A DNA stretch of 64,000 nucleotides from Streptomyces sp. HPF1205 (GTDB lineage Bacteria; Actinomycetota; Actinomycetes; Streptomycetales; Streptomycetaceae): contig NZ_JAINVH010000018.1 in assembly GCF_020400825.1 (NCBI RefSeq), positions 1 through 64,000 on the forward strand, in the 5' to 3' direction. Below, piece after piece: positions 1 through 64,000 of the stretch (position 1 is its first letter; each line of letters starts with the position of its first letter). The notes under the pieces were generated by a model. The model was not told the origin of the DNA. It made no database searches and saw only the letters and a list, made by a program, of their open reading frames with translations. Both the position numbers and the translations under genes were made by a program.

Positions 1-452
1 GAGAAGTCGAGCCGGACCCGGGTCTGTTTCAGCTCCGCGATCCGCCACCGGCCGTCCTCCTTGACGAACCGGCCGTGGTAGTGGCCGAAGCCGTGCATGA
101 CCCGGAACGGGATGGTCTGCGAGATCTCGGCGCCCTCGGGGCGGGTGACGATGTCCTCCATCGCGAACACCCCGTGCGCACTGGTGGGCGAGTCCACGTT
201 GATCTCGTCGGAGAACAGGTGGTGGATCAGGGTCACTCCCGGGCCGCCGCTTGCGCCCACGGTCGCCGCGATCTCCTCCCGGCCGTTCATGCGCAGCCAC
301 ACCGACCCGTCGGGCTTGTGCGGTGTGAACGAGCCGTCCGCTGTGAACAGCCCCGCCAGGTCCTGCCAGCGCTGCAGATCCGCGTACCGGACGTAACGTG
401 CCATCAGACGCCGCACATCCTCGGTGACACGCAAACGCTCTAGGGTTTCCAT
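1..452 (-). CDS. NTF2/SnoaL-like domain protein (3' end outside window)
   Basis: An open frame runs leftward from an ATG at 452 and is still open at base 1, so the C-terminus is missing. The visible 150 residues begin METLERLRVTEDVRRLMARY, then have an aromatic helix (YADLQRWQDLAGLF), TADGSF, and the strand pattern FGHYHGRFVKEDGRWRIAEL. This is the SnoaL-like/NTF2 fold of polyketide cyclases and small dehydratases; the substrate cannot be told. A GAGGGATC-like ribosome site lies about 9 bases upstream. The promoter region holds two 16-bp palindromes (471-486, 508-523), so ligand-controlled repression is likely. Fold assignment is good, function unknown. Confidence 0.75.
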   Translation of the reverse strand, partial: METLERLRVTEDVRRLMARYVRYADLQRWQDLAGLFTADGSFTPHKPDGSVWLRMNGREEIAATVGASGGPGVTLIHHLFSDEINVDSPTSAHGVFAMEDIVTRPEGAEISQTIPFRVMHGFGHYHGRFVKEDGRWRIAELKQTRVRLDF

Positions 453-470
453 GACCGATCCCTCAATCTT

Positions 471-523
471 TGGACTTGCTAGTCCATTCATCATGCGGCG
501 CAAAGAATGGACTAGCAAGTCCA
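471..523. promoter_or_regulatory. Paired palindromic operator
   Basis: Two palindromes of the form TGGACT-N4-AGTCCA occur at 471-486 (TGGACTTGCTAGTCCA) and 508-523 (TGGACTAGCAAGTCCA). Their centres are 37 bp apart. They also lie within a perfect 19-bp inverted repeat (471-489 against 505-523, 15-bp loop). They sit 19-71 bp before the start of the SnoaL-like gene. Palindromes with 6-bp arms and a 4-bp spacer fit a dimeric TetR- or MarR-type repressor. No such regulator gene is in the window, so the cognate protein is unknown. Confidence 0.7.
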
Positions 524-645
524 CAATGCATGACGTAGGTCACACGACCGGACGCTCGACGCCCTCCGCGCCCGGTCGCCACCCGAAGCCGCCGCCGCCC
601 CCCGGACGCCTCGTCCGCAACCGCGGCGCCGCCAGCGGTGCTGAC

Positions 646-740
646 GTCCACGACGGCTGGTGTCCACGACGGCTGGTGTCCACGAGGGGCGAGCGGATGT
701 CCACGACGGCCAAGCGGATGCCCACGACGGCCAAGCGGCG
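646..740. repeat. Degenerate tandem repeat, 16/21-bp units
   Basis: Units sharing GTCCACGACGGC start at 646, 662, 678, 699 and 720 (the last begins GCCCAC). The first two are identical 16-mers (GTCCACGACGGCTGGT). The last three are about 21 bp and share GACGGCCAAGCGG. Head-to-tail with no spacers, so not a CRISPR. No coding function seen. Confidence 0.8.
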
Positions 741-1266
741 CCGGCGCCGCGGACGACACAATCGCGCTCCTGCCAATACCCGGACCGGCCCGCGGAAGTC
801 CTCGCCGCCCTCACGTACAACACGACGCCGCCCAGTGAAGACGCTCCCGTTCGAGCCGCCGGTCAGGCGCCGCCGACGGCGACGCCGACCGTAGCGCGCG
901 AACCGAGCCGGGCCGTGATCCGCACGACGCCGTCGCCACAGCCCGCCGCCTGCACCCTGAGAACCGACGGGCCGGGCGCCGCAGCCACAGGACGCAGCCG
1001 CCACTGCGGTCCATGCACAGCACCATCAAAGAACGGTCGATCAGCCGGCGGAGATCGACGGCGGCCGCGCGGGCGGGCAACCAAAAGCTGCTGCCAGTGG
1101 CACCGCGGGAACGAAACCCCCCACTACCGTGCTCGACAGGCCAGGCGCCGGCACGTACGACCGACGGACGCCGACGCGGACCAGCTGCGCCGGCGGCAGC
1201 AGCCGACCGGCAGGCCCAAGCCGACAATGACTTCGTGGTCCTCGACTCCGGCACCGAGCCGCACAA

Positions 1267-1308
1267 CCACAGCCATGCACAAGCCAGCCACAGCCATGCA
1301 CAAGCCAG
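1267..1308. repeat. Perfect 21-bp tandem duplication
   Basis: Two identical 21-bp copies (1267-1287 and 1288-1308), each containing CAGCCATGCACAAGCC, lie in the gene-less stretch. The plainest explanation is slippage duplication. Each copy contains the near-palindrome GCCATGCACAAGC, but I have no evidence of protein binding. Confidence 0.8.
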
Positions 1309-1603
1309 TCACAGGCTCAACAGCCAGACGGGCTCAGCATCCGTCCCGAACTGCAGCGGCACACTCGGCCGCCCATTCGCCGACGGAAACATCTCCACGA
1401 ACACCCCCCACCGCCAACACCACATCACGACACTCGGCCAGGAACGCCAACACACTCCCCACCGGGACCAACACCCGGCACGACCCCCCACACATCCGGC
1501 CCGACCGCCACCCCGACCCGCTCCCCCATCACCACACAAACGAGTCCGGTCCCACCCCCCACGCGGCGGCAGGACCAGAACCCAATCTTCACCAGCCCAC
1601 TCG

Positions 1604-2233
1604 CTAGCCGGCCACCTCGTCGATCACGGCCTGCGCCACCGCCTGCATCGACAAACGCCGATCCATCGACGTCTTCTGGATCCACCGAAACGCCGCCGGC
1701 TCGGACAACCCGTACTTCGTCTGCAGCACACTCTTCGCGCGATCCACCAGCTTCCGCGTCTCCAACCGCACCGCCAGATCCGCGACCTCCGCCTCCAGCG
1801 CCCGCAACTCCTGGAACCGACTCACCGCCATCTCGATCGCCGGCACCAGATCACTCTTCGTGAACGGCTTCACCAGATACGCCATCGCCCCCGCGTCCCT
1901 CGCCCGCTCCACCAGCTCGCGCTGCGAGAACGCCGTCAGCATCAACACCGGCGCCAGCTTCTCCGCCGCGATCCGCTCCGCCGCCGAGATACCGTCCAGC
2001 ACCGGCATCTTCACATCCAGGATCACCAGATCCGGCCGCTGCTCACCCGCCAGCTTCACCGCGGTCTCGCCGTCCCCGGCCTCCCCGACCACGGAATACC
2101 CCTCCTCCTCCAGCATCTCCTTCAGATCCAGCCGGATCAGCGCCTCGTCCTCGGCGATCACCACACGCGTCGTGACCGGAGGCACATGCGACTGCTCATC
2201 CTGAGGGGTGGGGGACTCTTCCGGGGCGCTCAC
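1604..2233 (-). CDS. pdtaR: ANTAR-domain response regulator, PdtaR type
   Basis: Two-component response regulator that acts on RNA rather than DNA. Residues 22-135 form a CheY-like receiver with the phosphoacceptor Asp73 in LVILDVKMP. Residues about 145-205 form an ANTAR helical bundle (ending QAVAQAVIDEVAG), which in this family binds paired hairpins in mRNA leaders to stop termination. Length 209 aa is typical. I chose the GTG at 2233 because AAGGAG lies six bases before it; longer frames upstream have no ribosome site. The partner kinase (PdtaS-like) is not nearby. The family is clear; the symbol is used by analogy with the mycobacterial protein. Confidence 0.88.
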   Translation of the reverse strand: MSAPEESPTPQDEQSHVPPVTTRVVIAEDEALIRLDLKEMLEEEGYSVVGEAGDGETAVKLAGEQRPDLVILDVKMPVLDGISAAERIAAEKLAPVLMLTAFSQRELVERARDAGAMAYLVKPFTKSDLVPAIEMAVSRFQELRALEAEVADLAVRLETRKLVDRAKSVLQTKYGLSEPAAFRWIQKTSMDRRLSMQAVAQAVIDEVAG

Positions 2234-2310
2234 GGTGCTCCTTGCTCTTTGCTCTGCGACGGAGTGCGGTGCGGGATGCGTACACCTGAGCCTACCTAGC
2301 TCGGCTAGAG

Positions 2311-2338
2311 TTGGGGCACGCGGGCGGTACGCTATCCT
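2311..2338 (+). promoter_or_regulatory. Probable promoter of the tRNA gene
   Basis: TTGGGG at 2311-2316 and TATCCT at 2333-2338 are separated by 16 bp, a fair match to the vegetative sigma consensus. Initiation would fall about six bases before the tRNA at 2352. Confidence 0.5.
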
Positions 2339-2351
2339 CTGTTTCGCAGGA

Positions 2352-2426
2352 GCCCCGGTAGCCCAATTGGCAGCAGGCAATGGATTCAAAACCCATACAG
2401 TGTCGGTTCGAGTCCGACCCGGGGCA
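2352..2426 (+). tRNA. tRNA with anticodon CAA (nominally Leu), short variable loop
   Basis: A 75-nt cloverleaf can be drawn by eye. Acceptor stem GCCCCGG/CCGGGGC is perfect. The D arm closes with GCC/GGC. The anticodon stem ATGGA/CCCAT has an A.C mismatch at the last pair. The seven-base loop TTCAAAA puts CAA at positions 34-36. The variable loop is ACAGT, and the T arm GTCGG-TTCGAGT-CCGAC is perfect. CAA would read the Leu codon UUG, but real tRNA-Leu has a long variable arm and this one has only five bases, so its amino-acid identity is uncertain. It is followed 109 bp later by an HTH-LAGLIDADG gene. Confidence 0.85.
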
Positions 2427-2535
2427 CTTCACCTTCGATTCTTAGGTGCAACGGTCGTTTCCAAAGGTCACTGCACAGGGTGAACCTTCGGCCGACTCAC
2501 CCGGCGGCGGCTCACGGGTCTGTGACCCTGGCCCC

Positions 2536-3288
2536 ATGTACGACCTCGTCACCCGTCGTGAGGCGGTGGCTCTGCTCGCGTCAGGCCGCAGCCTCAATTC
2601 CGTAAGTCTGGCGACAGGCATATCCCGGAGCGCGCTGCGCACGTGGCGGGACGTCGGCGTCGAACCCCAGCGCCGGACCCCCATCGCCCCGCTGTGCACG
2701 AGCGGCCCTGCGTATCCCTATCTGTTGGGCCTCTACCTTGGTGACGGTTGCCTGAGCCTTCACCGGCGGGGTGTCTACGCGCTGCGCATCGCTTGTTCCG
2801 ATGCCTGGCCCGGCTTGACTCGTGCCTGTGAGAGCGCCATCCGCTCCGTCCACCCCCACGGCTCGGTCAGCCGCAACCCCCAGCAGGGATGCGTCCAGGT
2901 GACGTCGTACAGCAAGCAATGGGTGACCGTCTTCCCCCAGCACGGCCCCGGCAAGAAGCACGAGCGGCCCATCGTCCTTGAACCCTGGCAGCGGGAGAGC
3001 GTGGATGCCCACCCCTGGGAGTTCATCCGGGGGCTCGTCCATTCCGACGGGTGCCGGGTGACGAACTGGACGACGCGGATGGTGGGCGGCGTCCGGAAGC
3101 GGTGCGAGTACCCGCGGTACTTCTTCACGAACGTGTCCGTCGACATCCGGCGGCTGTACTGCGACGCTCTCGACCGGGTGGGGGTCGAGTGGAAGGTGAC
3201 GCGGCGCGGTGGGCGGCCGTACAACGTGTCGGTGGCCCGTAGGGAGTCGGTGGCGCTGATGGACGTGTACGTGGGGGCCAAGTACTGA
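2536..3288 (+). CDS. Free-standing HTH plus double LAGLIDADG protein
   Basis: 250 aa. Residues 6-40 form a helix-turn-helix (REAVALLASGRSLNSVSLAT, then SRSALRTWRD). Two LAGLIDADG-like motifs follow 100 residues apart: LLGLYLGDG (63-71) and FIRGLVHSDG (163-172), each keeping the acidic residue (Asp70, Asp171) that binds metal in homing endonucleases. This is the layout of a single-chain LAGLIDADG DNA-binding protein with an added N-terminal HTH. It is not inside an intron or intein. I chose the ATG at 2536 because the HTH begins there; the frame is open further upstream, but that region belongs to the tRNA 3' flank. Codons are less G/C-ending in the first half than in neighbouring genes. It could be an active nuclease or a regulator derived from one. 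Confidence 0.75.
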   Translation: MYDLVTRREAVALLASGRSLNSVSLATGISRSALRTWRDVGVEPQRRTPIAPLCTSGPAYPYLLGLYLGDGCLSLHRRGVYALRIACSDAWPGLTRACESAIRSVHPHGSVSRNPQQGCVQVTSYSKQWVTVFPQHGPGKKHERPIVLEPWQRESVDAHPWEFIRGLVHSDGCRVTNWTTRMVGGVRKRCEYPRYFFTNVSVDIRRLYCDALDRVGVEWKVTRRGGRPYNVSVARRESVALMDVYVGAKY

Positions 3289-3294
3289 GGCGGG

Positions 3295-3789
3295 TCAGTT
3301 CGTGCCGCTGGCGCCGTTCTGGGCCGGGGCGGGTGGGGTGGCGGGGCGGAGCATGCAGGTGAGGCGGGCGGTGCAGACGCGGCGGTCGGATTCGTCGGTG
3401 ATGACGATCTCGTAGGTGGCCGAGGAGCGGCCGCGGTGGACGGGGGTGGCGGTGCCGGTGACGGTGCCGGAGCGCAGGCTGCGGTGGTGGGTGGCGTTGA
3501 GGTCGACGCCGACCGCGATCTTGCTGGGGCCGCCGTGGAGCATGGCCCCGACGGATCCGAGGGTTTCGGCGAGGACGGCGGAGGCGCCGCCGTGGAGCAG
3601 GCCGTAGGGCTGGGTGTTGCCTTCGACGGGCATGGTGCCGACCACTTTCTCGGGCGTGGCGTGGAGGATGCCGATGCCCATGCGTTCGCCCAGGTGCCCG
3701 GCGGAGAAGAGGGCGGTCAGGTCGAGGCCCAGCCCGGCGTACTGCTCCAGGATCTCCGGTGGGAAGTAGGGGGTGGTCTGCTCGCTCAT
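3295..3789 (-). CDS. PaaI-family hotdog thioesterase
   Basis: 164 aa single hotdog-fold acyl-CoA thioesterase. The core reads EGNTQPYGLLHGGASAVLAE (the HGG-plus-helix signature), followed by SVGAM and the ATHHRSLRSG strand region. Proteins of this PaaI/EntH group hydrolyse aryl- or acyl-CoA esters; the exact substrate cannot be read from sequence. The C-terminal 15 residues are a disordered Ala/Pro/Gly tail. It converges on the LAGLIDADG gene with only six bases between stops, and lies downstream of the molybdopterin oxidoreductase on the same strand, 152 bp away. Confidence 0.85.
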   Translation of the reverse strand: MSEQTTPYFPPEILEQYAGLGLDLTALFSAGHLGERMGIGILHATPEKVVGTMPVEGNTQPYGLLHGGASAVLAETLGSVGAMLHGGPSKIAVGVDLNATHHRSLRSGTVTGTATPVHRGRSSATYEIVITDESDRRVCTARLTCMLRPATPPAPAQNGASGTN

Positions 3790-3941
3790 GCGGTGGGCTC
3801 CGAGGGGTGTTCGGGTGCGGGTGCGGGTGCGCGTCCGGGCGGTCCGGGCGTCGGGGTGTCCTCGCGTCCGGTGTCCGTGCGCCTGGGCGGTGCGTGTGTG
3901 CTCACGGTGGTGCTGTGGGCCAACCTAACCGCCCGCCGGGG

Positions 3942-6224
3942 TCAGGCGTGTGCGGGGTTGGGCTGTTCCAGGCGGATGACCACGGATTTCGCGGCGGGGG
4001 TGTTGCTGGTGTCGGCGGTGTGGTCGAGGGGGATGAGGACGTTGGTCTCGGGGAAGTAGGCGGCGGCGCAGCCTCGCGGGGTGGGGTAGTGGACGACGCG
4101 GAATCCTTCGGCGCGGCGTTGGGTGCCGTCGGTCCATTCGCTGACGAGGTCGGTGTAGTCGCCGTCGGCGAGGCCGTGGGCGGCGGCGTCGTCGGGGTGG
4201 AGGAGGACGACGCGGCGGCCGCCCTTGATGCCGCGGTAGCGGTCGTCGAGGCCGTAGATGGTGGTGTTGTACTGGTCGTGGGAGCGCAGGGTCTGCAGGA
4301 GGAGGCGGCCTTCGGGGACGTGGGGGTAGGTGAGGGGGGCGGTGGTGAAGTTGGCCTTGCCGGTGGCGGTGGGGAAGGTGCGGGAGTCGCGGGGGGCGTG
4401 GGGGAGGGTGAAGCCGCCGGGGTGGCGTACGCGGGTGTTGAAGTCGGTGAAGCCGGGGACGACGCGGGCGATGCGGTCGCGGATGAGGTCGTAGTCGTTT
4501 TCGAAGTCGGCCCAGGGGATGGTGCTGTGCGGGCCGAGGACGGCGCGGGCGAGGCGGGTGACGATGGCGGGTTCGGACAGGAGGTGGGGGGAGGCGGGGG
4601 CGAGGGTGCCGCGGGAGGCGTGGACCATGCCCATGGAGTCCTCGACGGTGACGAACTGGTCGCCGGTGGCCTGGTGGTCGCGTTCGGTGCGGCCGAGGGT
4701 GGGGAGGATGAGGGCGCGGGCGCCGGTGATGACGTGGGATCTGTTGAGTTTGGTCGATACGTGGACCGTGAGGCGGGCGCGCCGCATGGCTGCTTCGGTG
4801 ACGTCGGTGTCGGGGGTGGCGGCGACGAAGTTGCCGCCCATGGCGAAGAAGACCTTGGCGGTGCCGTCGCGCAGGGCGCGGATGGCGTCGACGACGTCGA
4901 GGCCGTGGTCGCGGGGTGGTTCGAAGCCGAATTCGTCGCGGAGGGCGTCGAGGAAGGCGGTGGTGGGCCGTTCGACGATGCCCATGGTGCGGTCGCCTTG
5001 GACGTTGGAGTGGCCGCGTACGGGGCAGACGCCGGCGCCGGGGCGGCCGACGTTGCCGCGCAGGAGGAGGAAGCTGACGACTTCGCGGATGGTGGGGACG
5101 GCGTGTTTGTGCTGGGTGAGGCCCATGGCCCAGCACACGACGACGCTTTTGGCGTTGAGGACGAGGGTGTGCAGGCGGTGGATCTCGGCGTGGGTGAGGC
5201 CGGTCGCGGTGAGGACGTCGTTCCAGTCGGTGGCGCGGGCGGTGGCTTCGTAGTCGGCGAAGCCGTGCGTGTGCTGTGCGATGAAGTCGTGGTCGAGGGC
5301 GTCGGCTTCGATGAGGAGGCGGCCGAGGGCGCGGAAGAGGGCTTGGTCGCCGCCGAGGCGGATGGGCAGGTGGAGGTCGGTGAGGGTGGTGCCGCGGGTG
5401 AGGCCGGTCGCGGTCTGGGGGTTTTTGAAGCGTTCGAGGCCGGCTTCGGGCAGGGGGTTGACGCTGACGATGGTGGCGCCGCGCTGTTTGGCGTGTTCGA
5501 GGGCGCTGAGCATGCGGGGGTGGTTGGTGCCGGGGTTCTGGCCGGCGACGATGATGAGGTCGGCGCGGTGGAGGTCGTCGAGCAGGACGCTGCCTTTGCC
5601 GACGCCGAGGGTTTCGGTGAGGGCGGAGCCGGAGGACTCGTGGCACATGTTGGAGCAGTCGGGCAGGTTGTTGGTGCCGAGTTCGCGGGCGAAGAGTTGG
5701 TAGAGGAAGGCGGCTTCGTTGCTGGTGCGTCCTGAGGTGTAGAAGACGGCTTGGTCGGGGTGGTCGAGGGCGGCGATCTCGGTGGCGATGATCTCGAAGG
5801 CGCGTTCCCAGGGGACGGGCTGGTAGGTGTCGGTGCCTTCGGCGAGGTACATGGGCTGGGTGATGCGGCCCTGCTGGCCGAGCCAGTAGCCGCTGCGGCG
5901 GGCGAGTTCGGTGACGGGGTGGGCGGCGAAGAAGTCGGGGGTGACGCGGCGGAGGGTGGCTTCCTCGGCGACGGCTTTGGCGCCGTTCTCGCAGAATTCG
6001 AAGGTGTGGCGGTGGTCGCCTTCGGGCCAGGCGCAGCCGGGGCAGTCGAAGCCGTTCTTCTGGTTGACCTTGAGGAGGGTGAGGGTGGCCCGTCGCGCGC
6101 CCATCTGGGCGCCCGCCGCTTTGAGGGTGTGTCCGATGGCGGACGCTCCGGCGGCGCTGTGCTGGGGGGCGGTGACCTGGGGTGCGTCCTGTACGGGGTC
6201 CGTGGCGGGGGGCTTCTTGGCCAT
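3942..6224 (-). CDS. FdhF/YdeP-family molybdopterin oxidoreductase
   Basis: 760 aa cytoplasmic molybdopterin-guanine-dinucleotide enzyme related to formate dehydrogenase alpha subunits. N-terminal hallmarks of the YdeP branch are present: NQKNGFDCPGCAWPE, then FEFCENGAKAVAEE. Later come NLPDCSNMCHESSG, RPGAGVCPVRGHSNVQGDR and a C-terminal molybdopterin-dinucleotide-binding domain (LQTLRSHDQYNTTIYG). There is no twin-arginine signal. I see no in-frame TGA at the usual Sec/Cys position; CHESSG has Cys where formate dehydrogenase H has Sec nearby. The electron partner and substrate of this branch are unknown. The gene diverges from polA, 106 bp away. Confidence 0.88.
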   Translation of the reverse strand: MAKKPPATDPVQDAPQVTAPQHSAAGASAIGHTLKAAGAQMGARRATLTLLKVNQKNGFDCPGCAWPEGDHRHTFEFCENGAKAVAEEATLRRVTPDFFAAHPVTELARRSGYWLGQQGRITQPMYLAEGTDTYQPVPWERAFEIIATEIAALDHPDQAVFYTSGRTSNEAAFLYQLFARELGTNNLPDCSNMCHESSGSALTETLGVGKGSVLLDDLHRADLIIVAGQNPGTNHPRMLSALEHAKQRGATIVSVNPLPEAGLERFKNPQTATGLTRGTTLTDLHLPIRLGGDQALFRALGRLLIEADALDHDFIAQHTHGFADYEATARATDWNDVLTATGLTHAEIHRLHTLVLNAKSVVVCWAMGLTQHKHAVPTIREVVSFLLLRGNVGRPGAGVCPVRGHSNVQGDRTMGIVERPTTAFLDALRDEFGFEPPRDHGLDVVDAIRALRDGTAKVFFAMGGNFVAATPDTDVTEAAMRRARLTVHVSTKLNRSHVITGARALILPTLGRTERDHQATGDQFVTVEDSMGMVHASRGTLAPASPHLLSEPAIVTRLARAVLGPHSTIPWADFENDYDLIRDRIARVVPGFTDFNTRVRHPGGFTLPHAPRDSRTFPTATGKANFTTAPLTYPHVPEGRLLLQTLRSHDQYNTTIYGLDDRYRGIKGGRRVVLLHPDDAAAHGLADGDYTDLVSEWTDGTQRRAEGFRVVHYPTPRGCAAAYFPETNVLIPLDHTADTSNTPAAKSVVIRLEQPNPAHA

Positions 6225-6300
6225 GGATCGATCTTAGGCCGGGGCGGGCGGTTCGTCGGGGGTGCTGTCGCGGCGGTGGGCGGGTGGTGGCCGGGCGGCG

Positions 6301-6323
6301 TTGTCGGTGGGTCGTGGGAGGAT
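6301..6323 (+). promoter_or_regulatory. Candidate DNA-damage (PafBC-type) promoter of polA
   Basis: TTGTCGGTG (6301-6309), eight bases, then GAGGAT (6318-6323). The left half matches the actinobacterial RecA-independent damage motif TTGTCRGTG exactly; the -10 half differs from TANNNT at the first base. The start codon begins eight bases after the end of the -10, the same distance as at uvrB and uvrC. The GGGAGGAT could equally be a ribosome site, so this is the weakest of the four related sites. Confidence 0.45.
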
Positions 6324-6330
6324 CGGTGAC

Positions 6331-9105
6331 GTGGCAGAGAAAGCATCGGTTTCCGCAACCGCATCGGGGTCCGCATCCGTTTCCGTGTCCGCGCCGGGGG
6401 CCGCGCGTGGTGCGGCGCAGCCGTCGGGTGACCGGCCGCGTCTGATGCTGCTGGACGGGCATTCGCTGGCGTACCGGGCGTTCTACGCGTTGCCGGTGGA
6501 GAATTTCAGCACGGTCACGGGTCAGCCGACGAACGCGATCTACGGTTTCACGTCGATGCTGTCGAACACGTTGCGTGACGAGAGGCCGACGCATCTGGCG
6601 GTGGCTTTCGACGTGTCCCGCAAGACGTGGCGGTTCGATGAGTACCCGGAGTACAAGGCGACGCGATCGAAGACGCCGGACGAGTTCCGCAGTCAGGTGG
6701 AGCTGATCGGTGAGCTGCTGGACGCGATGCGGGTGAGCCGGTTCGCGGTGGACGGGTTCGAGGCGGACGATGTGATCGCGACGCTGGCGGGGCAGGCGGA
6801 GGCGCTGGGTTACGAGGTGCTGATCGTCACGGGTGACCGGGACGCGTTCCAGCTCGTCAGTGATCATGTGACGGTGCTGTATCCGACGAAGGGTGTGTCG
6901 GAGCTGACGCGGTTCACGCCGGAGAAGGTGGTGGAGAAGTACGGGCTGACGCCGGCGCAATACCCGGATTTCGCGGCTTTGCGCGGTGACCCGTCGGACA
7001 ACCTGCCGGGTATCCCGGGGGTGGGGGAGAAGACGGCGGCGAAGTGGATCACGCAGTTCGGGTCGTTCGCGGAGCTGTGTGCCCGGGCGGACGAGGTGAA
7101 GGGCAAGGCGGGGGACAATCTGCGGGCGCATTTGGACGCGGTGAAGCTGAACCGGCGGCTGACGGAGATGGTGCGGGACGTGCCGTTGCCGGCGGCGCCG
7201 CCGGATCTGGAGCGGGGGCCGTACGACCGGGAGTCGGTGTCCGGGGTGCTGGACGTGCTGGAGTTCCGTAATCCCAATTTCCGGGAGCGGCTGTTCGCGG
7301 CGGATCCGGGGGCGGCGGCGGAGCCGGAGATCGCCGAGGGTGTGGCGGTGGACGGCGCGGTGCTGGGCACGGGTGAGGTGGCGGGCTGGCTGGAGGCCCG
7401 GCCGGGGGTGGCGCTGGGGCTGGCGACGGTGGACACGTGGGAGCTGGGCAGCGGTGGTGTGACGGCGGTCGCGCTGGCCTCCGGGGAGGACGCGGCGTGG
7501 TTCGACCCGGCCGGGATGGACGAGGCGGACGAGCGGGCGTTCGCGTCGTGGCTGGCGGATCCGGCGCGGCCGAAGGTGCTGCACAACGTGAAGAACGCGG
7601 GCCGGGTGTTCGCCGAGCACGGCTGGAGCCTGGCGGGTGTGGAGATGGACACGGCGCTGGCGGCGTACCTGATCAAGCCGGGGCGCAGGTCGTTCGCGCT
7701 GGACGTGCTGTCGGTGGAGTACCTGGGCCGGGAGCTGGCGCCGGCGCGGGAGGCGAGCGGGCAGTTGGCGTTCGGCGAGGAGGACGGCGAGGCGGCCGCG
7801 GCGGAGGCGTTGATGGTGCAGGCGCGCGCGGTGCTGGATCTGGCGGAGGTGTTCGCGGCGCGGCTGCCGGAGGTGGGGGCGGAGCATCTGCTGCGTGAGG
7901 TGGAGCTGCCGGTCTCGGCGCTGCTGGCGCGGATGGAGCGGGCCGGGATCGCGGCGGACCGGGCTCATCTGGAGGGTCTGGAGAAGCAGTTCGCGGCGGC
8001 CGTGCAGCACGCGGTGGGGGAGGCGCACGCCTCGGTGGGCCACGAGTTCAATCTGGGGTCGCCGAAGCAGTTGCAGGAGGTGCTGTTCGGCGAGCTGGGT
8101 CTGCCGAGGACGAAGAAGACGAAGACGGGTTACACCACGGACGCGGACGCGCTGGCGTGGCTGGCGGCCCAGACCGATCACGAGCTGCCGGTGATCATGT
8201 TGCGTCACCGTGAGCAGGCGAGGCTGCGGGTGACGGTCGAGGGCCTGGTGAAGTCGGTGGCGCCGGACGGGCGGATCCACACCACGTTCAGCCAGATCGT
8301 GGCGGCCACGGGCCGCCTGTCGTCGACGGATCCCAACTTGCAGAACGTCCCGGTGCGTACGGACGAGGGCCGGGCGATCCGCCGGGGCTTCGTCGTGGGC
8401 GAGGGGTACGAGTGCCTGCTGACCGCGGACTACAGCCAGATCGAGTTGCGGGTGATGGCCCACGTGTCGCGGGACGAGGGCCTGATCGCGGCGTTCACCT
8501 CGGGTGAGGACCTGCACGACACGGTCGGTTCGCAGGTGTTCTCGGTGCCCCGGGAGCGGGTGGACGCGGAGATGCGCCGCAAGATCAAGGCGATGTCGTA
8601 CGGCTTGGCGTACGGGTTGTCGGCGTTCGGCCTGTCCCAGCAGTTGGGCATCGAGGCCGCGGAGGCGCGGGCGCTGATGGAGACGTACTTCGAGCGGTTC
8701 GGCGGGGTGCGGGACTATCTGCACCGGGTGGTGGAGGAGGCCAGGGTCACCGGTTACACCGAGACGCTGCTGGGCCGGCGCCGTTACCTGCCCGATCTGA
8801 ACAGCGACAACCGGCAGCGGCGGGAGATGGCCGAGCGGATGGCGTTGAACGCGCCGATCCAGGGGTCGGCCGCGGACATCGTGAAGATCGCGATGCTGCG
8901 GGTCGACGAGGCGCTGACCCGGGAGGGGCTGGCGTCCCGGCTGCTGCTGCAGGTGCACGACGAGATCGTGGTCGAGGTGGCGCCGGGGGAGCGGGAGACG
9001 GTGGAGGAGCTGGTGCGCCGCGAGATGGCGGGGGCGTATCCGCTGCTGGCCCCGCTGGATGTCTCGGTGGGCCACGGCAAGGACTGGGAGTCGGCCGCGC
9101 ACTGA
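6331..9105 (+). CDS. polA: DNA polymerase I
   Basis: 924 aa repair and Okazaki-fragment polymerase. After a Ser/Ala-rich leader of about 35 residues comes the 5' nuclease domain (DGHSLAYRAFYALP, GDRDAFQLV, GVGEKTAAKWI). A central 3'-5' exonuclease-like domain follows that appears degenerate, as in other actinobacterial enzymes. The polymerase domain has motif A DYSQIELR (about residue 700), motif B KIKAMSYGLAYG (about 750) and motif C VHDEIVVEV (about 875). I chose the GTG at 6331, which follows GGGAGGAT; upstream in-frame codons lack a site. The upstream motif at 6301-6323 suggests damage induction. Confidence 0.97.
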   Translation: MAEKASVSATASGSASVSVSAPGAARGAAQPSGDRPRLMLLDGHSLAYRAFYALPVENFSTVTGQPTNAIYGFTSMLSNTLRDERPTHLAVAFDVSRKTWRFDEYPEYKATRSKTPDEFRSQVELIGELLDAMRVSRFAVDGFEADDVIATLAGQAEALGYEVLIVTGDRDAFQLVSDHVTVLYPTKGVSELTRFTPEKVVEKYGLTPAQYPDFAALRGDPSDNLPGIPGVGEKTAAKWITQFGSFAELCARADEVKGKAGDNLRAHLDAVKLNRRLTEMVRDVPLPAAPPDLERGPYDRESVSGVLDVLEFRNPNFRERLFAADPGAAAEPEIAEGVAVDGAVLGTGEVAGWLEARPGVALGLATVDTWELGSGGVTAVALASGEDAAWFDPAGMDEADERAFASWLADPARPKVLHNVKNAGRVFAEHGWSLAGVEMDTALAAYLIKPGRRSFALDVLSVEYLGRELAPAREASGQLAFGEEDGEAAAAEALMVQARAVLDLAEVFAARLPEVGAEHLLREVELPVSALLARMERAGIAADRAHLEGLEKQFAAAVQHAVGEAHASVGHEFNLGSPKQLQEVLFGELGLPRTKKTKTGYTTDADALAWLAAQTDHELPVIMLRHREQARLRVTVEGLVKSVAPDGRIHTTFSQIVAATGRLSSTDPNLQNVPVRTDEGRAIRRGFVVGEGYECLLTADYSQIELRVMAHVSRDEGLIAAFTSGEDLHDTVGSQVFSVPRERVDAEMRRKIKAMSYGLAYGLSAFGLSQQLGIEAAEARALMETYFERFGGVRDYLHRVVEEARVTGYTETLLGRRRYLPDLNSDNRQRREMAERMALNAPIQGSAADIVKIAMLRVDEALTREGLASRLLLQVHDEIVVEVAPGERETVEELVRREMAGAYPLLAPLDVSVGHGKDWESAAH

Positions 9106-9120
9106 GGGGGCGTCGGGGGC

Positions 9121-9160
9121 GTGCCGCCGCGGGGGGCGTGCGCGCGGGGTGCGGCGGCGC
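9121..9160 (+). terminator. Possible terminator hairpin after polA
   Basis: GTGCCGCCGC (9121-9130) pairs with GCGGCGGCGC (9151-9160) with one G-U pair and a 20-base loop, 16 bases after the polA stop. There is no T tract, which is common for Streptomyces terminators; the loop is long, so confidence is low. The remainder of the gene-less stretch up to 9428 shows no gene and no clear riboswitch. Confidence 0.35.
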
Positions 9161-9428
9161 GCGCGCCCGCGGGCCGGTCCGCGGGCAGGCGCGCGGCACG
9201 CGGGTGCCGTGCTGTCCGGGGCCGGCCCGCGGGTCGCGGGCGGACGGTGGGAATGTCCGCCCAAGCCCGGGTGACCTGCGGGGAAACGAAGCGCGTGACA
9301 AGTGGGATGTGCCCGGTTGCGCACTTTTTGAGCATGTCCGGCCGGTGGCCAAGGGGTCCAAGTTGCCGTAGGGTCGGTCGAGTTGTGACGCCGGACGGTG
9401 AACATCTCGTACGTGGGAGGGGTCCGCG

Positions 9429-10763
9429 ATGGCAGCGCGGCGGTACGCCCGGAGGATACGCAGGGGTGCGGCGGGTACGGCGGTGGCCGCCGCGGCGATG
9501 GCGGCGCTGAGTGCCTCTCAGGCACCGGGATTCCTTCCCTCCGCCCACGCCCATGCCACCGCGTCGCCCGGTCACGGCGGTGAGGCGGCCCCGCCGGCGG
9601 GCGGGCCGATCGACGGCGGATCCCCGTACATCACCCAAGTGCCGCCACTGAAGAGCCCGACGGGACCGTTCGCGCCCGCCCCGGGCGGCGCTCCCGGCGG
9701 CCAGGTGACGGTGCCCGGCGGCGGCGCGAGCCTGCCGACCACCGTGCTGAACGCGTATCTGCGGGCGCAGGCGTCCGTCGGCCGCGGCGACCCCGGCTGC
9801 CATCTGCCGTGGCAACTGCTGGCCGCCATCGGCCAGGTGGAGTCCGGGCAGGCCCGCGGCGGCGCGGTCGACGCGAACGGGACCACGACCAGCCCGATCC
9901 TCGGCCCCGTCCTCGACGGCAACGGCTTCGCGAACATCACCGACACCGACCACGGCCGGTACGACGGGGACACGGTGCACGACCGGGCGGTCGGGCCGAT
10001 GCAGTTCATCCCTTCCACGTGGCAGACGTGGGGCGCCGACGGCAACGGCGACGGTGTGGCGGACCCGAACAACGTGTACGACGCGGCGCTCGCCGCCGCG
10101 CACTACCTGTGCGCCGACGGCCGGGACCTGGCGGTGCCGGCCGACATGGACCGGGCGATCCTCGGCTACAACCACTCGCAGGAGTACCTGTCGCTGGTCA
10201 GGGCGTGGTACGAGCACTTCGTACGGGGCGGGGACGCGGTCGGCGTGCCCGACCGCCCGGGCGCGCCCGCGCCCGGGATCGCGCCGAGCCCGGCTCCCGC
10301 CGGTCCGCAGCCGCAGCCCACCACGGGGGGCGGCGGCTCCACCGCGTCGCCGGGTGCCCTGGGCGCACCGGGCAACGTCCACGCCCGTGGCTCGCTGGGC
10401 ACGCCGCCCAAGGTCTCGCCCGGCCACTCGCCGCTTCCCACGCCGACCATCGTGGCGACGCTGCCCCCGACGACGCCCACCCCGACCCCGACGGCCACGG
10501 GGACGCCGACGCCCACTGCCACGCCGACGCCCACCCCGAGCTGCCCCACGGACAGCCCGAGCCCGAGCCCGTCGGGCGGCGCGAGCCCCTCGCCCACCCC
10601 GACTCCGACCCCGACGCCCACGGGCACGGCCACGCCGACCCCGTCGCCGACGCCCGACCCGTGCGCCACGGCCACGCCGACTCCGGACCCGTCGTCCACG
10701 ACCCCCGCGCCGGAGGCGACGGGCGCCACGGCCACGGGCGCCGCGGTGTCGGCCGGCGCCTGA
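9429..10763 (+). CDS. Secreted lytic transglycosylase with Thr-Pro-rich tail
   Basis: 444 aa. An Arg-rich N-terminus and hydrophobic stretch (AAGTAVAAAAMAALSASQAP) make a signal peptide cut near AHA. A Pro/Gly linker leads to an SLT-type domain at about 105-265, with catalytic Glu138 in AAIGQVESG and the motif GPMQFIPSTWQTWG. These enzymes cleave the MurNAc-GlcNAc bond of peptidoglycan. Residues about 350-430 are a low-complexity TPTPTP tail with Ser, plausibly spanning the wall. Start ATG follows GGGAGGGG. It stands alone behind polA with a 323-bp gap. Confidence 0.88.
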   Translation: MAARRYARRIRRGAAGTAVAAAAMAALSASQAPGFLPSAHAHATASPGHGGEAAPPAGGPIDGGSPYITQVPPLKSPTGPFAPAPGGAPGGQVTVPGGGASLPTTVLNAYLRAQASVGRGDPGCHLPWQLLAAIGQVESGQARGGAVDANGTTTSPILGPVLDGNGFANITDTDHGRYDGDTVHDRAVGPMQFIPSTWQTWGADGNGDGVADPNNVYDAALAAAHYLCADGRDLAVPADMDRAILGYNHSQEYLSLVRAWYEHFVRGGDAVGVPDRPGAPAPGIAPSPAPAGPQPQPTTGGGGSTASPGALGAPGNVHARGSLGTPPKVSPGHSPLPTPTIVATLPPTTPTPTPTATGTPTPTATPTPTPSCPTDSPSPSPSGGASPSPTPTPTPTPTGTATPTPSPTPDPCATATPTPDPSSTTPAPEATGATATGAAVSAGA

Positions 10764-10824
10764 GCGAGGCCCGCGCCCGAGCCGGACCCGCGTCCGAGCC
10801 GGGCCCGCGCTTGAGCGCGCCCGG

Positions 10825-11742
10825 CTACGGGGCCTCGCAGACGAAGATCGCCGTGCCCGGCAGGAGGCGGCCGCGCAGCGGCGACCAGCCGCCCCACTCC
10901 TGGGTGTTCCAGGCGGGCCATTCCGGCTCGACGAGGTCGACCAGGACCAGTCCTGCCGCGGTGATCTCGCGGACCCGGTCGCCCAGGGTGCGGTGGTGCT
11001 CCACGTAGACGGCCGTGCCGCGGTCGTCCTGCTCGACGTACGGCGTGCGGTCGAAGTAGGAGGAGGACGCGGTCAGCCCGTCGGGGCCCGGCTCGTCGGG
11101 GAACGCCCAGCGCACGGGGTGGGTCACGGAGAAGACCCAGCGGCCGCCGGGGCGCAGGACGCGGCGCACCTCGCGCTGCACCCCGGCGGTGTCGGCGACG
11201 AAGGGCAGCGCCCCGTAGGCGGAGCAGGCCAGGTCGAAGGAGGCGTCGGCGAAGGGCAGGGCGCCCGCGTCGGCCTGCACCAGGGCCGGCGCCGCAGCGC
11301 CGGTCCCGGCGGCCTCCAGGTCGATCCTGCGGGCGTGCCGCAGCTGCCGGGCGGAAAGGTCGAGCGCGACCGGCCGGGCGCCCCGGGCGGCCAGCCACCG
11401 CGAGCACTGGGCGGCGCCCGCGCCGATCTCCAGGACCGCCCGGTCCTTCAGGCCGGACGCCGGGCCCAGCAGCCGCGCCTGCGCCTCGTCCAGGCCCTCC
11501 GGGCCCCACACGAAGCGGGCGTCGCCCAGGAAGCCGCCGTGTTCGAGCTGGTAGTCGTCGGCGTTGCGGTCCCACCAGCGCCGATTGGCCCGGCTGCTTT
11601 CCGTGGCACCGGCAATACGACGGGTAGCTTCGGGTTCTGGTCCTTGGATCATCGCGGCAGTCGTCGTACTCTCTGAAAGGACGTACGGGTGGGCGAGTCG
11701 TGCCGGTTCGTCCGATACGCGCCTGGTGCGCTCTTCGTGCAT
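10825..11742 (-). CDS. Class I SAM-dependent methyltransferase
   Basis: Up to 305 aa. The Rossmann core shows motif I VLEIGAGAAQCSRWLAARG, an acidic motif II (ALDLSARQLRHAR), then LVQADAGALPFADASFDLA and VLRPGGRWVFSVTHPV. This is the UbiE/Methyltransf_11 family; the methyl acceptor is unknown. The start is uncertain: the ATG at 11742 has no ribosome site and overlaps the -35 of the rpsA promoter on the other strand, so a downstream in-frame start such as the Met of MIQGPEPEA may be correct. Divergent from rpsA. Confidence 0.82.
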   Translation of the reverse strand: MHEERTRRVSDEPARLAHPYVLSESTTTAAMIQGPEPEATRRIAGATESSRANRRWWDRNADDYQLEHGGFLGDARFVWGPEGLDEAQARLLGPASGLKDRAVLEIGAGAAQCSRWLAARGARPVALDLSARQLRHARRIDLEAAGTGAAAPALVQADAGALPFADASFDLACSAYGALPFVADTAGVQREVRRVLRPGGRWVFSVTHPVRWAFPDEPGPDGLTASSSYFDRTPYVEQDDRGTAVYVEHHRTLGDRVREITAAGLVLVDLVEPEWPAWNTQEWGGWSPLRGRLLPGTAIFVCEAP

Positions 11743-11770
11743 TGACCGTGCTCGGCTGCCCCCGTATGCT
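11742..11770 (+). promoter_or_regulatory. rpsA promoter
   Basis: TTGACC (11742-11747) and TATGCT (11765-11770), 17 bp apart, match the vegetative consensus at 5 of 6 and 4 of 6 positions. Transcription would start near 11777, giving an rpsA leader of about 170 nt that contains the hairpin at 11891-11943. Confidence 0.7.
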
Positions 11771-11890
11771 ACAAGTTGCGCTGTGAGCCTGCGCGCCTCG
11801 GACGGAGCAGGCCACGCTCGAATCTGTTGCAGTTCCCTTGACCGATGGCTTCCGGCCCGCTGGTCCGACTCAAGGGGCGGCAGGAACGAA

Positions 11891-11943
11891 AAAGGCTCCG
11901 GCGTAGCAGTACCTACGACTTACTGTCCGTACCGGAGTCCTTT
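11891..11943 (+). promoter_or_regulatory. Hairpin sequestering the rpsA ribosome site
   Basis: AAAGGCTCCGG (11891-11901) pairs with CCGGAG-T-CCTTT (11932-11943), making 11 base pairs around one bulged T. An inner stem CGTAG/CTACG (11902-11906, 11913-11917) extends it. The only Shine-Dalgarno-like sequence before the ATG at 11949, GGAG at 11934-11937, is inside the 3' arm. Translation therefore probably needs the stem to open, a natural point for feedback by S1 itself. Confidence 0.65.
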
Positions 11944-11948
11944 CCCTA

Positions 11949-13439
11949 ATGACGAGCAGCACCGAGGCCCCTCGTACCACCCCGCAGGTGGCGGTCAACG
12001 ACATCGGCAACGAGGAAGCCTTCCTCGCGGCGATCGACGAGACGATCAAGTACTTCAACGACGGCGACATCGTCGACGGCGTCATCGTGAAGGTCGACCG
12101 GGACGAGGTCCTGCTCGACATCGGTTACAAGACCGAAGGCGTCATCCCCTCCCGCGAGCTCTCGATCAAGCACGACGTCGACCCCAACGAGGTCGTCGCC
12201 GTGGGCGATGAGATCGAGGCGCTCGTCCTCCAGAAGGAGGACAAGGAAGGCCGCCTGATCCTCTCGAAGAAGCGCGCGCAGTACGAGCGCGCGTGGGGCA
12301 CCATCGAGAAGATCAAGGAAGAGGACGGCATCGTCACCGGTACCGTCATCGAGGTCGTCAAGGGCGGCCTCATCCTGGACATCGGCCTGCGCGGCTTCCT
12401 GCCGGCTTCCCTGGTCGAGATGCGCCGCGTCCGCGACCTGCAGCCCTACGTGGGCAAGGAGCTCGAGGCCAAGATCATCGAGCTGGACAAGAACCGCAAC
12501 AACGTGGTCCTGTCCCGCCGCGCCTGGCTGGAGCAGACCCAGAGCGAGGTCCGCCAGACCTTCCTCACCACCCTGCAGAAGGGCCAGGTGCGCTCCGGCG
12601 TCGTCTCCTCCATCGTCAACTTCGGCGCGTTCGTCGACCTCGGCGGTGTCGACGGTCTGGTGCACGTCTCGGAGCTGTCCTGGAAGCACATCGACCACCC
12701 CTCCGAGGTCGTCGAGGTCGGCCAGGAGGTCACGGTCGAGGTCCTGGACGTGGACATGGACCGCGAGCGCGTCTCCCTGTCGCTGAAGGCGACCCAGGAA
12801 GACCCGTGGCAGCAGTTCGCCCGCACCCACCAGATCGGGCAGGTCGTCCCCGGCAAGGTCACCAAGCTGGTGCCGTTCGGCGCGTTCGTCCGGGTGGACG
12901 AGGGCATCGAGGGCCTGGTGCACATCTCCGAGCTGGCCGAGCGCCACGTGGAGATCCCCGAGCAGGTCGTCCAGGTCAACGACGAGATCTTCGTCAAGGT
13001 CATCGACATCGACCTGGAGCGCCGCCGCATCTCGCTGTCCCTGAAGCAGGCCAACGAGTCCTTCGGCGCCGACCCGGCCTCCGTCGAGTTCGACCCGACG
13101 CTGTACGGCATGGCCGCCTCGTACGACGACCAGGGCAACTACATCTACCCCGAGGGCTTCGACCCCGAGACCAACGACTGGCTGCCCGGCTACGAGAAGC
13201 AGCGCGAGGAGTGGGAGCAGCAGTACGCGACCGCCCAGTCCCGCTTCGAGCAGCACCAGGCGCAGGTCATCAAGTCCCGCGAGGCCGACGAGCAGGCTGC
13301 CGCCGAAGCCGGCCAGGCCGCTCCCGCCCCCTCGGGCGGCGGCAACTACTCCTCCGAGTCCGAGGACAACTCCGGGGCGCTCGCCTCGGACGAGGCCCTC
13401 GCCGCTCTCCGCGAGAAGCTCGCGGGCGGCCAGAGCTGA
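11949..13439 (+). CDS. rpsA: 30S ribosomal protein S1
   Basis: 496 aa with four S1 RNA-binding domains at roughly 36-105, 121-187, 208-276 and 293-362 (for example GDIVDGVIVKVDRDEVLLDI, GVVSSIVNFGAFVDLGGVDG, VVPGKVTKLVPFGAFVRVDE), then an acidic/Gln-rich low-complexity tail. S1 brings structured or leaderless-proximal mRNAs to the 30S subunit. Four domains rather than six is the actinobacterial form. ATG start fixed by the conserved N-terminus; its ribosome site lies in a hairpin. Followed by a strong terminator. Confidence 0.98.
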   Translation: MTSSTEAPRTTPQVAVNDIGNEEAFLAAIDETIKYFNDGDIVDGVIVKVDRDEVLLDIGYKTEGVIPSRELSIKHDVDPNEVVAVGDEIEALVLQKEDKEGRLILSKKRAQYERAWGTIEKIKEEDGIVTGTVIEVVKGGLILDIGLRGFLPASLVEMRRVRDLQPYVGKELEAKIIELDKNRNNVVLSRRAWLEQTQSEVRQTFLTTLQKGQVRSGVVSSIVNFGAFVDLGGVDGLVHVSELSWKHIDHPSEVVEVGQEVTVEVLDVDMDRERVSLSLKATQEDPWQQFARTHQIGQVVPGKVTKLVPFGAFVRVDEGIEGLVHISELAERHVEIPEQVVQVNDEIFVKVIDIDLERRRISLSLKQANESFGADPASVEFDPTLYGMAASYDDQGNYIYPEGFDPETNDWLPGYEKQREEWEQQYATAQSRFEQHQAQVIKSREADEQAAAEAGQAAPAPSGGGNYSSESEDNSGALASDEALAALREKLAGGQS

Positions 13440-13501
13440 GCCGACGGCCGGACTGAGCCGAGCGGTCGCGCAGGCCGCCGGCAGCAGCCAGTAGGCACCA
13501 C

Positions 13502-13536
13502 CCGGGCCCGCCTCCTGTCACAGGAGGCGGGCCCGG
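13502..13536 (+). terminator. rpsA terminator
   Basis: Perfect 16-bp stem: CCGGGCCCGCCTCCTG (13502-13517) with CAGGAGGCGGGCCCGG (13521-13536) and a TCA loop, 62 bases after the rpsA stop. No T tract follows. The rest of the gap to 13813 holds no gene; an AT-richer segment at 13695-13725 probably contains the PAC2 gene promoter, but I cannot fix its boxes. Confidence 0.8.
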
Positions 13537-13813
13537 CGCGTGTCCGGGAACAGGGCCGGCGCGTTTCCCGGGAGTGGGGGCGCGCGCGGGGAGCGCGTGG
13601 CGGCGCGTCCGCGCTCCTCGCCCGCCGCCCCGCCCCCTCGTTCATGTTCGTGATGTCCAGCCGATCCTGTGAACGACGCGACGAGCGCCGCGACCGTAAA
13701 GTCTTGTCGACAGCCCGTCAAAAGGCACCGGATACGCGTTCGAGTGACCCGGCGGGGAATGGCGGGCCGTTTCTGTTCGTTGAGGGTCACAGAGAGCGAG
13801 GAGGACGATCACC

Positions 13814-14749
13814 GTGCTGGATCCGCAGGGACTGTACGAGTACGTGCCGGGCGGGGCCGAGGCCGTCGACGAGGCGGTCGGTGACGCCGGGCCCGTGCTG
13901 CTGTACCACTTCGAGGGCTACATGGACGCGGGGGAGACCGGCGAGCAGGTCGTGCGCCAGCTGCTGGACCGGCTCGACAGCCGCCTGGTGGCGCGCTTCG
14001 ACGCCGACCGCCTGGTCGACTACCGGGCCCGGCGCCCGCTGATGACGTTCGTGCGCGACCACTGGACGACGTACGAGGCCCCCGCCATCGAGCTCCACCT
14101 CGTCCGGGACACCACCGGCACCCCCTTCCTGGTGCTGAGCGGGCAGGAGCCCGACGTGGAGTGGGAGCGGTTCAGCGCCGCCGTCCTCCAGGTCGTGGAG
14201 CGCCTGGGGGTGCGCATGGCGATCAACTTCCACGGCATTCCCATGGGCGTCCCGCACACCCGCCCCGTGGGCCTGACACCGCACGGCAACCGGGTGGACC
14301 TGGTGCCCGGCCACCGCGCCTGGTTCGACGAGGCCCAGGTCCCGGCGAGCTGCGCCGCCCTCATCGAGTACCGCCTCTCGAAGGCCGGGCGTGACGTCCT
14401 GGGCGTCGCCGCCCACGTGCCCCACTACCTGGCCCGCTCCCCGTACCCCGACGCCGCTCTGGCCGTCCTGGAGACCATCACCGCCGCCACCGGCCTGGTG
14501 CTGCCCGACGTGGCCCACGCGCTGCGCAACGAGGCGCACACCGTGCGCGTCGAGATCGACCGCCAGGTCGCCGAGGGCGACGGCGAGCTGGTCTCCGTGG
14601 TGCGCGGCCTGGAGAGCCAGTACGACGCGGTGGCCGGCCTCCAGTCCCGGGAAAGCCTCGTGGCCGAGCCCGTCGACCTGCCCTCGGCCGACGACCTCGC
14701 CGCGGAGTTCGAGCGTTTCCTGGCCGACCGCGAGGACGACGGCCGGTAG
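13814..14749 (+). CDS. PAC2-family protein
   Basis: 311 aa. The start is GTG at 13814 with AGGAGG ten bases upstream. The sequence has the PAC2 pattern: [20 protein letters not shown] near the N-terminus, then [38 protein letters not shown] and [20 protein letters not shown]. The family is named after proteasome assembly chaperone 2. Actinobacteria with a 20S proteasome keep such genes, but a chaperone role here is only an inference. The C-terminal 40 residues are acidic and helical. Convergent with coaE. Confidence 0.85.
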
Positions 14750-14866
14750 CCCCGCCCGGCAGGGGCAGGGCCGCGGCCGGCGCCCTCCGGGCCGCGCGGA
14801 CGGTTCCGGCGCGGCCGGGCCCGGGCGCGCTTCGGCGCGTCTTCGCCGCCGGGGTGGTACGAGGCC

Positions 14867-15475
14867 TCAGCCGGCCTGCGCGCGTTCGGTCAGGGTCCGC
14901 CAGACGGCCTGGACCTGCGGCTCCAGCTCGGTCAGCGGGCCGTCGTTGCGGACGACCAGGTCGGCGACGGCCAGCCGCTCCTCCCGCGTGGCCTGAGCGG
15001 CCATCCGCGACCTGGCCTCGTGCTCGGTCATGCCACGCAGCCGTACCAGGCGGTCGAGCTGCGTCGCGGGAGCCGCGTCCACCACGACCACCAGGTCGTA
15101 CAGCGAGGCCAGGCCGTTCTCCGCCAGCAGCGGCACATCGTGGACCACGATCGCGTCCGGGCCCGCGGCCTGCTGCAGCTCGGCCGACCGCCGGCCCACC
15201 AGCGGATGCACGATCGCGTTGAGGGCCGCCCGCCGCTCCTCGTCGGCGAAGACGATCGCCCCGAGCGCGGGCCGGTCCAGGCTGCCGTCCCCGGCCAGGA
15301 TCCCGGGACCGAACTCGGCGACCACCGCGGCCAGCCCCGGCGTGCCCGGCTCCACCACCTCGCGGGCGATCCGGTCGGCGTCGACCAGCACCGCCCCGTA
15401 CGACGCGAGCAGCCGCGCCACCTCGCTCTTGCCGGCCCCGATGCCGCCGGTCAGGCCCACTGTCAGCATGGCCAC
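14867..15475 (-). CDS. coaE: Dephospho-CoA kinase
   Basis: 202 aa enzyme of the last step of CoA synthesis, phosphorylating the 3'-OH of dephospho-CoA with ATP. P-loop [18 protein letters not shown] near the N-terminus, then [28 protein letters not shown] and [11 protein letters not shown] are the family signatures. Start may be GTG at 15475 or the ATG two codons later at 15469; neither has a strong ribosome site. Length is at the normal size for the single-domain enzyme (some mycobacterial versions carry an extra GrpB-like domain, absent here). Confidence 0.95.
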
Positions 15476-15641
15476 AGCCTAGGAGCGCGCCGCGGGCGCC
15501 GCCCGCCGCCCCCGCCCCGCGCCGGCCCGGGCGGCCCCGGCCCGTGTCCCCGCCCCGCGGGAATGGGGTTGCCGGGCGCCGCGTTGGGTATGTCTGACCA
15601 GACGATCACTCGTCATCCCCGGCCGAAGCAAGGAGGCGGCC

Positions 15642-16004
15642 TTGACCGAGCGGACCCCGGAGACACACGTCATCGACTACCGCGCCGCCGAGCAGCTGCT
15701 CGCCGCGCGCGACCCGCGTGGCGCGGTCAAGCTCCTCGACCCCGTGATAGCGGCCCACCCGGAGAACACCGCGGCCCGCCTGCTGCGCGCCCGCGCCTTC
15801 TTCGCCGCCGCCCAACTGCGCCCCGCCGAGCTGGAGTTCCAGATCGTGCTGGAACGCGAGCCGGACAATGCCTTCGCGCACTTCGCCCTCGCCCGCACCC
15901 TGGAGCGGTCCAACCGCCCCGCCGAGGCCCAGCGCCACTTCCGGCTGGCCGCCGCGCTCGACCCGCGCCCGGACTACGTGGCCGCGGCCCGTTTCGACGA
16001 CTGA
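15642..16004 (+). CDS. Tetratricopeptide-repeat protein
   Basis: 120 aa made almost wholly of three TPR-type helix pairs: about 12-43 (AAEQLLAARDPRGAVKLLDP), 45-76 (NTAARLLRARAFFAAAQLRP) and 79-110 (NAFAHFALARTLERSNRPAE). Such proteins are scaffolds; the partner is unknown. The start is TTG at 15642, supported by AGGAGG six to eleven bases upstream. No signal peptide. Downstream, 16005-16375 is a GC-rich gap in which I see no gene. Confidence 0.8.
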   Translation: MTERTPETHVIDYRAAEQLLAARDPRGAVKLLDPVIAAHPENTAARLLRARAFFAAAQLRPAELEFQIVLEREPDNAFAHFALARTLERSNRPAEAQRHFRLAAALDPRPDYVAAARFDD

Positions 16005-16375
16005 GACGACTGACCGGCGCCCGGACGCGATCCGCCGGGAGCGCCCGCTCAGGTGGGCGGCCCCGGCCGCGTTCCGGCCCCCGGGTACGGCACAGCCCGC
16101 TGTGCTTCGGCCCGGGACCGCCGGGCCGGCGGTGGGCGGCCCCGCCGCCCGGCCCGTACCGCACCGGGCGCCCCCGGCGGTGACGCACGAGAACCCGGCC
16201 CGCACCACCCGGTCCGCGCGCCGGGTGCACCGGGCGATCGCCCTCGACCACGCGCCCACCGCCCTCACGAGGCCCGGACGGTTCGTCAAACTCCCGTCAA
16301 AACGCGCCGCGACGGGTGCGCCCGGATCCGCCGCGGCCGTATCGTTCACTCTCTTGTCGTGAAGGGGTGGGGGCA
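16005..16375. other. 371-bp gap with no gene seen
   Basis: GC-rich spacer between the TPR and SPFH genes. Open frames here on either strand are low-complexity Arg/Pro/Ala and lack ribosome sites. I find no confident promoter boxes, hairpin terminator or repeat. Confidence 0.5.
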
Positions 16376-17329
16376 ATGGAAGTCGTCGTGGTGCTGCTGA
16401 TCGTCGCCGCGGTGCTCGGGCTGATAGGGCTGGCGTCCGGTGTCAAGGTCGTCAAGCAGTACGAGCGGGGCGTGATCTACCGGTTCGGCCGGGTCAACGC
16501 GCTGCCCAAGGAACCCGGAGCGCGCCTGCTGGTCCCGTTCGTCGACAAGATGACCAAGGTGAACATGCAGGTCGTCACCATGCCGGTGCCGTCCCAGGAG
16601 GGCATCACCCGGGACAACGTCTCGGTGCGGGTCGACGCCGTGCTCTACTTCCGGGTCGTCGACCCCATCCGCGCCACCGTCGACGTGCAGAACTACCAGT
16701 TCGCCATGCTCCAGGTCGCCCAGACCTCGCTGCGGTCCATCATCGGCAAGAGCGACCTGGACGATCTGCTGTCCGGGCGGGAGAAGCTGCACGAGGGGCT
16801 TGAGCTGATGCTGTCCACCCCGGCGACCGGCTGGGGCATCCACATCGACCGGGTCGAGATCAAGGACGTGGCGCTGCCGGAGTCCATGAAGCGGTCGATG
16901 GCCCGGCAGGCGGAGGCCGACCGTGAACGGCGGGCCCGGATCATCACCGCGGACGGCGAACTGCAGGCCTCGCAGAAGCTGTCCGAGGCGGCCGACACGA
17001 TGGCGCAGAACCCCGCCGCCCTGCAACTGCGCATGCTGCAGACGGTCGTGGAGGTCGCCGCCGAGAAGAACTCCACCCTCGTACTGCCCTTCCCGGTGGA
17101 ACTGCTGCGCTTCTTCGACCGCGCGAGCGGTGGCGCGCCCGGGCAGGTCGGCTCACCGGCCGGAACACCGGGCTCGGCCGCGCCCGCGGCCCAGGAGGTG
17201 GAACGCCCGCCGGCCGCCCCCGAGGTGCCCGCCGCCGAGGAGACCCCCGGCATCGAGGACGCCGGACGGGCCGAGCTTCCCAAGGCCGCGCCCCCGCAGA
17301 TCCCCGACCCGCGCACCTCGGAGGAATGA
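16376..17329 (+). CDS. SPFH-domain (slipin/stomatin-like) membrane protein
   Basis: 317 aa. One N-terminal transmembrane helix (VVVVLLIVAAVLGLIGLASG), then the SPFH domain (VVKQYERGVIYRFGRVNALP, RDNVSVRVDAVLYFRVVDP) and the coiled-coil part ending SMARQAEADRERRARI with AEKNSTLVLPFPVELLRFF. Slipins form membrane scaffolds; here the usual partner NfeD is absent. The last 55 residues are Pro/Ala/Glu-rich and probably disordered. ATG at 16376 is preceded by GAAGGGG; an upstream ATG in frame has no site. Convergent with ogt. Confidence 0.9.
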   Translation: MEVVVVLLIVAAVLGLIGLASGVKVVKQYERGVIYRFGRVNALPKEPGARLLVPFVDKMTKVNMQVVTMPVPSQEGITRDNVSVRVDAVLYFRVVDPIRATVDVQNYQFAMLQVAQTSLRSIIGKSDLDDLLSGREKLHEGLELMLSTPATGWGIHIDRVEIKDVALPESMKRSMARQAEADRERRARIITADGELQASQKLSEAADTMAQNPAALQLRMLQTVVEVAAEKNSTLVLPFPVELLRFFDRASGGAPGQVGSPAGTPGSAAPAAQEVERPPAAPEVPAAEETPGIEDAGRAELPKAAPPQIPDPRTSEE

Positions 17330-17342
17330 GCCGCGGGGCGCT

Positions 17343-17416
17343 CCCGGCCCCCCGCATCGGCCCAGCTCCGGGCGTCGGCCCGGCCCCCGGCATTGGCCCG
17401 GCCCCGGACGCCTCGG
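17343..17416. repeat. 18-bp tandem repeat after the SPFH gene
   Basis: Four head-to-tail units of 18, 18, 18 and 20 bp, typified by CCCGGCCCCCGGCATTGG, begin 13 bases after the SPFH stop codon (starts 17343, 17361, 17379, 17397). Part of a pattern seen after several stop codons in the window. Confidence 0.7.
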
Positions 17417-17459
17417 CCCGGCCCGCGACCCCGGCCCGGAACCGGCCACGGGCACTGCC

Positions 17460-17489
17460 CGGGCCCGGCCGCCGCCTCGGCCGGGCCCG
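17460..17489. terminator. Bidirectional terminator between SPFH gene and ogt
   Basis: A 12-bp stem (17460-17471 with 17478-17489; core GGGCCCGGCCG/CGGCCGGGCCC) with a six-base loop sits between convergent genes, 12 bases from the ogt stop. Confidence 0.65.
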
Positions 17490-17500
17490 CGCGAGCGGGC

Positions 17501-18028
17501 TCAGAAGAGCGGAGCCGGGAGCACCCCCTCCAGCGCGAGCAGCTGCCGCTTGATCTCCAAGCCGCCGCCGAAGCCGCCTATCCCGCCGCCGGACTCGATC
17601 ACACGGTGGCAGGGCACGACCACGGGCAGCGGGTTGGACGCCATCGCGACACCGACCGCCCGCGCCGCGCCCGGCTCGCCCACCCGGTCGGCGAGGTCCT
17701 GGTAGCCCACCACGCTCCCGTACGGGACGCCGTCCGCCAGCTCGCGCAGCACCCGCCGGTTGAAGCCGGTGACCAGCGACCAGTCGAGCGGCAGGTCGAA
17801 GGTACGCAGCTCCCCGTCGAAGTAGGCGTCGAGCTGCCGGGTCACCGGATCGAGGCGCGCGCCGTCCTCGACCGGCACGCGGCCCAGCCGCCGCCCCATC
17901 GACTCCACGGCCCGGGCCGCGGTCGCCGGATCGGCACGGAAACACACCAGGACGAGCCCCTCGTCGGTCCCGGCCACCAGCAGCGGCCCGATCGGGGTGT
18001 CCCGCACCGTCCACACAGCGTTCGTCAC
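17501..18028 (-). CDS. ogt: O6-methylguanine-DNA methyltransferase
   Basis: 175 aa suicide alkyltransferase that moves methyl groups from O6-methylguanine to its own cysteine. The C-terminal domain has the catalytic VVVPCHRVI with Cys140, the helix-wing region [20 protein letters not shown] and the GGFGGG loop before the last helices. The N-terminal half is the usual non-catalytic fold, without Ada's phosphotriester domain. GTG start at 18028 lies six bases after a near-perfect damage-type -10, so the mRNA is probably leaderless. Divergent from uvrB. Confidence 0.95.
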
Positions 18029-18034
18029 GTTCCC

Positions 18035-18057
18035 ACGCTAGCGCCGGCCACCGACAA
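18035..18057 (-). promoter_or_regulatory. DNA-damage (PafBC-type) promoter of ogt
   Basis: Read on the minus strand: TTGTCGGTG (18057-18049), eight bases, TAGCGT (18040-18035). This fits the RecA-independent damage promoter TTGTCRGTG-N8-TANNNT at every defined position. Six bases separate it from the GTG start. Confidence 0.8.
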
Positions 18058-18130
18058 CGGGCCCGGGCCCGCCCCTCGCACCCGCCCCCCGGCCCGCCCG
18101 CGCCCCCGCCGCGGCAGCGGCGCGGCGCGG

Positions 18131-18153
18131 TTGTCAGTGGGTGGTCGTACGGT
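18131..18153 (+). promoter_or_regulatory. DNA-damage (PafBC-type) promoter of uvrB
   Basis: TTGTCAGTG (18131-18139), eight bases, TACGGT (18148-18153): a full match to TTGTCRGTG-N8-TANNNT. The ATG begins eight bases after the end of the -10, so transcription should start at or next to the A of ATG. Confidence 0.85.
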
Positions 18154-18160
18154 GGGTGTC

Positions 18161-20257
18161 ATGCGGCCCGTATCAGACATCGAACGCACCGTGGCGCCCT
18201 TCGAGGTCGTCAGCCCCTACCGGCCCAGCGGCGACCAGCCGACGGCCATCGACGACCTGGAGAAGCGCGTCCGCGCCGGTGAGCGGGACGTGGTGCTGCT
18301 CGGTGCGACGGGCACGGGCAAGTCGGCCACCACCGCGTGGATGATCGAGCGGCTCCAGCGCCCGACGCTCGTCATGGCGCCGAACAAGACACTCGCCGCC
18401 CAGCTGGCCAACGAGTTCCGCGAGCTGCTGCCGAACAACGCGGTCGAGTACTTCGTGTCGTACTACGACTACTACCAGCCGGAGGCGTACGTCCCGCAGA
18501 CGGACACCTACATCGAGAAGGACTCCTCGATCAACGAGGAGGTGGAGCGGCTGCGCCACTCCGCGACCAACTCGCTGCTCACCCGGCGTGACGTGGTCGT
18601 GGTCGCCTCCGTCTCGTGCATCTACGGCCTGGGCACCCCCCAGGAGTACATCGACCGCATGGTGCGGCTCAACGTGGGCGACGTGATCGACCGCGACCAG
18701 CTCCTGCGCAAGTTCGTCGACATCCAGTACACGCGCAACGACCTGGCCTTCACCCGCGGCACCTTCCGGGTCCGCGGCGACACCGTGGAGATCTTCCCGG
18801 TGTACGAGGAGCTGGCCGTCCGCATCGAGATGTTCGGCGACGAGATCGAGGCCCTCTACACCCTCCACCCGCTCACCGGCGAGGTGATCACCGAGGACCG
18901 GCAGATCTACGTCTTCCCCGCGAGCCACTACGTGGCGGGACCCGAGCGGATGGAGCGGGCCATCACCGGCATCGAGAAGGAGCTGGAGGAGCAGCTCGCG
19001 CTGCTGGAGAAGCAGGGCAAGCTGCTGGAGGCCCAGCGGCTGCGGATGCGCACCACGTACGACATCGAGATGATGCGGCAGATCGGCACCTGCTCCGGCA
19101 TCGAGAACTACTCGCGGCACATCGACGGCCGCGGCCCCGGCTCCGCCCCCGACACCCTCATCGACTACTTCCCCGAGGACTTCCTGCTGGTCATCGACGA
19201 GTCGCACGTCACCGTGCCGCAGATCGGCGCGATGTACGAGGGGGACGCGTCCCGCAAGCGCACCCTGGTCGACCACGGCTTCCGGCTGCCGTCCGCGCTG
19301 GACAACCGCCCGCTGAAGTGGGAGGAGTTCCTGGAGCGGGTCGGCCAGACCGTCTACCTGTCCGCGACCCCGGGGGCGTACGAGCTGTCGCGCGGCGACG
19401 GTGTCGTCGAGCAGATCATCCGCCCCACCGGGCTGGTCGACCCCGAGGTCGTGGTCAAACCCACCGAGGGCCAGATCGACGACCTGGTGCACGAGATCCG
19501 GCTGCGCACCGAGAAGGACGAACGCGTCCTGGTCACCACCCTCACCAAGAAGATGGCCGAGGACCTGACCGACTACCTGCTGGAACTCGGCATCCAGGTG
19601 CGGTACCTGCACAGCGACATCGACACCCTGCGCCGGGTCGAGCTGCTGCAGGAGCTGCGCGCGGGCGAGTTCGACGTCCTGGTCGGCATCAACCTGCTGC
19701 GCGAGGGCCTCGACCTGCCCGAGGTGTCGCTGGTCGCGATCCTCGACGCCGACAAGGAGGGCTTCCTGCGGTCGGGCACGTCGCTGATCCAGACCATCGG
19801 CCGCGCCGCCCGCAACGTGTCCGGCCAGGTCCACATGTACGCCGACCGGATCACCCCCGCCATGGCCAAGGCCATCGACGAGACCAACCGCCGCCGCGCC
19901 AAGCAGATCGCCTACAACACCGCCAACGGCATCGACCCGCAGCCGCTGCGCAAGAAGATCGCCGGCATCATCGACTACATCGTTCGCGAGGAGGCCGACA
20001 CCGAGGAGCTGCTGGGTTCCGGCCGGCAGCGCTCCCGCGGCAAGGCCCCCGTGCCCGGCCTGTCCGGCCGGGCCGGCGAGAAGCGGGAGGCCGCGTCACT
20101 GCCGGCCGAGGAGCTCACCGCCCTGATCGGCCAGCTCACCGAGCAGATGCAAGCGGCCGCCGCCGAGCTGAAGTTCGAGGTCGCCGCCAGGATGAGGGAC
20201 GAACTGCACGAGCTGAAGAAGGAGTTGCGGCAGATGCGGGAGGCCGGCATCGCCTGA
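18161..20257 (+). CDS. uvrB: UvrABC system protein B
   Basis: 698 aa damage-recognition helicase of nucleotide excision repair. Walker A GATGTGKS (48-55), the beta-hairpin [20 protein letters not shown] that threads between DNA strands, VIDESHVT (motif II), LSATPG, and the C-terminal [20 protein letters not shown] and [10 protein letters not shown] motifs are intact. A UVR domain ends the protein ([20 protein letters not shown]) and binds UvrC. ATG at 18161 fits both the conserved N-terminus and the leaderless promoter. The stop codon lies in a 14-bp tandem repeat. Confidence 0.98.
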
Positions 20258-20301
20258 CCGCAATCGCCCGACCGGCATGGCCTGACCGGCATGGCCTGAT
20301 C
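20246..20301. repeat. 14-bp tandem repeat spanning the uvrB stop
   Basis: Four units of 14 bp (20246, 20260, 20274, 20288), typified by GGCATGGCCTGACC. The first unit encodes the last three residues Gly-Ile-Ala and the TGA stop of uvrB; three of the four units contain CCTGA. Confidence 0.75.
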
Positions 20302-20455
20302 GGAATCGCGCGGGCCGCGGAAATCTCCGGCCGGCGAACCAGGGCACCGTCCGGCCGCGTCTTGTTAGTGTGCGGGGCAACCGCACGACAGTACGCGTAC
20401 CGGACGGTACGCGGATATACGGCACGCAGCAGTGCACGGTGAGAGGGGACAGCGC

Positions 20456-21034
20456 GTGACGGTCAACATGACCAAGGGCCAGAAGATCAGCCTGAGCAAG
20501 GCCGACGGGGGCACGCTGACCGCGGTCAGGATGGGGCTGGGATGGCAGGCCGCCCCGCGCCGGGGCCTGTTCGGCAGCCGCACCCGCGAGATCGACCTCG
20601 ACGCCTCCGCCGTGCTCTTCGCCGACAAGCAGCCCGTCGACGTGGTGTTCTTCCGTCACCTCACCAGCGATGACGGTTCGGTCCGGCACACCGGCGACAA
20701 CCTGGTCGGCGGCGCGGGCCAGGGTGGTGACGACGAGTCGATCCTGGTCGACCTGCAGCGGGTTCCCGTGCACATCGACCAGATCGTCTTCACGGTCAAC
20801 TCCTTCACCGGCCAGACCTTCGCCGAGGTGCAGAACGCGTTCTGCCGCCTGGTGGACGAGACCAACGGGCAGGAGCTCGCCCGCTACACGCTCACCGGCG
20901 GCGGCCCGTACACCGCGCAGATCATGGCCAAGGTGCAGCGCGGCGCGAGCGGCTGGTCGATGACGGCCATCGGCACGCCCGCCAACGGCCGCACCTTCCA
21001 GGACCTCATGCCGTCCATTCTGCCCGCGCTCTGA
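20456..21034 (+). CDS. TerD-family stress protein
   Basis: 192 aa single TerD (calcium-binding beta-sandwich) domain. It begins VTVNMTKGQKISLSKADGG and contains GLGWQ, DLDASAVLF, GAGQGGDDESILVDLQRVP (acidic calcium-site loop), IVFTVNSFTGQTFAEVQNAF and the closing ARYTLTGGGPYTAQ. TerD proteins are linked to tellurite, phage and envelope stress responses and, in Streptomyces, to differentiation. GTG at 20456 follows AGAGGGGAC. First gene of a three-gene ter-type group with the next two genes on the same strand. Confidence 0.9.
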   Translation: MTVNMTKGQKISLSKADGGTLTAVRMGLGWQAAPRRGLFGSRTREIDLDASAVLFADKQPVDVVFFRHLTSDDGSVRHTGDNLVGGAGQGGDDESILVDLQRVPVHIDQIVFTVNSFTGQTFAEVQNAFCRLVDETNGQELARYTLTGGGPYTAQIMAKVQRGASGWSMTAIGTPANGRTFQDLMPSILPAL

Positions 21035-21088
21035 GAGCACGAGCCCGACACCACCGGACAACAGGACAACGGAACGGGGACTGCCGAC

Positions 21089-23125
21089 ATGACAGCCGAA
21101 CTGGTCCGCGGGCAGAACCATCCGCTGCCCGGCGACCGGCTGGAGATCCGGGTGTCGGCAGGCACCCCCGTGGTGGCCGCGGTCACCCTCGGCGACGAGC
21201 GGGGACGGGTCACGGCCGCGGACAAGTGGCTCGCCCACCCCGGCGACCCGCACCTGCCTGGCATCGAGGTCCCGCGCCAGGCCGCCGCCGACCACCGCCT
21301 GGCCATCGACCCCGGCGCGCTGCCCGAGGGGGTGCACCGGGTGCACGTGCTGCTGGCCCTGCCGGGCGGCGTACGCCCGCAGGGGTCCGTCGACGGCGAC
21401 CGGTCGTCCGGCGCGGCGCCCTCGGGCGCCACCGCCCCCGGCAGCCCGTACTCCGGCGGTACGCGGCCCGGCGCGGCGTACCCGGACGCACCCGAGACCT
21501 TCGGTGCCGCGCCGCCGCCCCGCGTCAGCGTCACCACCGTCGACGGCACCGGCATCGCCGCCTTCACCATCCCCGGCCTCGGCCCCGAGACCGCCCTGCT
21601 GGCCGTCGAGGTGTACCGGCGGCAGGGCGCGTGGAAGGTCCGCGCGGTCGGCCAGGGCTATGCGGGCGGGCTGCCCGCGCTGCTGCTCGACCAGGGCGTC
21701 CCCGGCCCGGCCGACGTCGCCGCCCAGGTCCACCGGGCGGTCGAGCAGGAGCTGTCCCGGTCGGTGACCGCGCCCCCGCCCCGGCCCGCGAGCCCCGCGC
21801 GGCCCGGGGCGGAGCCCGCCGCCGCGCCCGAGCGGCCCCGCGGCACCGGTGACGCGCCCGCGGCCAAGGGCATCGACTACCGGCACCCCAGGCGCCGTAC
21901 CGCGCCCCCGCCGGACCCCGCCCCGCCCGTACCTGACGCGCAGCCCGCGGCCCCCGCCCCAACCGCCGGGGCGAGCGCCTCCGGCGGGTCGTCCGGCGAG
22001 CCGGCCACGGGACCGGGCGAGCAGCCGCGCGTGCCGGTCGCCGGGGACGCCTCGGGATGGACGATGGAGGAGCGGCTCTACAACCAGGTGTGGGGCATGT
22101 TCGAGGACCTGGCCCGCAGCGTGGCGGCGTACCGCAGCGCCGAGGACTTCGCGCAGTCGCGGTACGACCGGGAACTCGACCGGCTGCTCGCCGACCCCCG
22201 CACCCGTGGCGGCCCCGCCGCCGAGGCCGCCCGTGATCAGGCGGAGGTCAGGCAGATCGCACTGGTCGACCAGGCCAGGGCGGTGCTCGACCGCGACCTC
22301 GCCCAGCTCACCGCCGAGGCCGAGGTGGTGGAGCCCGCGCTGCCGCCCGCGTACGCCGGCTGGGAGAGCCCGGCGTGGCACGCCTACCGGGTGCCCACCG
22401 AGCCGCCGCTCGCCGTCCGCCTCGGCACCCTCTACCTGCCCGAGGCGCCCGACCTGCGCATACCGCTGCTGACCCGGCTCCCGCTGGAGCGCGGGCTGTG
22501 GGTGGACGCCGAGGAGGACCGGCGGCAGGCCATGGAGACCGCGGTGGCGCTGGCCGCCCGGCTGCTGGCCTCCCACCCGGTGGGCGCCTTCGCCGTGCAC
22601 GCCCTGGACCCGGCGGGCTCCGGCGCCGCCGCGCTGGCCCCGCTGCACACCGGCGGCGCCCTGGTCCTGCCGCCGCCGGCGGCCGGCGCGGCCGGGGTCG
22701 GTGATCTGCTCACCCGGCTCACCGAGCGGGTGGACCTGATCCAGATGGCGCTGCGGTCCGGCGCCGCCGACGCCCTGCCGCCCGGCTTCGACACCGCCCA
22801 GCAGCTCCTGATCGTCAACGAGTTCCCGTACGGGTTCGACGACCGGACGGTCAACCAGCTCCGCTACCTCGCCGACGAGGGCCCCTCGGCCGGCGTGCAC
22901 CTGCTGCTGGTCGCCGACCGCGAGGAGGCGGCGGCGTACGGCCCCGTCCTCGACCCCCTGTTCCGGTCGTTGCTCCGCCTGACGCCCCTGCCCGGCGACC
23001 ACCTGGCCGACCCGTGGGTCGGCCACGCGTGGACGTACGAACCGGCGCTCGTTCCTCCCGGCAGCCAGGTGCTCGCGCATGTCCTGCGCGAACTGGCCGC
23101 CGCCCGCCCGGCGTACGGCCCCTGA
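21089..23125 (+). CDS. TerD-like domain fused to FtsK-like ATPase remnant
   Basis: 678 aa. The N-terminal 240 residues look like a TerD-type beta-sandwich (LVRGQNHPLPGDRLEIRVSA, AAFTIPGLG, LLAVEVYRRQGAWKVRAVGQ). A Pro/Ala-rich linker of about 90 residues follows. The C-terminal 350 residues start with a coiled helix (MEERLYNQVWGMFEDLARSV) and then resemble an FtsK/SpoIIIE-type nucleotide-binding core (LPLERGLWVDAEEDRRQAME, LLIVNEFPYGFDDRTVNQLR), but I see no GxxGxGK[ST] Walker A. So it is probably a non-hydrolysing scaffold. Start ATG 54 bases after the TerD gene. Assignment of the C-terminal part is tentative. Confidence 0.7.
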   Translation: MTAELVRGQNHPLPGDRLEIRVSAGTPVVAAVTLGDERGRVTAADKWLAHPGDPHLPGIEVPRQAAADHRLAIDPGALPEGVHRVHVLLALPGGVRPQGSVDGDRSSGAAPSGATAPGSPYSGGTRPGAAYPDAPETFGAAPPPRVSVTTVDGTGIAAFTIPGLGPETALLAVEVYRRQGAWKVRAVGQGYAGGLPALLLDQGVPGPADVAAQVHRAVEQELSRSVTAPPPRPASPARPGAEPAAAPERPRGTGDAPAAKGIDYRHPRRRTAPPPDPAPPVPDAQPAAPAPTAGASASGGSSGEPATGPGEQPRVPVAGDASGWTMEERLYNQVWGMFEDLARSVAAYRSAEDFAQSRYDRELDRLLADPRTRGGPAAEAARDQAEVRQIALVDQARAVLDRDLAQLTAEAEVVEPALPPAYAGWESPAWHAYRVPTEPPLAVRLGTLYLPEAPDLRIPLLTRLPLERGLWVDAEEDRRQAMETAVALAARLLASHPVGAFAVHALDPAGSGAAALAPLHTGGALVLPPPAAGAAGVGDLLTRLTERVDLIQMALRSGAADALPPGFDTAQQLLIVNEFPYGFDDRTVNQLRYLADEGPSAGVHLLLVADREEAAAYGPVLDPLFRSLLRLTPLPGDHLADPWVGHAWTYEPALVPPGSQVLAHVLRELAAARPAYGP

Positions 23126-23273
23126 ACCCACCCGCTTGGCATCCACTTGGCATTCTCTTTACTAATAGATGGGTATTCCTGTACCGTAGTTGAGACCGGG
23201 GCGACCGGCTCCGGCAGCGACGACGCCGAACAGTTGCGCTGACAGTTGCCGTAAAGACACCTGCCGAGGAGCA

Positions 23274-24335
23274 ATGGACGTCTCGCTCTCCGTATGGGCG
23301 CTGACCATCGCGGGGCTGTGCGCCCTCATCGCCGTCGACTTCGTCGTCGGCCGCACCCCGCACGAGGTCTCGGTCCGCGAGGCCGGGATCTGGACCGGGG
23401 TCTGGGTCGCGTTCGCCGCGCTGTTCTGCCTGGGCCTGCTGTTCTTCTCCGGCGGTCAGGCCGCCGGGCAGTTCTCCGCCGGCTACCTCACCGAGAAGTC
23501 GCTGAGCGTCGACAACCTCTTCGTCTTCGTCCTGATCATGGCGAAGTTCGCGGTGCCCGCCGTGTACCAGCAGCGGGTCCTGCTGGTCGGGGTGCTGATC
23601 GCTCTCGTGCTGCGCGCGGTGTTCATCGCCGCGGGCGCCACTGTTATCGCCAGCTTCTCCTGGGTGTTCTACATCTTCGGCGCCTTCCTGGTGTGGACCG
23701 CGTGGAAGCTGGTCAGGGAGGCGCGCGGCGGCGGCGAGCCGGAGGACGCCGAGTTCGAGGAGAACCGGCTGCTCAAGGCGATCGAACGGCGGGTGCCGAC
23801 CACCACCCGCTACCACGGCACCCGGCTGCTGGTCACCGAGCGCGGCAAGCGGCTGATGACCCCGATGCTCGTGGTCATGCTCGCGATCGGCACCACCGAC
23901 GTGCTCTTCGCCCTCGACTCGATCCCGGCGATCTTCGGCCTCACCCAGGACCCGTACATCGTCTTCACCGCCAACGCCTTCGCCCTGATGGGCCTGCGGC
24001 AGCTCTACTTCCTCATCGGCGGCCTGCTGAAGAAGCTGGTGCACCTGTCGTACGGCCTGTCGGTGATCCTCGGCTTCATCGGCGTCAAGCTGGTGCTGCA
24101 CGCGCTGCACGAGTCGGGCGTCCACGTGCCGGAGATCTCCACCCCGGTCTCCCTCGCGGTGATCGTCGGGGTCCTCGCCGTCACCACCGCGACCAGCCTG
24201 GCCGCCTCCAGGGGCGCCGGGGACGGGAAGGGCGGGCGGCCGGCGGCCGACGCCGCCGGGTCCGATGCCGTCGAGTCCGATGCCGCCGGGTCCGATGCCG
24301 CCGAGTCCGAGCCGATGGAGGCACACCGCCGCTGA
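23274..24335 (+). CDS. TerC-family integral membrane protein
   Basis: 353 aa with about nine transmembrane helices. The two conserved acidic membrane motifs of TerC/Alx are present: KSLSVDNLFVFVLIMAKF and DVLFALDSIPAIFGLT. Members export or balance Mn2+ or act in envelope stress complexes with TerD proteins, which here lie just upstream. ATG at 23274 follows GAGGAG. The final 30 residues come from three 15-bp repeats (24261-24305) giving SDAVE-SDAAG-SDAAE, a disordered acidic tail. No yybP-ykoY type riboswitch is recognisable upstream, but 23147-23180 is unusually AT-rich and probably holds the promoter. Confidence 0.92.
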   Translation: MDVSLSVWALTIAGLCALIAVDFVVGRTPHEVSVREAGIWTGVWVAFAALFCLGLLFFSGGQAAGQFSAGYLTEKSLSVDNLFVFVLIMAKFAVPAVYQQRVLLVGVLIALVLRAVFIAAGATVIASFSWVFYIFGAFLVWTAWKLVREARGGGEPEDAEFEENRLLKAIERRVPTTTRYHGTRLLVTERGKRLMTPMLVVMLAIGTTDVLFALDSIPAIFGLTQDPYIVFTANAFALMGLRQLYFLIGGLLKKLVHLSYGLSVILGFIGVKLVLHALHESGVHVPEISTPVSLAVIVGVLAVTTATSLAASRGAGDGKGGRPAADAAGSDAVESDAAGSDAAESEPMEAHRR

Positions 24336-24474
24336 GGGGTGACCCCGGGCCCGGTGATTCCCCCCGACGCGCCGCACCCCCGCCCGCCCGACCCGCCGTA
24401 CCGGGGTCTACCGTGGCCCCGGTACTGGCGGTACCGACCGTGCTGAGGGACGGTCGACGAGGAAAGGCACGGAC

Positions 24475-25536
24475 GTGGCGAGCACCTGGGCGCTGCCCGA
24501 GCTGACCGGAGCCCGGTTCTTCGACGCCTGGCAGCTCGACGTGCCCGCGCTCGTCGTCATCGCGGCGGCGGGCGCGGCATACGCGTACGGGGTGCGGGCC
24601 AAGGCGCGGGCGGGGGAGCGGTGGCCGCTGTGGCGCACCGCCGCCTTCTTCGTCGCGGGCCTGGGCACCCTCGTGGTCGCGACCATGTCGTCGCTCGCGG
24701 TGTACGACAAGGTGCTCTTCTGGCCGGCCGCCGTCCAGAACATCCTGCTCGACCTGTTCGCGCCGCTCGGCCTCGCCCTCGGCGACCCGCTCGGCCTGAT
24801 GCCGCCGCAGGGCCGCACCCGCCGGGCCTTCGCCTCCCGGCCGGTCCGCGCTCTGACGTATCCCCTGGTCAGCTCGCTGCTGGTGCTCGGCTCCGAGCTG
24901 ACCATCTACTTCACGCCGTACTTCGCCACCGCGCTCGGCAACCCGGTGGTCCGCCAGCTCATGCACCTGCAGCTGCTGCTGACCGGCTGCCTGTTCGTGC
25001 TGCCCATGCTCAGCCGCCAGGAGTTGTTGCCCGCCTGGTGCAGCCACCCGGTGCGCGCCGCGCTCGTCTTCTTCGACGGCCTCTTCGACTCCGTGCCCGG
25101 CCTGGTCGTCATGACCAGCGGCACCCTGGTGGCGGGCCACTGGTACACCGCCCACCCCCGCGCCTGGGGCCCGTCGGTACGCCACGACCAGATGCTCGGC
25201 GGCGGCCTCATGCTCACCCTCGCCGAACTCGTCGCGCTCCCCTTCCTGCTGCTGGTCTTCCTGGAGTGGTGGCGCGCGGAACGCGAGAAGACCGCGGCCC
25301 TCGACGCCCGCCTGGACCGCGAGGCCCTGGCGGAGGCGGCCGCCGCCCCCGCGGCCGCCGCCCCCGCGGACGGCGGACCGACCGCGGACGGTGGCCCCGC
25401 GCCTTCCGGCCCCGCGGCTTCCGGGGACCCGGCCGGCGGCGGCCCCGTCCCGCCCCCGGCCGTCCCCGAAATGACCCGCCCCTGGTGGGAGACCGATCAG
25501 GGCGAGGTCGGCACGCGCATGCGCCGCTGGCGCTGA
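24475..25536 (+). CDS. CtaG/Caa3-type cytochrome oxidase assembly protein
   Basis: 353 aa, about seven transmembrane helices, with the CtaG (PF09678-type) features WPLWRTAAFFVAGLGTL, NILLDLFAPLGLALGDPLGL, VVRQLMHLQLLLTGCLF and PGLVVMTSGTLVAGHWY. The family helps put copper into, or assemble, caa3/aa3 oxidase; it is unrelated to the Cox11-type CtaG. GTG at 24475, with GAGGAAAGG upstream. The last 100 residues are an Ala/Pro/Gly-rich tail. The gene ends 12 bp from the convergent hydrolase gene. ctaA and ctaB lie 27-30 kb away. Confidence 0.85.
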   Translation: MASTWALPELTGARFFDAWQLDVPALVVIAAAGAAYAYGVRAKARAGERWPLWRTAAFFVAGLGTLVVATMSSLAVYDKVLFWPAAVQNILLDLFAPLGLALGDPLGLMPPQGRTRRAFASRPVRALTYPLVSSLLVLGSELTIYFTPYFATALGNPVVRQLMHLQLLLTGCLFVLPMLSRQELLPAWCSHPVRAALVFFDGLFDSVPGLVVMTSGTLVAGHWYTAHPRAWGPSVRHDQMLGGGLMLTLAELVALPFLLLVFLEWWRAEREKTAALDARLDREALAEAAAAPAAAAPADGGPTADGGPAPSGPAASGDPAGGGPVPPPAVPEMTRPWWETDQGEVGTRMRRWR

Positions 25537-25548
25537 CCGCGCGCCGGC

Positions 25549-26202
25549 TCACCAGCCCCGCGCACGCCACTGCCCCAGGTGCGGGCGCTCGGCGCCCAGG
25601 GTGGTGTCCTTGCCGTGGCCCGGATAGATCCAGGTCTCGTCCGGCAGCACGCCGAACACCTTCTCCTCCAGGCCGTCCATCAGGGACGTGAAGTCGGCCG
25701 GATTCGTCGTCCTCCCCGGCCCCCCGGGGAAGAGGCAGTCGCCGGTGAAGACGTGCGGGTGGCCGTGCGGGTCGTCGTAGACCAGGACGATGCCGCCCGG
25801 AGTGTGCCCGACCAGGTGCCGCGCGGTGAGGCGGACGCGCCCGAGGGTGAGGACGTCGCCGTCGTCCAGCGGGACGTCGGTGGCGACGGGGATGCCGGGC
25901 GCGTCCTCGCGGCCCGCGCAGGTGCGGGCGCCGGTGGCGGCCACCACCTCGGCCAGCGCCTGCCAGTGGTCGCCGTGCCGGTGGGTGGTGACGACCGTGC
26001 CGAGCCCGTCGGCGCCGATCACCTCCAGCAGTGTGTGCGGCTCGGCGGCCGCGTCGATCAGCAGCTGCTCGTCGGTGGCGCGGCAGCGCAGCACATACGC
26101 GTTGTTGTCCATCGGCCCGACCGCGGCCTTGGTGATGATCAGGTCCTGCAGTTCGTGCACGTCGGGCGTGCCCCCGACCACCACGTCTCCGGTGTAGGCC
26201 AT
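25549..26202 (-). CDS. Metallo-beta-lactamase-fold hydrolase (glyoxalase II-like)
   Basis: 217 aa. The di-metal motif is VVTTHRHGDHW (HxHxDH), with later ligands in VGHTPGGIVLVY, FTGDCLFPGG and YPGHGKDTT. Layout and size match small hydroxyacylglutathione-hydrolase-like enzymes. Since actinobacteria use mycothiol, a mycothiol-ester substrate is possible but not shown. It lies four bases downstream of the MDMPI-family gene and is probably in the same transcript. Confidence 0.88.
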   Translation of the reverse strand: MAYTGDVVVGGTPDVHELQDLIITKAAVGPMDNNAYVLRCRATDEQLLIDAAAEPHTLLEVIGADGLGTVVTTHRHGDHWQALAEVVAATGARTCAGREDAPGIPVATDVPLDDGDVLTLGRVRLTARHLVGHTPGGIVLVYDDPHGHPHVFTGDCLFPGGPGRTTNPADFTSLMDGLEEKVFGVLPDETWIYPGHGKDTTLGAERPHLGQWRARGW

Positions 26203-26206
26203 GGCT

Positions 26207-26938
26207 TCAGAGTAGCGGCGGCAGCACCGGCGGCGCCGCGTCGGGAGTGACCGTGAGGCCCTTGCCGCTACCGCGCCCGCTGACCCAGGCCAGCAGGTCG
26301 TGGCAGGAGCCGGCGACCGTCACCTCGGGCTCGGTGGCCGCGCCGATGGTCCACGTGCGCCCGCTGCCGGTGTCGTGCAGCTCCACCGCCGCGACGCCCT
26401 CGTGGCCGGTGAGGCCGTCCAGCAGGTACGCGAGCTCGCGGGCGGCGAAGTCGCCGGGCAGGTCCGCGCAGTCCAGGCCCGCGTCCAGGTCGACGTGGTG
26501 CAGGCTGACCTCGACCAGCCGCTTCCAGGGGATCTCGGCCGCCGCGACGACGCGGCCGGACCGCATGGTGACCTGCGCGGCCCACGCGGACGGCGGCAGC
26601 GCGTCCCAGGCGGCGGCGAACCGGTCGGCGGAGGCCCGCAGGTCCGCCAGCTGCTCGGCCGGCGGACGGCCCGCGCCCGCCTCGATGTCGGCGTCGCGTG
26701 CCTCGGCCGACGCGTACATGGGCGTCTCCTCGCCGGTACGCGCCCAGGTCAGCAGGTTGGTCAGCGCGTCCGCGTTGCGCGCGACATGGGCCAGGACGTG
26801 GCCGCGGGTCCAGCCGGGCAGCCGGGACGGCTCGGCCAGGTCCTCGGCGGACAGCGCGGCGGCGGCCTCGGCCAGCCGCGCGGTCGCCTCCCGTACGGCG
26901 GCGGCGTCACGTTCCGGATCGGGTCGTTCGACGGTCAC
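26207..26938 (-). CDS. Maleylpyruvate isomerase-family (mycothiol-dependent) enzyme
   Basis: 243 aa. The N-terminal DinB-like four-helix bundle has the family signature LPGWTRGHVLAHVARNADAL, with metal-binding His residues here and at LVEVSLHHVDLDAG. A C-terminal MDMPI_C-type domain follows (TWTIGAATEPEVTVAGSCHD). Proteins of this group use or modify mycothiol; the reaction of this one is unknown. I chose GTG at 26938 because GGAGG lies five to nine bases before it. Upstream of the hydrolase gene with a four-base gap. Confidence 0.85.
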   Translation of the reverse strand: MTVERPDPERDAAAVREATARLAEAAAALSAEDLAEPSRLPGWTRGHVLAHVARNADALTNLLTWARTGEETPMYASAEARDADIEAGAGRPPAEQLADLRASADRFAAAWDALPPSAWAAQVTMRSGRVVAAAEIPWKRLVEVSLHHVDLDAGLDCADLPGDFAARELAYLLDGLTGHEGVAAVELHDTGSGRTWTIGAATEPEVTVAGSCHDLLAWVSGRGSGKGLTVTPDAAPPVLPPLL

Positions 26939-27114
26939 TGTGCCTCCAGAGGGGTACGTGGTCGGGTCCGACGCTAGTGGGCTTACCCGATCGGGTGAAC
27001 CTTGCGACACGGCGCCGTAAATCGAAAGCGCGTGCTATAGGGTCGGTCGAGTACCGCGGCAGCACGCGGACCCGTACTCCAGACCCGTACGAGCCGGCGA
27101 GTGGAAGAAAAGCC

Positions 27115-27190
27115 GAGGGCACCCCGTTTACGCTGACTGGGGGGTGCAGACCCTCGGGTGCCGAACCCCTCCCCGCTTTCCAAGAAAGGT
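27115..27190 (+). promoter_or_regulatory. Structured uvrA leader
   Basis: GCACCCC (27119-27125) can pair with GGGGTGC (27141-27147), or its overlapping segment GGCACCC (27118-27124) with GGGTGCC (27156-27162); the two stems exclude each other. CTTTC (27176-27180) can also pair with GAAAG (27184-27188), hiding the GAAAGG ribosome site of uvrA. The region between 26939 and 27114 has an ATAGGGT at about 27047 but no clear -35. Confidence 0.4.
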
Positions 27191-27200
27191 GCGCACTGGC

Positions 27201-30113
27201 GTGGCCGACCGACTCACCGTCCGTGGCGCTCGCGAGCACAATCTCAAGAACGTCTCGCTGGACCTGCCTCGTGACTCGCTCATCGTGTTCACCGGGCTGT
27301 CCGGCTCCGGCAAGTCCTCCCTCGCCTTCGACACCATCTTCGCCGAGGGCCAGCGCCGCTACGTGGAGTCACTGTCCTCCTACGCCCGGCAGTTCCTGGG
27401 ACAGATGGACAAGCCCGACGTGGACTTCATCGAGGGCCTGTCGCCCGCCGTGTCCATCGACCAGAAGTCCACCTCCCGCAACCCGCGCTCCACCGTGGGC
27501 ACCATCACGGAGGTCTACGACTACCTGCGGCTGCTGTTCGCGCGCATCGGCAAGCCGCACTGCCCGCAGTGCGGCCGGCCCATCTCCCGGCAGTCCCCGC
27601 AGGCCATCGTGGACCGGGTGCTGGAGCTGGAGGAGGGCAGCCGCTTCCAGGTGCTGTCGCCGCTGGTGCGCGAGCGCAAGGGCGAGTTCGTGGACCTGTT
27701 CGCCGACCTGCAGACCAAGGGCTACAGCCGGGCCCGGGTGGACGGCGCCACGATCCAGCTCACCAGCCCGCCCAAGCTGAAGAAGCAGGAGAAGCACACC
27801 ATCGAGGTGGTCGTCGACCGCCTCACCGTCAAGGACTCCGCCAAGCGCCGGCTCACCGACTCGGTGGAGACCGCGCTCGGGCTGTCCGGCGGCATGGTCA
27901 TCCTCGACTTCGTGGACCTCCCCGAGGACGACCCGCAGCGCGAGCGGATGTTCTCCGAGCACCTGTACTGCCCGTACGACGACCTGTCCTTCGAGGAGCT
28001 GGAGCCGCGCTCCTTCTCGTTCAACTCGCCCTTCGGCGCCTGCCCGGACTGCACCGGCATCGGCTCGCGCATGGAGGTCGACCCCGAGCTGATCGTCCCC
28101 GACGAGCAGAAGTCGCTGGCCGAAGGGGCCATCGCGCCCTGGAACGGCGGGATGTCCAAGGGCTACTTCGACCGGCTGGTCGAGGGCCTGGCCGCCGAGC
28201 TGGGCTTCCGCACCGACATCCCGTTCGCGGGCCTGCCCGCCCGGGCCAGGAAGGCGCTGCTGTACGGGCACAAGTCCGAGGTCCGCGTCGCGTACAAGAA
28301 CCGGTACGGCCGCGAGCGGGTCTACAACGCGCAGTTCGAGGGCGCCATCCCGTTCGTCAGGCGCCGCCACCAGGACTCCGAGAGCGACTCCAGCCGGGAG
28401 CGCTTCGAGGGCTACATGCGCGAGGTGCCCTGCCCGACGTGCCGCGGCGCCCGGCTCAAGCCGGTGGTCCTGGCGGTCACCGTGCAGGACAGGTCCATCG
28501 CCGAGGTCTCCGCGATGTCGATCAGCGACTGCGCGGAGTTCCTGGGCGGCATGAAGCTGGACGCCCGCGACAAGAAGATCGCCGAGCGGGTGCTCAAGGA
28601 GGTCAACGAGCGGCTGAGGTTCCTGGTCGACGTCGGCCTCGACTACCTCTCGCTCAACCGCGCGGCCGGCACCCTGTCCGGCGGCGAGGCCCAGCGCATC
28701 CGGCTGGCCACCCAGATCGGCTCCGGCCTGGTCGGCGTGCTGTACGTGCTGGACGAGCCCTCCATCGGCCTGCACCAGCGGGACAACCACCGGCTGATCG
28801 AGACCCTGGTGCGGCTGCGCGACCTGGGCAACACCCTGATCGTGGTGGAGCACGACGAGGACACCATCAAGACCGCCGACTGGGTGGTCGACATCGGCCC
28901 CGGCGCGGGCGAGCACGGCGGCAAGGTGGTCCACTCCGGCTCGCTGAAGGAGCTGCTGGCCAACGAGGAGTCGCTGACCGGCCAGTACCTGGCGGGCAAG
29001 CGGTCCATCCCCACCCCGCCGGCCCGCCGGCCCGCCGACCCCAAGCGGCGGCTGACCGTCCACGGCGCCCGGGAGAACAACCTGCGGGACATCGACGTGT
29101 CCTTCCCGCTGGGCGTGCTCACCGCCGTCACCGGCGTCTCGGGCTCCGGCAAGTCGACCCTGGTCAACGACATCCTGTACACCCACCTCGCCCGGGAGCT
29201 GAACGGCGCGCGCAGCGTGCCCGGCCGCCACACCCGCGTCGACGGCGACGACCTGGTGGACAAGGTCGTGCACGTCGACCAGTCGCCGATCGGCCGCACC
29301 CCGCGGTCGAACCCGGCCACGTACACCGGCGTCTTCGACAACATCCGCAAGCTGTTCGCCGAGACCATGGAGGCCAAGGTCCGCGGCTACCTGCCCGGCC
29401 GGTTCTCCTTCAACGTCAAGGGCGGCCGCTGCGAGAACTGCGCGGGCGACGGCACCATCAAGATCGAGATGAACTTCCTGCCGGACGTGTACGTGCCGTG
29501 CGAGGTCTGCCACGGCGCCCGGTACAACCGGGAGACGCTGGAGGTGCACTACAAGGGCAAGTCCATCGCCGAGGTGCTGGACATGCCGATCGAGGAGGCG
29601 CTGGACTTCTTCGAGGCGGTGCCCACCATCGCCCGCCACCTGCGCACCCTGAACGAGGTCGGCCTGGGGTACGTGCGGCTCGGGCAGTCCGCGCCCACCC
29701 TGTCCGGCGGCGAGGCACAGCGGGTCAAGCTCGCCTCCGAGCTGCAGAAGCGCTCCACCGGCCGCACGGTCTACGTCCTGGACGAGCCGACCACCGGTCT
29801 GCACTTCGAGGACATCAGCAAGCTGATCAAGGTGCTGGCCGGGCTGGTCGAGAAGGGCAACACGGTGATCGTCATCGAGCACAACCTCGATGTGATCAAG
29901 ACCGCCGACTGGGTGATCGACATGGGTCCCGAGGGCGGGAGCGGCGGTGGCCTGGTCGTCGCCGAGGGCACCCCGGAGCAGATCGCGGGCATCCCGGCCA
30001 GCCACACCGGCAAGTTCCTGCGCGACATCCTCGGCCCGGACGCGGTCAGTGACGCGGCGGTGCCGGCCCCGCGCAAGAAGGCGGCGGCCAGGAAGCGGGC
30101 GGCGAAGGCGTGA
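27201..30113 (+). CDS. uvrA: UvrABC system protein A
   Basis: 970 aa ABC-type ATPase that scans DNA for lesions and loads UvrB. First ATPase: Walker [10 protein letters not shown] (32-40) and [14 protein letters not shown]. Second: [12 protein letters not shown] and [15 protein letters not shown] with LDEPTTGLH. Zinc modules: CPQCGRPI in the first half, [11 protein letters not shown], and [13 protein letters not shown] with [10 protein letters not shown] in the second. The GTG at 27201 is placed by the conserved N-terminus ([18 protein letters not shown]) and AAAGGTG upstream. Unlike uvrB and uvrC, it has no TTGTC-type damage promoter that I can find. Confidence 0.98.
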
Positions 30114-30244
30114 GCGCGAGGCGTGGTTCAGAGGGTCCGTACAGGGTCGGGCCGTAGGGTCGGCAGGGCGGGCCGCGGCTCCGGCCCAGCCCGCACGACC
30201 CCCGTGGCCGGGCCGGCCACCCCGTCCGTACCCCTGGAGTACGC

Positions 30245-30688
30245 ATGTCCACCGAACCGATCGCCCGCCGCCGCACCGTCCTGCGCGGGACGGCACTGGC
30301 CGCGGGCGCTGGGGCCGGCCTGACCGGGCTGACCGCCTGCGGCAACTCCTCGGGCGGCTCGTCCGGCGGCTCGTCGGGCGGACCGGCCACGGCTGTGGAC
30401 CTCGGCGCGTCGTCGGCGGTCCCGGTGGGCGGCGCCAAGCTGTACCGCGAGGACAAGGTGCTGGTCTCGCAGCCGAAGCAGGGCACCTTCAAGGCGTTCA
30501 GCGCGGTGTGCACCCACCAGGGCTGCGTCCTGGACGCGGTGGACGGCACCACGGCGTCCTGCCCGTGCCACGGCAGCCAGTTCGACGCCACCACCGGCGC
30601 CGTCGTCCAGGGCCCGGCCACGCAGCCGCTGCCCGCCGTCTCCGTCACCGCCTCCGGCGGCAAACTCACCGCCGGACCGGGCGCCTGA
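30245..30688 (+). CDS. Tat-exported Rieske [2Fe-2S] protein
   Basis: 147 aa. The N-terminus has a twin-arginine motif ([14 protein letters not shown]) followed by LTGLTACG, which also fits a lipobox with Cys33, so a membrane-anchored lipoprotein is likely. After a Gly/Ser linker, the Rieske domain shows CTHQGC and CPCHGSQFD, the two Cys-His pairs that hold the cluster. It is not the bc1-complex Rieske (too short, no multiple helices); its electron partner is unknown. Alone between uvrA and uvrC. Confidence 0.9.
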
Positions 30689-30737
30689 CGGACCGGGCGC
30701 CTGACGGACCGGGCGCCTGACGGACCGGGCGCCTGAC
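30674..30737. repeat. Four perfect 16-bp tandem repeats at the Rieske stop codon
   Basis: GGACCGGGCGCCTGAC is repeated exactly four times (30674, 30690, 30706, 30722). The first copy encodes the last residues Gly-Pro-Gly-Ala and the TGA stop; every further copy also carries TGA. Confidence 0.92.
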
Positions 30738-30806
30738 GGGTCCGGGCGGCGCCGCACCCGGCCGGCCGCCGAACGGTCCCCGCGCCGCACCGGGCCTGAA
30801 CCCGGT

Positions 30807-30829
30807 TTGTCACATCCCGCCAGTAGGGT
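30807..30829 (+). promoter_or_regulatory. Probable damage-type promoter of uvrC
   Basis: TTGTCA (30807-30812) and TAGGGT (30824-30829) are 11 bp apart, exactly as in the TTGTCRGTG-N8-TANNNT pattern, although the GTG part of the left box is CAT here. The ATG starts eight bases after the -10, as at uvrB. Confidence 0.55.
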
Positions 30830-30836
30830 GGGAGCC

Positions 30837-33008
30837 ATGGCGGACCCCAGCACCTACCGACCGAAGCCGGGCCAGATCCCCGACTCCCCCGGGGTCTACA
30901 AGTTCCGGGACGAGCACGGCCGGGTGATCTACGTCGGCAAGGCGAAGAGCCTGCGCCAGCGCCTGTCCTCGTACTTCCAGGACATCGCGAACCTGCACCA
31001 GCGCACCGCCACCATGGTCACCACGGCCGCCTCGGTGGAGTGGACCGTGGTGTCGACCGAGGTCGAGGCGCTGCAGCTCGAATACTCGTGGATCAAGGAG
31101 TTCGACCCGCGGTTCAATGTCAAGTACCGCGACGACAAGAGCTATCCGTCGCTGGCGGTCACCATGAACGAGGAGTTCCCGCGCGTCCAGGTGATGCGCG
31201 GCCCCAAGCGCAAGGGCGTGCGCTACTTCGGTCCCTACGCCCACGCGTGGGCGATCCGCGAGACCGTCGACCTGCTGCTGCGGGTGTTTCCCGTGCGGAC
31301 CTGCTCCGCCGGTGTGTTCAAGCGCTCCGCCCAGATCGGCCGGCCCTGCCTGCTCGGCTACATCGGCAAGTGCTCGGCGCCCTGCGTGGGCCGGATCAGC
31401 GCCGAGGACCACCGCGAACTCGCCGAGGAGTTCAGCGACTTCATGGCCGGCCACACCGGCACCTACCTGCGCCGCCTGGAACAGCGGATGAAGGACGCGG
31501 CCGCCGCCATGGAGTACGAGCAGGCGGCCCGGCTGCGCGACGACATCGAGGCGCTGCGCCGCGCCATGGAGAAGAACGCGGTGGTGCTCGCCGACGCCAC
31601 CGACGCCGACCTGATCGCCGTCGCCGAGGACGAACTCGAAGCGGCCGTGCAGATCTTCCACGTCCGCGGCGGCCGGGTGCGCGGCCAGCGCGGCTGGGTC
31701 ACCGACAAGGTCGAGGCCGTGGACACCGCGGGCCTGGTCGAGCACGCCCTCCAGCAGCTGTACGGGGAGGAGAGCGGCGACGCCGAGCAGTCCGGCGGCA
31801 GCGGCGGCGTGCCCAAGGAGGTCCTGGTACCGGCCCTGCCCGAACCCGCCGCCCCGCTGGTCCAGTGGCTCGGCGAGCGGCGCGGCTCGGCGGTCAGCCT
31901 GCGGGTGCCGCAGCGCGGCGACAAGAAGGACCTGATGGCCACCGTGCAGCGCAACGCCCAGCAGGCCCTCGCGCTGCACAAGACCAAGCGGGCCTCGGAC
32001 CTGACGACCCGTTCGCGCGCCCTGGAGGAGATCGCGACCGCCCTCGACCTCGACACCGCCCCGCTGCGCATCGAGTGCTACGACATCAGCCACCTCCAGG
32101 GCGACGACGTCGTGGCGTCCATGGTCGTCTTCGAGGACGGCCTGGCCCGCAAGAGCGAGTACCGCCGCTTCCAGATCAAGTCGTTCGCCGGGCAGGACGA
32201 CGTCCGCGCCATGCACGAGGTCGTCTCCCGCCGCTTCCGCCGCTACCTGCAGGAAAAGCAGCGCACGAGCGAATGGGAGGCGCCGGACGGCTCCTCCGGC
32301 CCTTCCGGTGCCTCCGGCCGATCCGGCGCGCCGGACGAAGCGGAGGCGATCGGGGCGACGGCGGGGCCGGACCTGGCGGCGGAGCCTGACGGCGAGGTCG
32401 GCGGGCCGGACAACGAGGCGGTCGGCGGGCCGATCGACCCCGACACCGGCCGTCCCCGCAAGTTCGCCTACCCGCCGCAGCTCGTCGTGGTGGACGGCGG
32501 CCGGCCCCAGGTCGCCGCCGCCTGCCGCGCGCTGGCGGACCTGGGCATAGACGACGTCGCCGTGTGCGGCCTGGCCAAGCGGCTGGAGGAGGTGTGGCTG
32601 CCCGGCCAGGACGACCCGGTGATCCTGCCCCGCACCAGCGAGGGCCTCTACCTGCTGCAGCGGGTGCGCGACGAGGCGCACCGGTTCGCGATCACCTACC
32701 AGCGCGGCAAGCGGTCCAAGTCGATGAAGGCGGGCGCGCTGGACGCCGTGCCCGGCCTCGGCGAGACCCGCAGGCAGGCACTGCTCAAGCACTTCGGCTC
32801 GCTCAAGCGGCTGCGCGGGGCGACCGTCGACCAGATCTGCGAGGTCCCCGGCATCGGCCGCCGCACCGCGGAGACGGTCGCCGCGGCGCTCGCCGCCGCC
32901 GCACCGGCCGCGCCGGCGGTGAACACCGCGACCGGGGAGATCATAGAAGAGGAGCCCCGGATTCCGCCCGGGGCGGTCAGGCCGGACCATCGGGGGAAGA
33001 GCACATGA
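30837..33008 (+). CDS. uvrC: UvrABC system protein C
   Basis: 723 aa dual-incision nuclease of excision repair. GIY-YIG domain at the N-terminus ([20 protein letters not shown]), Cys-rich segment ([20 protein letters not shown]), UVR domain for UvrB ([20 protein letters not shown]), RNase H-like C-terminal nuclease ([21 protein letters not shown]) and a helix-hairpin-helix pair ([20 protein letters not shown]). Between nuclease halves (about 475-545) lies a Ser/Gly/Ala/Asp-rich insert of some 65 residues, longer than usual. ATG at 30837 fits the promoter and conserved start; its last codon overlaps rapZ. Confidence 0.97.
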
Positions 33009-33934
33009 GCGAGCAGCAGGACGGACAGGACGGCAAGCGTATGACCGGCGTCGGAGCGGGCGAACCCATCGAGGTCATCCCCGAACTGGTGATCATCTCC
33101 GGCATGTCCGGGGCCGGCCGCAGCACCGCGGCCAAGTGTCTGGAGGACCTCGGCTGGTTCGTGGTCGACAACCTCCCCCCGGCCCTCATCCCCACCATGG
33201 TCGACCTCGGCGCCCGCTCGCAGGGGAACGTGGCGCGGATCGCGGTCGTGGTGGACGTGCGCGGCCGCCAGTTCTTCGACAACCTGCGCGAGTCGCTCGC
33301 CGACCTCGCCGCCAAGGACGTCAAGCGCCGGGTGATCTTCCTGGAGGCGTCCGACGACGCCCTGGTCCGCCGCTTCGAATCGGTGCGCCGCCCGCACCCG
33401 CTGCAGGGCGCCGGACGCATCGTGGACGGCATCGCCGCCGAGCGCGACCTGCTGCGCGAACTGCGCGGCGACGCCGACCTGGTCATCGACACCTCCAGCC
33501 TCAACGTGCACGAACTGCGGGCCAAGCTCGACGCGCAGTTCGCCGGCGAGGAGGAGCAGGAACTCCGGGCCACCGTCATGTCGTTCGGATACAAGTACGG
33601 GCTGCCCGTCGACGCCGACCTGGTGGTGGACTGCCGCTTCCTGCCCAACCCGCACTGGGTGCCGGAACTGCGGCCCTTCACCGGGCTCAACGACGAGGTG
33701 GCCACGTACGTGTTCAACCAGCCGGGCGCCAAGGAGTTCCTGGACCGGTACGCCGAGCTGCTGCACATCGTCGCCGCCGGCTACCGCCGGGAGGGCAAGC
33801 GGTACGTGACGATCGCGGTGGGCTGCACCGGCGGCAAGCACCGCAGCGTCGCGATGTCGGAACGGCTGGCGGCCCGGCTGGCGGCGGACGGAGTGGAGAC
33901 GGTGACGGTGCACAGGGACATGGGGCGCGAGTGA
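33005..33934 (+). CDS. rapZ: RapZ/YvcJ-family nucleotide-binding protein
   Basis: 309 aa. P-loop [19 protein letters not shown] (about 33-51), with Arg instead of Lys before Ser, followed by [32 protein letters not shown] and the conserved C-terminal domain ([49 protein letters not shown]). In E. coli RapZ is an RNA adaptor for GlmZ. In Gram-positives the orthologue binds nucleotides and its role is open. ATG overlaps the uvrC stop (ATGA), so translation is coupled. Second gene of uvrC-rapZ-yvcK-whiA. Confidence 0.95.
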
Positions 33935-34944
33935 TCAGAACGGGTCTGCGGCGGCGCCGTGAGGGCACGGCCCGCCGCGCCGGGGGGCAGCCGAAGGTGG
34001 TCGCGCTGGGCGGGGGGCACGGGCTGTCCGCGTCCCTCGCGGCACTGCGCCGCATCACCGGCGACCTGACCGCGGTGGTCACGGTCGCCGACGACGGCGG
34101 TTCCAGCGGGCGGTTGCGCGCCGAGATGGGCGTGCTGCCGCCGGGCGACCTGCGCAAGGCGCTGGCCGCGCTGTGCGGGGACGACGACTGGGGCCGCACG
34201 TGGGCGAAAGTGGTCCAGCACCGCTTCGTCAGCGAGGGCGAACTGCACGGCCACGCGGTCGGCAACCTGCTGATCGTCGCCCTGTGGGAACAGCTCAACG
34301 ACGAGGTGGCCGCGCTGGAGTGGGTCGGCCGGCTGCTGGGCGCGCACGGCAGGGTGCTGCCCATGTCCGCCGTCCCGCTCGACCTGCACGCGGTCGTCCG
34401 CGGCCACGACCCCGAGCGGCCCGAGGCGGTCTCCACGGTCCGCGGCCAGGCCAACGTGGCGCTCACCCCGGGCGAGGTGCTGGAGGTGCGCGTCCTGCCC
34501 GCCGACCCGCCGGCCGTTCCCGAGGCCGTGCAGGCCGTGCTGGACGCCGACTGGGTGGTGCTCGGGCCCGGTTCCTGGTTCTCCTCGGTGATCCCGCACC
34601 TGCTGGTGCCGGAACTCGCAGAGGCCCTGATGAGCACCAGGGCCCGCCGCGTGCTCACCCTCAACCTCGCGCCCCAGCCGGGGGAGACGGACGGATTTTC
34701 TCCGCAGCGTCACTTGGAGGTTTTGGGGCGACACGCCCCTAAACTCACCATCGACGTGGTTCTCGCCGACGAGGCCGCCGTACCCGACCGTGAAAGCCTC
34801 GCCGAGGCGGCCGAGCGGTTGGGGGGCACGGTCGAGCTGGCCCGTGTCGCCGCCCCCGACGGTCCGCGGCACGACCCGGAGCTGTTGGCCGCCGCGTACG
34901 ACCGTGTATTCCGAATGCGTGGAAGGATCGGCCCATGGCGATGA
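33931..34944 (+). CDS. yvcK: YvcK/CuvA-type gluconeogenesis factor
   Basis: 337 aa CofD-like Rossmann protein that binds UDP-sugars and is needed for growth on gluconeogenic carbon and cell shape in other bacteria. Signatures: [63 protein letters not shown] and [22 protein letters not shown] at 33931 overlaps the rapZ stop (GTGA); the alternative upstream frame has no ribosome site. It overlaps whiA by 10 bp. An AT-richer segment near 34690-34750 inside the gene may hold the whiA promoter. Confidence 0.93.
34714..34745 (+). promoter_or_regulatory. Possible intragenic whiA promoter with GACAC box
   Basis: Inside yvcK, about 190 bp before whiA, the sequence is locally AT-richer. It contains TTGGAG (34714-34719), the hairpin GGGGCGACACGCCCC (34725-34739), and TAAACT (34740-34745). 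GACAC is the reported WhiA recognition word in Streptomyces. The 20-bp spacing between boxes is long, so the exact promoter is not fixed. Confidence 0.4.
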
Positions 34945-35912
34945 CGGCAGCGGTGAAGGACGAGATCTCCCGGCTTCCCGTCACCCGGACCTGCTGCCGC
35001 AAGGCGGAGGTGTCGTCGATCCTCCGGTTCGCCGGCGGACTGCACCTGGTGAGCGGCCGGATCGTGATCGAGGCGGAGCTGGACACCGGGATCGCCGCCC
35101 GGCGGCTGCGCAAGGACGTCCTGGAGATTTTCGGCCACTCCTCCGACCTGGTGGTCATGGCGCCCGGCGGGCTGCGCCGCGGCAGCCGGTACGTCGTCCG
35201 GGTCGTCGCCGGCGGCGACCAGCTCGCCCGGCAGACCGGCCTGGTCGACGGCCGCGGCAGGCCCATCCGCGGCCTGCCCCCGCAGGTCGTCTCCGGCGCC
35301 ACCTGCGACGCCGAGGCCGCCTGGCGCGGGGCGTTCCTCGCCCACGGCTCGCTCACCGAGCCCGGCCGCTCGTCCTCCCTGGAGGTCACCTGCCCGGGAC
35401 CCGAGGCCGCCCTCGCCCTGGTCGGCGCGGCCCGCAGGCTGCAGATCCCGGCCAAGGCCCGCGAGGTGCGCAACGTGGACCGGGTCGTGGTGCGCGACGG
35501 CGACGCGATCGGCGCGCTGCTCACCCGACTCGGCGCGCACGACTCCGTACTGGCCTGGGAGGAGCGCCGGATGCGGCGCGAGGTGCGGGCCACCGCCAAC
35601 CGGCTCGCCAACTTCGACGACGCGAACCTGCGGCGCAGCGCCAGGGCCGCGGTCGCGGCCGGCGCCCGGGTCCAGCGCGCCCTGGAGATCCTCGGCGACG
35701 ACGTGCCCGAGCACCTCGCCGCGGCGGGCCGGCTGCGCATGGACCACAAGCAGGCGTCCCTGGAGGAACTCGGCTCGCTCGCCGAGCCGCCGCTGACCAA
35801 GGACGCGGTGGCCGGACGCATCCGCCGCCTCCTGGCCATGGCGGACAAGCGCGCCGCCGACCTGGGCCTGCCCGGCACGGAGGCCAACCTCACGGACGAG
35901 ATGGTGGGCTGA
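34935..35912 (+). CDS. whiA: Sporulation regulator WhiA
   Basis: 325 aa transcription factor that, with WhiB, triggers sporulation septation. It has the WhiA N-terminal region ([20 protein letters not shown]), a LAGLIDADG-derived middle ([40 protein letters not shown]) in which the acidic catalytic residues are replaced, and a C-terminal sigma-region-4-like HTH ([20 protein letters not shown]). ATG at 34935 is preceded by GGAAGGATC and lies 10 bp inside the end of yvcK. Last gene of the uvrC operon. Confidence 0.97.
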
Positions 35913-36004
35913 GCCGCGCCGCTGCCCGCGCCCCTGGCTCCTTCCCGCCGTGCCCGGCGGGATCAGCGCGCCCCTGGTCGGCGGCGGCCCCCCGGGACCG
36001 GTAG

Positions 36005-37087
<1,083 letters not shown>

Positions 37088-37131
37088 GCACCGCCTGACG
37101 ATCACGCACCGACCGCGCACAGCGATGTGAA

Positions 37132-37177
37132 GGACAGGGCCCGGAGGGCGCGAGGACGCGCCTGCCGGGCCCTGTTC
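37132..37177 (+). terminator. Terminator or attenuator between gap and pgk
   Basis: ACAGGGCCCGG (37134-37144) pairs with CCGGGCCCTGT (37165-37175), 11 perfect pairs extended by one G-U and one G-C pair, with a 20-base inner region that can fold further. Lies 44 bases after the gap stop. Confidence 0.7.
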
Positions 37178-37235
37178 CGCTGCTTCGGGCAGTCCGCCCG
37201 GCTCGCACCAGTTCGAAGCCCACAGGAGACCCCAG

Positions 37236-38450
37236 ATGAAGACGATTGACGACCTCCTCGCCGCGGGGCAGGTCGAGGGCAAGCGGGTGTTCGTCCGCGC
37301 CGACCTCAACGTCCCGCTGTCCGGCGAGACGATCACCGACGACGGCCGGATCCGCGCGGCCGTCCCCACGATCAAGCGCCTCGCCGACGCCGGCGCCAAG
37401 GTGATCGTGGCCTCGCACCTCGGCCGCCCCAAGGGCGCGCCCGACCCGCAGTTCTCGCTCGCGCCGGTGGCCGCACGCCTTGGTGAGCTGCTCGGCACCG
37501 ACGTCGCCTTCGCCGCCGACACCGTCGGGGACAGCGCGCGGGCCACCGTCGAGGGCCTGGCCGGCGGCCAGGTGGCGCTGCTGGAGAACCTGCGCTTCAA
37601 CGCCGGCGAGACCGCCAAGGACGACGCCGAGCGCGGCGCCTTCGCCGACCGGCTTGCCGCGCTGGCCGACACGTACGTCGGCGACGGCTTCGGCGCCGTG
37701 CACCGCAAGCACGCCTCCGTGTACGACCTGCCGGGCCGGCTGCCGCACGCCGCGGGCGGACTGATCGCCACCGAGGTCGGCGTGCTCAAGAAACTGACCG
37801 AGGACGTCGCCCGCCCCTACGTGGTGGTGCTCGGCGGCTCCAAGGTGTCCGACAAGCTCGGCGTCATCGACCACCTGCTGGAGAAGGCCGACCGGATCCT
37901 GGTCGGCGGCGGCATGGTGTTCACCTTCCTCAAGGCCCAAGGCCACGAGGTCGGCAAGAGCCTGCTGCAGGAGGACCAGATCCCGGTGGTCACCGAGTAC
38001 CTGCAGCGGGCCGAGGCCAAGGGCGTGGAGTTCGTGCTGCCCGTCGACGTGGTCGGCGACCTGGAGTTCCCCGACGTCAAGGGCAAGACCCCGGCCAACC
38101 CGGTCGTCGCCCCCGTCGACGCCATCCCCGCCGACGTCCTCGGCCTCGACATCGGCCCGGAGTCCCGCAAACTGTTCGCCGCCAAGATCGCGGACGCCGC
38201 CACCGTCTTCTGGAACGGCCCCATGGGTGTCTTCGAGCACCCCGACTTCGCCGACGGCACCCGCGCGGTCGCCCAGGCCCTGGTGGACGCCCCGGCCTTC
38301 AGCGTGGTCGGCGGCGGCGACTCCGCCGCGGCCGTGCGCATCCTGGGCTTCGACGAAGACGCTTTCGGCCACATTTCCACCGGCGGCGGCGCCAGCCTGG
38401 AATACCTCGAAGGCAAGACCCTGCCCGGCCTCGCCGCACTGGAGAACTGA
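37236..38450 (+). CDS. pgk: Phosphoglycerate kinase
   Basis: 404 aa glycolytic kinase making ATP from 1,3-bisphosphoglycerate. Signatures: [53 protein letters not shown], and C-terminal [20 protein letters not shown] with the nucleotide loop [10 protein letters not shown]. Length is normal. ATG has CACAGGAGACCCC just upstream. Followed after five bases by tpiA, so the two are co-translated from one mRNA. Confidence 0.98.
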
Positions 38451-38455
38451 CCGAC

Positions 38456-39241
38456 ATGACGCAGCAGAGCACCCGCACCCCGCTGATGGCGGGCAACTGG
38501 AAGATGAACCTCAACCATCTTGAGGCCATCGCCCACGTCCAGAAGGTCGCCTTCGGCCTGAACGACAAGGACCACGACGCGGTCGAGGTCGCGGTCCTGC
38601 CCCCCTTCACCGACCTGCGCTCCGTACAGACCCTGGTCGACGGGGACAAGCTGCGGATCAGGTACGGCGCCCAGGACGTGTCCGCGCAGGACTCCGGCGC
38701 CTACACCGGTGAGATCTCCGGTCCGATGCTGGCCAAGCTGAAGTGCACGTACGTGGTGGTCGGCCACTCCGAGCGCCGCCAGTACCACAAAGAGACCGAC
38801 GAGCAGGTGAACGCCAAGGTCAAGGCCGCCTACCGGCACGGTCTGACCCCGATCCTGTGCGTCGGCGAGGAACTGGACGTCCGTGAGGCGGGCAACCACG
38901 TCTCCCACACCCTGTCCCAGGTCGAGGGCGGTCTGAAGGGCCTGCCGGCCGAGCAGGCGTCCACGGTCGTGATCGCGTACGAGCCGGTCTGGGCCATCGG
39001 TACCGGCAAGGTATGCGGCGCGAGCGACGCCCAGGAGGTCTGCGCGGCCATCCGCGCCAAGATCGCCGAGCTGTACTCGCAGGAGGTGGCGGACGCGGTC
39101 CGGATCCAGTACGGCGGCTCGGTGAAGGCCGGCAACGTGGCCGAGATCATGGCCCAGCCCGACATCGACGGAGCCCTGGTGGGCGGCGCCTCGCTCGACG
39201 CCGAGGAGTTCGTGAAGATCGTGCGCTTCCGCGACCAGTGA
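38456..39241 (+). CDS. tpiA: Triosephosphate isomerase
   Basis: 261 aa TIM barrel. N-terminal [14 protein letters not shown] carries the catalytic Lys; His104 is in [12 protein letters not shown] and Glu176 in [13 protein letters not shown]; phosphate loop [13 protein letters not shown] and [10 protein letters not shown] close the barrel. Starts five bases after pgk with no good ribosome site of its own, consistent with coupling. Confidence 0.98.
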
Positions 39242-39269
39242 ACTTCAGGGAGCGGTGAAGTACCCTGAC

Positions 39270-39306
39270 GGGGCCGGAACCGTGCTGCCGCGCGGTTCCC
39301 GGCCCC
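39270..39306 (+). terminator. Terminator after tpiA
   Basis: GGGGCCGGAACCG (39270-39282) pairs with CGGTTCCCGGCCCC (39293-39306), 13 pairs with one bulged C, ten-base loop, 29 bases after the tpiA stop. secG may need its own promoter in the remaining 85 bases. Confidence 0.6.
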
Positions 39307-39392
39307 GGCGCGTTGCTCCCGCCCCCGGCGGGGGGAACACCATCCGCGTAGTCATGTAGTGCCGTCCTGTAGTCGAGAGAGTTGGTCCAGCC

Positions 39393-39629
39393 GTGGAAAT
39401 CGGGTTCTCCATCGCCCTCATCATCTTCAGCCTGCTGCTCCTGCTGCTCGTGCTCATGCACAAGGGGAAGGGCGGCGGCCTGTCGGACATGTTCGGCGGC
39501 GGCATGCAGTCCTCGGTGGGCGGCTCCTCGGTGGCGGAGCGCAACCTGGACCGGATCACCGTCGTGGTCGGCGTGCTCTGGTTCGCCTGCATCGTGGTGC
39601 TCGGCCTGGTGATGAAGTTCAACAACTGA
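39393..39629 (+). CDS. secG: Preprotein translocase subunit SecG
   Basis: 78 aa small SecYEG subunit. Two transmembrane helices (IALIIFSLLLLLLVLM and ITVVVGVLWFACIVVLGLVM) flank a Gly-rich loop HKGKGGGLSDMFGGGMQSSV with the SecG signature. GTG start at 39393. Downstream of tpiA, the usual actinobacterial gap-pgk-tpi-secG order. Confidence 0.95.
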   Translation: MEIGFSIALIIFSLLLLLLVLMHKGKGGGLSDMFGGGMQSSVGGSSVAERNLDRITVVVGVLWFACIVVLGLVMKFNN

Positions 39630-39769
39630 CGTATCTGCGGTGAGAACTGACGCCTCGTCGCGTATGCGGCTTACCATGGGAAGGCGTCTTGAGGTACCGT
39701 GCCCTTTCCCGCTGGCGCGGGGGAGAACCGTGGGCGACCTCGCAGCACCATCAGGCAGGGAGTTTCAAC

Positions 39770-40105
39770 GTGGCAAGTGGTAACGCGATCCGTGGCAGCC
39801 GGGTCGGAGCGGGGCCGATGGGCGAGGCCGAGCGCGGCGAGTCCGCGCCGCGCCTGCGCATCTCGTTCTGGTGCTCCAACGGGCACGAGACACAGCCGAG
39901 CTTCGCCAGCGACGCGCAGATCCCGGAGACCTGGGACTGCCCCCGCTGCGGTTTCCCGGCCGGGCAGGACGAGGAGAATCCGCCGGCGCCGCCGCGGACC
40001 GAGCCCTACAAGACGCACCTGGCGTACGTACGGGAGCGGCGCTCGGCGGCCGACGGCGAGGCGATCCTCGCGGAGGCGCTCGCCAAGCTCCGGGGCGAGA
40101 TCTAG
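39770..40105 (+). CDS. rbpA: RNA polymerase-binding protein RbpA family
   Basis: 111 aa. RbpA stabilises the RNA-polymerase-sigma (HrdB) open complex and affects rifampicin response. N-terminal ASGNAIRGSRVGAGPMGEAE, zinc-binding core FWCSNGHETQPSFAS with CPRCGFPAGQDE, the basic-linker region PYKTHLAYVRERRSAADGEA and the sigma-interacting helix AILAEALAKLRGEI are present. GTG at 39770 follows CAGGGAG. In S. coelicolor the characterised rbpA is at a different locus as far as I recall, so this could be a paralogue. I see no sigma-R box (GGAAT/GTT) upstream. Converges on the RpiR-type gene. Confidence 0.88.
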   Translation: MASGNAIRGSRVGAGPMGEAERGESAPRLRISFWCSNGHETQPSFASDAQIPETWDCPRCGFPAGQDEENPPAPPRTEPYKTHLAYVRERRSAADGEAILAEALAKLRGEI

Positions 40106-40163
40106 GCGGACCCGGACGGGTCCAGGCGGATCCGGACAGGTCCAGGCGGACCCGGACGGGGCC
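40105..40163. repeat. 20-bp tandem repeat directly after the rbpA stop
   Basis: Three units beginning at the last base of the stop codon (40105, 40125, 40145), typified by GGCGGACCCGGACGGGTCCA, with two differences in the middle copy and a shortened last copy. Confidence 0.85.
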
Positions 40164-40183
40164 GGAGCGGTCCCGACGTGTTC

Positions 40184-40226
40184 CGAGACCCCGCCCGCGC
40201 CGGTTTCCGGCGTGGGCGGGGTCTCG
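40184..40226. terminator. Bidirectional terminator, rbpA / RpiR-type gene
   Basis: A 20-bp stem (40184-40203 with 40207-40226; core GAGACCCCGCCCG/GGGCGGGGTCTC) with one G-U pair and a TTT loop lies between the convergent genes. Confidence 0.85.
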
Positions 40227-40314
40227 CGTTTCCCGGGGCCGTCACCGCCCGCCGGCCCGCCGCCCCGGGGCGCCTGGCCGCGGGAGAGGCCCGGGGTGGC
40301 CGTGCGGGCGCTGT

Positions 40315-41181
40315 TCAGCGCCCGCGGGAGCGCACCGCGTGGGCGTCCGCGATGTGGGACGTCAAGGCGATGGAGGCGGTGGCCCGTTCGTAGGTGAGCT
40401 GGGCGACGCGGGCGTAGAGGCAGTCCACCAGCAGCAGTACGGAGTGGCGGGTGCCGAAGTTGCCGCGCCGGAAGCTCGTCTCGCCGGAGAACGAGGTGAG
40501 GGTGATCGCGGCCGCCCGCGCGAGGGGGGAGCGGGGCTCGCCGGTGAGCGCGATCGTGGCGGCGCCTCGCTCGGCGGCCAGCCGCAGCGGATCCAGCACC
40601 TCGCGGGTGGCGCCCGAGTGGGAGACGGCCACCACCGCGTCGGACGGCGTCAGCAGGGCCGCGGAGGTCTCCGCCGCGTGCACCTCGGTCCAGGCGTGCG
40701 CGGCCGCGCCGATGCCGAACAGCCGGGCCTGGATCTCCTGGGCGACGATGCCGGAGCCGCCGACGCCGTACACGTCGATCCTGCGGGCCGCGGCGAGGGC
40801 CCGAGCGGCCCGTTCCAGAGCGTCCCGGTCCAGGTGGTCGGCGGTGTGCCGCAGGGCCCGCAGATCGGCGTCCGCGACCACCGCGATGACCCGCTCCAGG
40901 TCGTCGTCCGGCCCGATGCGCGGCCCCAGCGCGGTGCGCCGCCCGTCCGCCCCGGCCCGGCCCTGCTCCTGGGCCAGCTCGATCAGCAGCTGCTGGTACG
41001 ACTCCAGGCCCAGCGCCCGGCAGAACCGGGTCACGGTGGCCTGCGAGGTGCCGGTGCGGCGGCCCAGCTCGGCCGCGGAGCCGTGGGTGGCCGCCGCGGG
41101 GTCGGCCAGCACGAGTTCGCCCACCTTCCGCAGCGAGCCGGACATCCCCGGCAGCCGGGAGCGGATCAGGGCGGTGATCAT
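40315..41181 (-). CDS. MurR/RpiR-family transcriptional regulator
   Basis: 288 aa. N-terminal HTH (LRKVGELVLADPAAATHGSA, AELGRRTGTSQATVTRFCRA) joined to a sugar-isomerase SIS domain (RIDVYGVGGSGIVAQEIQ, DAVVAVSHSGATREVLDPLR) that binds a phosphosugar effector. I chose the ATG at 41181 because GGAGGGAG lies just before it; a longer frame to 41283 has no ribosome site. Divergent from the sugar-kinase and SIS genes, which it probably controls in response to an amino-sugar phosphate. Confidence 0.88.
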   Translation of the reverse strand: MITALIRSRLPGMSGSLRKVGELVLADPAAATHGSAAELGRRTGTSQATVTRFCRALGLESYQQLLIELAQEQGRAGADGRRTALGPRIGPDDDLERVIAVVADADLRALRHTADHLDRDALERAARALAAARRIDVYGVGGSGIVAQEIQARLFGIGAAAHAWTEVHAAETSAALLTPSDAVVAVSHSGATREVLDPLRLAAERGAATIALTGEPRSPLARAAAITLTSFSGETSFRRGNFGTRHSVLLLVDCLYARVAQLTYERATASIALTSHIADAHAVRSRGR

Positions 41182-41291
41182 GGGAACTCCCTCCAGGGCG
41201 GGCGCCGCGGCCGGCGCCGGGCGGTCGCGGCCGGCGGCCGGCGCGGACCCGGGCTTGTGCCGGGTGAATCTATCAATCACCATGCCTGTCG

Positions 41292-42284
41292 ATGAATGAA
41301 ATCCACAACCGGCCCCTGGTCGTCGGGGTCGACGCGGGCGGCACCCGCAGCCGGGCCTGCCTGGCCGCCCCGGACGGCACAGTGCTGGGGCGCGGCACCG
41401 GCGGCCCCGGCAACGCGCTCAGCGTCGCCCGCGCCGACCTGACCCGGCACCTGGCGGCCGCCATCGCCGAGGCCGTGCCGGCCGCCGAGCGCCACAGGGT
41501 GCGGGCGGTGTTCGGCGGGTTCGCCGGGGCGGCCGACGGCCTCGGGACCGAGCGCGGCCGCGGCCTCGCCCTGGCCTGCCTGAAGGACGCGCTGGCCGCC
41601 AACGGCGTCACCGGGGCCGCGGTGGACGTCGGCGGCGACACCGACGTCGCCCTGGCCTCGGCGACGGGCGCGCCCGCCGACGGGCTGGTCCTGATCGCGG
41701 GCACCGGCGCCATCGCCTCGCGGCTCACCGACCGCCGCCGCACCGCCGTCGTGGACGGCCACGGCTGGCTGCTCGGCGACGAGGGCAGCGGCTACTGGCT
41801 GGGCGCCCACGCCGTGCGCGCCGCCCTCGAAGCGCTCGACGGCCGCGGCCCCTGGACCCTGCTGGTGGCGAAGGTGGCCGCGCACTACTTCCCGCCCGCC
41901 GCCGGGCGCCCCCCGTACCCGCTTCCCGGCCCCTCTGCACCGTTCGAGGCCCGTGACGCGCTCGGCGAGGCGATCGTGGCCCGCGCCTACGGGCGGCCCG
42001 CGCCCCGGCTGGCCCTGCTCAGCCGGGCCGCCGTCGAGGCGGCCGACGAGGGCGACGCGGTGGCCCTGCGGCTGCTGGACCGGGCGGCCGACCTGCTGGC
42101 CGGGACGGTACGGGCGCTGCGTCCGCGGGCGGGGGAGCCGCTCGCCATGGCCGGGGGACTGCTCGGCCCCGACGGGCCGCTGCTGTCCCGGGTGACCGCC
42201 CGCCTGGACGGCCTCGGACTGCGGGTGTTCCCGGTTGCCGACGGCACCGCGGGCGCGGTGGCGCTGGCCCGCACCCTTCTCTGA
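41292..42284 (+). CDS. N-acetylglucosamine kinase-like ATPase (BadF/BcrA family)
   Basis: 330 aa ASKHA-fold sugar kinase. Phosphate-1 motif VVGVDAGGTRSRACLA, then GGFAGAADG, VGGDTDVALA, phosphate-2 motif LIAGTGAIASR, and VDGHGWLLGDEGSGYWLG, the pattern of eukaryotic-type and actinobacterial GlcNAc kinases. GlcNAc or MurNAc phosphorylation is the likely job given the RpiR-type and SIS neighbours; the exact sugar is inferred. The start ATG at 41292 has no strong ribosome site and sits within a possible operator. Confidence 0.8.
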   Translation: MNEIHNRPLVVGVDAGGTRSRACLAAPDGTVLGRGTGGPGNALSVARADLTRHLAAAIAEAVPAAERHRVRAVFGGFAGAADGLGTERGRGLALACLKDALAANGVTGAAVDVGGDTDVALASATGAPADGLVLIAGTGAIASRLTDRRRTAVVDGHGWLLGDEGSGYWLGAHAVRAALEALDGRGPWTLLVAKVAAHYFPPAAGRPPYPLPGPSAPFEARDALGEAIVARAYGRPAPRLALLSRAAVEAADEGDAVALRLLDRAADLLAGTVRALRPRAGEPLAMAGGLLGPDGPLLSRVTARLDGLGLRVFPVADGTAGAVALARTLL

Positions 42285-42365
42285 CCGGTCCGCCGCGCGC
42301 CGCCGCTGCCGGCCGTCCCCCCGCCGGGGCCGGTCCGCCCCGCCGTGACCGCCCTTGACGCCATG

Positions 42366-42393
42366 CCTGGTTCATTGTTTCATCGAGCCGTCG
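42366..42393 (+). promoter_or_regulatory. Possible RpiR-type operator
   Basis: Upstream of the SIS gene, TTCATTGTTTCATCGA (about 42371-42386) follows CCATGCCTGG. A related arrangement, CCATGCCTG then TCGATGAATGAAAT, overlaps the kinase start (about 41280-41298). The shared CCATGCCTG and TCGATGAA (in inverse orientation) may mark sites for the neighbouring RpiR-type regulator. Confidence 0.35.
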
Positions 42394-42452
42394 CACATCC
42401 GGTTGGTTCAACCAGGAAACCGGGAATCGCACTTCCGCGAAGGGGCTCGGCC

Positions 42453-43220
42453 ATGGCCGCAGAGGGACAGATCAACGCCGCGAGGTTCGCCGAGGAGGGC
42501 CGGGCGGCGATCGAGCGGGCCGTCGCGGCGAACAAGGACTCCGTCGCGGCGGCCGGCCGCCTGTTCGCCGACTGCGTGGCCGCGGACGGCGTGATCCAGG
42601 GCTTCGGCACCGGCCACTCGCAGGCGACGGTCCTGGAGATCGTCGGGCGGGCGGGCGGGCTGATCCCCACCAACCGGATCGGGCTGTCCGATCTGGTGCT
42701 GCGCGGCGGCGAGGACACCGCGGTGCTCCGCGACCCGCTCCTCGAACGCTCCCCGAGCCTGGCCCGGCGGCTGTACGACCTGGCCGGACCGCACCCGCAG
42801 GACCTGTTCGTCATCGTCTCCAACTCCGGGGTCAACAACTCCGTCGTGGACATGGCCCTGCACGTCAAGGAGGCAGGGCACAAGCTGGTCGCGCTCACCT
42901 CGCTCACCCACACCCGGGCCGTGCCCCCGCTGCACGCCAGCGGCAAGCGGCTGGCCGACATCGCCGACGCCGTCCTGGACAACTGCGCCCCGGCCGGCGA
43001 CGCGCTGCTCCCGCTGCCCGGCGGGGGCGCCCTGTGCGGGGTGTCCACCATCACCTCCGCCCTGCTGGTCCAGATGGTGGTGGCCGAGGCCGTCGGCCTG
43101 CTGACCGCCGAGGGCGCGCAGGCGCCCGTCTACGTCTCCGCGAACCTGCCCGGCGGCCACGAGCGCAACGTCGTGCTGGAGGAGCGGTACGCCGGCCGGA
43201 TCCACCGCGGCGGCTTCTGA
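42453..43220 (+). CDS. SIS-domain phosphosugar-binding protein
   Basis: 255 aa. An isomerase-type SIS domain is clear: VIQGFGTGHSQATVLEIVGR, LFVIVSNSGVNNSVVDMALH, KLVALTSLTHTRAVPP. The closest known type is the UPF0309 phosphoheptose-isomerase-like group, near MurNAc-6-P etherase and GlcN-6-P enzymes. Substrate unknown, but with the kinase it suggests use of an N-acetylated amino sugar. ATG at 42453 is preceded by GCGAAGGGG. A 168-bp gap separates it from the kinase. Confidence 0.82.
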   Translation: MAAEGQINAARFAEEGRAAIERAVAANKDSVAAAGRLFADCVAADGVIQGFGTGHSQATVLEIVGRAGGLIPTNRIGLSDLVLRGGEDTAVLRDPLLERSPSLARRLYDLAGPHPQDLFVIVSNSGVNNSVVDMALHVKEAGHKLVALTSLTHTRAVPPLHASGKRLADIADAVLDNCAPAGDALLPLPGGGALCGVSTITSALLVQMVVAEAVGLLTAEGAQAPVYVSANLPGGHERNVVLEERYAGRIHRGGF

Positions 43221-43329
43221 CCGCGGCGTCCGGCGTCCGACCCGCGGCATCCGCGGGGGGTCGCGGATCTCGAACCGGTGCCTCATCAATTAGTTTGGTG
43301 TCGCAGCGAGGACGAGGAGAAGTGGACAG

Positions 43330-44988
43330 ATGTCCGAAACCAATGCGCAGGCCCCCGTCAGGCTCGACCGGCGTCCCGAATGGCAGGCGCTGGCCAAGCA
43401 CCGCCAGGAGCTGGCCGACACCCACCTGCGGGACCTGTTCGACCGCGATCCCGAGCGGGCGAACCGCTACACCCTCCAGGTCGGCGACCTCCACCTGGAC
43501 TGGTCCAAGCATCTCGTGACCGACGAAACACTGGGGCTGCTGCGCGAACTGGCCGCCGCCACCGGAGTGTTCGAACTGCGTGACGCGATGTTCCGCGGTG
43601 AGCGGATCAACGTCACCGAGAACCGCGCGGTGCTGCACACGGCGCTGCGCGCCCCGCAGTCGTCCACGGTCGAGGTCGACGGGCAGAACGTCGTACCTGC
43701 CGTGCACTCGGTGCTGTACAAGATGACCCAGTTCGCCGACCGGGTCCGCGGCGGCGAGTGGACCGGCCACACCGGCAAGCGGATCAGGAACATCGTCAAC
43801 GTCGGCATCGGCGGCTCCGACCTGGGCCCGGCCATGGCGTACGAGGTGCTGCGCGCGTACGGCGACCGCGGTCTGACGGTGCGTTTCGTGTCCAACGTGG
43901 ACGGCGCGGACCTGCACGAGGCGGTACGCGACCTGGACCCGGCCGAGACGCTGTTCGTCATCGCCTCCAAGACCTTCACCACCATCGAGACCATCACCAA
44001 CGCCACCTCGGCCCGGCAGTGGCTGCTCGGCGGGCTCGGCGCCGGCGAGGACGCGGTGGCCAAGCACTTCGTGGCGCTGTCCACCAACGCCGAGAAGGTC
44101 GCCGAGTTCGGCATCGACACCCAGAACATGTTCGAGTTCTGGGACTGGGTCGGCGGGCGCTACTCGTACGACTCGGCGATCGGGCTGTCGCTGATGCTGG
44201 CGATCGGGCCGGACCGGTTCCGGGAGATGCTCGCCGGCTTCCACCTGGTCGACGAGCACTTCAGGACCGCGCCGCCGGAGCGGAACGCGCCGCTGCTGAT
44301 GGGCCTGCTCGGGATCTGGTACGGCAACTTCCACGACGCGCAGTCGCACGCGGTGCTCCCGTACAGCCACTACCTCAGCAGGTTCACCGCCTACCTGCAG
44401 CAGCTCGACATGGAGTCCAACGGCAAGTCCGTGGACCGTCAGGGGCGGCCCGTGGCCTGGCAGACCGGGCCGGTCGTCTGGGGCACGCCGGGGACGAACG
44501 GGCAGCACGCCTACTACCAGCTCATCCACCAGGGCACCAAGCTGATCCCCGCGGACTTCATCGGCTTCGCCCGCCCGGTCGCCGAGCTCGGGCCGTTCGC
44601 CGGGCAGCACGACCTGCTCATGGCCAACTTCTTCGCCCAGACCCAGGCGCTGGCCTTCGGCAAGACGCCCGAGGAGGTCCGCGCGGAGGGCGTGCCCGAG
44701 GAACTCGTGCCGCACAAGACCTTCCGCGGCAACCACCCCACCACCACGATCCTCGCCACCGAGCTGACCCCGTCCGTCCTCGGCCAGCTCATCGCCCTGT
44801 ACGAGCACAAGGTGTTCGTCCAGGGCGCGGTGTGGAACATCGACTCCTTCGACCAGTGGGGCGTCGAACTCGGCAAGGTCCTGGCCAAGCGGGTCGAGCC
44901 GGCCCTGACCGAGGGCGCCGACGTGCCCGGCCTCGACGCGTCGACGCGGGCGCTGGTCGCCAAGTACCGAGAGCTGCGCGGGCGCTGA
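43330..44988 (+). CDS. pgi: Glucose-6-phosphate isomerase
   Basis: 552 aa. Signatures [37 protein letters not shown], and [16 protein letters not shown] near the second active-site stretch, with the catalytic Lys near the C-terminus ([20 protein letters not shown]). Interconverts glucose-6-P and fructose-6-P and links the glycolytic genes to the pentose-phosphate operon beside it. ATG at 43330 follows GACGAGGAGAAG. Converges on pgl across a strong terminator. Confidence 0.98.
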
Positions 44989-45009
44989 GCACGGGGAGGG
45001 CCGGCGGAA

Positions 45010-45135
45010 GGGGCGCGGGGAACCGCGCGGCCGGCCCGCCGCCCGGCAGCACGTCGGCACCGTCCCGAAGGGGTGGTGCCGACGTGCCCGGACCACCGGC
45101 CGGTTCGTGGCCGAGCGCGCGGTTCCCCGCGCCCC
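45010..45135. repeat. Streptomyces-type long inverted repeat around pgi/pgl junction
   Basis: GGGGCGCGGGGAACCGCGC (45010-45028) is perfectly complementary to 45117-45135. It encloses the terminator hairpin at 45049-45087. The GGGGCGCGGGGAA...TTCCCCGCGCCCC palindrome is a dispersed intergenic repeat I recognise from many Streptomyces genomes; a half-like remnant (ATTCCCCGCGCCCCTGGGCG) is seen near 54012-54031 inside ctaA. Confidence 0.75.
45049..45087. terminator. Bidirectional terminator between pgi and pgl
   Basis: GCACGTCGGCACC (45049-45061) pairs perfectly with GGTGCCGACGTGC (45075-45087); the inner bases can add CCC/GGG. Sits midway between the convergent genes. Confidence 0.85.
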
Positions 45136-45165
45136 CGGGTATTCCGGGCGAGCTGCCGGCCGCCG

Positions 45166-45948
45166 CTACGACGACGCGGGCGGGTAGAGCTGGGGCGGCA
45201 GTTTCGCCGCCGCGGCCCGGTCCAGCAGCCACAGGGTGCGGGCCCGCCCGTAGGCGCCCGAGGCGGGCGCCTGGATCTCACCGGGCGCGCTGAGGGCGAG
45301 CGCGACCGCTGCCGCCTTGTCCTCCCCGGCCGCGAGCAGCCACACCTCGCGGGCGGCGCGGATGGCCGGGAGGGTCAGCGAGACACGCGTCGGCGGCGGC
45401 TTCGGGGCGCCGTGGACGCCGACGACCGTACGGGCGGTCTCCCGGACCCCCGGGTGCTCGGGGAAGAGCGAGGCGACGTGCGTGTCCGGGCCGACGCCCA
45501 GGAGGAGGACGTCGAAGGACGGCACGCCGCCGTGGTCCTCCGGGCCCGCCGCCGCGGCCAGCTCGGCGGCGTAGCCGGCGGCCGCCGCGTCCGCGTCCGC
45601 GCCGTACGCGCCCGCGGCGGGCGGCATGGCGTGGACACGGGCGGGGTCGACGGGAACGGCGTCGAGCAGGGCCGCGCGGGCCTGCGTGACGTTGCGCTCC
45701 GGATCGCCCTCGGGCAGGAACCTCTCGTCGCCCCACCACAGGTCCAGCCGCGCCCAGTCCACCGCGTCGCGCGCGGGGGACTCGGCGAGCGCGGCCAGCA
45801 GCGCGTTGCCGTTGCGCCCGCCGGTGAGGACGACCGAGGCGGCGCCCCGGGCGGCCTGGGCGTCCACGACCTTCGTGATCAGCCTGGCCGCCGCGGCGCG
45901 CGCCATCAGCTCCTTGTCCCGGTGGACGACCACCTGGGGCGTGCTCAC
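45166..45948 (-). CDS. pgl: 6-phosphogluconolactonase
   Basis: 260 aa DevB/SOL-type lactonase, second step of the oxidative pentose-phosphate path. ASVVLTGGRNGNALLAAL, DLWWGDERFLPEGDPERN and FDVLLLGVGPDTHVASLFPE are the family motifs. Starts with GTG at 45948, overlapping the opcA stop (GTGA). Last gene of tkt-tal-zwf-opcA-pgl. Confidence 0.96.
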   Translation of the reverse strand: MSTPQVVVHRDKELMARAAAARLITKVVDAQAARGAASVVLTGGRNGNALLAALAESPARDAVDWARLDLWWGDERFLPEGDPERNVTQARAALLDAVPVDPARVHAMPPAAGAYGADADAAAAGYAAELAAAAGPEDHGGVPSFDVLLLGVGPDTHVASLFPEHPGVRETARTVVGVHGAPKPPPTRVSLTLPAIRAAREVWLLAAGEDKAAAVALALSAPGEIQAPASGAYGRARTLWLLDRAAAAKLPPQLYPPASS

Positions 45949-47078
45949 CGGGACGTCGCCTTCCCGGGGGCCGCCTTCCTGGCCCCGGCCGCCTTCTTCG
46001 CCGGCGCCGAGCCGTCCGCCGCTGACCCCTCCGACGCGGCCCCGTCAGCGGCCGCCCCGTCCGAGGAGGACGTGCCGGCCGAATCCGGGCCGCCCGACGG
46101 CGTCGCCTTCTTGGCGGCCCGCGCCGGCTCCACCGACTCGTCCGCCCCCGAGTGGCCGACCAGGTGGCTGATCCCGAACCGCACGGTCGACCGGTAGACG
46201 TCGTCCGGGTCCAGCCGCCGCAGCTCCTCCGCGATCAGCTCGGAGGTCTCCCGCCGCTTCAGCGCCACGTGCCGGTCCGGCTGACCGGGCATCGCGAGCT
46301 CCGCGAGCGACCCGTCCGGCCGGTCCAGGCAGATCACGCCGTCCTCGGTGACCAGCCGCGCCGCCGTGATGCCGGGCCCGGTGGAGACCTTCCGCTCCAC
46401 CGGCACCCCGAGCCGGTCCGCCAGCCACAGCGCCAGCAGCTCCGTACTCGGGTTGTAGGCCTCGCCCTCCACGACGGCCGCGGAGATGGCGCTGTGCTTC
46501 TGGTCCAGGGCCGCCGCCAGCATCGAACGCCAGCCGGTGATCCGGGTCCAGGCCAGATCCGTGTCGCCGGGACTGTACGTCTCGGCCCGCTGGCCGAGCG
46601 TCGCCACCGGGTCCTCGGCCGCGGCCGCGTCGGTGATCCGTCGCTGGCCGAGCCGGCCCAGCGGGTCGGCCGCCGGGTTCTCCGGGCCGTCCTCCGGCCA
46701 CCAGACGACCACGGGGGCGTCCGGCAGCAGCAGCGGCAGCACCACGGACTCGGCGTGGTTCGCCAGCTCGCCGTGCAGCCGCAGCACCACCGTCTCGCCG
46801 GTGCCCGCCTCGGATCCGACCAGCACCTCCGCGTCGAGCCGGGCCAGTGCCCGGTCGCGCGGCGAGCGGCCGGGCCGCTTGATGACGACCAGGATCCGCG
46901 ACGGGTGCTCCTTGGACGCCTCGGTCGCCGCCTTGAGCGCGTCGTACGCACTGCCCTCGTCGGTGACGATGACCAGGGTCAGCACCATGCCGACGGCCGG
47001 CGTGCCGATCGCCCGCCGGGCCTGGATCAGCCCGGTGTTGATCTTCGAGGACGTGGTGTCCGTCAGGTCGATCTTCAT
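45945..47078 (-). CDS. opcA: Glucose-6-phosphate dehydrogenase assembly protein OpcA
   Basis: 377 aa. Begins MKIDLTDTTSSKINTGLIQA and has the OpcA core (SRILVVIKRPGRSPRDRALA, VLPLLLPDAPVVVWWPEDGP, ITGWRSMLAAALDQ). OpcA is needed for full activity of the Zwf enzyme in cyanobacteria and actinobacteria. The last 65 residues are a Ser/Ala/Asp/Lys-rich low-complexity tail not needed by the family core. ATG at 47078 overlaps the zwf stop (ATGA). Confidence 0.95.
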   Translation of the reverse strand: MKIDLTDTTSSKINTGLIQARRAIGTPAVGMVLTLVIVTDEGSAYDALKAATEASKEHPSRILVVIKRPGRSPRDRALARLDAEVLVGSEAGTGETVVLRLHGELANHAESVVLPLLLPDAPVVVWWPEDGPENPAADPLGRLGQRRITDAAAAEDPVATLGQRAETYSPGDTDLAWTRITGWRSMLAAALDQKHSAISAAVVEGEAYNPSTELLALWLADRLGVPVERKVSTGPGITAARLVTEDGVICLDRPDGSLAELAMPGQPDRHVALKRRETSELIAEELRRLDPDDVYRSTVRFGISHLVGHSGADESVEPARAAKKATPSGGPDSAGTSSSDGAAADGAASEGSAADGSAPAKKAAGARKAAPGKATSR

Positions 47079-48634
47079 GGCCGGCGCCAGCTCCTGCCGT
47101 CTCGTGCGAGCATCTCGTCCGCCTCGGCCGGACCCCAGGTGCCGGCCGCGTACTGCGCGGGCTTGCCGTGCTTGTCCCAGTACTCCTCGATGGGGTCGAG
47201 GATGTTCCAGGACAGCTCGACCTCCTGGTGGCGCGGGAAGAGGTTGGCGTCGCCGAGCAGCACGTCCAGGATGAGCCGCTCGTACGCCTCCGGGCTGGAC
47301 TCGGTGAAGGACTCGCCGTACGCGAAGTCCATCGTCACGTCCCGCACCTCCGTGGAGGTGCCCGGGACCTTGGAGCCGAACCGCACGGTGACGCCCTCGT
47401 CCGGCTGCACCCGGATGACCAGCGCGTTCTGCCCCAGCTCCTCCGTGGCGCCGGACTCGAACGGCAGGTACGGGGCCGGCTTGAAGACCACCGCGATCTC
47501 GGTGACCCGGCGGCCCAGCCGCTTGCCGGTGCGCAGGTAGAACGGGACACCGGCCCAGCGCCGGTTGTTGATCTCCAGCTTCACCGCCGCGTAGGTGTCG
47601 GTCCTGGACTTGGGGTCGATCCCCTCCTCCTCCAGGTAGCCGGGCACCTCCTCGCCGCCCTGCCAGGCGTGCGCGTACTGCCCGCGCACGGTGTGCTTGC
47701 CCAGGTCCTCCGGCAGCACGACCGCGCCGAGCACCTTCAGCTTCTCGGCGGTGAGCGCCTTGGGGTGGAAGGAGCCGGGCTCCTCCATGGCGGTCAGCGC
47801 GAGGAGCTGCAGCAGGTGGTTCTGGATGACGTCGCGGGCGGCGCCGATCCCGTCGTAGTACCCGGCGCGGCCGCCGATGCCGATGTCCTCGGCCATGGTG
47901 ATCTGGACGTGGTCGACGTACGACCGGTTCCAGATCGGCTCGTACATGGTGTTGGCGAACCGCAGCGCCAGGATGTTCTGGACGGTCTCCTTGCCCAGGT
48001 AGTGGTCGATCCGGAAGACCTGCTCGGGCGGGAACACCTCGTGCACGATCCGGTTCAACTGCTGGGCGCTGGCCAGGTCGTGGCCGAACGGCTTCTCGAT
48101 GACGGCACGCCGCCACGAGTCCCCGGTCGGCTGCGACAGGCCGTGCTTCTTGAGCTGCTGCACCACGTCGGGGAAGAACTTCGGCGGCACCGACAGGTAG
48201 AAGGCGAAGTTTCCGCCCGTCCCGCGCGCCTTGTCCAGGCTCTCGATGGTCGACTTCAGCGTCTCGAACGCCTTGTCGTCGTCGAACTCGCCCGGCACGA
48301 AGCGCATCCCCTCGGCGAGCTGCTGCCACACCTCCTCGCGGAAGGGGGTGCGCGCGTGCTCCTTGACGGAGTCGTGCACGACCTGGGCGAAGTCCTCGTC
48401 GGCCCAGTCCCGGCGGGCGAAACCGACCAGCGCGAAGCCCGGCGGCAGCAGGCCGCGGTTGGCCAGGTCGTACACCGCCGGCATCAGCTTCTTGCGGGAC
48501 AGGTCGCCCGTCACGCCGAAGATGACCAGACCGGACGGGCCGGCGATGCGCGGCAGCCGGCGGTCCAGCGGGTCGCGCAGCGGATTGGCCGACCGCGCGG
48601 CCGCCTCTGCGGGGGTGGGGATATCCGTGCTCAC
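47075..48634 (-). CDS. zwf: Glucose-6-phosphate 1-dehydrogenase
   Basis: 519 aa first enzyme of the oxidative pentose-phosphate path. Nucleotide loop VIFGVTGDLSRKKLMPAVYD, active-site RIDHYLGKETVQNILALRF, and KPAPYLPF, GVTVRFGSKVPG later. Normal length. GTG start at 48634, one base after the tal stop, with no separate promoter. Confidence 0.98.
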   Translation of the reverse strand: MSTDIPTPAEAAARSANPLRDPLDRRLPRIAGPSGLVIFGVTGDLSRKKLMPAVYDLANRGLLPPGFALVGFARRDWADEDFAQVVHDSVKEHARTPFREEVWQQLAEGMRFVPGEFDDDKAFETLKSTIESLDKARGTGGNFAFYLSVPPKFFPDVVQQLKKHGLSQPTGDSWRRAVIEKPFGHDLASAQQLNRIVHEVFPPEQVFRIDHYLGKETVQNILALRFANTMYEPIWNRSYVDHVQITMAEDIGIGGRAGYYDGIGAARDVIQNHLLQLLALTAMEEPGSFHPKALTAEKLKVLGAVVLPEDLGKHTVRGQYAHAWQGGEEVPGYLEEEGIDPKSRTDTYAAVKLEINNRRWAGVPFYLRTGKRLGRRVTEIAVVFKPAPYLPFESGATEELGQNALVIRVQPDEGVTVRFGSKVPGTSTEVRDVTMDFAYGESFTESSPEAYERLILDVLLGDANLFPRHQEVELSWNILDPIEEYWDKHGKPAQYAAGTWGPAEADEMLARDGRSWRRP

Positions 48635-48635
48635 C

Positions 48636-49763
48636 TCATGCCTCCGAGGGGGCGAGCCGTTCGAGCTCCGCCTTGGTGGAGTCCAAGAGCTCCTTCCAGG
48701 AGGTCTCGAACTTCTCCACGCCCTCGTCCTCCAGCACCTGCACGACGTCGTCGTACGAGATGCCGAGCGCCTCCAGGGCGTCCAGGTCGGCCCGGGCCTG
48801 CTCGTACGTGCCGCGCACGGCGTCGCCGGTGATCTGCCCGTGGTCGGCGACCGCGTCCAGCGTGGCCTCCGGCATCGTGTTCACCGTGTTCGGCGCGACC
48901 AGCTCGGTCACGTACAGCGTGTCGGGGTAGGCCGGGTCCTTCACGCCGGTCGAAGCCCACAGCGGGCGCTGCTTGTTCGCGCCGGCCTTCTCCAGGGCCG
49001 CCCACCGGTCGGAGGAGAACACCTCCTCGTACGCCTGGTAGGCCAGACGGGCGTTGGCGACCGCCGCCTTGCCGCGCAGCGCCTTCGCCTCGTCGGTGCC
49101 GATCTTCGCCAGGCGCTTGTCGACCTCGGTGTCCACCCGGGACACGAAGAACGACGCCACCGAGTGAATCTCGGACAGGTCCAGGCCCGCCGCCTTGGCC
49201 TTCTCCAGACCGGTCAGGTAGGCGTCCATCACCGCCCGGTACCGCTCCAGCGAGAAGATCAGCGTGACGTTGACGCTGATGCCGCGGCTGGTGACGTCGG
49301 CGATCGCGGGCAGGCCCGCCAGGGTGGCCGGGATCTTGATCAGGGTGTTGGGCCGGTCCACCAGCCAGGCGAGCTGCTTGGCCTCGGCGATCGTGGCCTT
49401 GGTGTCGTGCGCCAGGCGCGGGTCCACCTCGATGGAGACCCGGCCGTCCTGGTGGCCGCTGGCGTCGTAGACCGGGCGCATGATGTCGGCGGCGTCACGG
49501 ACGTCGGCGGTGGTGATCATCCGCACGGCCTCGTCGACCGTCAGCCGGCGGGCGGCCAGGTCCTGCAACTGGCCGTCGTAGCCGCTGCCCTGGGAGATGG
49601 CCTTCTGGAAGATCGAGGGGTTGGTGGTGACTCCCACCACGTGCTGCTGGTCGATGAGTTCGGCCAGGTTGCCGGACGTGATGCGCTTGCGCGACAGGTC
49701 GTCCAGCCAGATCGCGACGCCTTCGTCGGAGAGGCGCTTGAGTGCGTCTGTCATGGGATGCAT
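48636..49763 (-). CDS. tal: Transaldolase
   Basis: 375 aa TIM barrel of the longer (TalB type II) class. [13 protein letters not shown], the Schiff-base Lys in [34 protein letters not shown] and [14 protein letters not shown] are family signatures. It moves three-carbon units between sedoheptulose-7-P and glyceraldehyde-3-P. 22 bases downstream of tkt, same transcript. Confidence 0.97.
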
Positions 49764-49785
49764 CTCCTACTTGTCGTTACCTGCG

Positions 49786-51873
49786 TCAGCGACCAACGGC
49801 GTCAAGAGATTCCCGGGCGGCCGCCGCGACCGCTTCCGGGGTGAATCCGAACTCGCGGAACAGCACCTTGGCGTCGGCCGAGGCACCGAAGTGCTCCAGG
49901 CTGACGATGCGTCCGGCGTCTCCGACGAAGCGGTGCCAGGTCAGCCCGATGCCCGCCTCGATCGCGACCCGCGCCTTCACCGACGAGGGCAGCACGCTCT
50001 CGCGGTACTCCGGGTCCTGCTCGTCGAACCACTCCACCGACGGCATCGACACCACCCGGGTGGGGACGCCCTCGGCCTGCAGCCGCTCGCGCGCGCCGAC
50101 CGCGACCTGCACCTCGGAGCCGGTGGCGATGAGGATCACCTGCGCCGGGCCGCCCTCGGCCTCGAACAGCACGTAACCGCCGCGCGCCGCGTCCTCGTTG
50201 CGCTCGTACGTCGGCACGCCCTGCCGGGTCAGCGCCAGGCCGTGCGGGGCGCCCTTGCCGAACTCCTTCGTCCAGCGGCGCTGGATCTCCCGCCAGGCGA
50301 TGACGGTCTCGTTGGCGTCCGCCGGGCGGACCACGTTCAGGCCCGGGATCGCGCGCAGGCTCGCCAGGTGCTCCACCGGCTGGTGGGTCGGACCGTCCTC
50401 GCCCAGGCCGATCGAGTCGTGCGTCCACACGTACGTCACCGGCAGGTGCATCAGCGCGGACAGCCGCACCGCGTTGCGCATGTAGTCGGAGAAGACCAGG
50501 AAGGTGCCGCCGTACGCACGGGTGTTGCCGTGCAGGGTGATGCCGTTGAGCTCGGCGGCCATGGAGTGCTCGCGGATGCCGAAGTGAACGGTGCGGCCGT
50601 ACGGATGCGCGCCCGGCAGCGGGTTGCCCTCGGGCAGGAACGAGGAGGTCTTGTCGAAGGTGGTGTTGTTGGAGCCGGCCAGGTCCGCGGAGCCGCCCCA
50701 CAGTTCGGGGAGCACCGTGCCGAGCGCCTCCAGCACCTTGCCGGACGCGGCCCTGGTGGCAACGGACTTGCCGGTCTCGAAGACCGGCAGGTGGTCCTCC
50801 CAGCCGGCGGGCAGCTCGGCGGCGGCGATCCGGTCGAACAGCGCGGCCCGCTCGGGGTTCGCGGTGCGCCACGCGGCGAAACCCTTCTCCCACTCGGCCC
50901 GCGCGTCGCGGCCGCGGTCGCCGACCGCCCGGGTGTGGGCGATCACCTCGTCGGCGACGTCGAAGTGCTTGTCGGGGTCGAAGCCCAGCACCCGCTTGGT
51001 GGCCGCGACCTCGTCCGCTCCGAGCGCCGAGCCGTGCGCGGCCTCGGTGTTCTGCGCGTTCGGGGCCGGCCAGGCGATGATCGAGCGGGCGGCGATGAAC
51101 GACGGCCGGTCGGTGACGGCCTGCGCCGCCCGCAGCGCCTCGTACAGCGCGTGCGGGTCCAGGTCGCCGTTCTCCAGGGGCGCGACCCGCTGCACGTGCC
51201 AGCCGTAGGCCTCGTACCGCTTTATGGTGTCCTCGGAGACGGCGGTCGCGGTGTCGCCCTCGATGGAGATGTGGTTGTCGTCCCACAGCAGCACCAGGTT
51301 GCCCAGCTTCTGGTGCCCGGCCAGCGAGGACGCCTCGGCGGAGATGCCCTCCTGCAGGCAGCCGTCACCGGCGACGACCCAGATGGTGTGGTCGAACGGC
51401 GAGGTGCCGGGGGCCGCGTCCGGGTCGAACAGGCCGCGCTCGTAACGGGCGGCCATCGCCATGCCCACCGCGTTGGCGACACCCTGGCCGAGCGGACCCG
51501 TGGTGGTCTCCACGCCGGCGGTGTGTCCGTACTCCGGGTGGCCCGGGGTCTTGGAACCCCAGGTGCGGAAGGACTCCAGGTCGCTCAGCTCCAGGCCGTA
51601 GCCGGAGAAGTAGAGCTGGGTGTAAAGGGTGAGACTGGTGTGCCCCGCGGAGAGCACGAAGCGGTCCCGGCCGGTCCAGTCCGGGTCCGCGGGGTCGTGC
51701 CGCATGACCTTCTGGAACAGAAGGTAGGCGGCGGGTGCCAGGCTCATGGCGGTGCCGGGATGGCCGTTGCCGACCTTCTGCACTGCGTCCATGGCCAGGA
51801 CTCGGGCGGTGTCGACGGCCCGCTTGTCGAGATCGGTCCACTCGAGATCTGAGGTGGTCGGCTGCTTGCTCAC
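49786..51873 (-). CDS. tkt: Transketolase
   Basis: 695 aa thiamine-diphosphate enzyme. TPP-binding parts AVQKVGNGHPGTAMSLAPAA and VAGDGCLQEGISAEASSLAG, then the pyrimidine-domain RTVHFGIREHSMAAELNGI and VTYVWTHDSIGLGEDGPTHQ, with the C-terminal domain ending FGFTPEAV. First gene of the five-gene pentose-phosphate operon. GTG start at 51873 preceded by GAGAGGAG at some distance. Confidence 0.98.
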   Translation of the reverse strand: MSKQPTTSDLEWTDLDKRAVDTARVLAMDAVQKVGNGHPGTAMSLAPAAYLLFQKVMRHDPADPDWTGRDRFVLSAGHTSLTLYTQLYFSGYGLELSDLESFRTWGSKTPGHPEYGHTAGVETTTGPLGQGVANAVGMAMAARYERGLFDPDAAPGTSPFDHTIWVVAGDGCLQEGISAEASSLAGHQKLGNLVLLWDDNHISIEGDTATAVSEDTIKRYEAYGWHVQRVAPLENGDLDPHALYEALRAAQAVTDRPSFIAARSIIAWPAPNAQNTEAAHGSALGADEVAATKRVLGFDPDKHFDVADEVIAHTRAVGDRGRDARAEWEKGFAAWRTANPERAALFDRIAAAELPAGWEDHLPVFETGKSVATRAASGKVLEALGTVLPELWGGSADLAGSNNTTFDKTSSFLPEGNPLPGAHPYGRTVHFGIREHSMAAELNGITLHGNTRAYGGTFLVFSDYMRNAVRLSALMHLPVTYVWTHDSIGLGEDGPTHQPVEHLASLRAIPGLNVVRPADANETVIAWREIQRRWTKEFGKGAPHGLALTRQGVPTYERNEDAARGGYVLFEAEGGPAQVILIATGSEVQVAVGARERLQAEGVPTRVVSMPSVEWFDEQDPEYRESVLPSSVKARVAIEAGIGLTWHRFVGDAGRIVSLEHFGASADAKVLFREFGFTPEAVAAAARESLDAVGR

Positions 51874-52043
51874 CCTGGGTCAGGGCTCCTCTCCGGGTTT
51901 TTTCACATGTCCGGGTCTTTCACATGCCCACAACGCCGGTTGACGTCGTGCCTACCCGACGCTGTCGAGCCTACCGCCGCCCCTGCCCGCTGTTTCCTGG
52001 TGCTCACCTGGTGGTCTGCCGTTCGCTCACCCGAAAGGCGCTG

Positions 52044-52057
52044 GTCACAGATGTGAC
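52044..52057. promoter_or_regulatory. GTCACA-N2-TGTGAC palindrome
   Basis: Six-base arms with a two-base spacer, midway between the divergent tkt and ctaB genes. Symmetry suggests a dimeric regulator, but the motif does not match a regulator I can name with confidence. Confidence 0.4.
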
Positions 52058-52095
52058 AGGAAGTGGAATCCTCCTAAACCTAATGGACGCTGGGT

Positions 52096-52205
52096 GATCG
52101 CGCGCGCTTACAAGAACGATCATGCGCGAGTACGGGGACGATCACGCGCGGGCGCGGGGACGGACGCGCGCCGGCCCGCGGACGGACACGCGAGGGCGTG
52201 CGGAC
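52096..52205. repeat. Five-unit array with exact 22-bp phase
   Basis: A core related to GATCACGCGCG starts at 52096, 52118, 52140, 52162 and 52184, every 22 bp: GATCGCGCGCG, GATCATGCGCG, GATCACGCGCG, then the weaker GGACGCGCGCC and GGACACGCGAG. The flanks between cores are less conserved. Two helical turns per unit would put all cores on one face of the DNA. Confidence 0.7.
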
Positions 52206-52320
52206 ACCCCCGGACGAAAGCCGGGTCTTGGCTGCCTCTAGAGTGGCGTGGTACGCGCAAGCCGCAGCGCCCCGCGGAACAGCTGGTGGCCGGTGCTTGC
52301 TGGACTTCATCTCTCGTGGG

Positions 52321-53304
52321 GTGTTCGTGACGGCCGTCGAATCCCGACCCGCTGGGGTCACCGGGGCCATCGGGCCGGACTCGCTGCAGGGCGGCTCCGG
52401 CCGCTCCGGCCGGCGGCCGCTGCCCGCCCGGCTCAAGGCGTTCGTCGAACTGACCAAGCCACGCATCATCGAGCTGCTGCTCATCACGACGGTCCCGGTG
52501 ATGTTCCTGGCCCAGGGCGGCGTGCCCGACCTGTGGCTGGTCCTTGCCACCGTCGTCGGCGGCTACCTGTCGGCGGGCGGCGCGAACGCGCTGAACATGT
52601 ACATCGACCGCGACATCGACGCGCTGATGCACCGCACCGAGCAGCGCCCGCTGGTCACCGGCATGGTCTCGCCCCGCGAGGGCCTGGTCTTCGGCATCAG
52701 CCTCTCGGTGGTCTCCACCGTGTGGTTCGCGCTGCTGGTCAACCCGCTGTCGGCGGCGCTGTCGCTGACCGCCATCCTCTACTACGTCTTCGTCTACACG
52801 CTGTGGCTCAAGCGCCGCACCGCGCAGAACATCGTGTGGGGCGGGGTGGCCGGCTGCCTGCAGGTCTTCATCGGCTGGTCGGCGGTCCGCGACGAGCTCG
52901 CGTGGGCGCCCTTCGTCCTCTTCCTCGTCCTGTTCTTCTGGACGCCGCCGCACTACTGGCCGCTGTCGATGAAGGTCAAGGACGACTACGAGCGGGTGGG
53001 CGTGCCGATGCTCCCGGTCGTCGCCGGCAACCAGGTGGTGGCCCGGCAGATCGTCCTCTACAGCTGGGTGATGGTGCTGACCTCGCTCACCCTGTGGTGG
53101 CCGCTGGGCGAGACCTCCTGGTTCTACCCCGTGGTCGCCGCCGCCATCGGCGGGTTCTGGCTCAAGGAGGCGCACGCGCTGCACTCCCGCGCCAGGGCCG
53201 GGATCACCGGGGCGAAGCTGAAGGAGATGCGGCTCTTCCACTGGTCGATCACCTACGCGACGCTGCTGTTCGTGGCGATCGCGGTGGACCCGTTCCTGCA
53301 CTGA
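52321..53304 (+). CDS. ctaB: Protoheme IX farnesyltransferase (heme O synthase)
   Basis: 327 aa UbiA-type membrane prenyltransferase with about nine helices. It farnesylates heme b to heme O for aa3 oxidase. Motifs: [40 protein letters not shown] (first Asp-rich site), [20 protein letters not shown] (second), and [20 protein letters not shown]. Start is GTG at 52321 or the GTG two codons on; neither has a strong ribosome site. The stop codon region is followed by a 20-bp tandem repeat. Confidence 0.96.
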
Positions 53305-53306
53305 GG

Positions 53307-53386
53307 CCCGCGTTCCCGCACCGATCCCCGCGTCCCTGCATTGAGCCCCGCGTTTCCGCACTGGGTCCCGCGTTCCCGCACTGCCC
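53307..53386. repeat. 20-bp tandem repeat after the ctaB stop
   Basis: Four 20-bp units (53307, 53327, 53347, 53367) typified by CCCGCGTTCCCGCACTG plus three variable bases. The end of ctaB itself (CCCGTTCCTGCACTGAGG, coding Pro-Phe-Leu-His-stop) is a related, shorter unit, so the array looks derived from the gene's own 3' end. Confidence 0.85.
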
Positions 53387-53450
53387 CGCGGGCGGCTGCT
53401 TCCCGGCAGGGGGCCCGCCCTCGCCGATTACCCGCGAGTAGTATCGGCGT

Positions 53451-53798
53451 ATGGCTGAGAGCACCCGCGAAGACAACCCCAGGGCCGCGGCACGCGAGGA
53501 GCGCCGCACGGCGCGGCTCGCCCGGCAGATCGGTGCCTTCGGGAAGAAGCACGGCGCCGTCGAGGCGAGCGTGGAGTACCTCGGGCAGCGCGGCGCGCGC
53601 ATCGTCCTCGTCGCCGAGGACGGCGCCTGGGGAGACCTGGTCGCCCCCGCGTACCCGACGGCCCGCCGCGCCGTCGAGCGGGCGGGCCTCACCGTCCACG
53701 ACGGCTTCGGCGGCGACCTCGCGGCGAAGGTGCGCACCGGCCCCTACGAGTGGTCCCGCATGGCGGGCATCCAGGTCGGCGGGCCGGCCAACCGCTGA
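53451..53798 (+). CDS. Small hypothetical protein
   Basis: 115 aa, no family recognised. The N-terminal 35 residues are highly charged and helical (REDNPRAAAREERRTARLAR); the rest looks like a small alpha/beta fold (RIVLVAEDGAWGDLVAPAYP, LTVHDGFGGDLAAKVRTGPY, EWSRMAGIQVGG). Codon positions are strongly G/C-ending, so it is a real gene. ATG at 53451; no signal peptide or membrane helix. Between ctaB and convergent ctaA; a role in heme or oxidase biology is only suggested by position. Confidence 0.72.
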   Translation: MAESTREDNPRAAAREERRTARLARQIGAFGKKHGAVEASVEYLGQRGARIVLVAEDGAWGDLVAPAYPTARRAVERAGLTVHDGFGGDLAAKVRTGPYEWSRMAGIQVGGPANR

Positions 53799-53935
53799 GC
53801 AGCGGTCTCCCGCCGGGAGTACCCAAGGGCGCGGCAACCGTCCGCAGGCCTGCCCGGGAGTACCCGGGGAGACGCCCGGAGCTCCGCCCGGGGGTTCCCC
53901 CGGCGAGATCGGCCCCTGTCCCGGCGCGCGGGTCG

Positions 53936-55054
53936 TCAGCGGCTCGAAGGGGCAGCCGCTGTCGTGTCCGGACCGCCGGCCCGCTGCGGTCGCTCGCGCG
54001 GTCCGCCGCGCGATTCCCCGCGCCCCTGGGCGCTCACGGCGGTGCTCACGGCGGTGCTCACGGCCCGGCCGTCGAGCTGTTCGTGCCCCTCGGTGCCGCC
54101 GGCGGGCTCGCGGGGATCCGCGGACCGGTCCCGGAAGGACAGCACGAGACGCAGCACGGCCACCCAGATCAGGGCGGCCCCGAGCATGTGCAGCTCGACC
54201 AGTCCGACGGGCAGCTTCGTGGCGTACTGGACGTAGCCGATCACGCCCTGGGACATCAGCACCAGGAACAGGTCGCGGGTGCGGGCGCGCGGCCCGGCGG
54301 GCGCGTCCACCGCGCGCAGGACGAACCACAGGGCGCCGGTCAGGGCGATCACGATCCACGCCAGGTCGGCGTGCAACTGGGCGACGGTCCGCCAGTCCAG
54401 GCCGATGCGATGCACGTCCCGCGAGTCGCCCGGGTGCGGCCCGGCGCCGGTGACCAGCGTGCCGACCGCGAGCAGCGCGCCGCTCGCAGCGGTCAGCGCC
54501 TGCCCGAGCTGGCGCACCGGCTTGCCGACCAGCGGGCGCGGGGCCGCGTCGCTCTCGCCCGCGCGGTGCCAGGTGAGCACCGCCACCGTGATCTGCGCGG
54601 CGGACAGCAGGAAGTGGACGGCGACCACGTACGGGTTGAGGTGGGTGAGGACCGTGACGCCGCCCCACACGGCGTTGGCGACCACGACCCAGAACTGCGC
54701 CCACGCCAGCCGGTAGACCCCGCGGCGCAGCGGCCGGTGGGCACGCACCGCCAGGATCGTCCAGCCGACCGCGGCGCACAGCACGTAGGTCAGCATGCGG
54801 TTGCCGAGCTCGATCGCGTGGTGGGCGCCCCACGCGTTGGTGCCGATGATGCTGTCGCCCTGACAGGTGGGCCAGGTCGGGCAGCCGAGCCCCGACCCGG
54901 TCAGCCGCACCGCGCCGCCGGTCACGATGAGGACCACCGACATGACGACGGACGACAGGGCCGCCCGGCGCACCGTCACCGCGTCCGGCGTCCACCGGGC
55001 GGCGAGGAAAGCGAACGGGTTTCGCGCGATTTCGGGCAGCTTGGACACGCACAC
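53936..55054 (-). CDS. ctaA: Heme A synthase (COX15/CtaA)
   Basis: 372 aa, eight predicted membrane helices. Oxidises the methyl group of heme O to give heme A. VRLTGSGLGCPTWPTCQGDS has the paired-Cys loop of the Bacillus/actinobacterial type; heme-binding His occur in HHAIELGNRMLTYVL, LTHLNPYVVAVHFLLSA, VAQLHADLAWI and LVELHMLGAA. The C-terminal 55 residues are a disordered tail with an STAV repeat from duplicated DNA. ATG at 55054; a GTG two codons later is an alternative start. Confidence 0.95.
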   Translation of the reverse strand: MCVSKLPEIARNPFAFLAARWTPDAVTVRRAALSSVVMSVVLIVTGGAVRLTGSGLGCPTWPTCQGDSIIGTNAWGAHHAIELGNRMLTYVLCAAVGWTILAVRAHRPLRRGVYRLAWAQFWVVVANAVWGGVTVLTHLNPYVVAVHFLLSAAQITVAVLTWHRAGESDAAPRPLVGKPVRQLGQALTAASGALLAVGTLVTGAGPHPGDSRDVHRIGLDWRTVAQLHADLAWIVIALTGALWFVLRAVDAPAGPRARTRDLFLVLMSQGVIGYVQYATKLPVGLVELHMLGAALIWVAVLRLVLSFRDRSADPREPAGGTEGHEQLDGRAVSTAVSTAVSAQGRGESRGGPRERPQRAGGPDTTAAAPSSR

Positions 55055-55160
55055 ATGGTAGGCGCCGCCTTGTGCACGCCTTCACGAGGGGTACGGGGCC
55101 GCTCCCGCCGCCGCGCGCGGCCCGCGTACCGCCCGCTCGTTCCCCGCTCACCGCCCGCGC

Positions 55161-55984
55161 TCACTCCCAGCGGAAGAACCGCGCCGCCGCGGCCAGCCCG
55201 GCCACCGCCCACACCGCCAGGATCCCGAGGTCGCCCCACGGCACGCCCGCGCCGTGCTGCAGCACGTCCCGCAGCCCGCCGGACAGCGCCGTGATCGGCA
55301 GCAGCTTCAGCGCCGCCTGCACCCCGCCGGAGAACTTGTCGAGCGGTACGAGGACCCCGCCGCCGACCAGCAGCAGCAGGAACACCAGGTTCGCCGCGGC
55401 CAGCGTCGCCTCGGCCTTCAGCGTGCCGGCCATCAGCAGCCCCAGCCCGGAGAAGGCCGCCGTACCCAGCAGGAGCAGCAGCACCACGGCCGCCGGGTTT
55501 CCGTGCGGCGACCAGCCCAGCGCGAAGGCGATCACCGTGAGGAGCGCCACCTGCAGCGCCTCGGTGACCAGCACCGAGCAGGTCTTGGCGGTCATCAGCG
55601 CCCAGCGCGGCAGCGGGGAGGCGCCCAGCCGCTTGAGCACGCCGTAGCGCCGCTCGAAGCCGGTCGCGATGGCCTGGCCGGTGAACGCGGTGGACAGCAC
55701 CGCCAGGGCCAGGACGCCCGGGGCCAGGAAGTCCACCGACGAGCCCTTGCCGGTGTCCACGATGTCCACCGTGCCGAACAGCACCAGCAGCAGGGCCGGG
55801 ATCACGACCGTGAGCAGGAGCTGCTCGCCGTTGCGCAGCAGCATCCTGGTCTCCAGCAGGGCCTGCGCGCGGATCATCCGGGGCAGCGGGGCGGCTCCGG
55901 GGTCGGGGGCGAAGGAGCCGGCGGCGTAGGGGTCCCGCGTGCCGGAGCCCATGGCGGCGTCCGCGCCCGTACTCGTGCCCGTGG

Positions 55985-55988
<4 letters not shown>
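55161..55988 (-). CDS. ABC-2 type transporter permease
   Basis: 275 aa with six helices after a 35-residue cytosolic leader. ALLETRMLLRNGEQLLLTVV, VLALAVLSTAFTGQAIATGF, ERRYGVLKRLGASPLPRWAL and GGGVLVPLDKFSGGVQ are typical of ABC-2 (DrrB-like) permeases. ATG overlaps the stop of the ATPase gene (ATGA), so the two form one exporter. The gene is separated by 106 bp from ctaA. Substrate unknown. Confidence 0.92.
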
Positions 55989-56920
<932 letters not shown>

Positions 56921-57090
56921 GTGGACGAGTCTAAGGAGCCGCGGTCACGCTTTTGGCGGCAGGGCGGAACGCGCCCGCGGGCGGGCCGGCGCACGCCGGG
57001 CGCGGGCGGCAACGGCCCAGGACAGGGGCCGTGCCCGCCGGTGAGGTGACCCTAAGTGACGAAGTACACGACGGGCCCGGGCGGGGCGGC

Positions 57091-57120
57091 TTGCCCGGCC
57101 TTCGAGAATTACGCAACAAT
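57091..57120 (+). promoter_or_regulatory. Probable suf operon promoter
   Basis: TTGCCC (57091-57096) and AACAAT (57115-57120) are 18 bp apart (three or four matches each to consensus). Transcription would begin at about the sufR GTG (57127), implying a leaderless or near-leaderless mRNA, and the SufR operator would cover -10 to +1. Confidence 0.45.
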
Positions 57121-57127
57121 GAGGTTG
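57114..57127 (+). promoter_or_regulatory. SufR operator CAAC-N6-GTTG
   Basis: CAAC-AATGAG-GTTG is an exact instance of the 14-bp palindrome CAAC-N6-GTTG reported as the SufR binding site in Streptomyces avermitilis. Its last G is the first base of the sufR start codon, so bound SufR would block initiation of the whole operon. Confidence 0.85.
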
Positions 57128-58014
57128 TGAAAAAGGTCGGTGGTGCCGCTCGGGGGGCGGCTCAGGAGCAGACGACCGGGGAGCGGCGCACCCGCACCCG
57201 GGTCGCCCGGTCCATCCTGAACCACGGACCCTCGACGGCCGCCGCCCTGGCCGAACGGCTCGGTCTGACCCAGGCCGCCGTCCGCCGCCACCTGGACGCG
57301 CTCGTCGCCGAGAACATGGTGGAGCCCCGCGAGCAGCGGGTGTACGGCAGCCGCGGCCGCGGCCGCCCGGCCAAGGTCTTCGCCCTCACCGACTGCGGCC
57401 GGGACGCGTTCGACCAGGCCTACGACCAGCTCGCCGCCGACGCCCTGCGCTGGATCGCGCAGTCCGCGGGCGGCGGCGCGGACGGCCAGGCAGCGGTCTC
57501 CGCGTTCGCCCGCGCCCGGGTCGCCGCCCAGGCCGAGCGGTACCGCGCGATCGTCGACGCGGCGGCCCCCGAGGACCGCACCAGGGCACTCGCCCGGGCA
57601 CTGTCCGCGGACGGGTACGCTGCCACCGCCAGCGCAGCCCCCCCGCAGCTTCGCGCGGGAGGAGCCCCGGGCCCCGCCGGGGAGCAACTGTGCCAGCACC
57701 ACTGCCCGGTGGCCCACACCGCCGAGCAGTTCCCGCAGCTGTGCGAGGCGGAGGCCGAGGTCTTCTCCACGCTGCTGGGCACCCACGTCCAGCGGCTGGC
57801 CACCATCGCGCACGGCGACGGGGTGTGCACCACCTTCGTCCCCCGCTCGCACCAGCCGCCCGCGCAGCCCGGTACCCCCGGGTCCGCGCGGACCGCGGAC
57901 CCCGCACCGGCCCCGCCGGTCCAGGCCCCGCCCAAGGCCGCGCGCGCACGCCACGCCACACAAACCAGCGAAAGCCCAGCGACATCCGGCACGTCCGGGA
58001 GGAACCCCGCATGA
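57127..58014 (+). CDS. sufR: Fe-S-sensing suf operon repressor SufR
   Basis: 295 aa. A winged HTH ([40 protein letters not shown]) precedes a sensor domain whose Cys189, Cys193 and Cys206 (CQHHC and QFPQLCEAE) have the 4 and 13 residue spacing of the S. avermitilis [4Fe-4S] ligands; Cys234 is a further candidate. With its cluster it represses the operon; without it, suf is switched on. The GTG at 57127 overlaps the operator. The last 55 residues are a Pro/Ala-rich tail. The stop overlaps the sufB ATG. Confidence 0.93.
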
Positions 58015-59432
58015 CTGCTCCCACGCAGACCACTCACCCGGAGCTCGAAGGCATCGGCACGTACGAATACGGCTGGGCCGACTCCGACGTGGCGGGCGCG
58101 TCCGCCAGGCGCGGCCTTTCCGAGGAGGTCGTCCGCGACATCTCCGCGAAGAAGGCGGAGCCGGAGTGGATGCTGAAGCTGCGGCTCAAGGGCCTGCGGC
58201 TGTTCGCCAAGAAGCCCATGCCGACCTGGGGCTCCGACCTGACCGGCATCGACTTCGACAACATCAAGTACTTCGTGCGGTCCACCGAGAAGCAGGCCGA
58301 GAGCTGGGAGGACCTGCCGGAGGACATCAAGAACACCTACGACAAGCTGGGCATCCCGGAGGCCGAGAAGCAGCGCCTGGTCGCCGGTGTCGCCGCGCAG
58401 TACGAGTCCGAGGTCGTCTACCACCAGATCCGCGAGGACCTGGAGGCCCAGGGCGTCATCTTCCTGGACACCGACACCGCCCTCAAGCAGCACCCCGAGC
58501 TGTTCCAGGAGTACTTCGGCACCGTCATCCCGGCCGGCGACAACAAGTTCGCGTCGCTGAACACCGCGGTGTGGTCCGGCGGATCGTTCATCTACGTCCC
58601 CAAGGGCGTGCACGTGGACATCCCGCTGCAGGCGTACTTCCGGATCAACACGGAGAACATGGGCCAGTTCGAGCGGACCCTGATCATCGTGGACGAGGAC
58701 GCCTACGTCCACTACGTCGAGGGCTGCACCGCGCCGATCTACAAGTCGGACTCGCTGCACTCCGCCGTGGTCGAGATCATCGTCAAGAAGGGCGGCCGCT
58801 GCCGCTACACGACGATCCAGAACTGGTCGAACAACGTCTACAACCTGGTCACCAAGCGCGCCGTGGCGTACGAGGGCGCGACCATGGAGTGGATCGACGG
58901 CAACATCGGCTCCAAGGTCACGATGAAGTACCCGGCCGTCTACCTGATGGGCGAGCACGCCAAGGGCGAGACGCTGTCCATCGCGTTCGCCGGCGAGGGC
59001 CAGCACCAGGACGCGGGCGCCAAGATGGTCCACATGGCGCCGAACACGTCGTCCAACATCGTCTCCAAGTCGGTGGCGCGCGGCGGCGGCCGCACCTCGT
59101 ACCGCGGCCTGATCGAGATCGGCGAGGGCGCGCAGGGCTCGAAGTCCAACGTGCTGTGCGACGCGCTGCTGGTCGACACGGTCTCCCGCTCCGACACGTA
59201 CCCGTACGTGGACGTGCGCGAGGACGACGTGTCGATGGGTCACGAGGCGACCGTCTCGAAGGTCTCGGAGGACCAGCTCTTCTACCTGATGAGCCGCGGC
59301 ATGACCGAGTTCGAGGCCATGGCGATGATCGTGCGCGGCTTCGTCGAGCCGATCGCCAAGGAGCTCCCCATGGAGTACGCGCTGGAGCTGAACCGGCTGA
59401 TCGAGCTGCAGATGGAAGGGTCGGTGGGCTGA
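58011..59432 (+). CDS. sufB: Fe-S cluster assembly protein SufB
   Basis: 473 aa scaffold subunit of SufBC2D on which Fe-S clusters are built. Conserved parts: [60 protein letters not shown] and [40 protein letters not shown]. No intein is present (some mycobacterial sufB genes have one). ATG at 58011 overlaps the sufR stop (ATGA) and has GGGAGGAA upstream. Confidence 0.98.
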
Positions 59433-59468
59433 CCCCCACCGGCCTTCCCCCGTCCGACGGCAACCCTT

Positions 59469-59508
59469 GCGAGCGAGCACCGACAAGGGCGAGCGAGCAC
59501 CGATAAGG
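59469..59508. repeat. 20-bp direct repeat between sufB and sufD
   Basis: GCGAGCGAGCACCGACAAGG (59469-59488) is repeated with one change at 59489-59508, 36 bases after the sufB stop. Effect on the operon mRNA unknown. Confidence 0.85.
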
Positions 59509-59533
59509 CAGAAAGCGAGCAGTTCGACAAGCC

Positions 59534-60724
59534 ATGGCTGAGTACACCCCTGCGGGCAGCACCACGGACGGTGCCATCACGGTGGGCGAGCGCGAACCGG
59601 TGGTGGGCCAGCCGGCCGACGCCCGGGTCAGCGCGGCCCCGTCCTACGACGTGGCGGACTTCCCCGTGCCGCACGGCCGCGAGGAGGAGTGGCGCTTCAC
59701 CCCGCTGGAGCGGCTGCGCGGTCTGCACGACGGCACCGCCGAGGCCACCGGTTCGGTCCGGGTCGAGGTCACCGCCCCCGACGGCGTCACCACCCACACC
59801 GTCGACCGCACCGACCCCCGGGTCGGCCGGGCCGGCAAGCCCGTGGACCGGGTGGCCGCCCAGGCGTTCAGCGCGTTCGAGAAGGCCTCGGTGGTGACCG
59901 TCCCCAAGGAGGCGGTGCTCACCGAGCCGGTACGGATCGGCGTGCACGGCGAGGGCGGCACGGTCTTCGCCCACCAGGTGGTCGAGGTCGGCGCCTTCGC
60001 CGAGGCCGTGGTCGTCATCGACCACACCGGCGACGCCACCCTCGCGGCCAACGTCGAGTTCCTGGTCGGCGAGGGCGCCAAGCTGACCGTGGTGTCCGTC
60101 CAGGACTGGGACGACACCGCCGTGCACGTCGCCCAGCACACCGCCCTGGTGGGCCGGGACGCCACGTTCAAGTCGGTGGTGGTCACCTTCGGCGGCGACC
60201 TGGTCCGGCTGCACCCGCGGGTGGTCTACGACGGTCCCGGCGGCGAGGCCGAGCTGTTCGGCCTGTACTTCACCGACCAGGGCCAGCACCAGGAGCACCG
60301 CCTGTTCATCGACCACGACACGCCGCACTGCCGGTCCAACGTGGCGTACAAGGGCGCGCTGCAGGGCAGGGACGCGCACGCGGTCTGGATCGGCGACGTC
60401 CTCATCAGGGCGGCCGCCGAGGGCACCGACACCTACGAGCTCAACCGGAACCTCGTCCTGACCGACGGCGCCCGGGTCGACTCGGTGCCCAACCTGGAGA
60501 TCGAGACCGGCGAGATCGTCGGCGCCGGGCACGCCTCCGCCACCGGCCGGTTCGAGGACGAGCAGCTCTTCTACCTGATGAGCCGCGGCATCCGGGCCGA
60601 CGAGGCCCGGCGCCTGGTGGTCCGCGGCTTCTTCGGCGAGCTGGTCCAGCAGATCGGCCTGGCCGATGTCGAGGAGCGGCTGATGGCGAAGATCGACGAG
60701 GAACTGGAGGCGTCCGTCGCATGA
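59534..60724 (+). CDS. sufD: Fe-S cluster assembly protein SufD
   Basis: 396 aa partner of SufB with the same beta-helix fold. FPVPHGREEEWRFTPLERLR near the N-terminus, LFGLYFTDQGQHQEHRLFID, HDTPHCRSNVAYKGALQGRD and [20 protein letters not shown] towards the end. The His in TPHCRSN matches the SufD residue linked to iron acquisition. 101 bp after sufB, with a short repeat between. Confidence 0.97.
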   Translation: MAEYTPAGSTTDGAITVGEREPVVGQPADARVSAAPSYDVADFPVPHGREEEWRFTPLERLRGLHDGTAEATGSVRVEVTAPDGVTTHTVDRTDPRVGRAGKPVDRVAAQAFSAFEKASVVTVPKEAVLTEPVRIGVHGEGGTVFAHQVVEVGAFAEAVVVIDHTGDATLAANVEFLVGEGAKLTVVSVQDWDDTAVHVAQHTALVGRDATFKSVVVTFGGDLVRLHPRVVYDGPGGEAELFGLYFTDQGQHQEHRLFIDHDTPHCRSNVAYKGALQGRDAHAVWIGDVLIRAAAEGTDTYELNRNLVLTDGARVDSVPNLEIETGEIVGAGHASATGRFEDEQLFYLMSRGIRADEARRLVVRGFFGELVQQIGLADVEERLMAKIDEELEASVA

Positions 60725-61050
60725 CAGAAGCCACCGGCTTCGTCCGGGCCTGCGCGCTGAGCGAGCTGGAGGAGGACACGCCGCACCGGGTCGAACTGGG
60801 CGGCGTGCCGGTGTCCGTGGTGCGCACCGACGGCGAGGTGTTCGCCATCCACGACGTCTGCTCGCACGCCAACGTCTCGCTGTCCGAGGGCGAGGTGGAG
60901 GACTGCCAGATCGAGTGCTGGCTGCACGGCTCCACCTTCGACCTGCGCACCGGCAAGCCGTCCGGGCTGCCCGCCACGCGGCCGGTCCCCGTGTACCCCG
61001 TCAAGATCGTTGGGGACGACGTGCTCGTCTCCGTCACCCAGGAGTCCTGA
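60721..61050 (+). CDS. Rieske-type ferredoxin of the suf operon
   Basis: 109 aa soluble Rieske [2Fe-2S] protein. Cluster ligands are in VCSHANVSLSEGEVED and IECWLHGSTFDLRTG (Cys-X-His and Cys-X2-His). It resembles non-heme dioxygenase ferredoxin subunits, but no oxygenase is nearby; in actinobacteria such a gene is regularly found in suf operons, where it may supply electrons or accept clusters. ATG overlaps the sufD stop (ATGA). Confidence 0.92.
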   Translation: MTEATGFVRACALSELEEDTPHRVELGGVPVSVVRTDGEVFAIHDVCSHANVSLSEGEVEDCQIECWLHGSTFDLRTGKPSGLPATRPVPVYPVKIVGDDVLVSVTQES

Positions 61051-61057
61051 GTCACCC

Positions 61058-61819
61058 ATGGCCACCCTTGAAATCAACGACCTGCGCGTCTCCGTCGATG
61101 CCGAGAACGGACCCCGCGAGATCCTGCGCGGCGTCGACCTGACCGTCCGGCAGGGCGAGACCCACGCCATCATGGGCCCCAACGGCTCCGGCAAGTCCAC
61201 CCTGGCGTACTCGCTGGCCGGTCACCCCAAGTACACCGTCACCGGCGGCACCGTCACCCTCGACGGCGAGGACGTGCTGGCCATGTCCGTCGACGAGCGG
61301 GCCAGGGCCGGGCTGTTCCTGGCCATGCAGTACCCGGTCGAGGTGCCCGGTGTCTCGGTCTCCAACTTCCTGCGCACCTCGGCCACCGCCATCCGCGGCG
61401 AGGCGCCGAAGCTGCGCACCTGGGTGAAGGAGGTCAAGGAGACCATGGAGCGGCTCCAGATGGACCCCGCCTTCGCCGAGCGCAACGTCAACGAGGGCTT
61501 CTCCGGCGGCGAGAAGAAGCGCCACGAGATCCTCCAGCTCGAACTGCTCAAGCCGAAGGTGGCGATCCTCGACGAGACCGACTCCGGCCTCGACGTGGAC
61601 GCCCTGCGGATCGTCTCCGAGGGCGTCAACCGGGTCCGCGACACCGGCGAGGTCGGCACCCTGCTGATCACGCACTACACGCGCATCCTGCGCTACATCA
61701 AGCCCGACTTCGTGCACGTGTTCGCGAACGGCCGGATCGCCGAGTCCGGCGGCGCCGAGCTCGCGGACAAGCTGGAGGAGGAGGGCTACGAGTCCTATGT
61801 GAAGGGTGCATCCGCGTGA
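61058..61819 (+). CDS. sufC: Fe-S cluster assembly ATPase SufC
   Basis: 253 aa ABC-type ATPase that drives SufBC2D. Walker A AIMGPNGSGKSTLAYSLAGH, Q-loop FLAMQYPVEVPGVSVSNFLR, signature EGFSGGEKKRHEILQLELLK, Walker B AILDETDSGLDVDALRIVSE, and LITHYTRILRYIKPDFVHVF. Seven bases after the Rieske gene. Confidence 0.98.
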   Translation: MATLEINDLRVSVDAENGPREILRGVDLTVRQGETHAIMGPNGSGKSTLAYSLAGHPKYTVTGGTVTLDGEDVLAMSVDERARAGLFLAMQYPVEVPGVSVSNFLRTSATAIRGEAPKLRTWVKEVKETMERLQMDPAFAERNVNEGFSGGEKKRHEILQLELLKPKVAILDETDSGLDVDALRIVSEGVNRVRDTGEVGTLLITHYTRILRYIKPDFVHVFANGRIAESGGAELADKLEEEGYESYVKGASA

Positions 61820-63093
61820 CAGCCACTTCGCCGACCGGCCGGCTACTGCCCGGCCTCCTCGACACCGAGGCGATCCGCAAGGACTTCCCCGTACTGGATC
61901 GCCTGGTCCACGACGACCGGAAGCTGGTCTACCTGGACAACGCGGCGACCTCGCAGAAGCCGCGCCAGGTCCTGGACGCCCTGGCCGCCTACTACGAGCG
62001 GCACAACTCCAACGTCCACCGCGGTGTGCACACCCTCGCCGAGGAGGCCACGGCGGCGTACGAGGGCGCGCGCGACAAGATCGCCGCGTTCATCAACGCG
62101 CCCAGCCGCGACGAGGTGATCTTCACCAAGAACGCCTCGGAGTCGCTGAACCTCGTGGCGAACATGCTCGGCTGGGCCGACGAGCCCTACCGGGTGGACC
62201 AGGACACCGAGATCGTCATCACCGAGATGGAGCACCACTCCAACATCGTGCCCTGGCAGCTGCTGTCGCAGCGCACGGGCGCGAAGCTGAAGTGGTTCGG
62301 CCTGACCGACGACGGCCGGCTCGACCTGTCCGGGATCGAGCAGGTCATCACCGAGAAGACGAAGATCGTCTCCTTCGTGCTGGTCTCCAACATCCTCGGC
62401 ACCCTCAACCCGGTCGAGGCCATCGTGCGCCGCGCCCAGGACGTCGGCGCGCTGGTGCTGATCGACGCCTCGCAGGCCGCCCCGCACATGGCGTTGGACG
62501 TGCAGGCGCTCGGCGCGGACTTCGTGGCCTTCACCGGCCACAAGATGCTCGGCCCGACCGGCATCGGCGTGCTGTGGGGCCGCCAGGAGCTGCTGGAGGA
62601 CCTGCCGCCGTTCCTCGGCGGCGGCGAGATGATCGAGACCGTCTCGATGCACTCGTCCACGTACGCGCCCGCGCCGCACAAGTTCGAGGCCGGCACCCCG
62701 CCGATCGCCCAGGCCATCGGGCTGGGCGTCGCGGTGGACTACCTCACCGCGATCGGCATGGACAAGATCGCCGCCCATGAGCACGCGATCACCGAGTACG
62801 CGCTGAGCCGGCTGCGGGAGGTCCCGGACCTGCGGATCGTCGGCCCGGTCACCGGCGAGGACCGCGGCGCCGCCATCTCCTTCACCCTCGGCGACATCCA
62901 CCCGCACGACGTGGGGCAGGTGCTCGACGAGCAGGGCATCGCGGTGCGGGTCGGCCACCACTGCGCGCGGCCGGTCTGCCTGCGGTACGGAATTCCCGCG
63001 ACCACGCGAGCGTCGTTCTATCTGTACTCCACCCCGGCCGAGGTCGACGCCCTGGTCGAGGGCCTGGAGCAGGTACGCAACTTCTTCGGCTGA
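61816..63093 (+). CDS. sufS: Cysteine desulfurase SufS
   Basis: 425 aa PLP enzyme that takes sulfur from cysteine as a protein persulfide. PLP Lys243 is in FTGHKMLGPTGIGVLWG and the persulfide Cys383 in RVGHHCARPVCLRYG, the class II (SufS) arrangement with a short Cys loop. Other motifs: VYLDNAATSQKPRQVLDAL and ITEMEHHSNIVPWQLL. GTG start at 61816 overlaps the sufC stop (GTGA). Confidence 0.97.
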   Translation: MTATSPTGRLLPGLLDTEAIRKDFPVLDRLVHDDRKLVYLDNAATSQKPRQVLDALAAYYERHNSNVHRGVHTLAEEATAAYEGARDKIAAFINAPSRDEVIFTKNASESLNLVANMLGWADEPYRVDQDTEIVITEMEHHSNIVPWQLLSQRTGAKLKWFGLTDDGRLDLSGIEQVITEKTKIVSFVLVSNILGTLNPVEAIVRRAQDVGALVLIDASQAAPHMALDVQALGADFVAFTGHKMLGPTGIGVLWGRQELLEDLPPFLGGGEMIETVSMHSSTYAPAPHKFEAGTPPIAQAIGLGVAVDYLTAIGMDKIAAHEHAITEYALSRLREVPDLRIVGPVTGEDRGAAISFTLGDIHPHDVGQVLDEQGIAVRVGHHCARPVCLRYGIPATTRASFYLYSTPAEVDALVEGLEQVRNFFG

Positions 63094-63106
63094 TGGTGGT
63101 GCTGCT

Positions 63107-63571
63107 GTGAAGCTCGACTCGATGTACCAGGACGTGATCCTGGACCACTACAAGCACCCCCACGGGCGCGGCCTGCGGGACGGCCAGGCCGAGGTGCACC
63201 ACGTCAATCCGACCTGCGGGGACGAGATCACCCTGCGGGTGCGGATGGACGGCAGCGTCATCGGCGACGTCTCCTACGAGGGGCAGGGCTGTTCCATCAG
63301 CCAGGCCAGCGCCTCGATGCTCAACGACCTGCTCGTCGGCAAGGAACTGGGCGAGGCCCGCAGGATCCAGGAGACCTTCCTGGAGCTGATGCAGTCCAAG
63401 GGCCAGGTCGAGCCCGACGACGCGATGGAGGAGCTGCTGGAGGACGCGGTGGCGTTCGCCGGCGTCTCGAAGTACCCGGCGCGTGTGAAGTGCGCGCTGC
63501 TGAGCTGGATGGCGTGGAAGGACGCGACCGCGCAGGCGCTGTCCGGCGCCCCCACCAAGGAGACCGCATGA
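63107..63571 (+). CDS. sufU: Sulfur-transfer protein SufU
   Basis: 154 aa IscU-like fold. Cys37 (NPTCGDEITL), Cys62 (GQGCSISQASAS) and Cys129 (ARVKCALLSW) with Asp39 form the zinc site through which SufU accepts persulfide from SufS in Gram-positives. The about 19-residue insertion between the second and third Cys regions that marks SufU from IscU is present. GTG at 63107. Confidence 0.95.
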   Translation: MKLDSMYQDVILDHYKHPHGRGLRDGQAEVHHVNPTCGDEITLRVRMDGSVIGDVSYEGQGCSISQASASMLNDLLVGKELGEARRIQETFLELMQSKGQVEPDDAMEELLEDAVAFAGVSKYPARVKCALLSWMAWKDATAQALSGAPTKETA

Positions 63572-63960
63572 CCGCGCCCGAGGAACACGCCGAGCACCAG
63601 GGGACGTCCCCGGTGGGCCCCGGCCCGGGTGGTGCCCCCACCACCACGAAGCCCGCCTCCGAGGAGGAGCTGAAGGAGGCGCTGTACGACGTGGTCGACC
63701 CCGAGCTGGGGATCGACGTGGTCAACCTGGGCCTCATCTACGGCATGCACATCGACGAGAGCAATGTCGCCACCATCGACATGACCCTCACCTCGGCGGC
63801 CTGCCCGCTCACCGACGTGATCGAGGAGCAGGCCAAGTCCGCCACCGAGGGCATCGTCAACGACCTGAGGATCAACTGGGTCTGGATGCCGCCGTGGGGC
63901 CCGGAGAAGATCACCGACGACGGCCGCGAGCAGTTGCGGGCGCTGGGCTTCAACGTCTGA
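63568..63960 (+). CDS. SufT/PaaD-like metal-sulfur cluster assembly factor
   Basis: 130 aa MIP18 (DUF59) domain after a 30-residue disordered leader. ALYDVVDPELGIDVVNLGLI and MTLTSAACPLTDVIEEQAKS (with the conserved Cys) then INWVWMPPWGPEKITDD. Family members help deliver Fe-S clusters to target proteins. ATG overlaps the sufU stop (ATGA). It is the last gene of the operon in view; 40 bases of GC-rich sequence follow to the window end. Confidence 0.93.
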   Translation: MTAPEEHAEHQGTSPVGPGPGGAPTTTKPASEEELKEALYDVVDPELGIDVVNLGLIYGMHIDESNVATIDMTLTSAACPLTDVIEEQAKSATEGIVNDLRINWVWMPPWGPEKITDDGREQLRALGFNV

Positions 63961-64000
63961 CGCGCGGGGTCCGCGCGGGGTTCGCGTGAGGTTCGCGGAG

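Follow-up and report, generated by a model that had tools for sequence, protein, structure and literature searches.

Two DNA repair genes, ogt and uvrB, diverge from a short intergenic gap in the DNA stretch analysed here (64 kb, referred to as the window), and this arrangement raises the question of whether both are transcribed from DNA-damage promoters, whether their mRNAs are leaderless and whether the gap acts on them as one control region. The window corresponds to contig C89 in a genome of 8.4 Mb, the genus of which is represented by a set of 34 genomes, this one included, that is most likely Actinacidiphila in GTDB, family Streptomycetaceae. The ogt gene (17501–18028, minus strand) encodes an O6-methylguanine-DNA methyltransferase of 175 aa (Pfam PF01035, 1.7e-29, and PF02870, 1e-12; TIGR00589, 2e-28) with a GTG start at 18028, a start backed by aligning the window's sequence with 10 orthologues, since residue 6 is W in all 11. 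The uvrB gene (18161–20257, plus strand) begins with the ATG at 18161 and encodes excinuclease ABC subunit B of 698 aa, identified through Pfam and TIGR00631 (1074 bits). The two start codons are separated by 132 bases (18029–18160), and re-measurement thus returned the gap size given in an earlier note on this DNA.

The sites in this gap resemble the RecA-NDp promoter, the consensus of which is TTGTCRGTG-N8-TANNNT. The ogt promoter (18035–18057, minus strand) consists of TTGTCGGTG (18057–18049), N8 and the -10 box TAGCGT (18040–18035), and the uvrB promoter (18131–18153, plus strand) of TTGTCAGTG (18131–18139), N8 and the -10 box TACGGT (18148–18153); on re-reading, all defined motif positions proved exact to the base. 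The sites lie on opposite strands with 73 bases between them and are the only two matches to the consensus in the window, against none in 100 dinucleotide shuffles. As the note had stated, and as can be read directly, the -10 boxes end six bases (18029–18034, minus strand) before the GTG of ogt and seven bases (18154–18160, plus strand) before the ATG of uvrB, and transcription of ogt would be expected to start at or adjoining its start codon.

Two conventional explanations bear on these observations. In many bacteria the uvr genes belong to the SOS response, and ogt and uvrB might both be under LexA control with the motif being incidental, but no LexA-like box (GAAC-N4-GTTC with up to one mismatch) was found in the gap (18029–18160), and a damage motif that is both conserved and precisely placed makes this reading very improbable. 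It is just as improbable that these are ordinary constitutive housekeeping promoters beside a chance TTGTC. In S. coelicolor, leaderless mRNAs account for approximately 21% of the measured primary starts and come from ordinary-looking promoters (PMC4895711), but a simple consensus scan found no sigma-70-like -35/-10 pair in 17900–18300, none of the 100 shuffles produced the motif, and the motif is conserved across genera.

Scanning whole genomes with the strict pattern, TTGTCRGTG-N8-TANNNT, and with the reversed pattern as control placed the two sites in a genome-wide set. There are 21 strict sites in the window's own genome against none for the reversed pattern, and they precede recA, ruvC, rpsF and the genes for uracil-DNA glycosylase, a PD-(D/E)XK nuclease and a bifunctional exonuclease/polymerase as well as ogt and uvrB. 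Others precede genes with no evident repair role (moaA, DUF4241, DUF6928, GNAT, DUF2797 and SWIM) or reading frames with no family match, and one site (L014) has no clear gene behind it. Four frames at leaderless distance behind strict sites (L001, L010, L011 and L017) belong to no Pfam family and are candidates for unknown damage-response proteins, though the short ones are perhaps not genes. Across the genus, 583 strict sites were found in the 34 genomes (6 to 31 each; control 4), and a second Streptomycetaceae genus of 12 genomes, here called g2 and presumably Streptomyces, holds 294 (10 to 40 each; control 2). Membership of the ogt and uvrB sites in this set, together with the comparison across genomes, backs the assignment to the PafBC-type (RecA-NDp) class. 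Among 148 sampled genomes of the class, 110 carry at least one strict site and 38 carry none, and the control gave 18 matches in 16 genomes, so that the strict count says little in families with 0 to 3 sites per genome. The idea that the strict motif had caused the regulon to be missed was dropped, as the strict motif does find it. In one genome of family f17 (G168), which has 63 strict matches, the site TTGTCGGTGCCCGCCCGTAGGGT recurs many times in identical form and perhaps marks a multicopy gene family or a mobile element.

The spacing between the -10 box and the start codon, called the gap length below, was scored for the start codon pattern RTG, and at single loci gap lengths of 5 to 9 were tried in rising order and the first in-frame start codon was taken. 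The uvrB gene is preceded by TGTC-N12-TANNNT in all 34 genomes of the genus, with the ATG at gap length 6 in 26 and 7 in eight; the promoter has the GTG form (TGTCRGTG) in 27 of them and is a near-variant in the other 7. All 22 ogt loci read in the genus set likewise have an in-frame RTG at gap length 6 or 7. Among 80 named ogt loci, which are the best 80 of 512 relatives, include 14 from genomes of the 34-genome set and contain no S. venezuelae record, 78 have the start codon at gap length 6 or 7 (65 with the GTG form, 11 with an ACC form described below and 2 with other forms), and the two exceptions, L254 and L291, have no such site.

The same spacing is enriched beyond these two genes. For a collection of 121 distinct sites, comprising the own genome, one locus per further genus genome and the sets of G001, G004, G007 and G008, an ATG occurs at gap length 7 in 29 and at 6 in 11, and at each of the other gap lengths up to 36 in 0 to 3, except for 6 at gap length 9. 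An RTG at gap lengths 5–9 with a 60-codon open frame was exhibited by 66 of the 121 sites, which include orthologues and are not independent; the five-base control classes from 10 to 29 held 8, 11, 10 and 10, and those from 30 to 54 held 16, 24, 36, 20 and 14, a range in which genes with leaders may start. In the own genome, 11 of the 21 strict sites have an RTG at gap lengths 6–8, two of which (L010 and L017) precede short frames without a family, and the other 10 have none, so leaderless placement is common and not universal. Conservation gene by gene is the strongest evidence for the placement, and the promoter class and predicted leaderless placement of ogt and uvrB are well supported by comparison. 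Of the earlier suggestion of leaderless mRNAs, the spacing has therefore gained support through its conservation across loci, and the mRNA start itself stands as a prediction. If the placement is true, translation of these repair proteins would proceed with no Shine-Dalgarno leader, a feature of possible relevance under translation stress.

A third gene of the window exhibits the same architecture in relaxed form. The relaxed rule (TGTC-N12-TANNNT, RTG at gap lengths 5–9 and 100 open codons) gives exactly three matches in the window, which are uvrB, ogt and uvrC, and none of the other 255 tetramers in place of TGTC gives more than two. The uvrC site (30807–30829, plus strand), TTGTCACATCCCGCCAGTAGGGT, ends seven bases before the ATG at 30837 of the gene for excinuclease ABC subunit C (30837–33008, plus strand; NF001824, 1125 bits). 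Strings like the uvrC site (TGTCRYATCCCGC), found by string alone, are listed in G023, G026 and G027. No TGTC-N12-TANNNT site was found at leaderless distance before uvrA (GTG at 27201), which means that this promoter type does not extend to every excinuclease gene. At recA, 15 of 27 sites (L002 and loci L344–L372) have a GTG in frame at six or seven bases past the -10 box, and these 15 come from the own genome, three g2 genomes and eleven genomes of family f16; if used, this GTG would give a leaderless RecA with an N-terminus longer than that made from the usual ATG.

The ogt loci of the genus revealed a second form of the element. Where ogt was read beside uvrB, TGTC-N-KACC replaces TGTCRGTG in 20 of 22 loci, the GTG form being present in the window's genome and in G009, and five further genus genomes with ogt elsewhere have the GTG form, which brings the genus total to 20 ACC and 7 GTG among 27 scored. 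The pattern TGTCRKACCC-N5-CTANNNT matched 144 times in 32 of the 34 genus genomes (control 0) and at least once in 74 of the 148 class genomes (control 1). Genes behind ACC-form sites include xthA, radA, ogt and a macrodomain gene. The macrodomain protein has no assigned Pfam family and matches structure 5e3b at 2e-65, which we take to be SCO6735. An RTG at gap lengths 5–9 with an open frame follows 26 of 50 ACC-form sites, against 2 to 7 in the control classes; the proportion is 20 of 30 in the genus versus 6 of 20 elsewhere in the class, and by the latter count the leaderless rule is weaker outside the family.

The two forms alternate at several genes. The xthA gene is present in all 34 genus genomes, and the 30 loci read comprise 23 with the ACC form, 5 with the GTG form and 2 with another, all at gap length 6–7. 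The macrodomain gene was matched in 18 pieces from 16 genomes, and its 16 readable starts divide into 11 GTG, 3 GAG variants and 2 ACC (L196 and L205). For recA, 29 loci from 30 chosen genomes gave 12 GTG, 12 ACC and 2 other forms and 3 without a site within 250 bases; the GTG form was found in Streptomycetaceae and families f4, f15, f17 and f22, and the ACC form in all 11 loci of family f16 and in one of f13. On a DNA tree built from a single gene, uvrB, at least three changes of form fall on ogt and at least one on xthA, and the window's genome groups as sister to a genome with the ACC form (support 92/87).

A search for TGTC, the -10 box and an ATG at gap length 6–7 only returned 294 matches in 9 genomes against 10 for a control that does not preserve how often leaderless -10 boxes occur, and some of the 294 will therefore have arisen by chance. 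Among 88 rows of this search, from three genomes, 35 are of the GTG form, 15 KACC, 7 GCG and 31 other. The two middle bases are coupled (36 TG, 7 TC, 3 AG and 18 AC; Fisher p 1e-7), with the p value overstating the evidence since the rows include orthologues. On balance, we lean slightly towards a RecA-NDp/PafBC promoter of Actinomycetes that comes in two exchangeable forms, TGTCR-GTG and TGTC-N-KACC, which have TGTC and the -10 box in common, within Streptomycetaceae the leaderless spacing as well, and have been swapped at recA, ogt, xthA and the macrodomain gene; either one PafBC would read both mainly via TGTC or a second reader would have taken over part of the regulon, and the damage regulon of Streptomycetaceae would be largely leaderless. 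The ogt-uvrB pair itself belongs to the known promoter type; any novelty may lie in the second form and its exchange with the first, and exchangeable half-sites offer a simple handle on what PafB reads.

The earlier note had further proposed that one shared region controls ogt and uvrB together, and this proposal fared poorly. That the divergent region is one control unit, with the promoters helping or hindering each other, is suggested by the 73-base distance between sites on opposite strands, by a short divergent gap (66–214 bp) kept in 20 of the 34 genus genomes, the own included, and by comparable back-to-back strict pairs listed in other families (G059:C1:1907155-1907240, G053:C49:3927-4322 and G070:C46:39011-39400). 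However, the length of the gap varies over that whole range, and the close pair is absent from the other 14 genus genomes, where the distance is 1.2–1.3 kb in two, the genes are in tandem in one and no ogt lies within 1.5 kb in eleven. In G033 (L049), ogt is located upstream of uvrB on the same strand and is not divergent. Among the 80 named ogt loci (best 80 of 512 relatives), only 10 form a close pair (<300 bp), and 63 of the 73 Streptomyces-named loci among them have the GTG-form ogt promoter with uvrB not within 300 bp. The ACC form is present at ogt in 20 of 27 scored genus genomes and at uvrB in none of 34 loci, so the two promoters evolved separately, with the switches of ogt on the uvrB tree pointing the same way. 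A single control unit is consequently an improbable reading, and the two genes most likely became neighbours by accident. Co-regulation of ogt and uvrB would instead come about through membership of one regulon with recA, ruvC and others, and not through a shared promoter region.

The candidate reader of the element is encoded in the same genome. Both PafB and PafC are present and match the solved PafBC chains 7p5x, 9fnd (M. smegmatis) and 6sj9, and their genes lie in the order pafA-pafB-pafC-tatA-tatC, in which pafA is the Pup ligase gene; two FKBP-type genes, named by eye from the translations, are also found in this locus. With E values of 1e-25 or better, PafB was detected in 144 of the 148 class genomes, too widespread for its presence alongside the motif to be informative. 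The stretch MFERDK..LR in the N-terminal domain of PafB is invariant in 17 sequences (including two fragments), among them sequences from lineages with ACC-form recA, and it would lie in the recognition helix, going by the description in PMC6789036. This invariance favours one reader that would see mainly TGTC.

An unlikely, though not negligible, alternative is that these are indeed leaderless damage promoters with the -26 element read by another activator, such as another WYL protein, in place of PafBC. The genome has three further WYL matches besides PafB and PafC, the coupled downstream halves (TG versus AC, Fisher p 1e-7 over rows that include orthologues) could mean two readers, and PMC9380542 calls PafBC function in Streptomyces open. 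Against this stand the presence of the same element at recA, the published bearer of the RecA-NDp promoter, and the invariant MFERDK..LR of PafB even where recA has the ACC form.

What is observed at these loci is a set of sequences that are enriched, conserved and fixed in their spacing, in a genome that contains pafBC. The probable explanation is that the ogt and uvrB sites are RecA-NDp promoters independent of each other, from which housekeeping RNA polymerase together with PafBC produces leaderless mRNAs upon damage. By analogy with M. smegmatis we infer where transcription starts, which contacts are made and that expression depends on PafBC and is induced by damage; in this picture the helix-turn-helix of PafB would contact the TGTC element near -26, PafC would hold sigma region 4 in replacement of the -35 contact, and sigma would recognise the TANNNT -10 box. 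Transcription would then begin six or seven bases past the -10 box, at the start codon or one base before it. Damage would thereby lead through single-stranded DNA to active PafBC, with ogt and uvrB made as leaderless mRNAs.

Known systems offer several points of comparison. The RecA-NDp promoter of recA was reportedly described by Ahel in 2002 for S. rimosus and by Gamulin in 2004 for M. tuberculosis; ogt and uvrB share its consensus and, like it, have repair genes downstream, whereas here two copies stand back to back, both at leaderless spacing. No paper treating the Streptomyces ogt and uvrB promoters together with DNA damage was found among the open-licence papers searched. In S. coelicolor, SCO6735 and recA carry the RecA-NDp promoter and UV induces SCO6735 about 5-fold, as given in PMC5087735. 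The SCO6735 macrodomain promoter of that report is thus of the same type and from Streptomyces, and the 16 readable loci of SCO6735-related genes found here share the 6–7 base spacing, but it is a single promoter, unlike the back-to-back pair of ogt and uvrB.

In M. smegmatis, PafBC acts by sigma adaptation, with the helix-turn-helix of PafB on the -26 motif that it reads, as set out in PMC11804915, in the text of which the word 'leaderless' does not occur. Homologues of PafB and PafC are present here, but that mechanism was demonstrated with mycobacterial proteins, and its operation in Streptomycetaceae is a prediction. A 2022 study of S. venezuelae (PMC9380542) remarks that, judging from a first search, the PafBC motif of M. 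smegmatis does not seem to be conserved there and that a PafBC-type response is still to be demonstrated in Streptomyces. Taken over the whole family, the present strict-site counts, from a sample to which S. venezuelae does not belong, speak against this remark, and the occurrence of strict sites in all 34 genus genomes and all 12 g2 genomes makes the question of that study directly testable. Finally, the S. coelicolor leaderless mRNAs of PMC4895711 have the start codon at the transcription start, as predicted here for ogt and uvrB, and the measured share of about 21% of primary starts compares with the predicted 11 of 21 strict sites with an RTG at gap lengths 6–8 in the own genome (binomial p 0.0015, for a predicted against a measured proportion).
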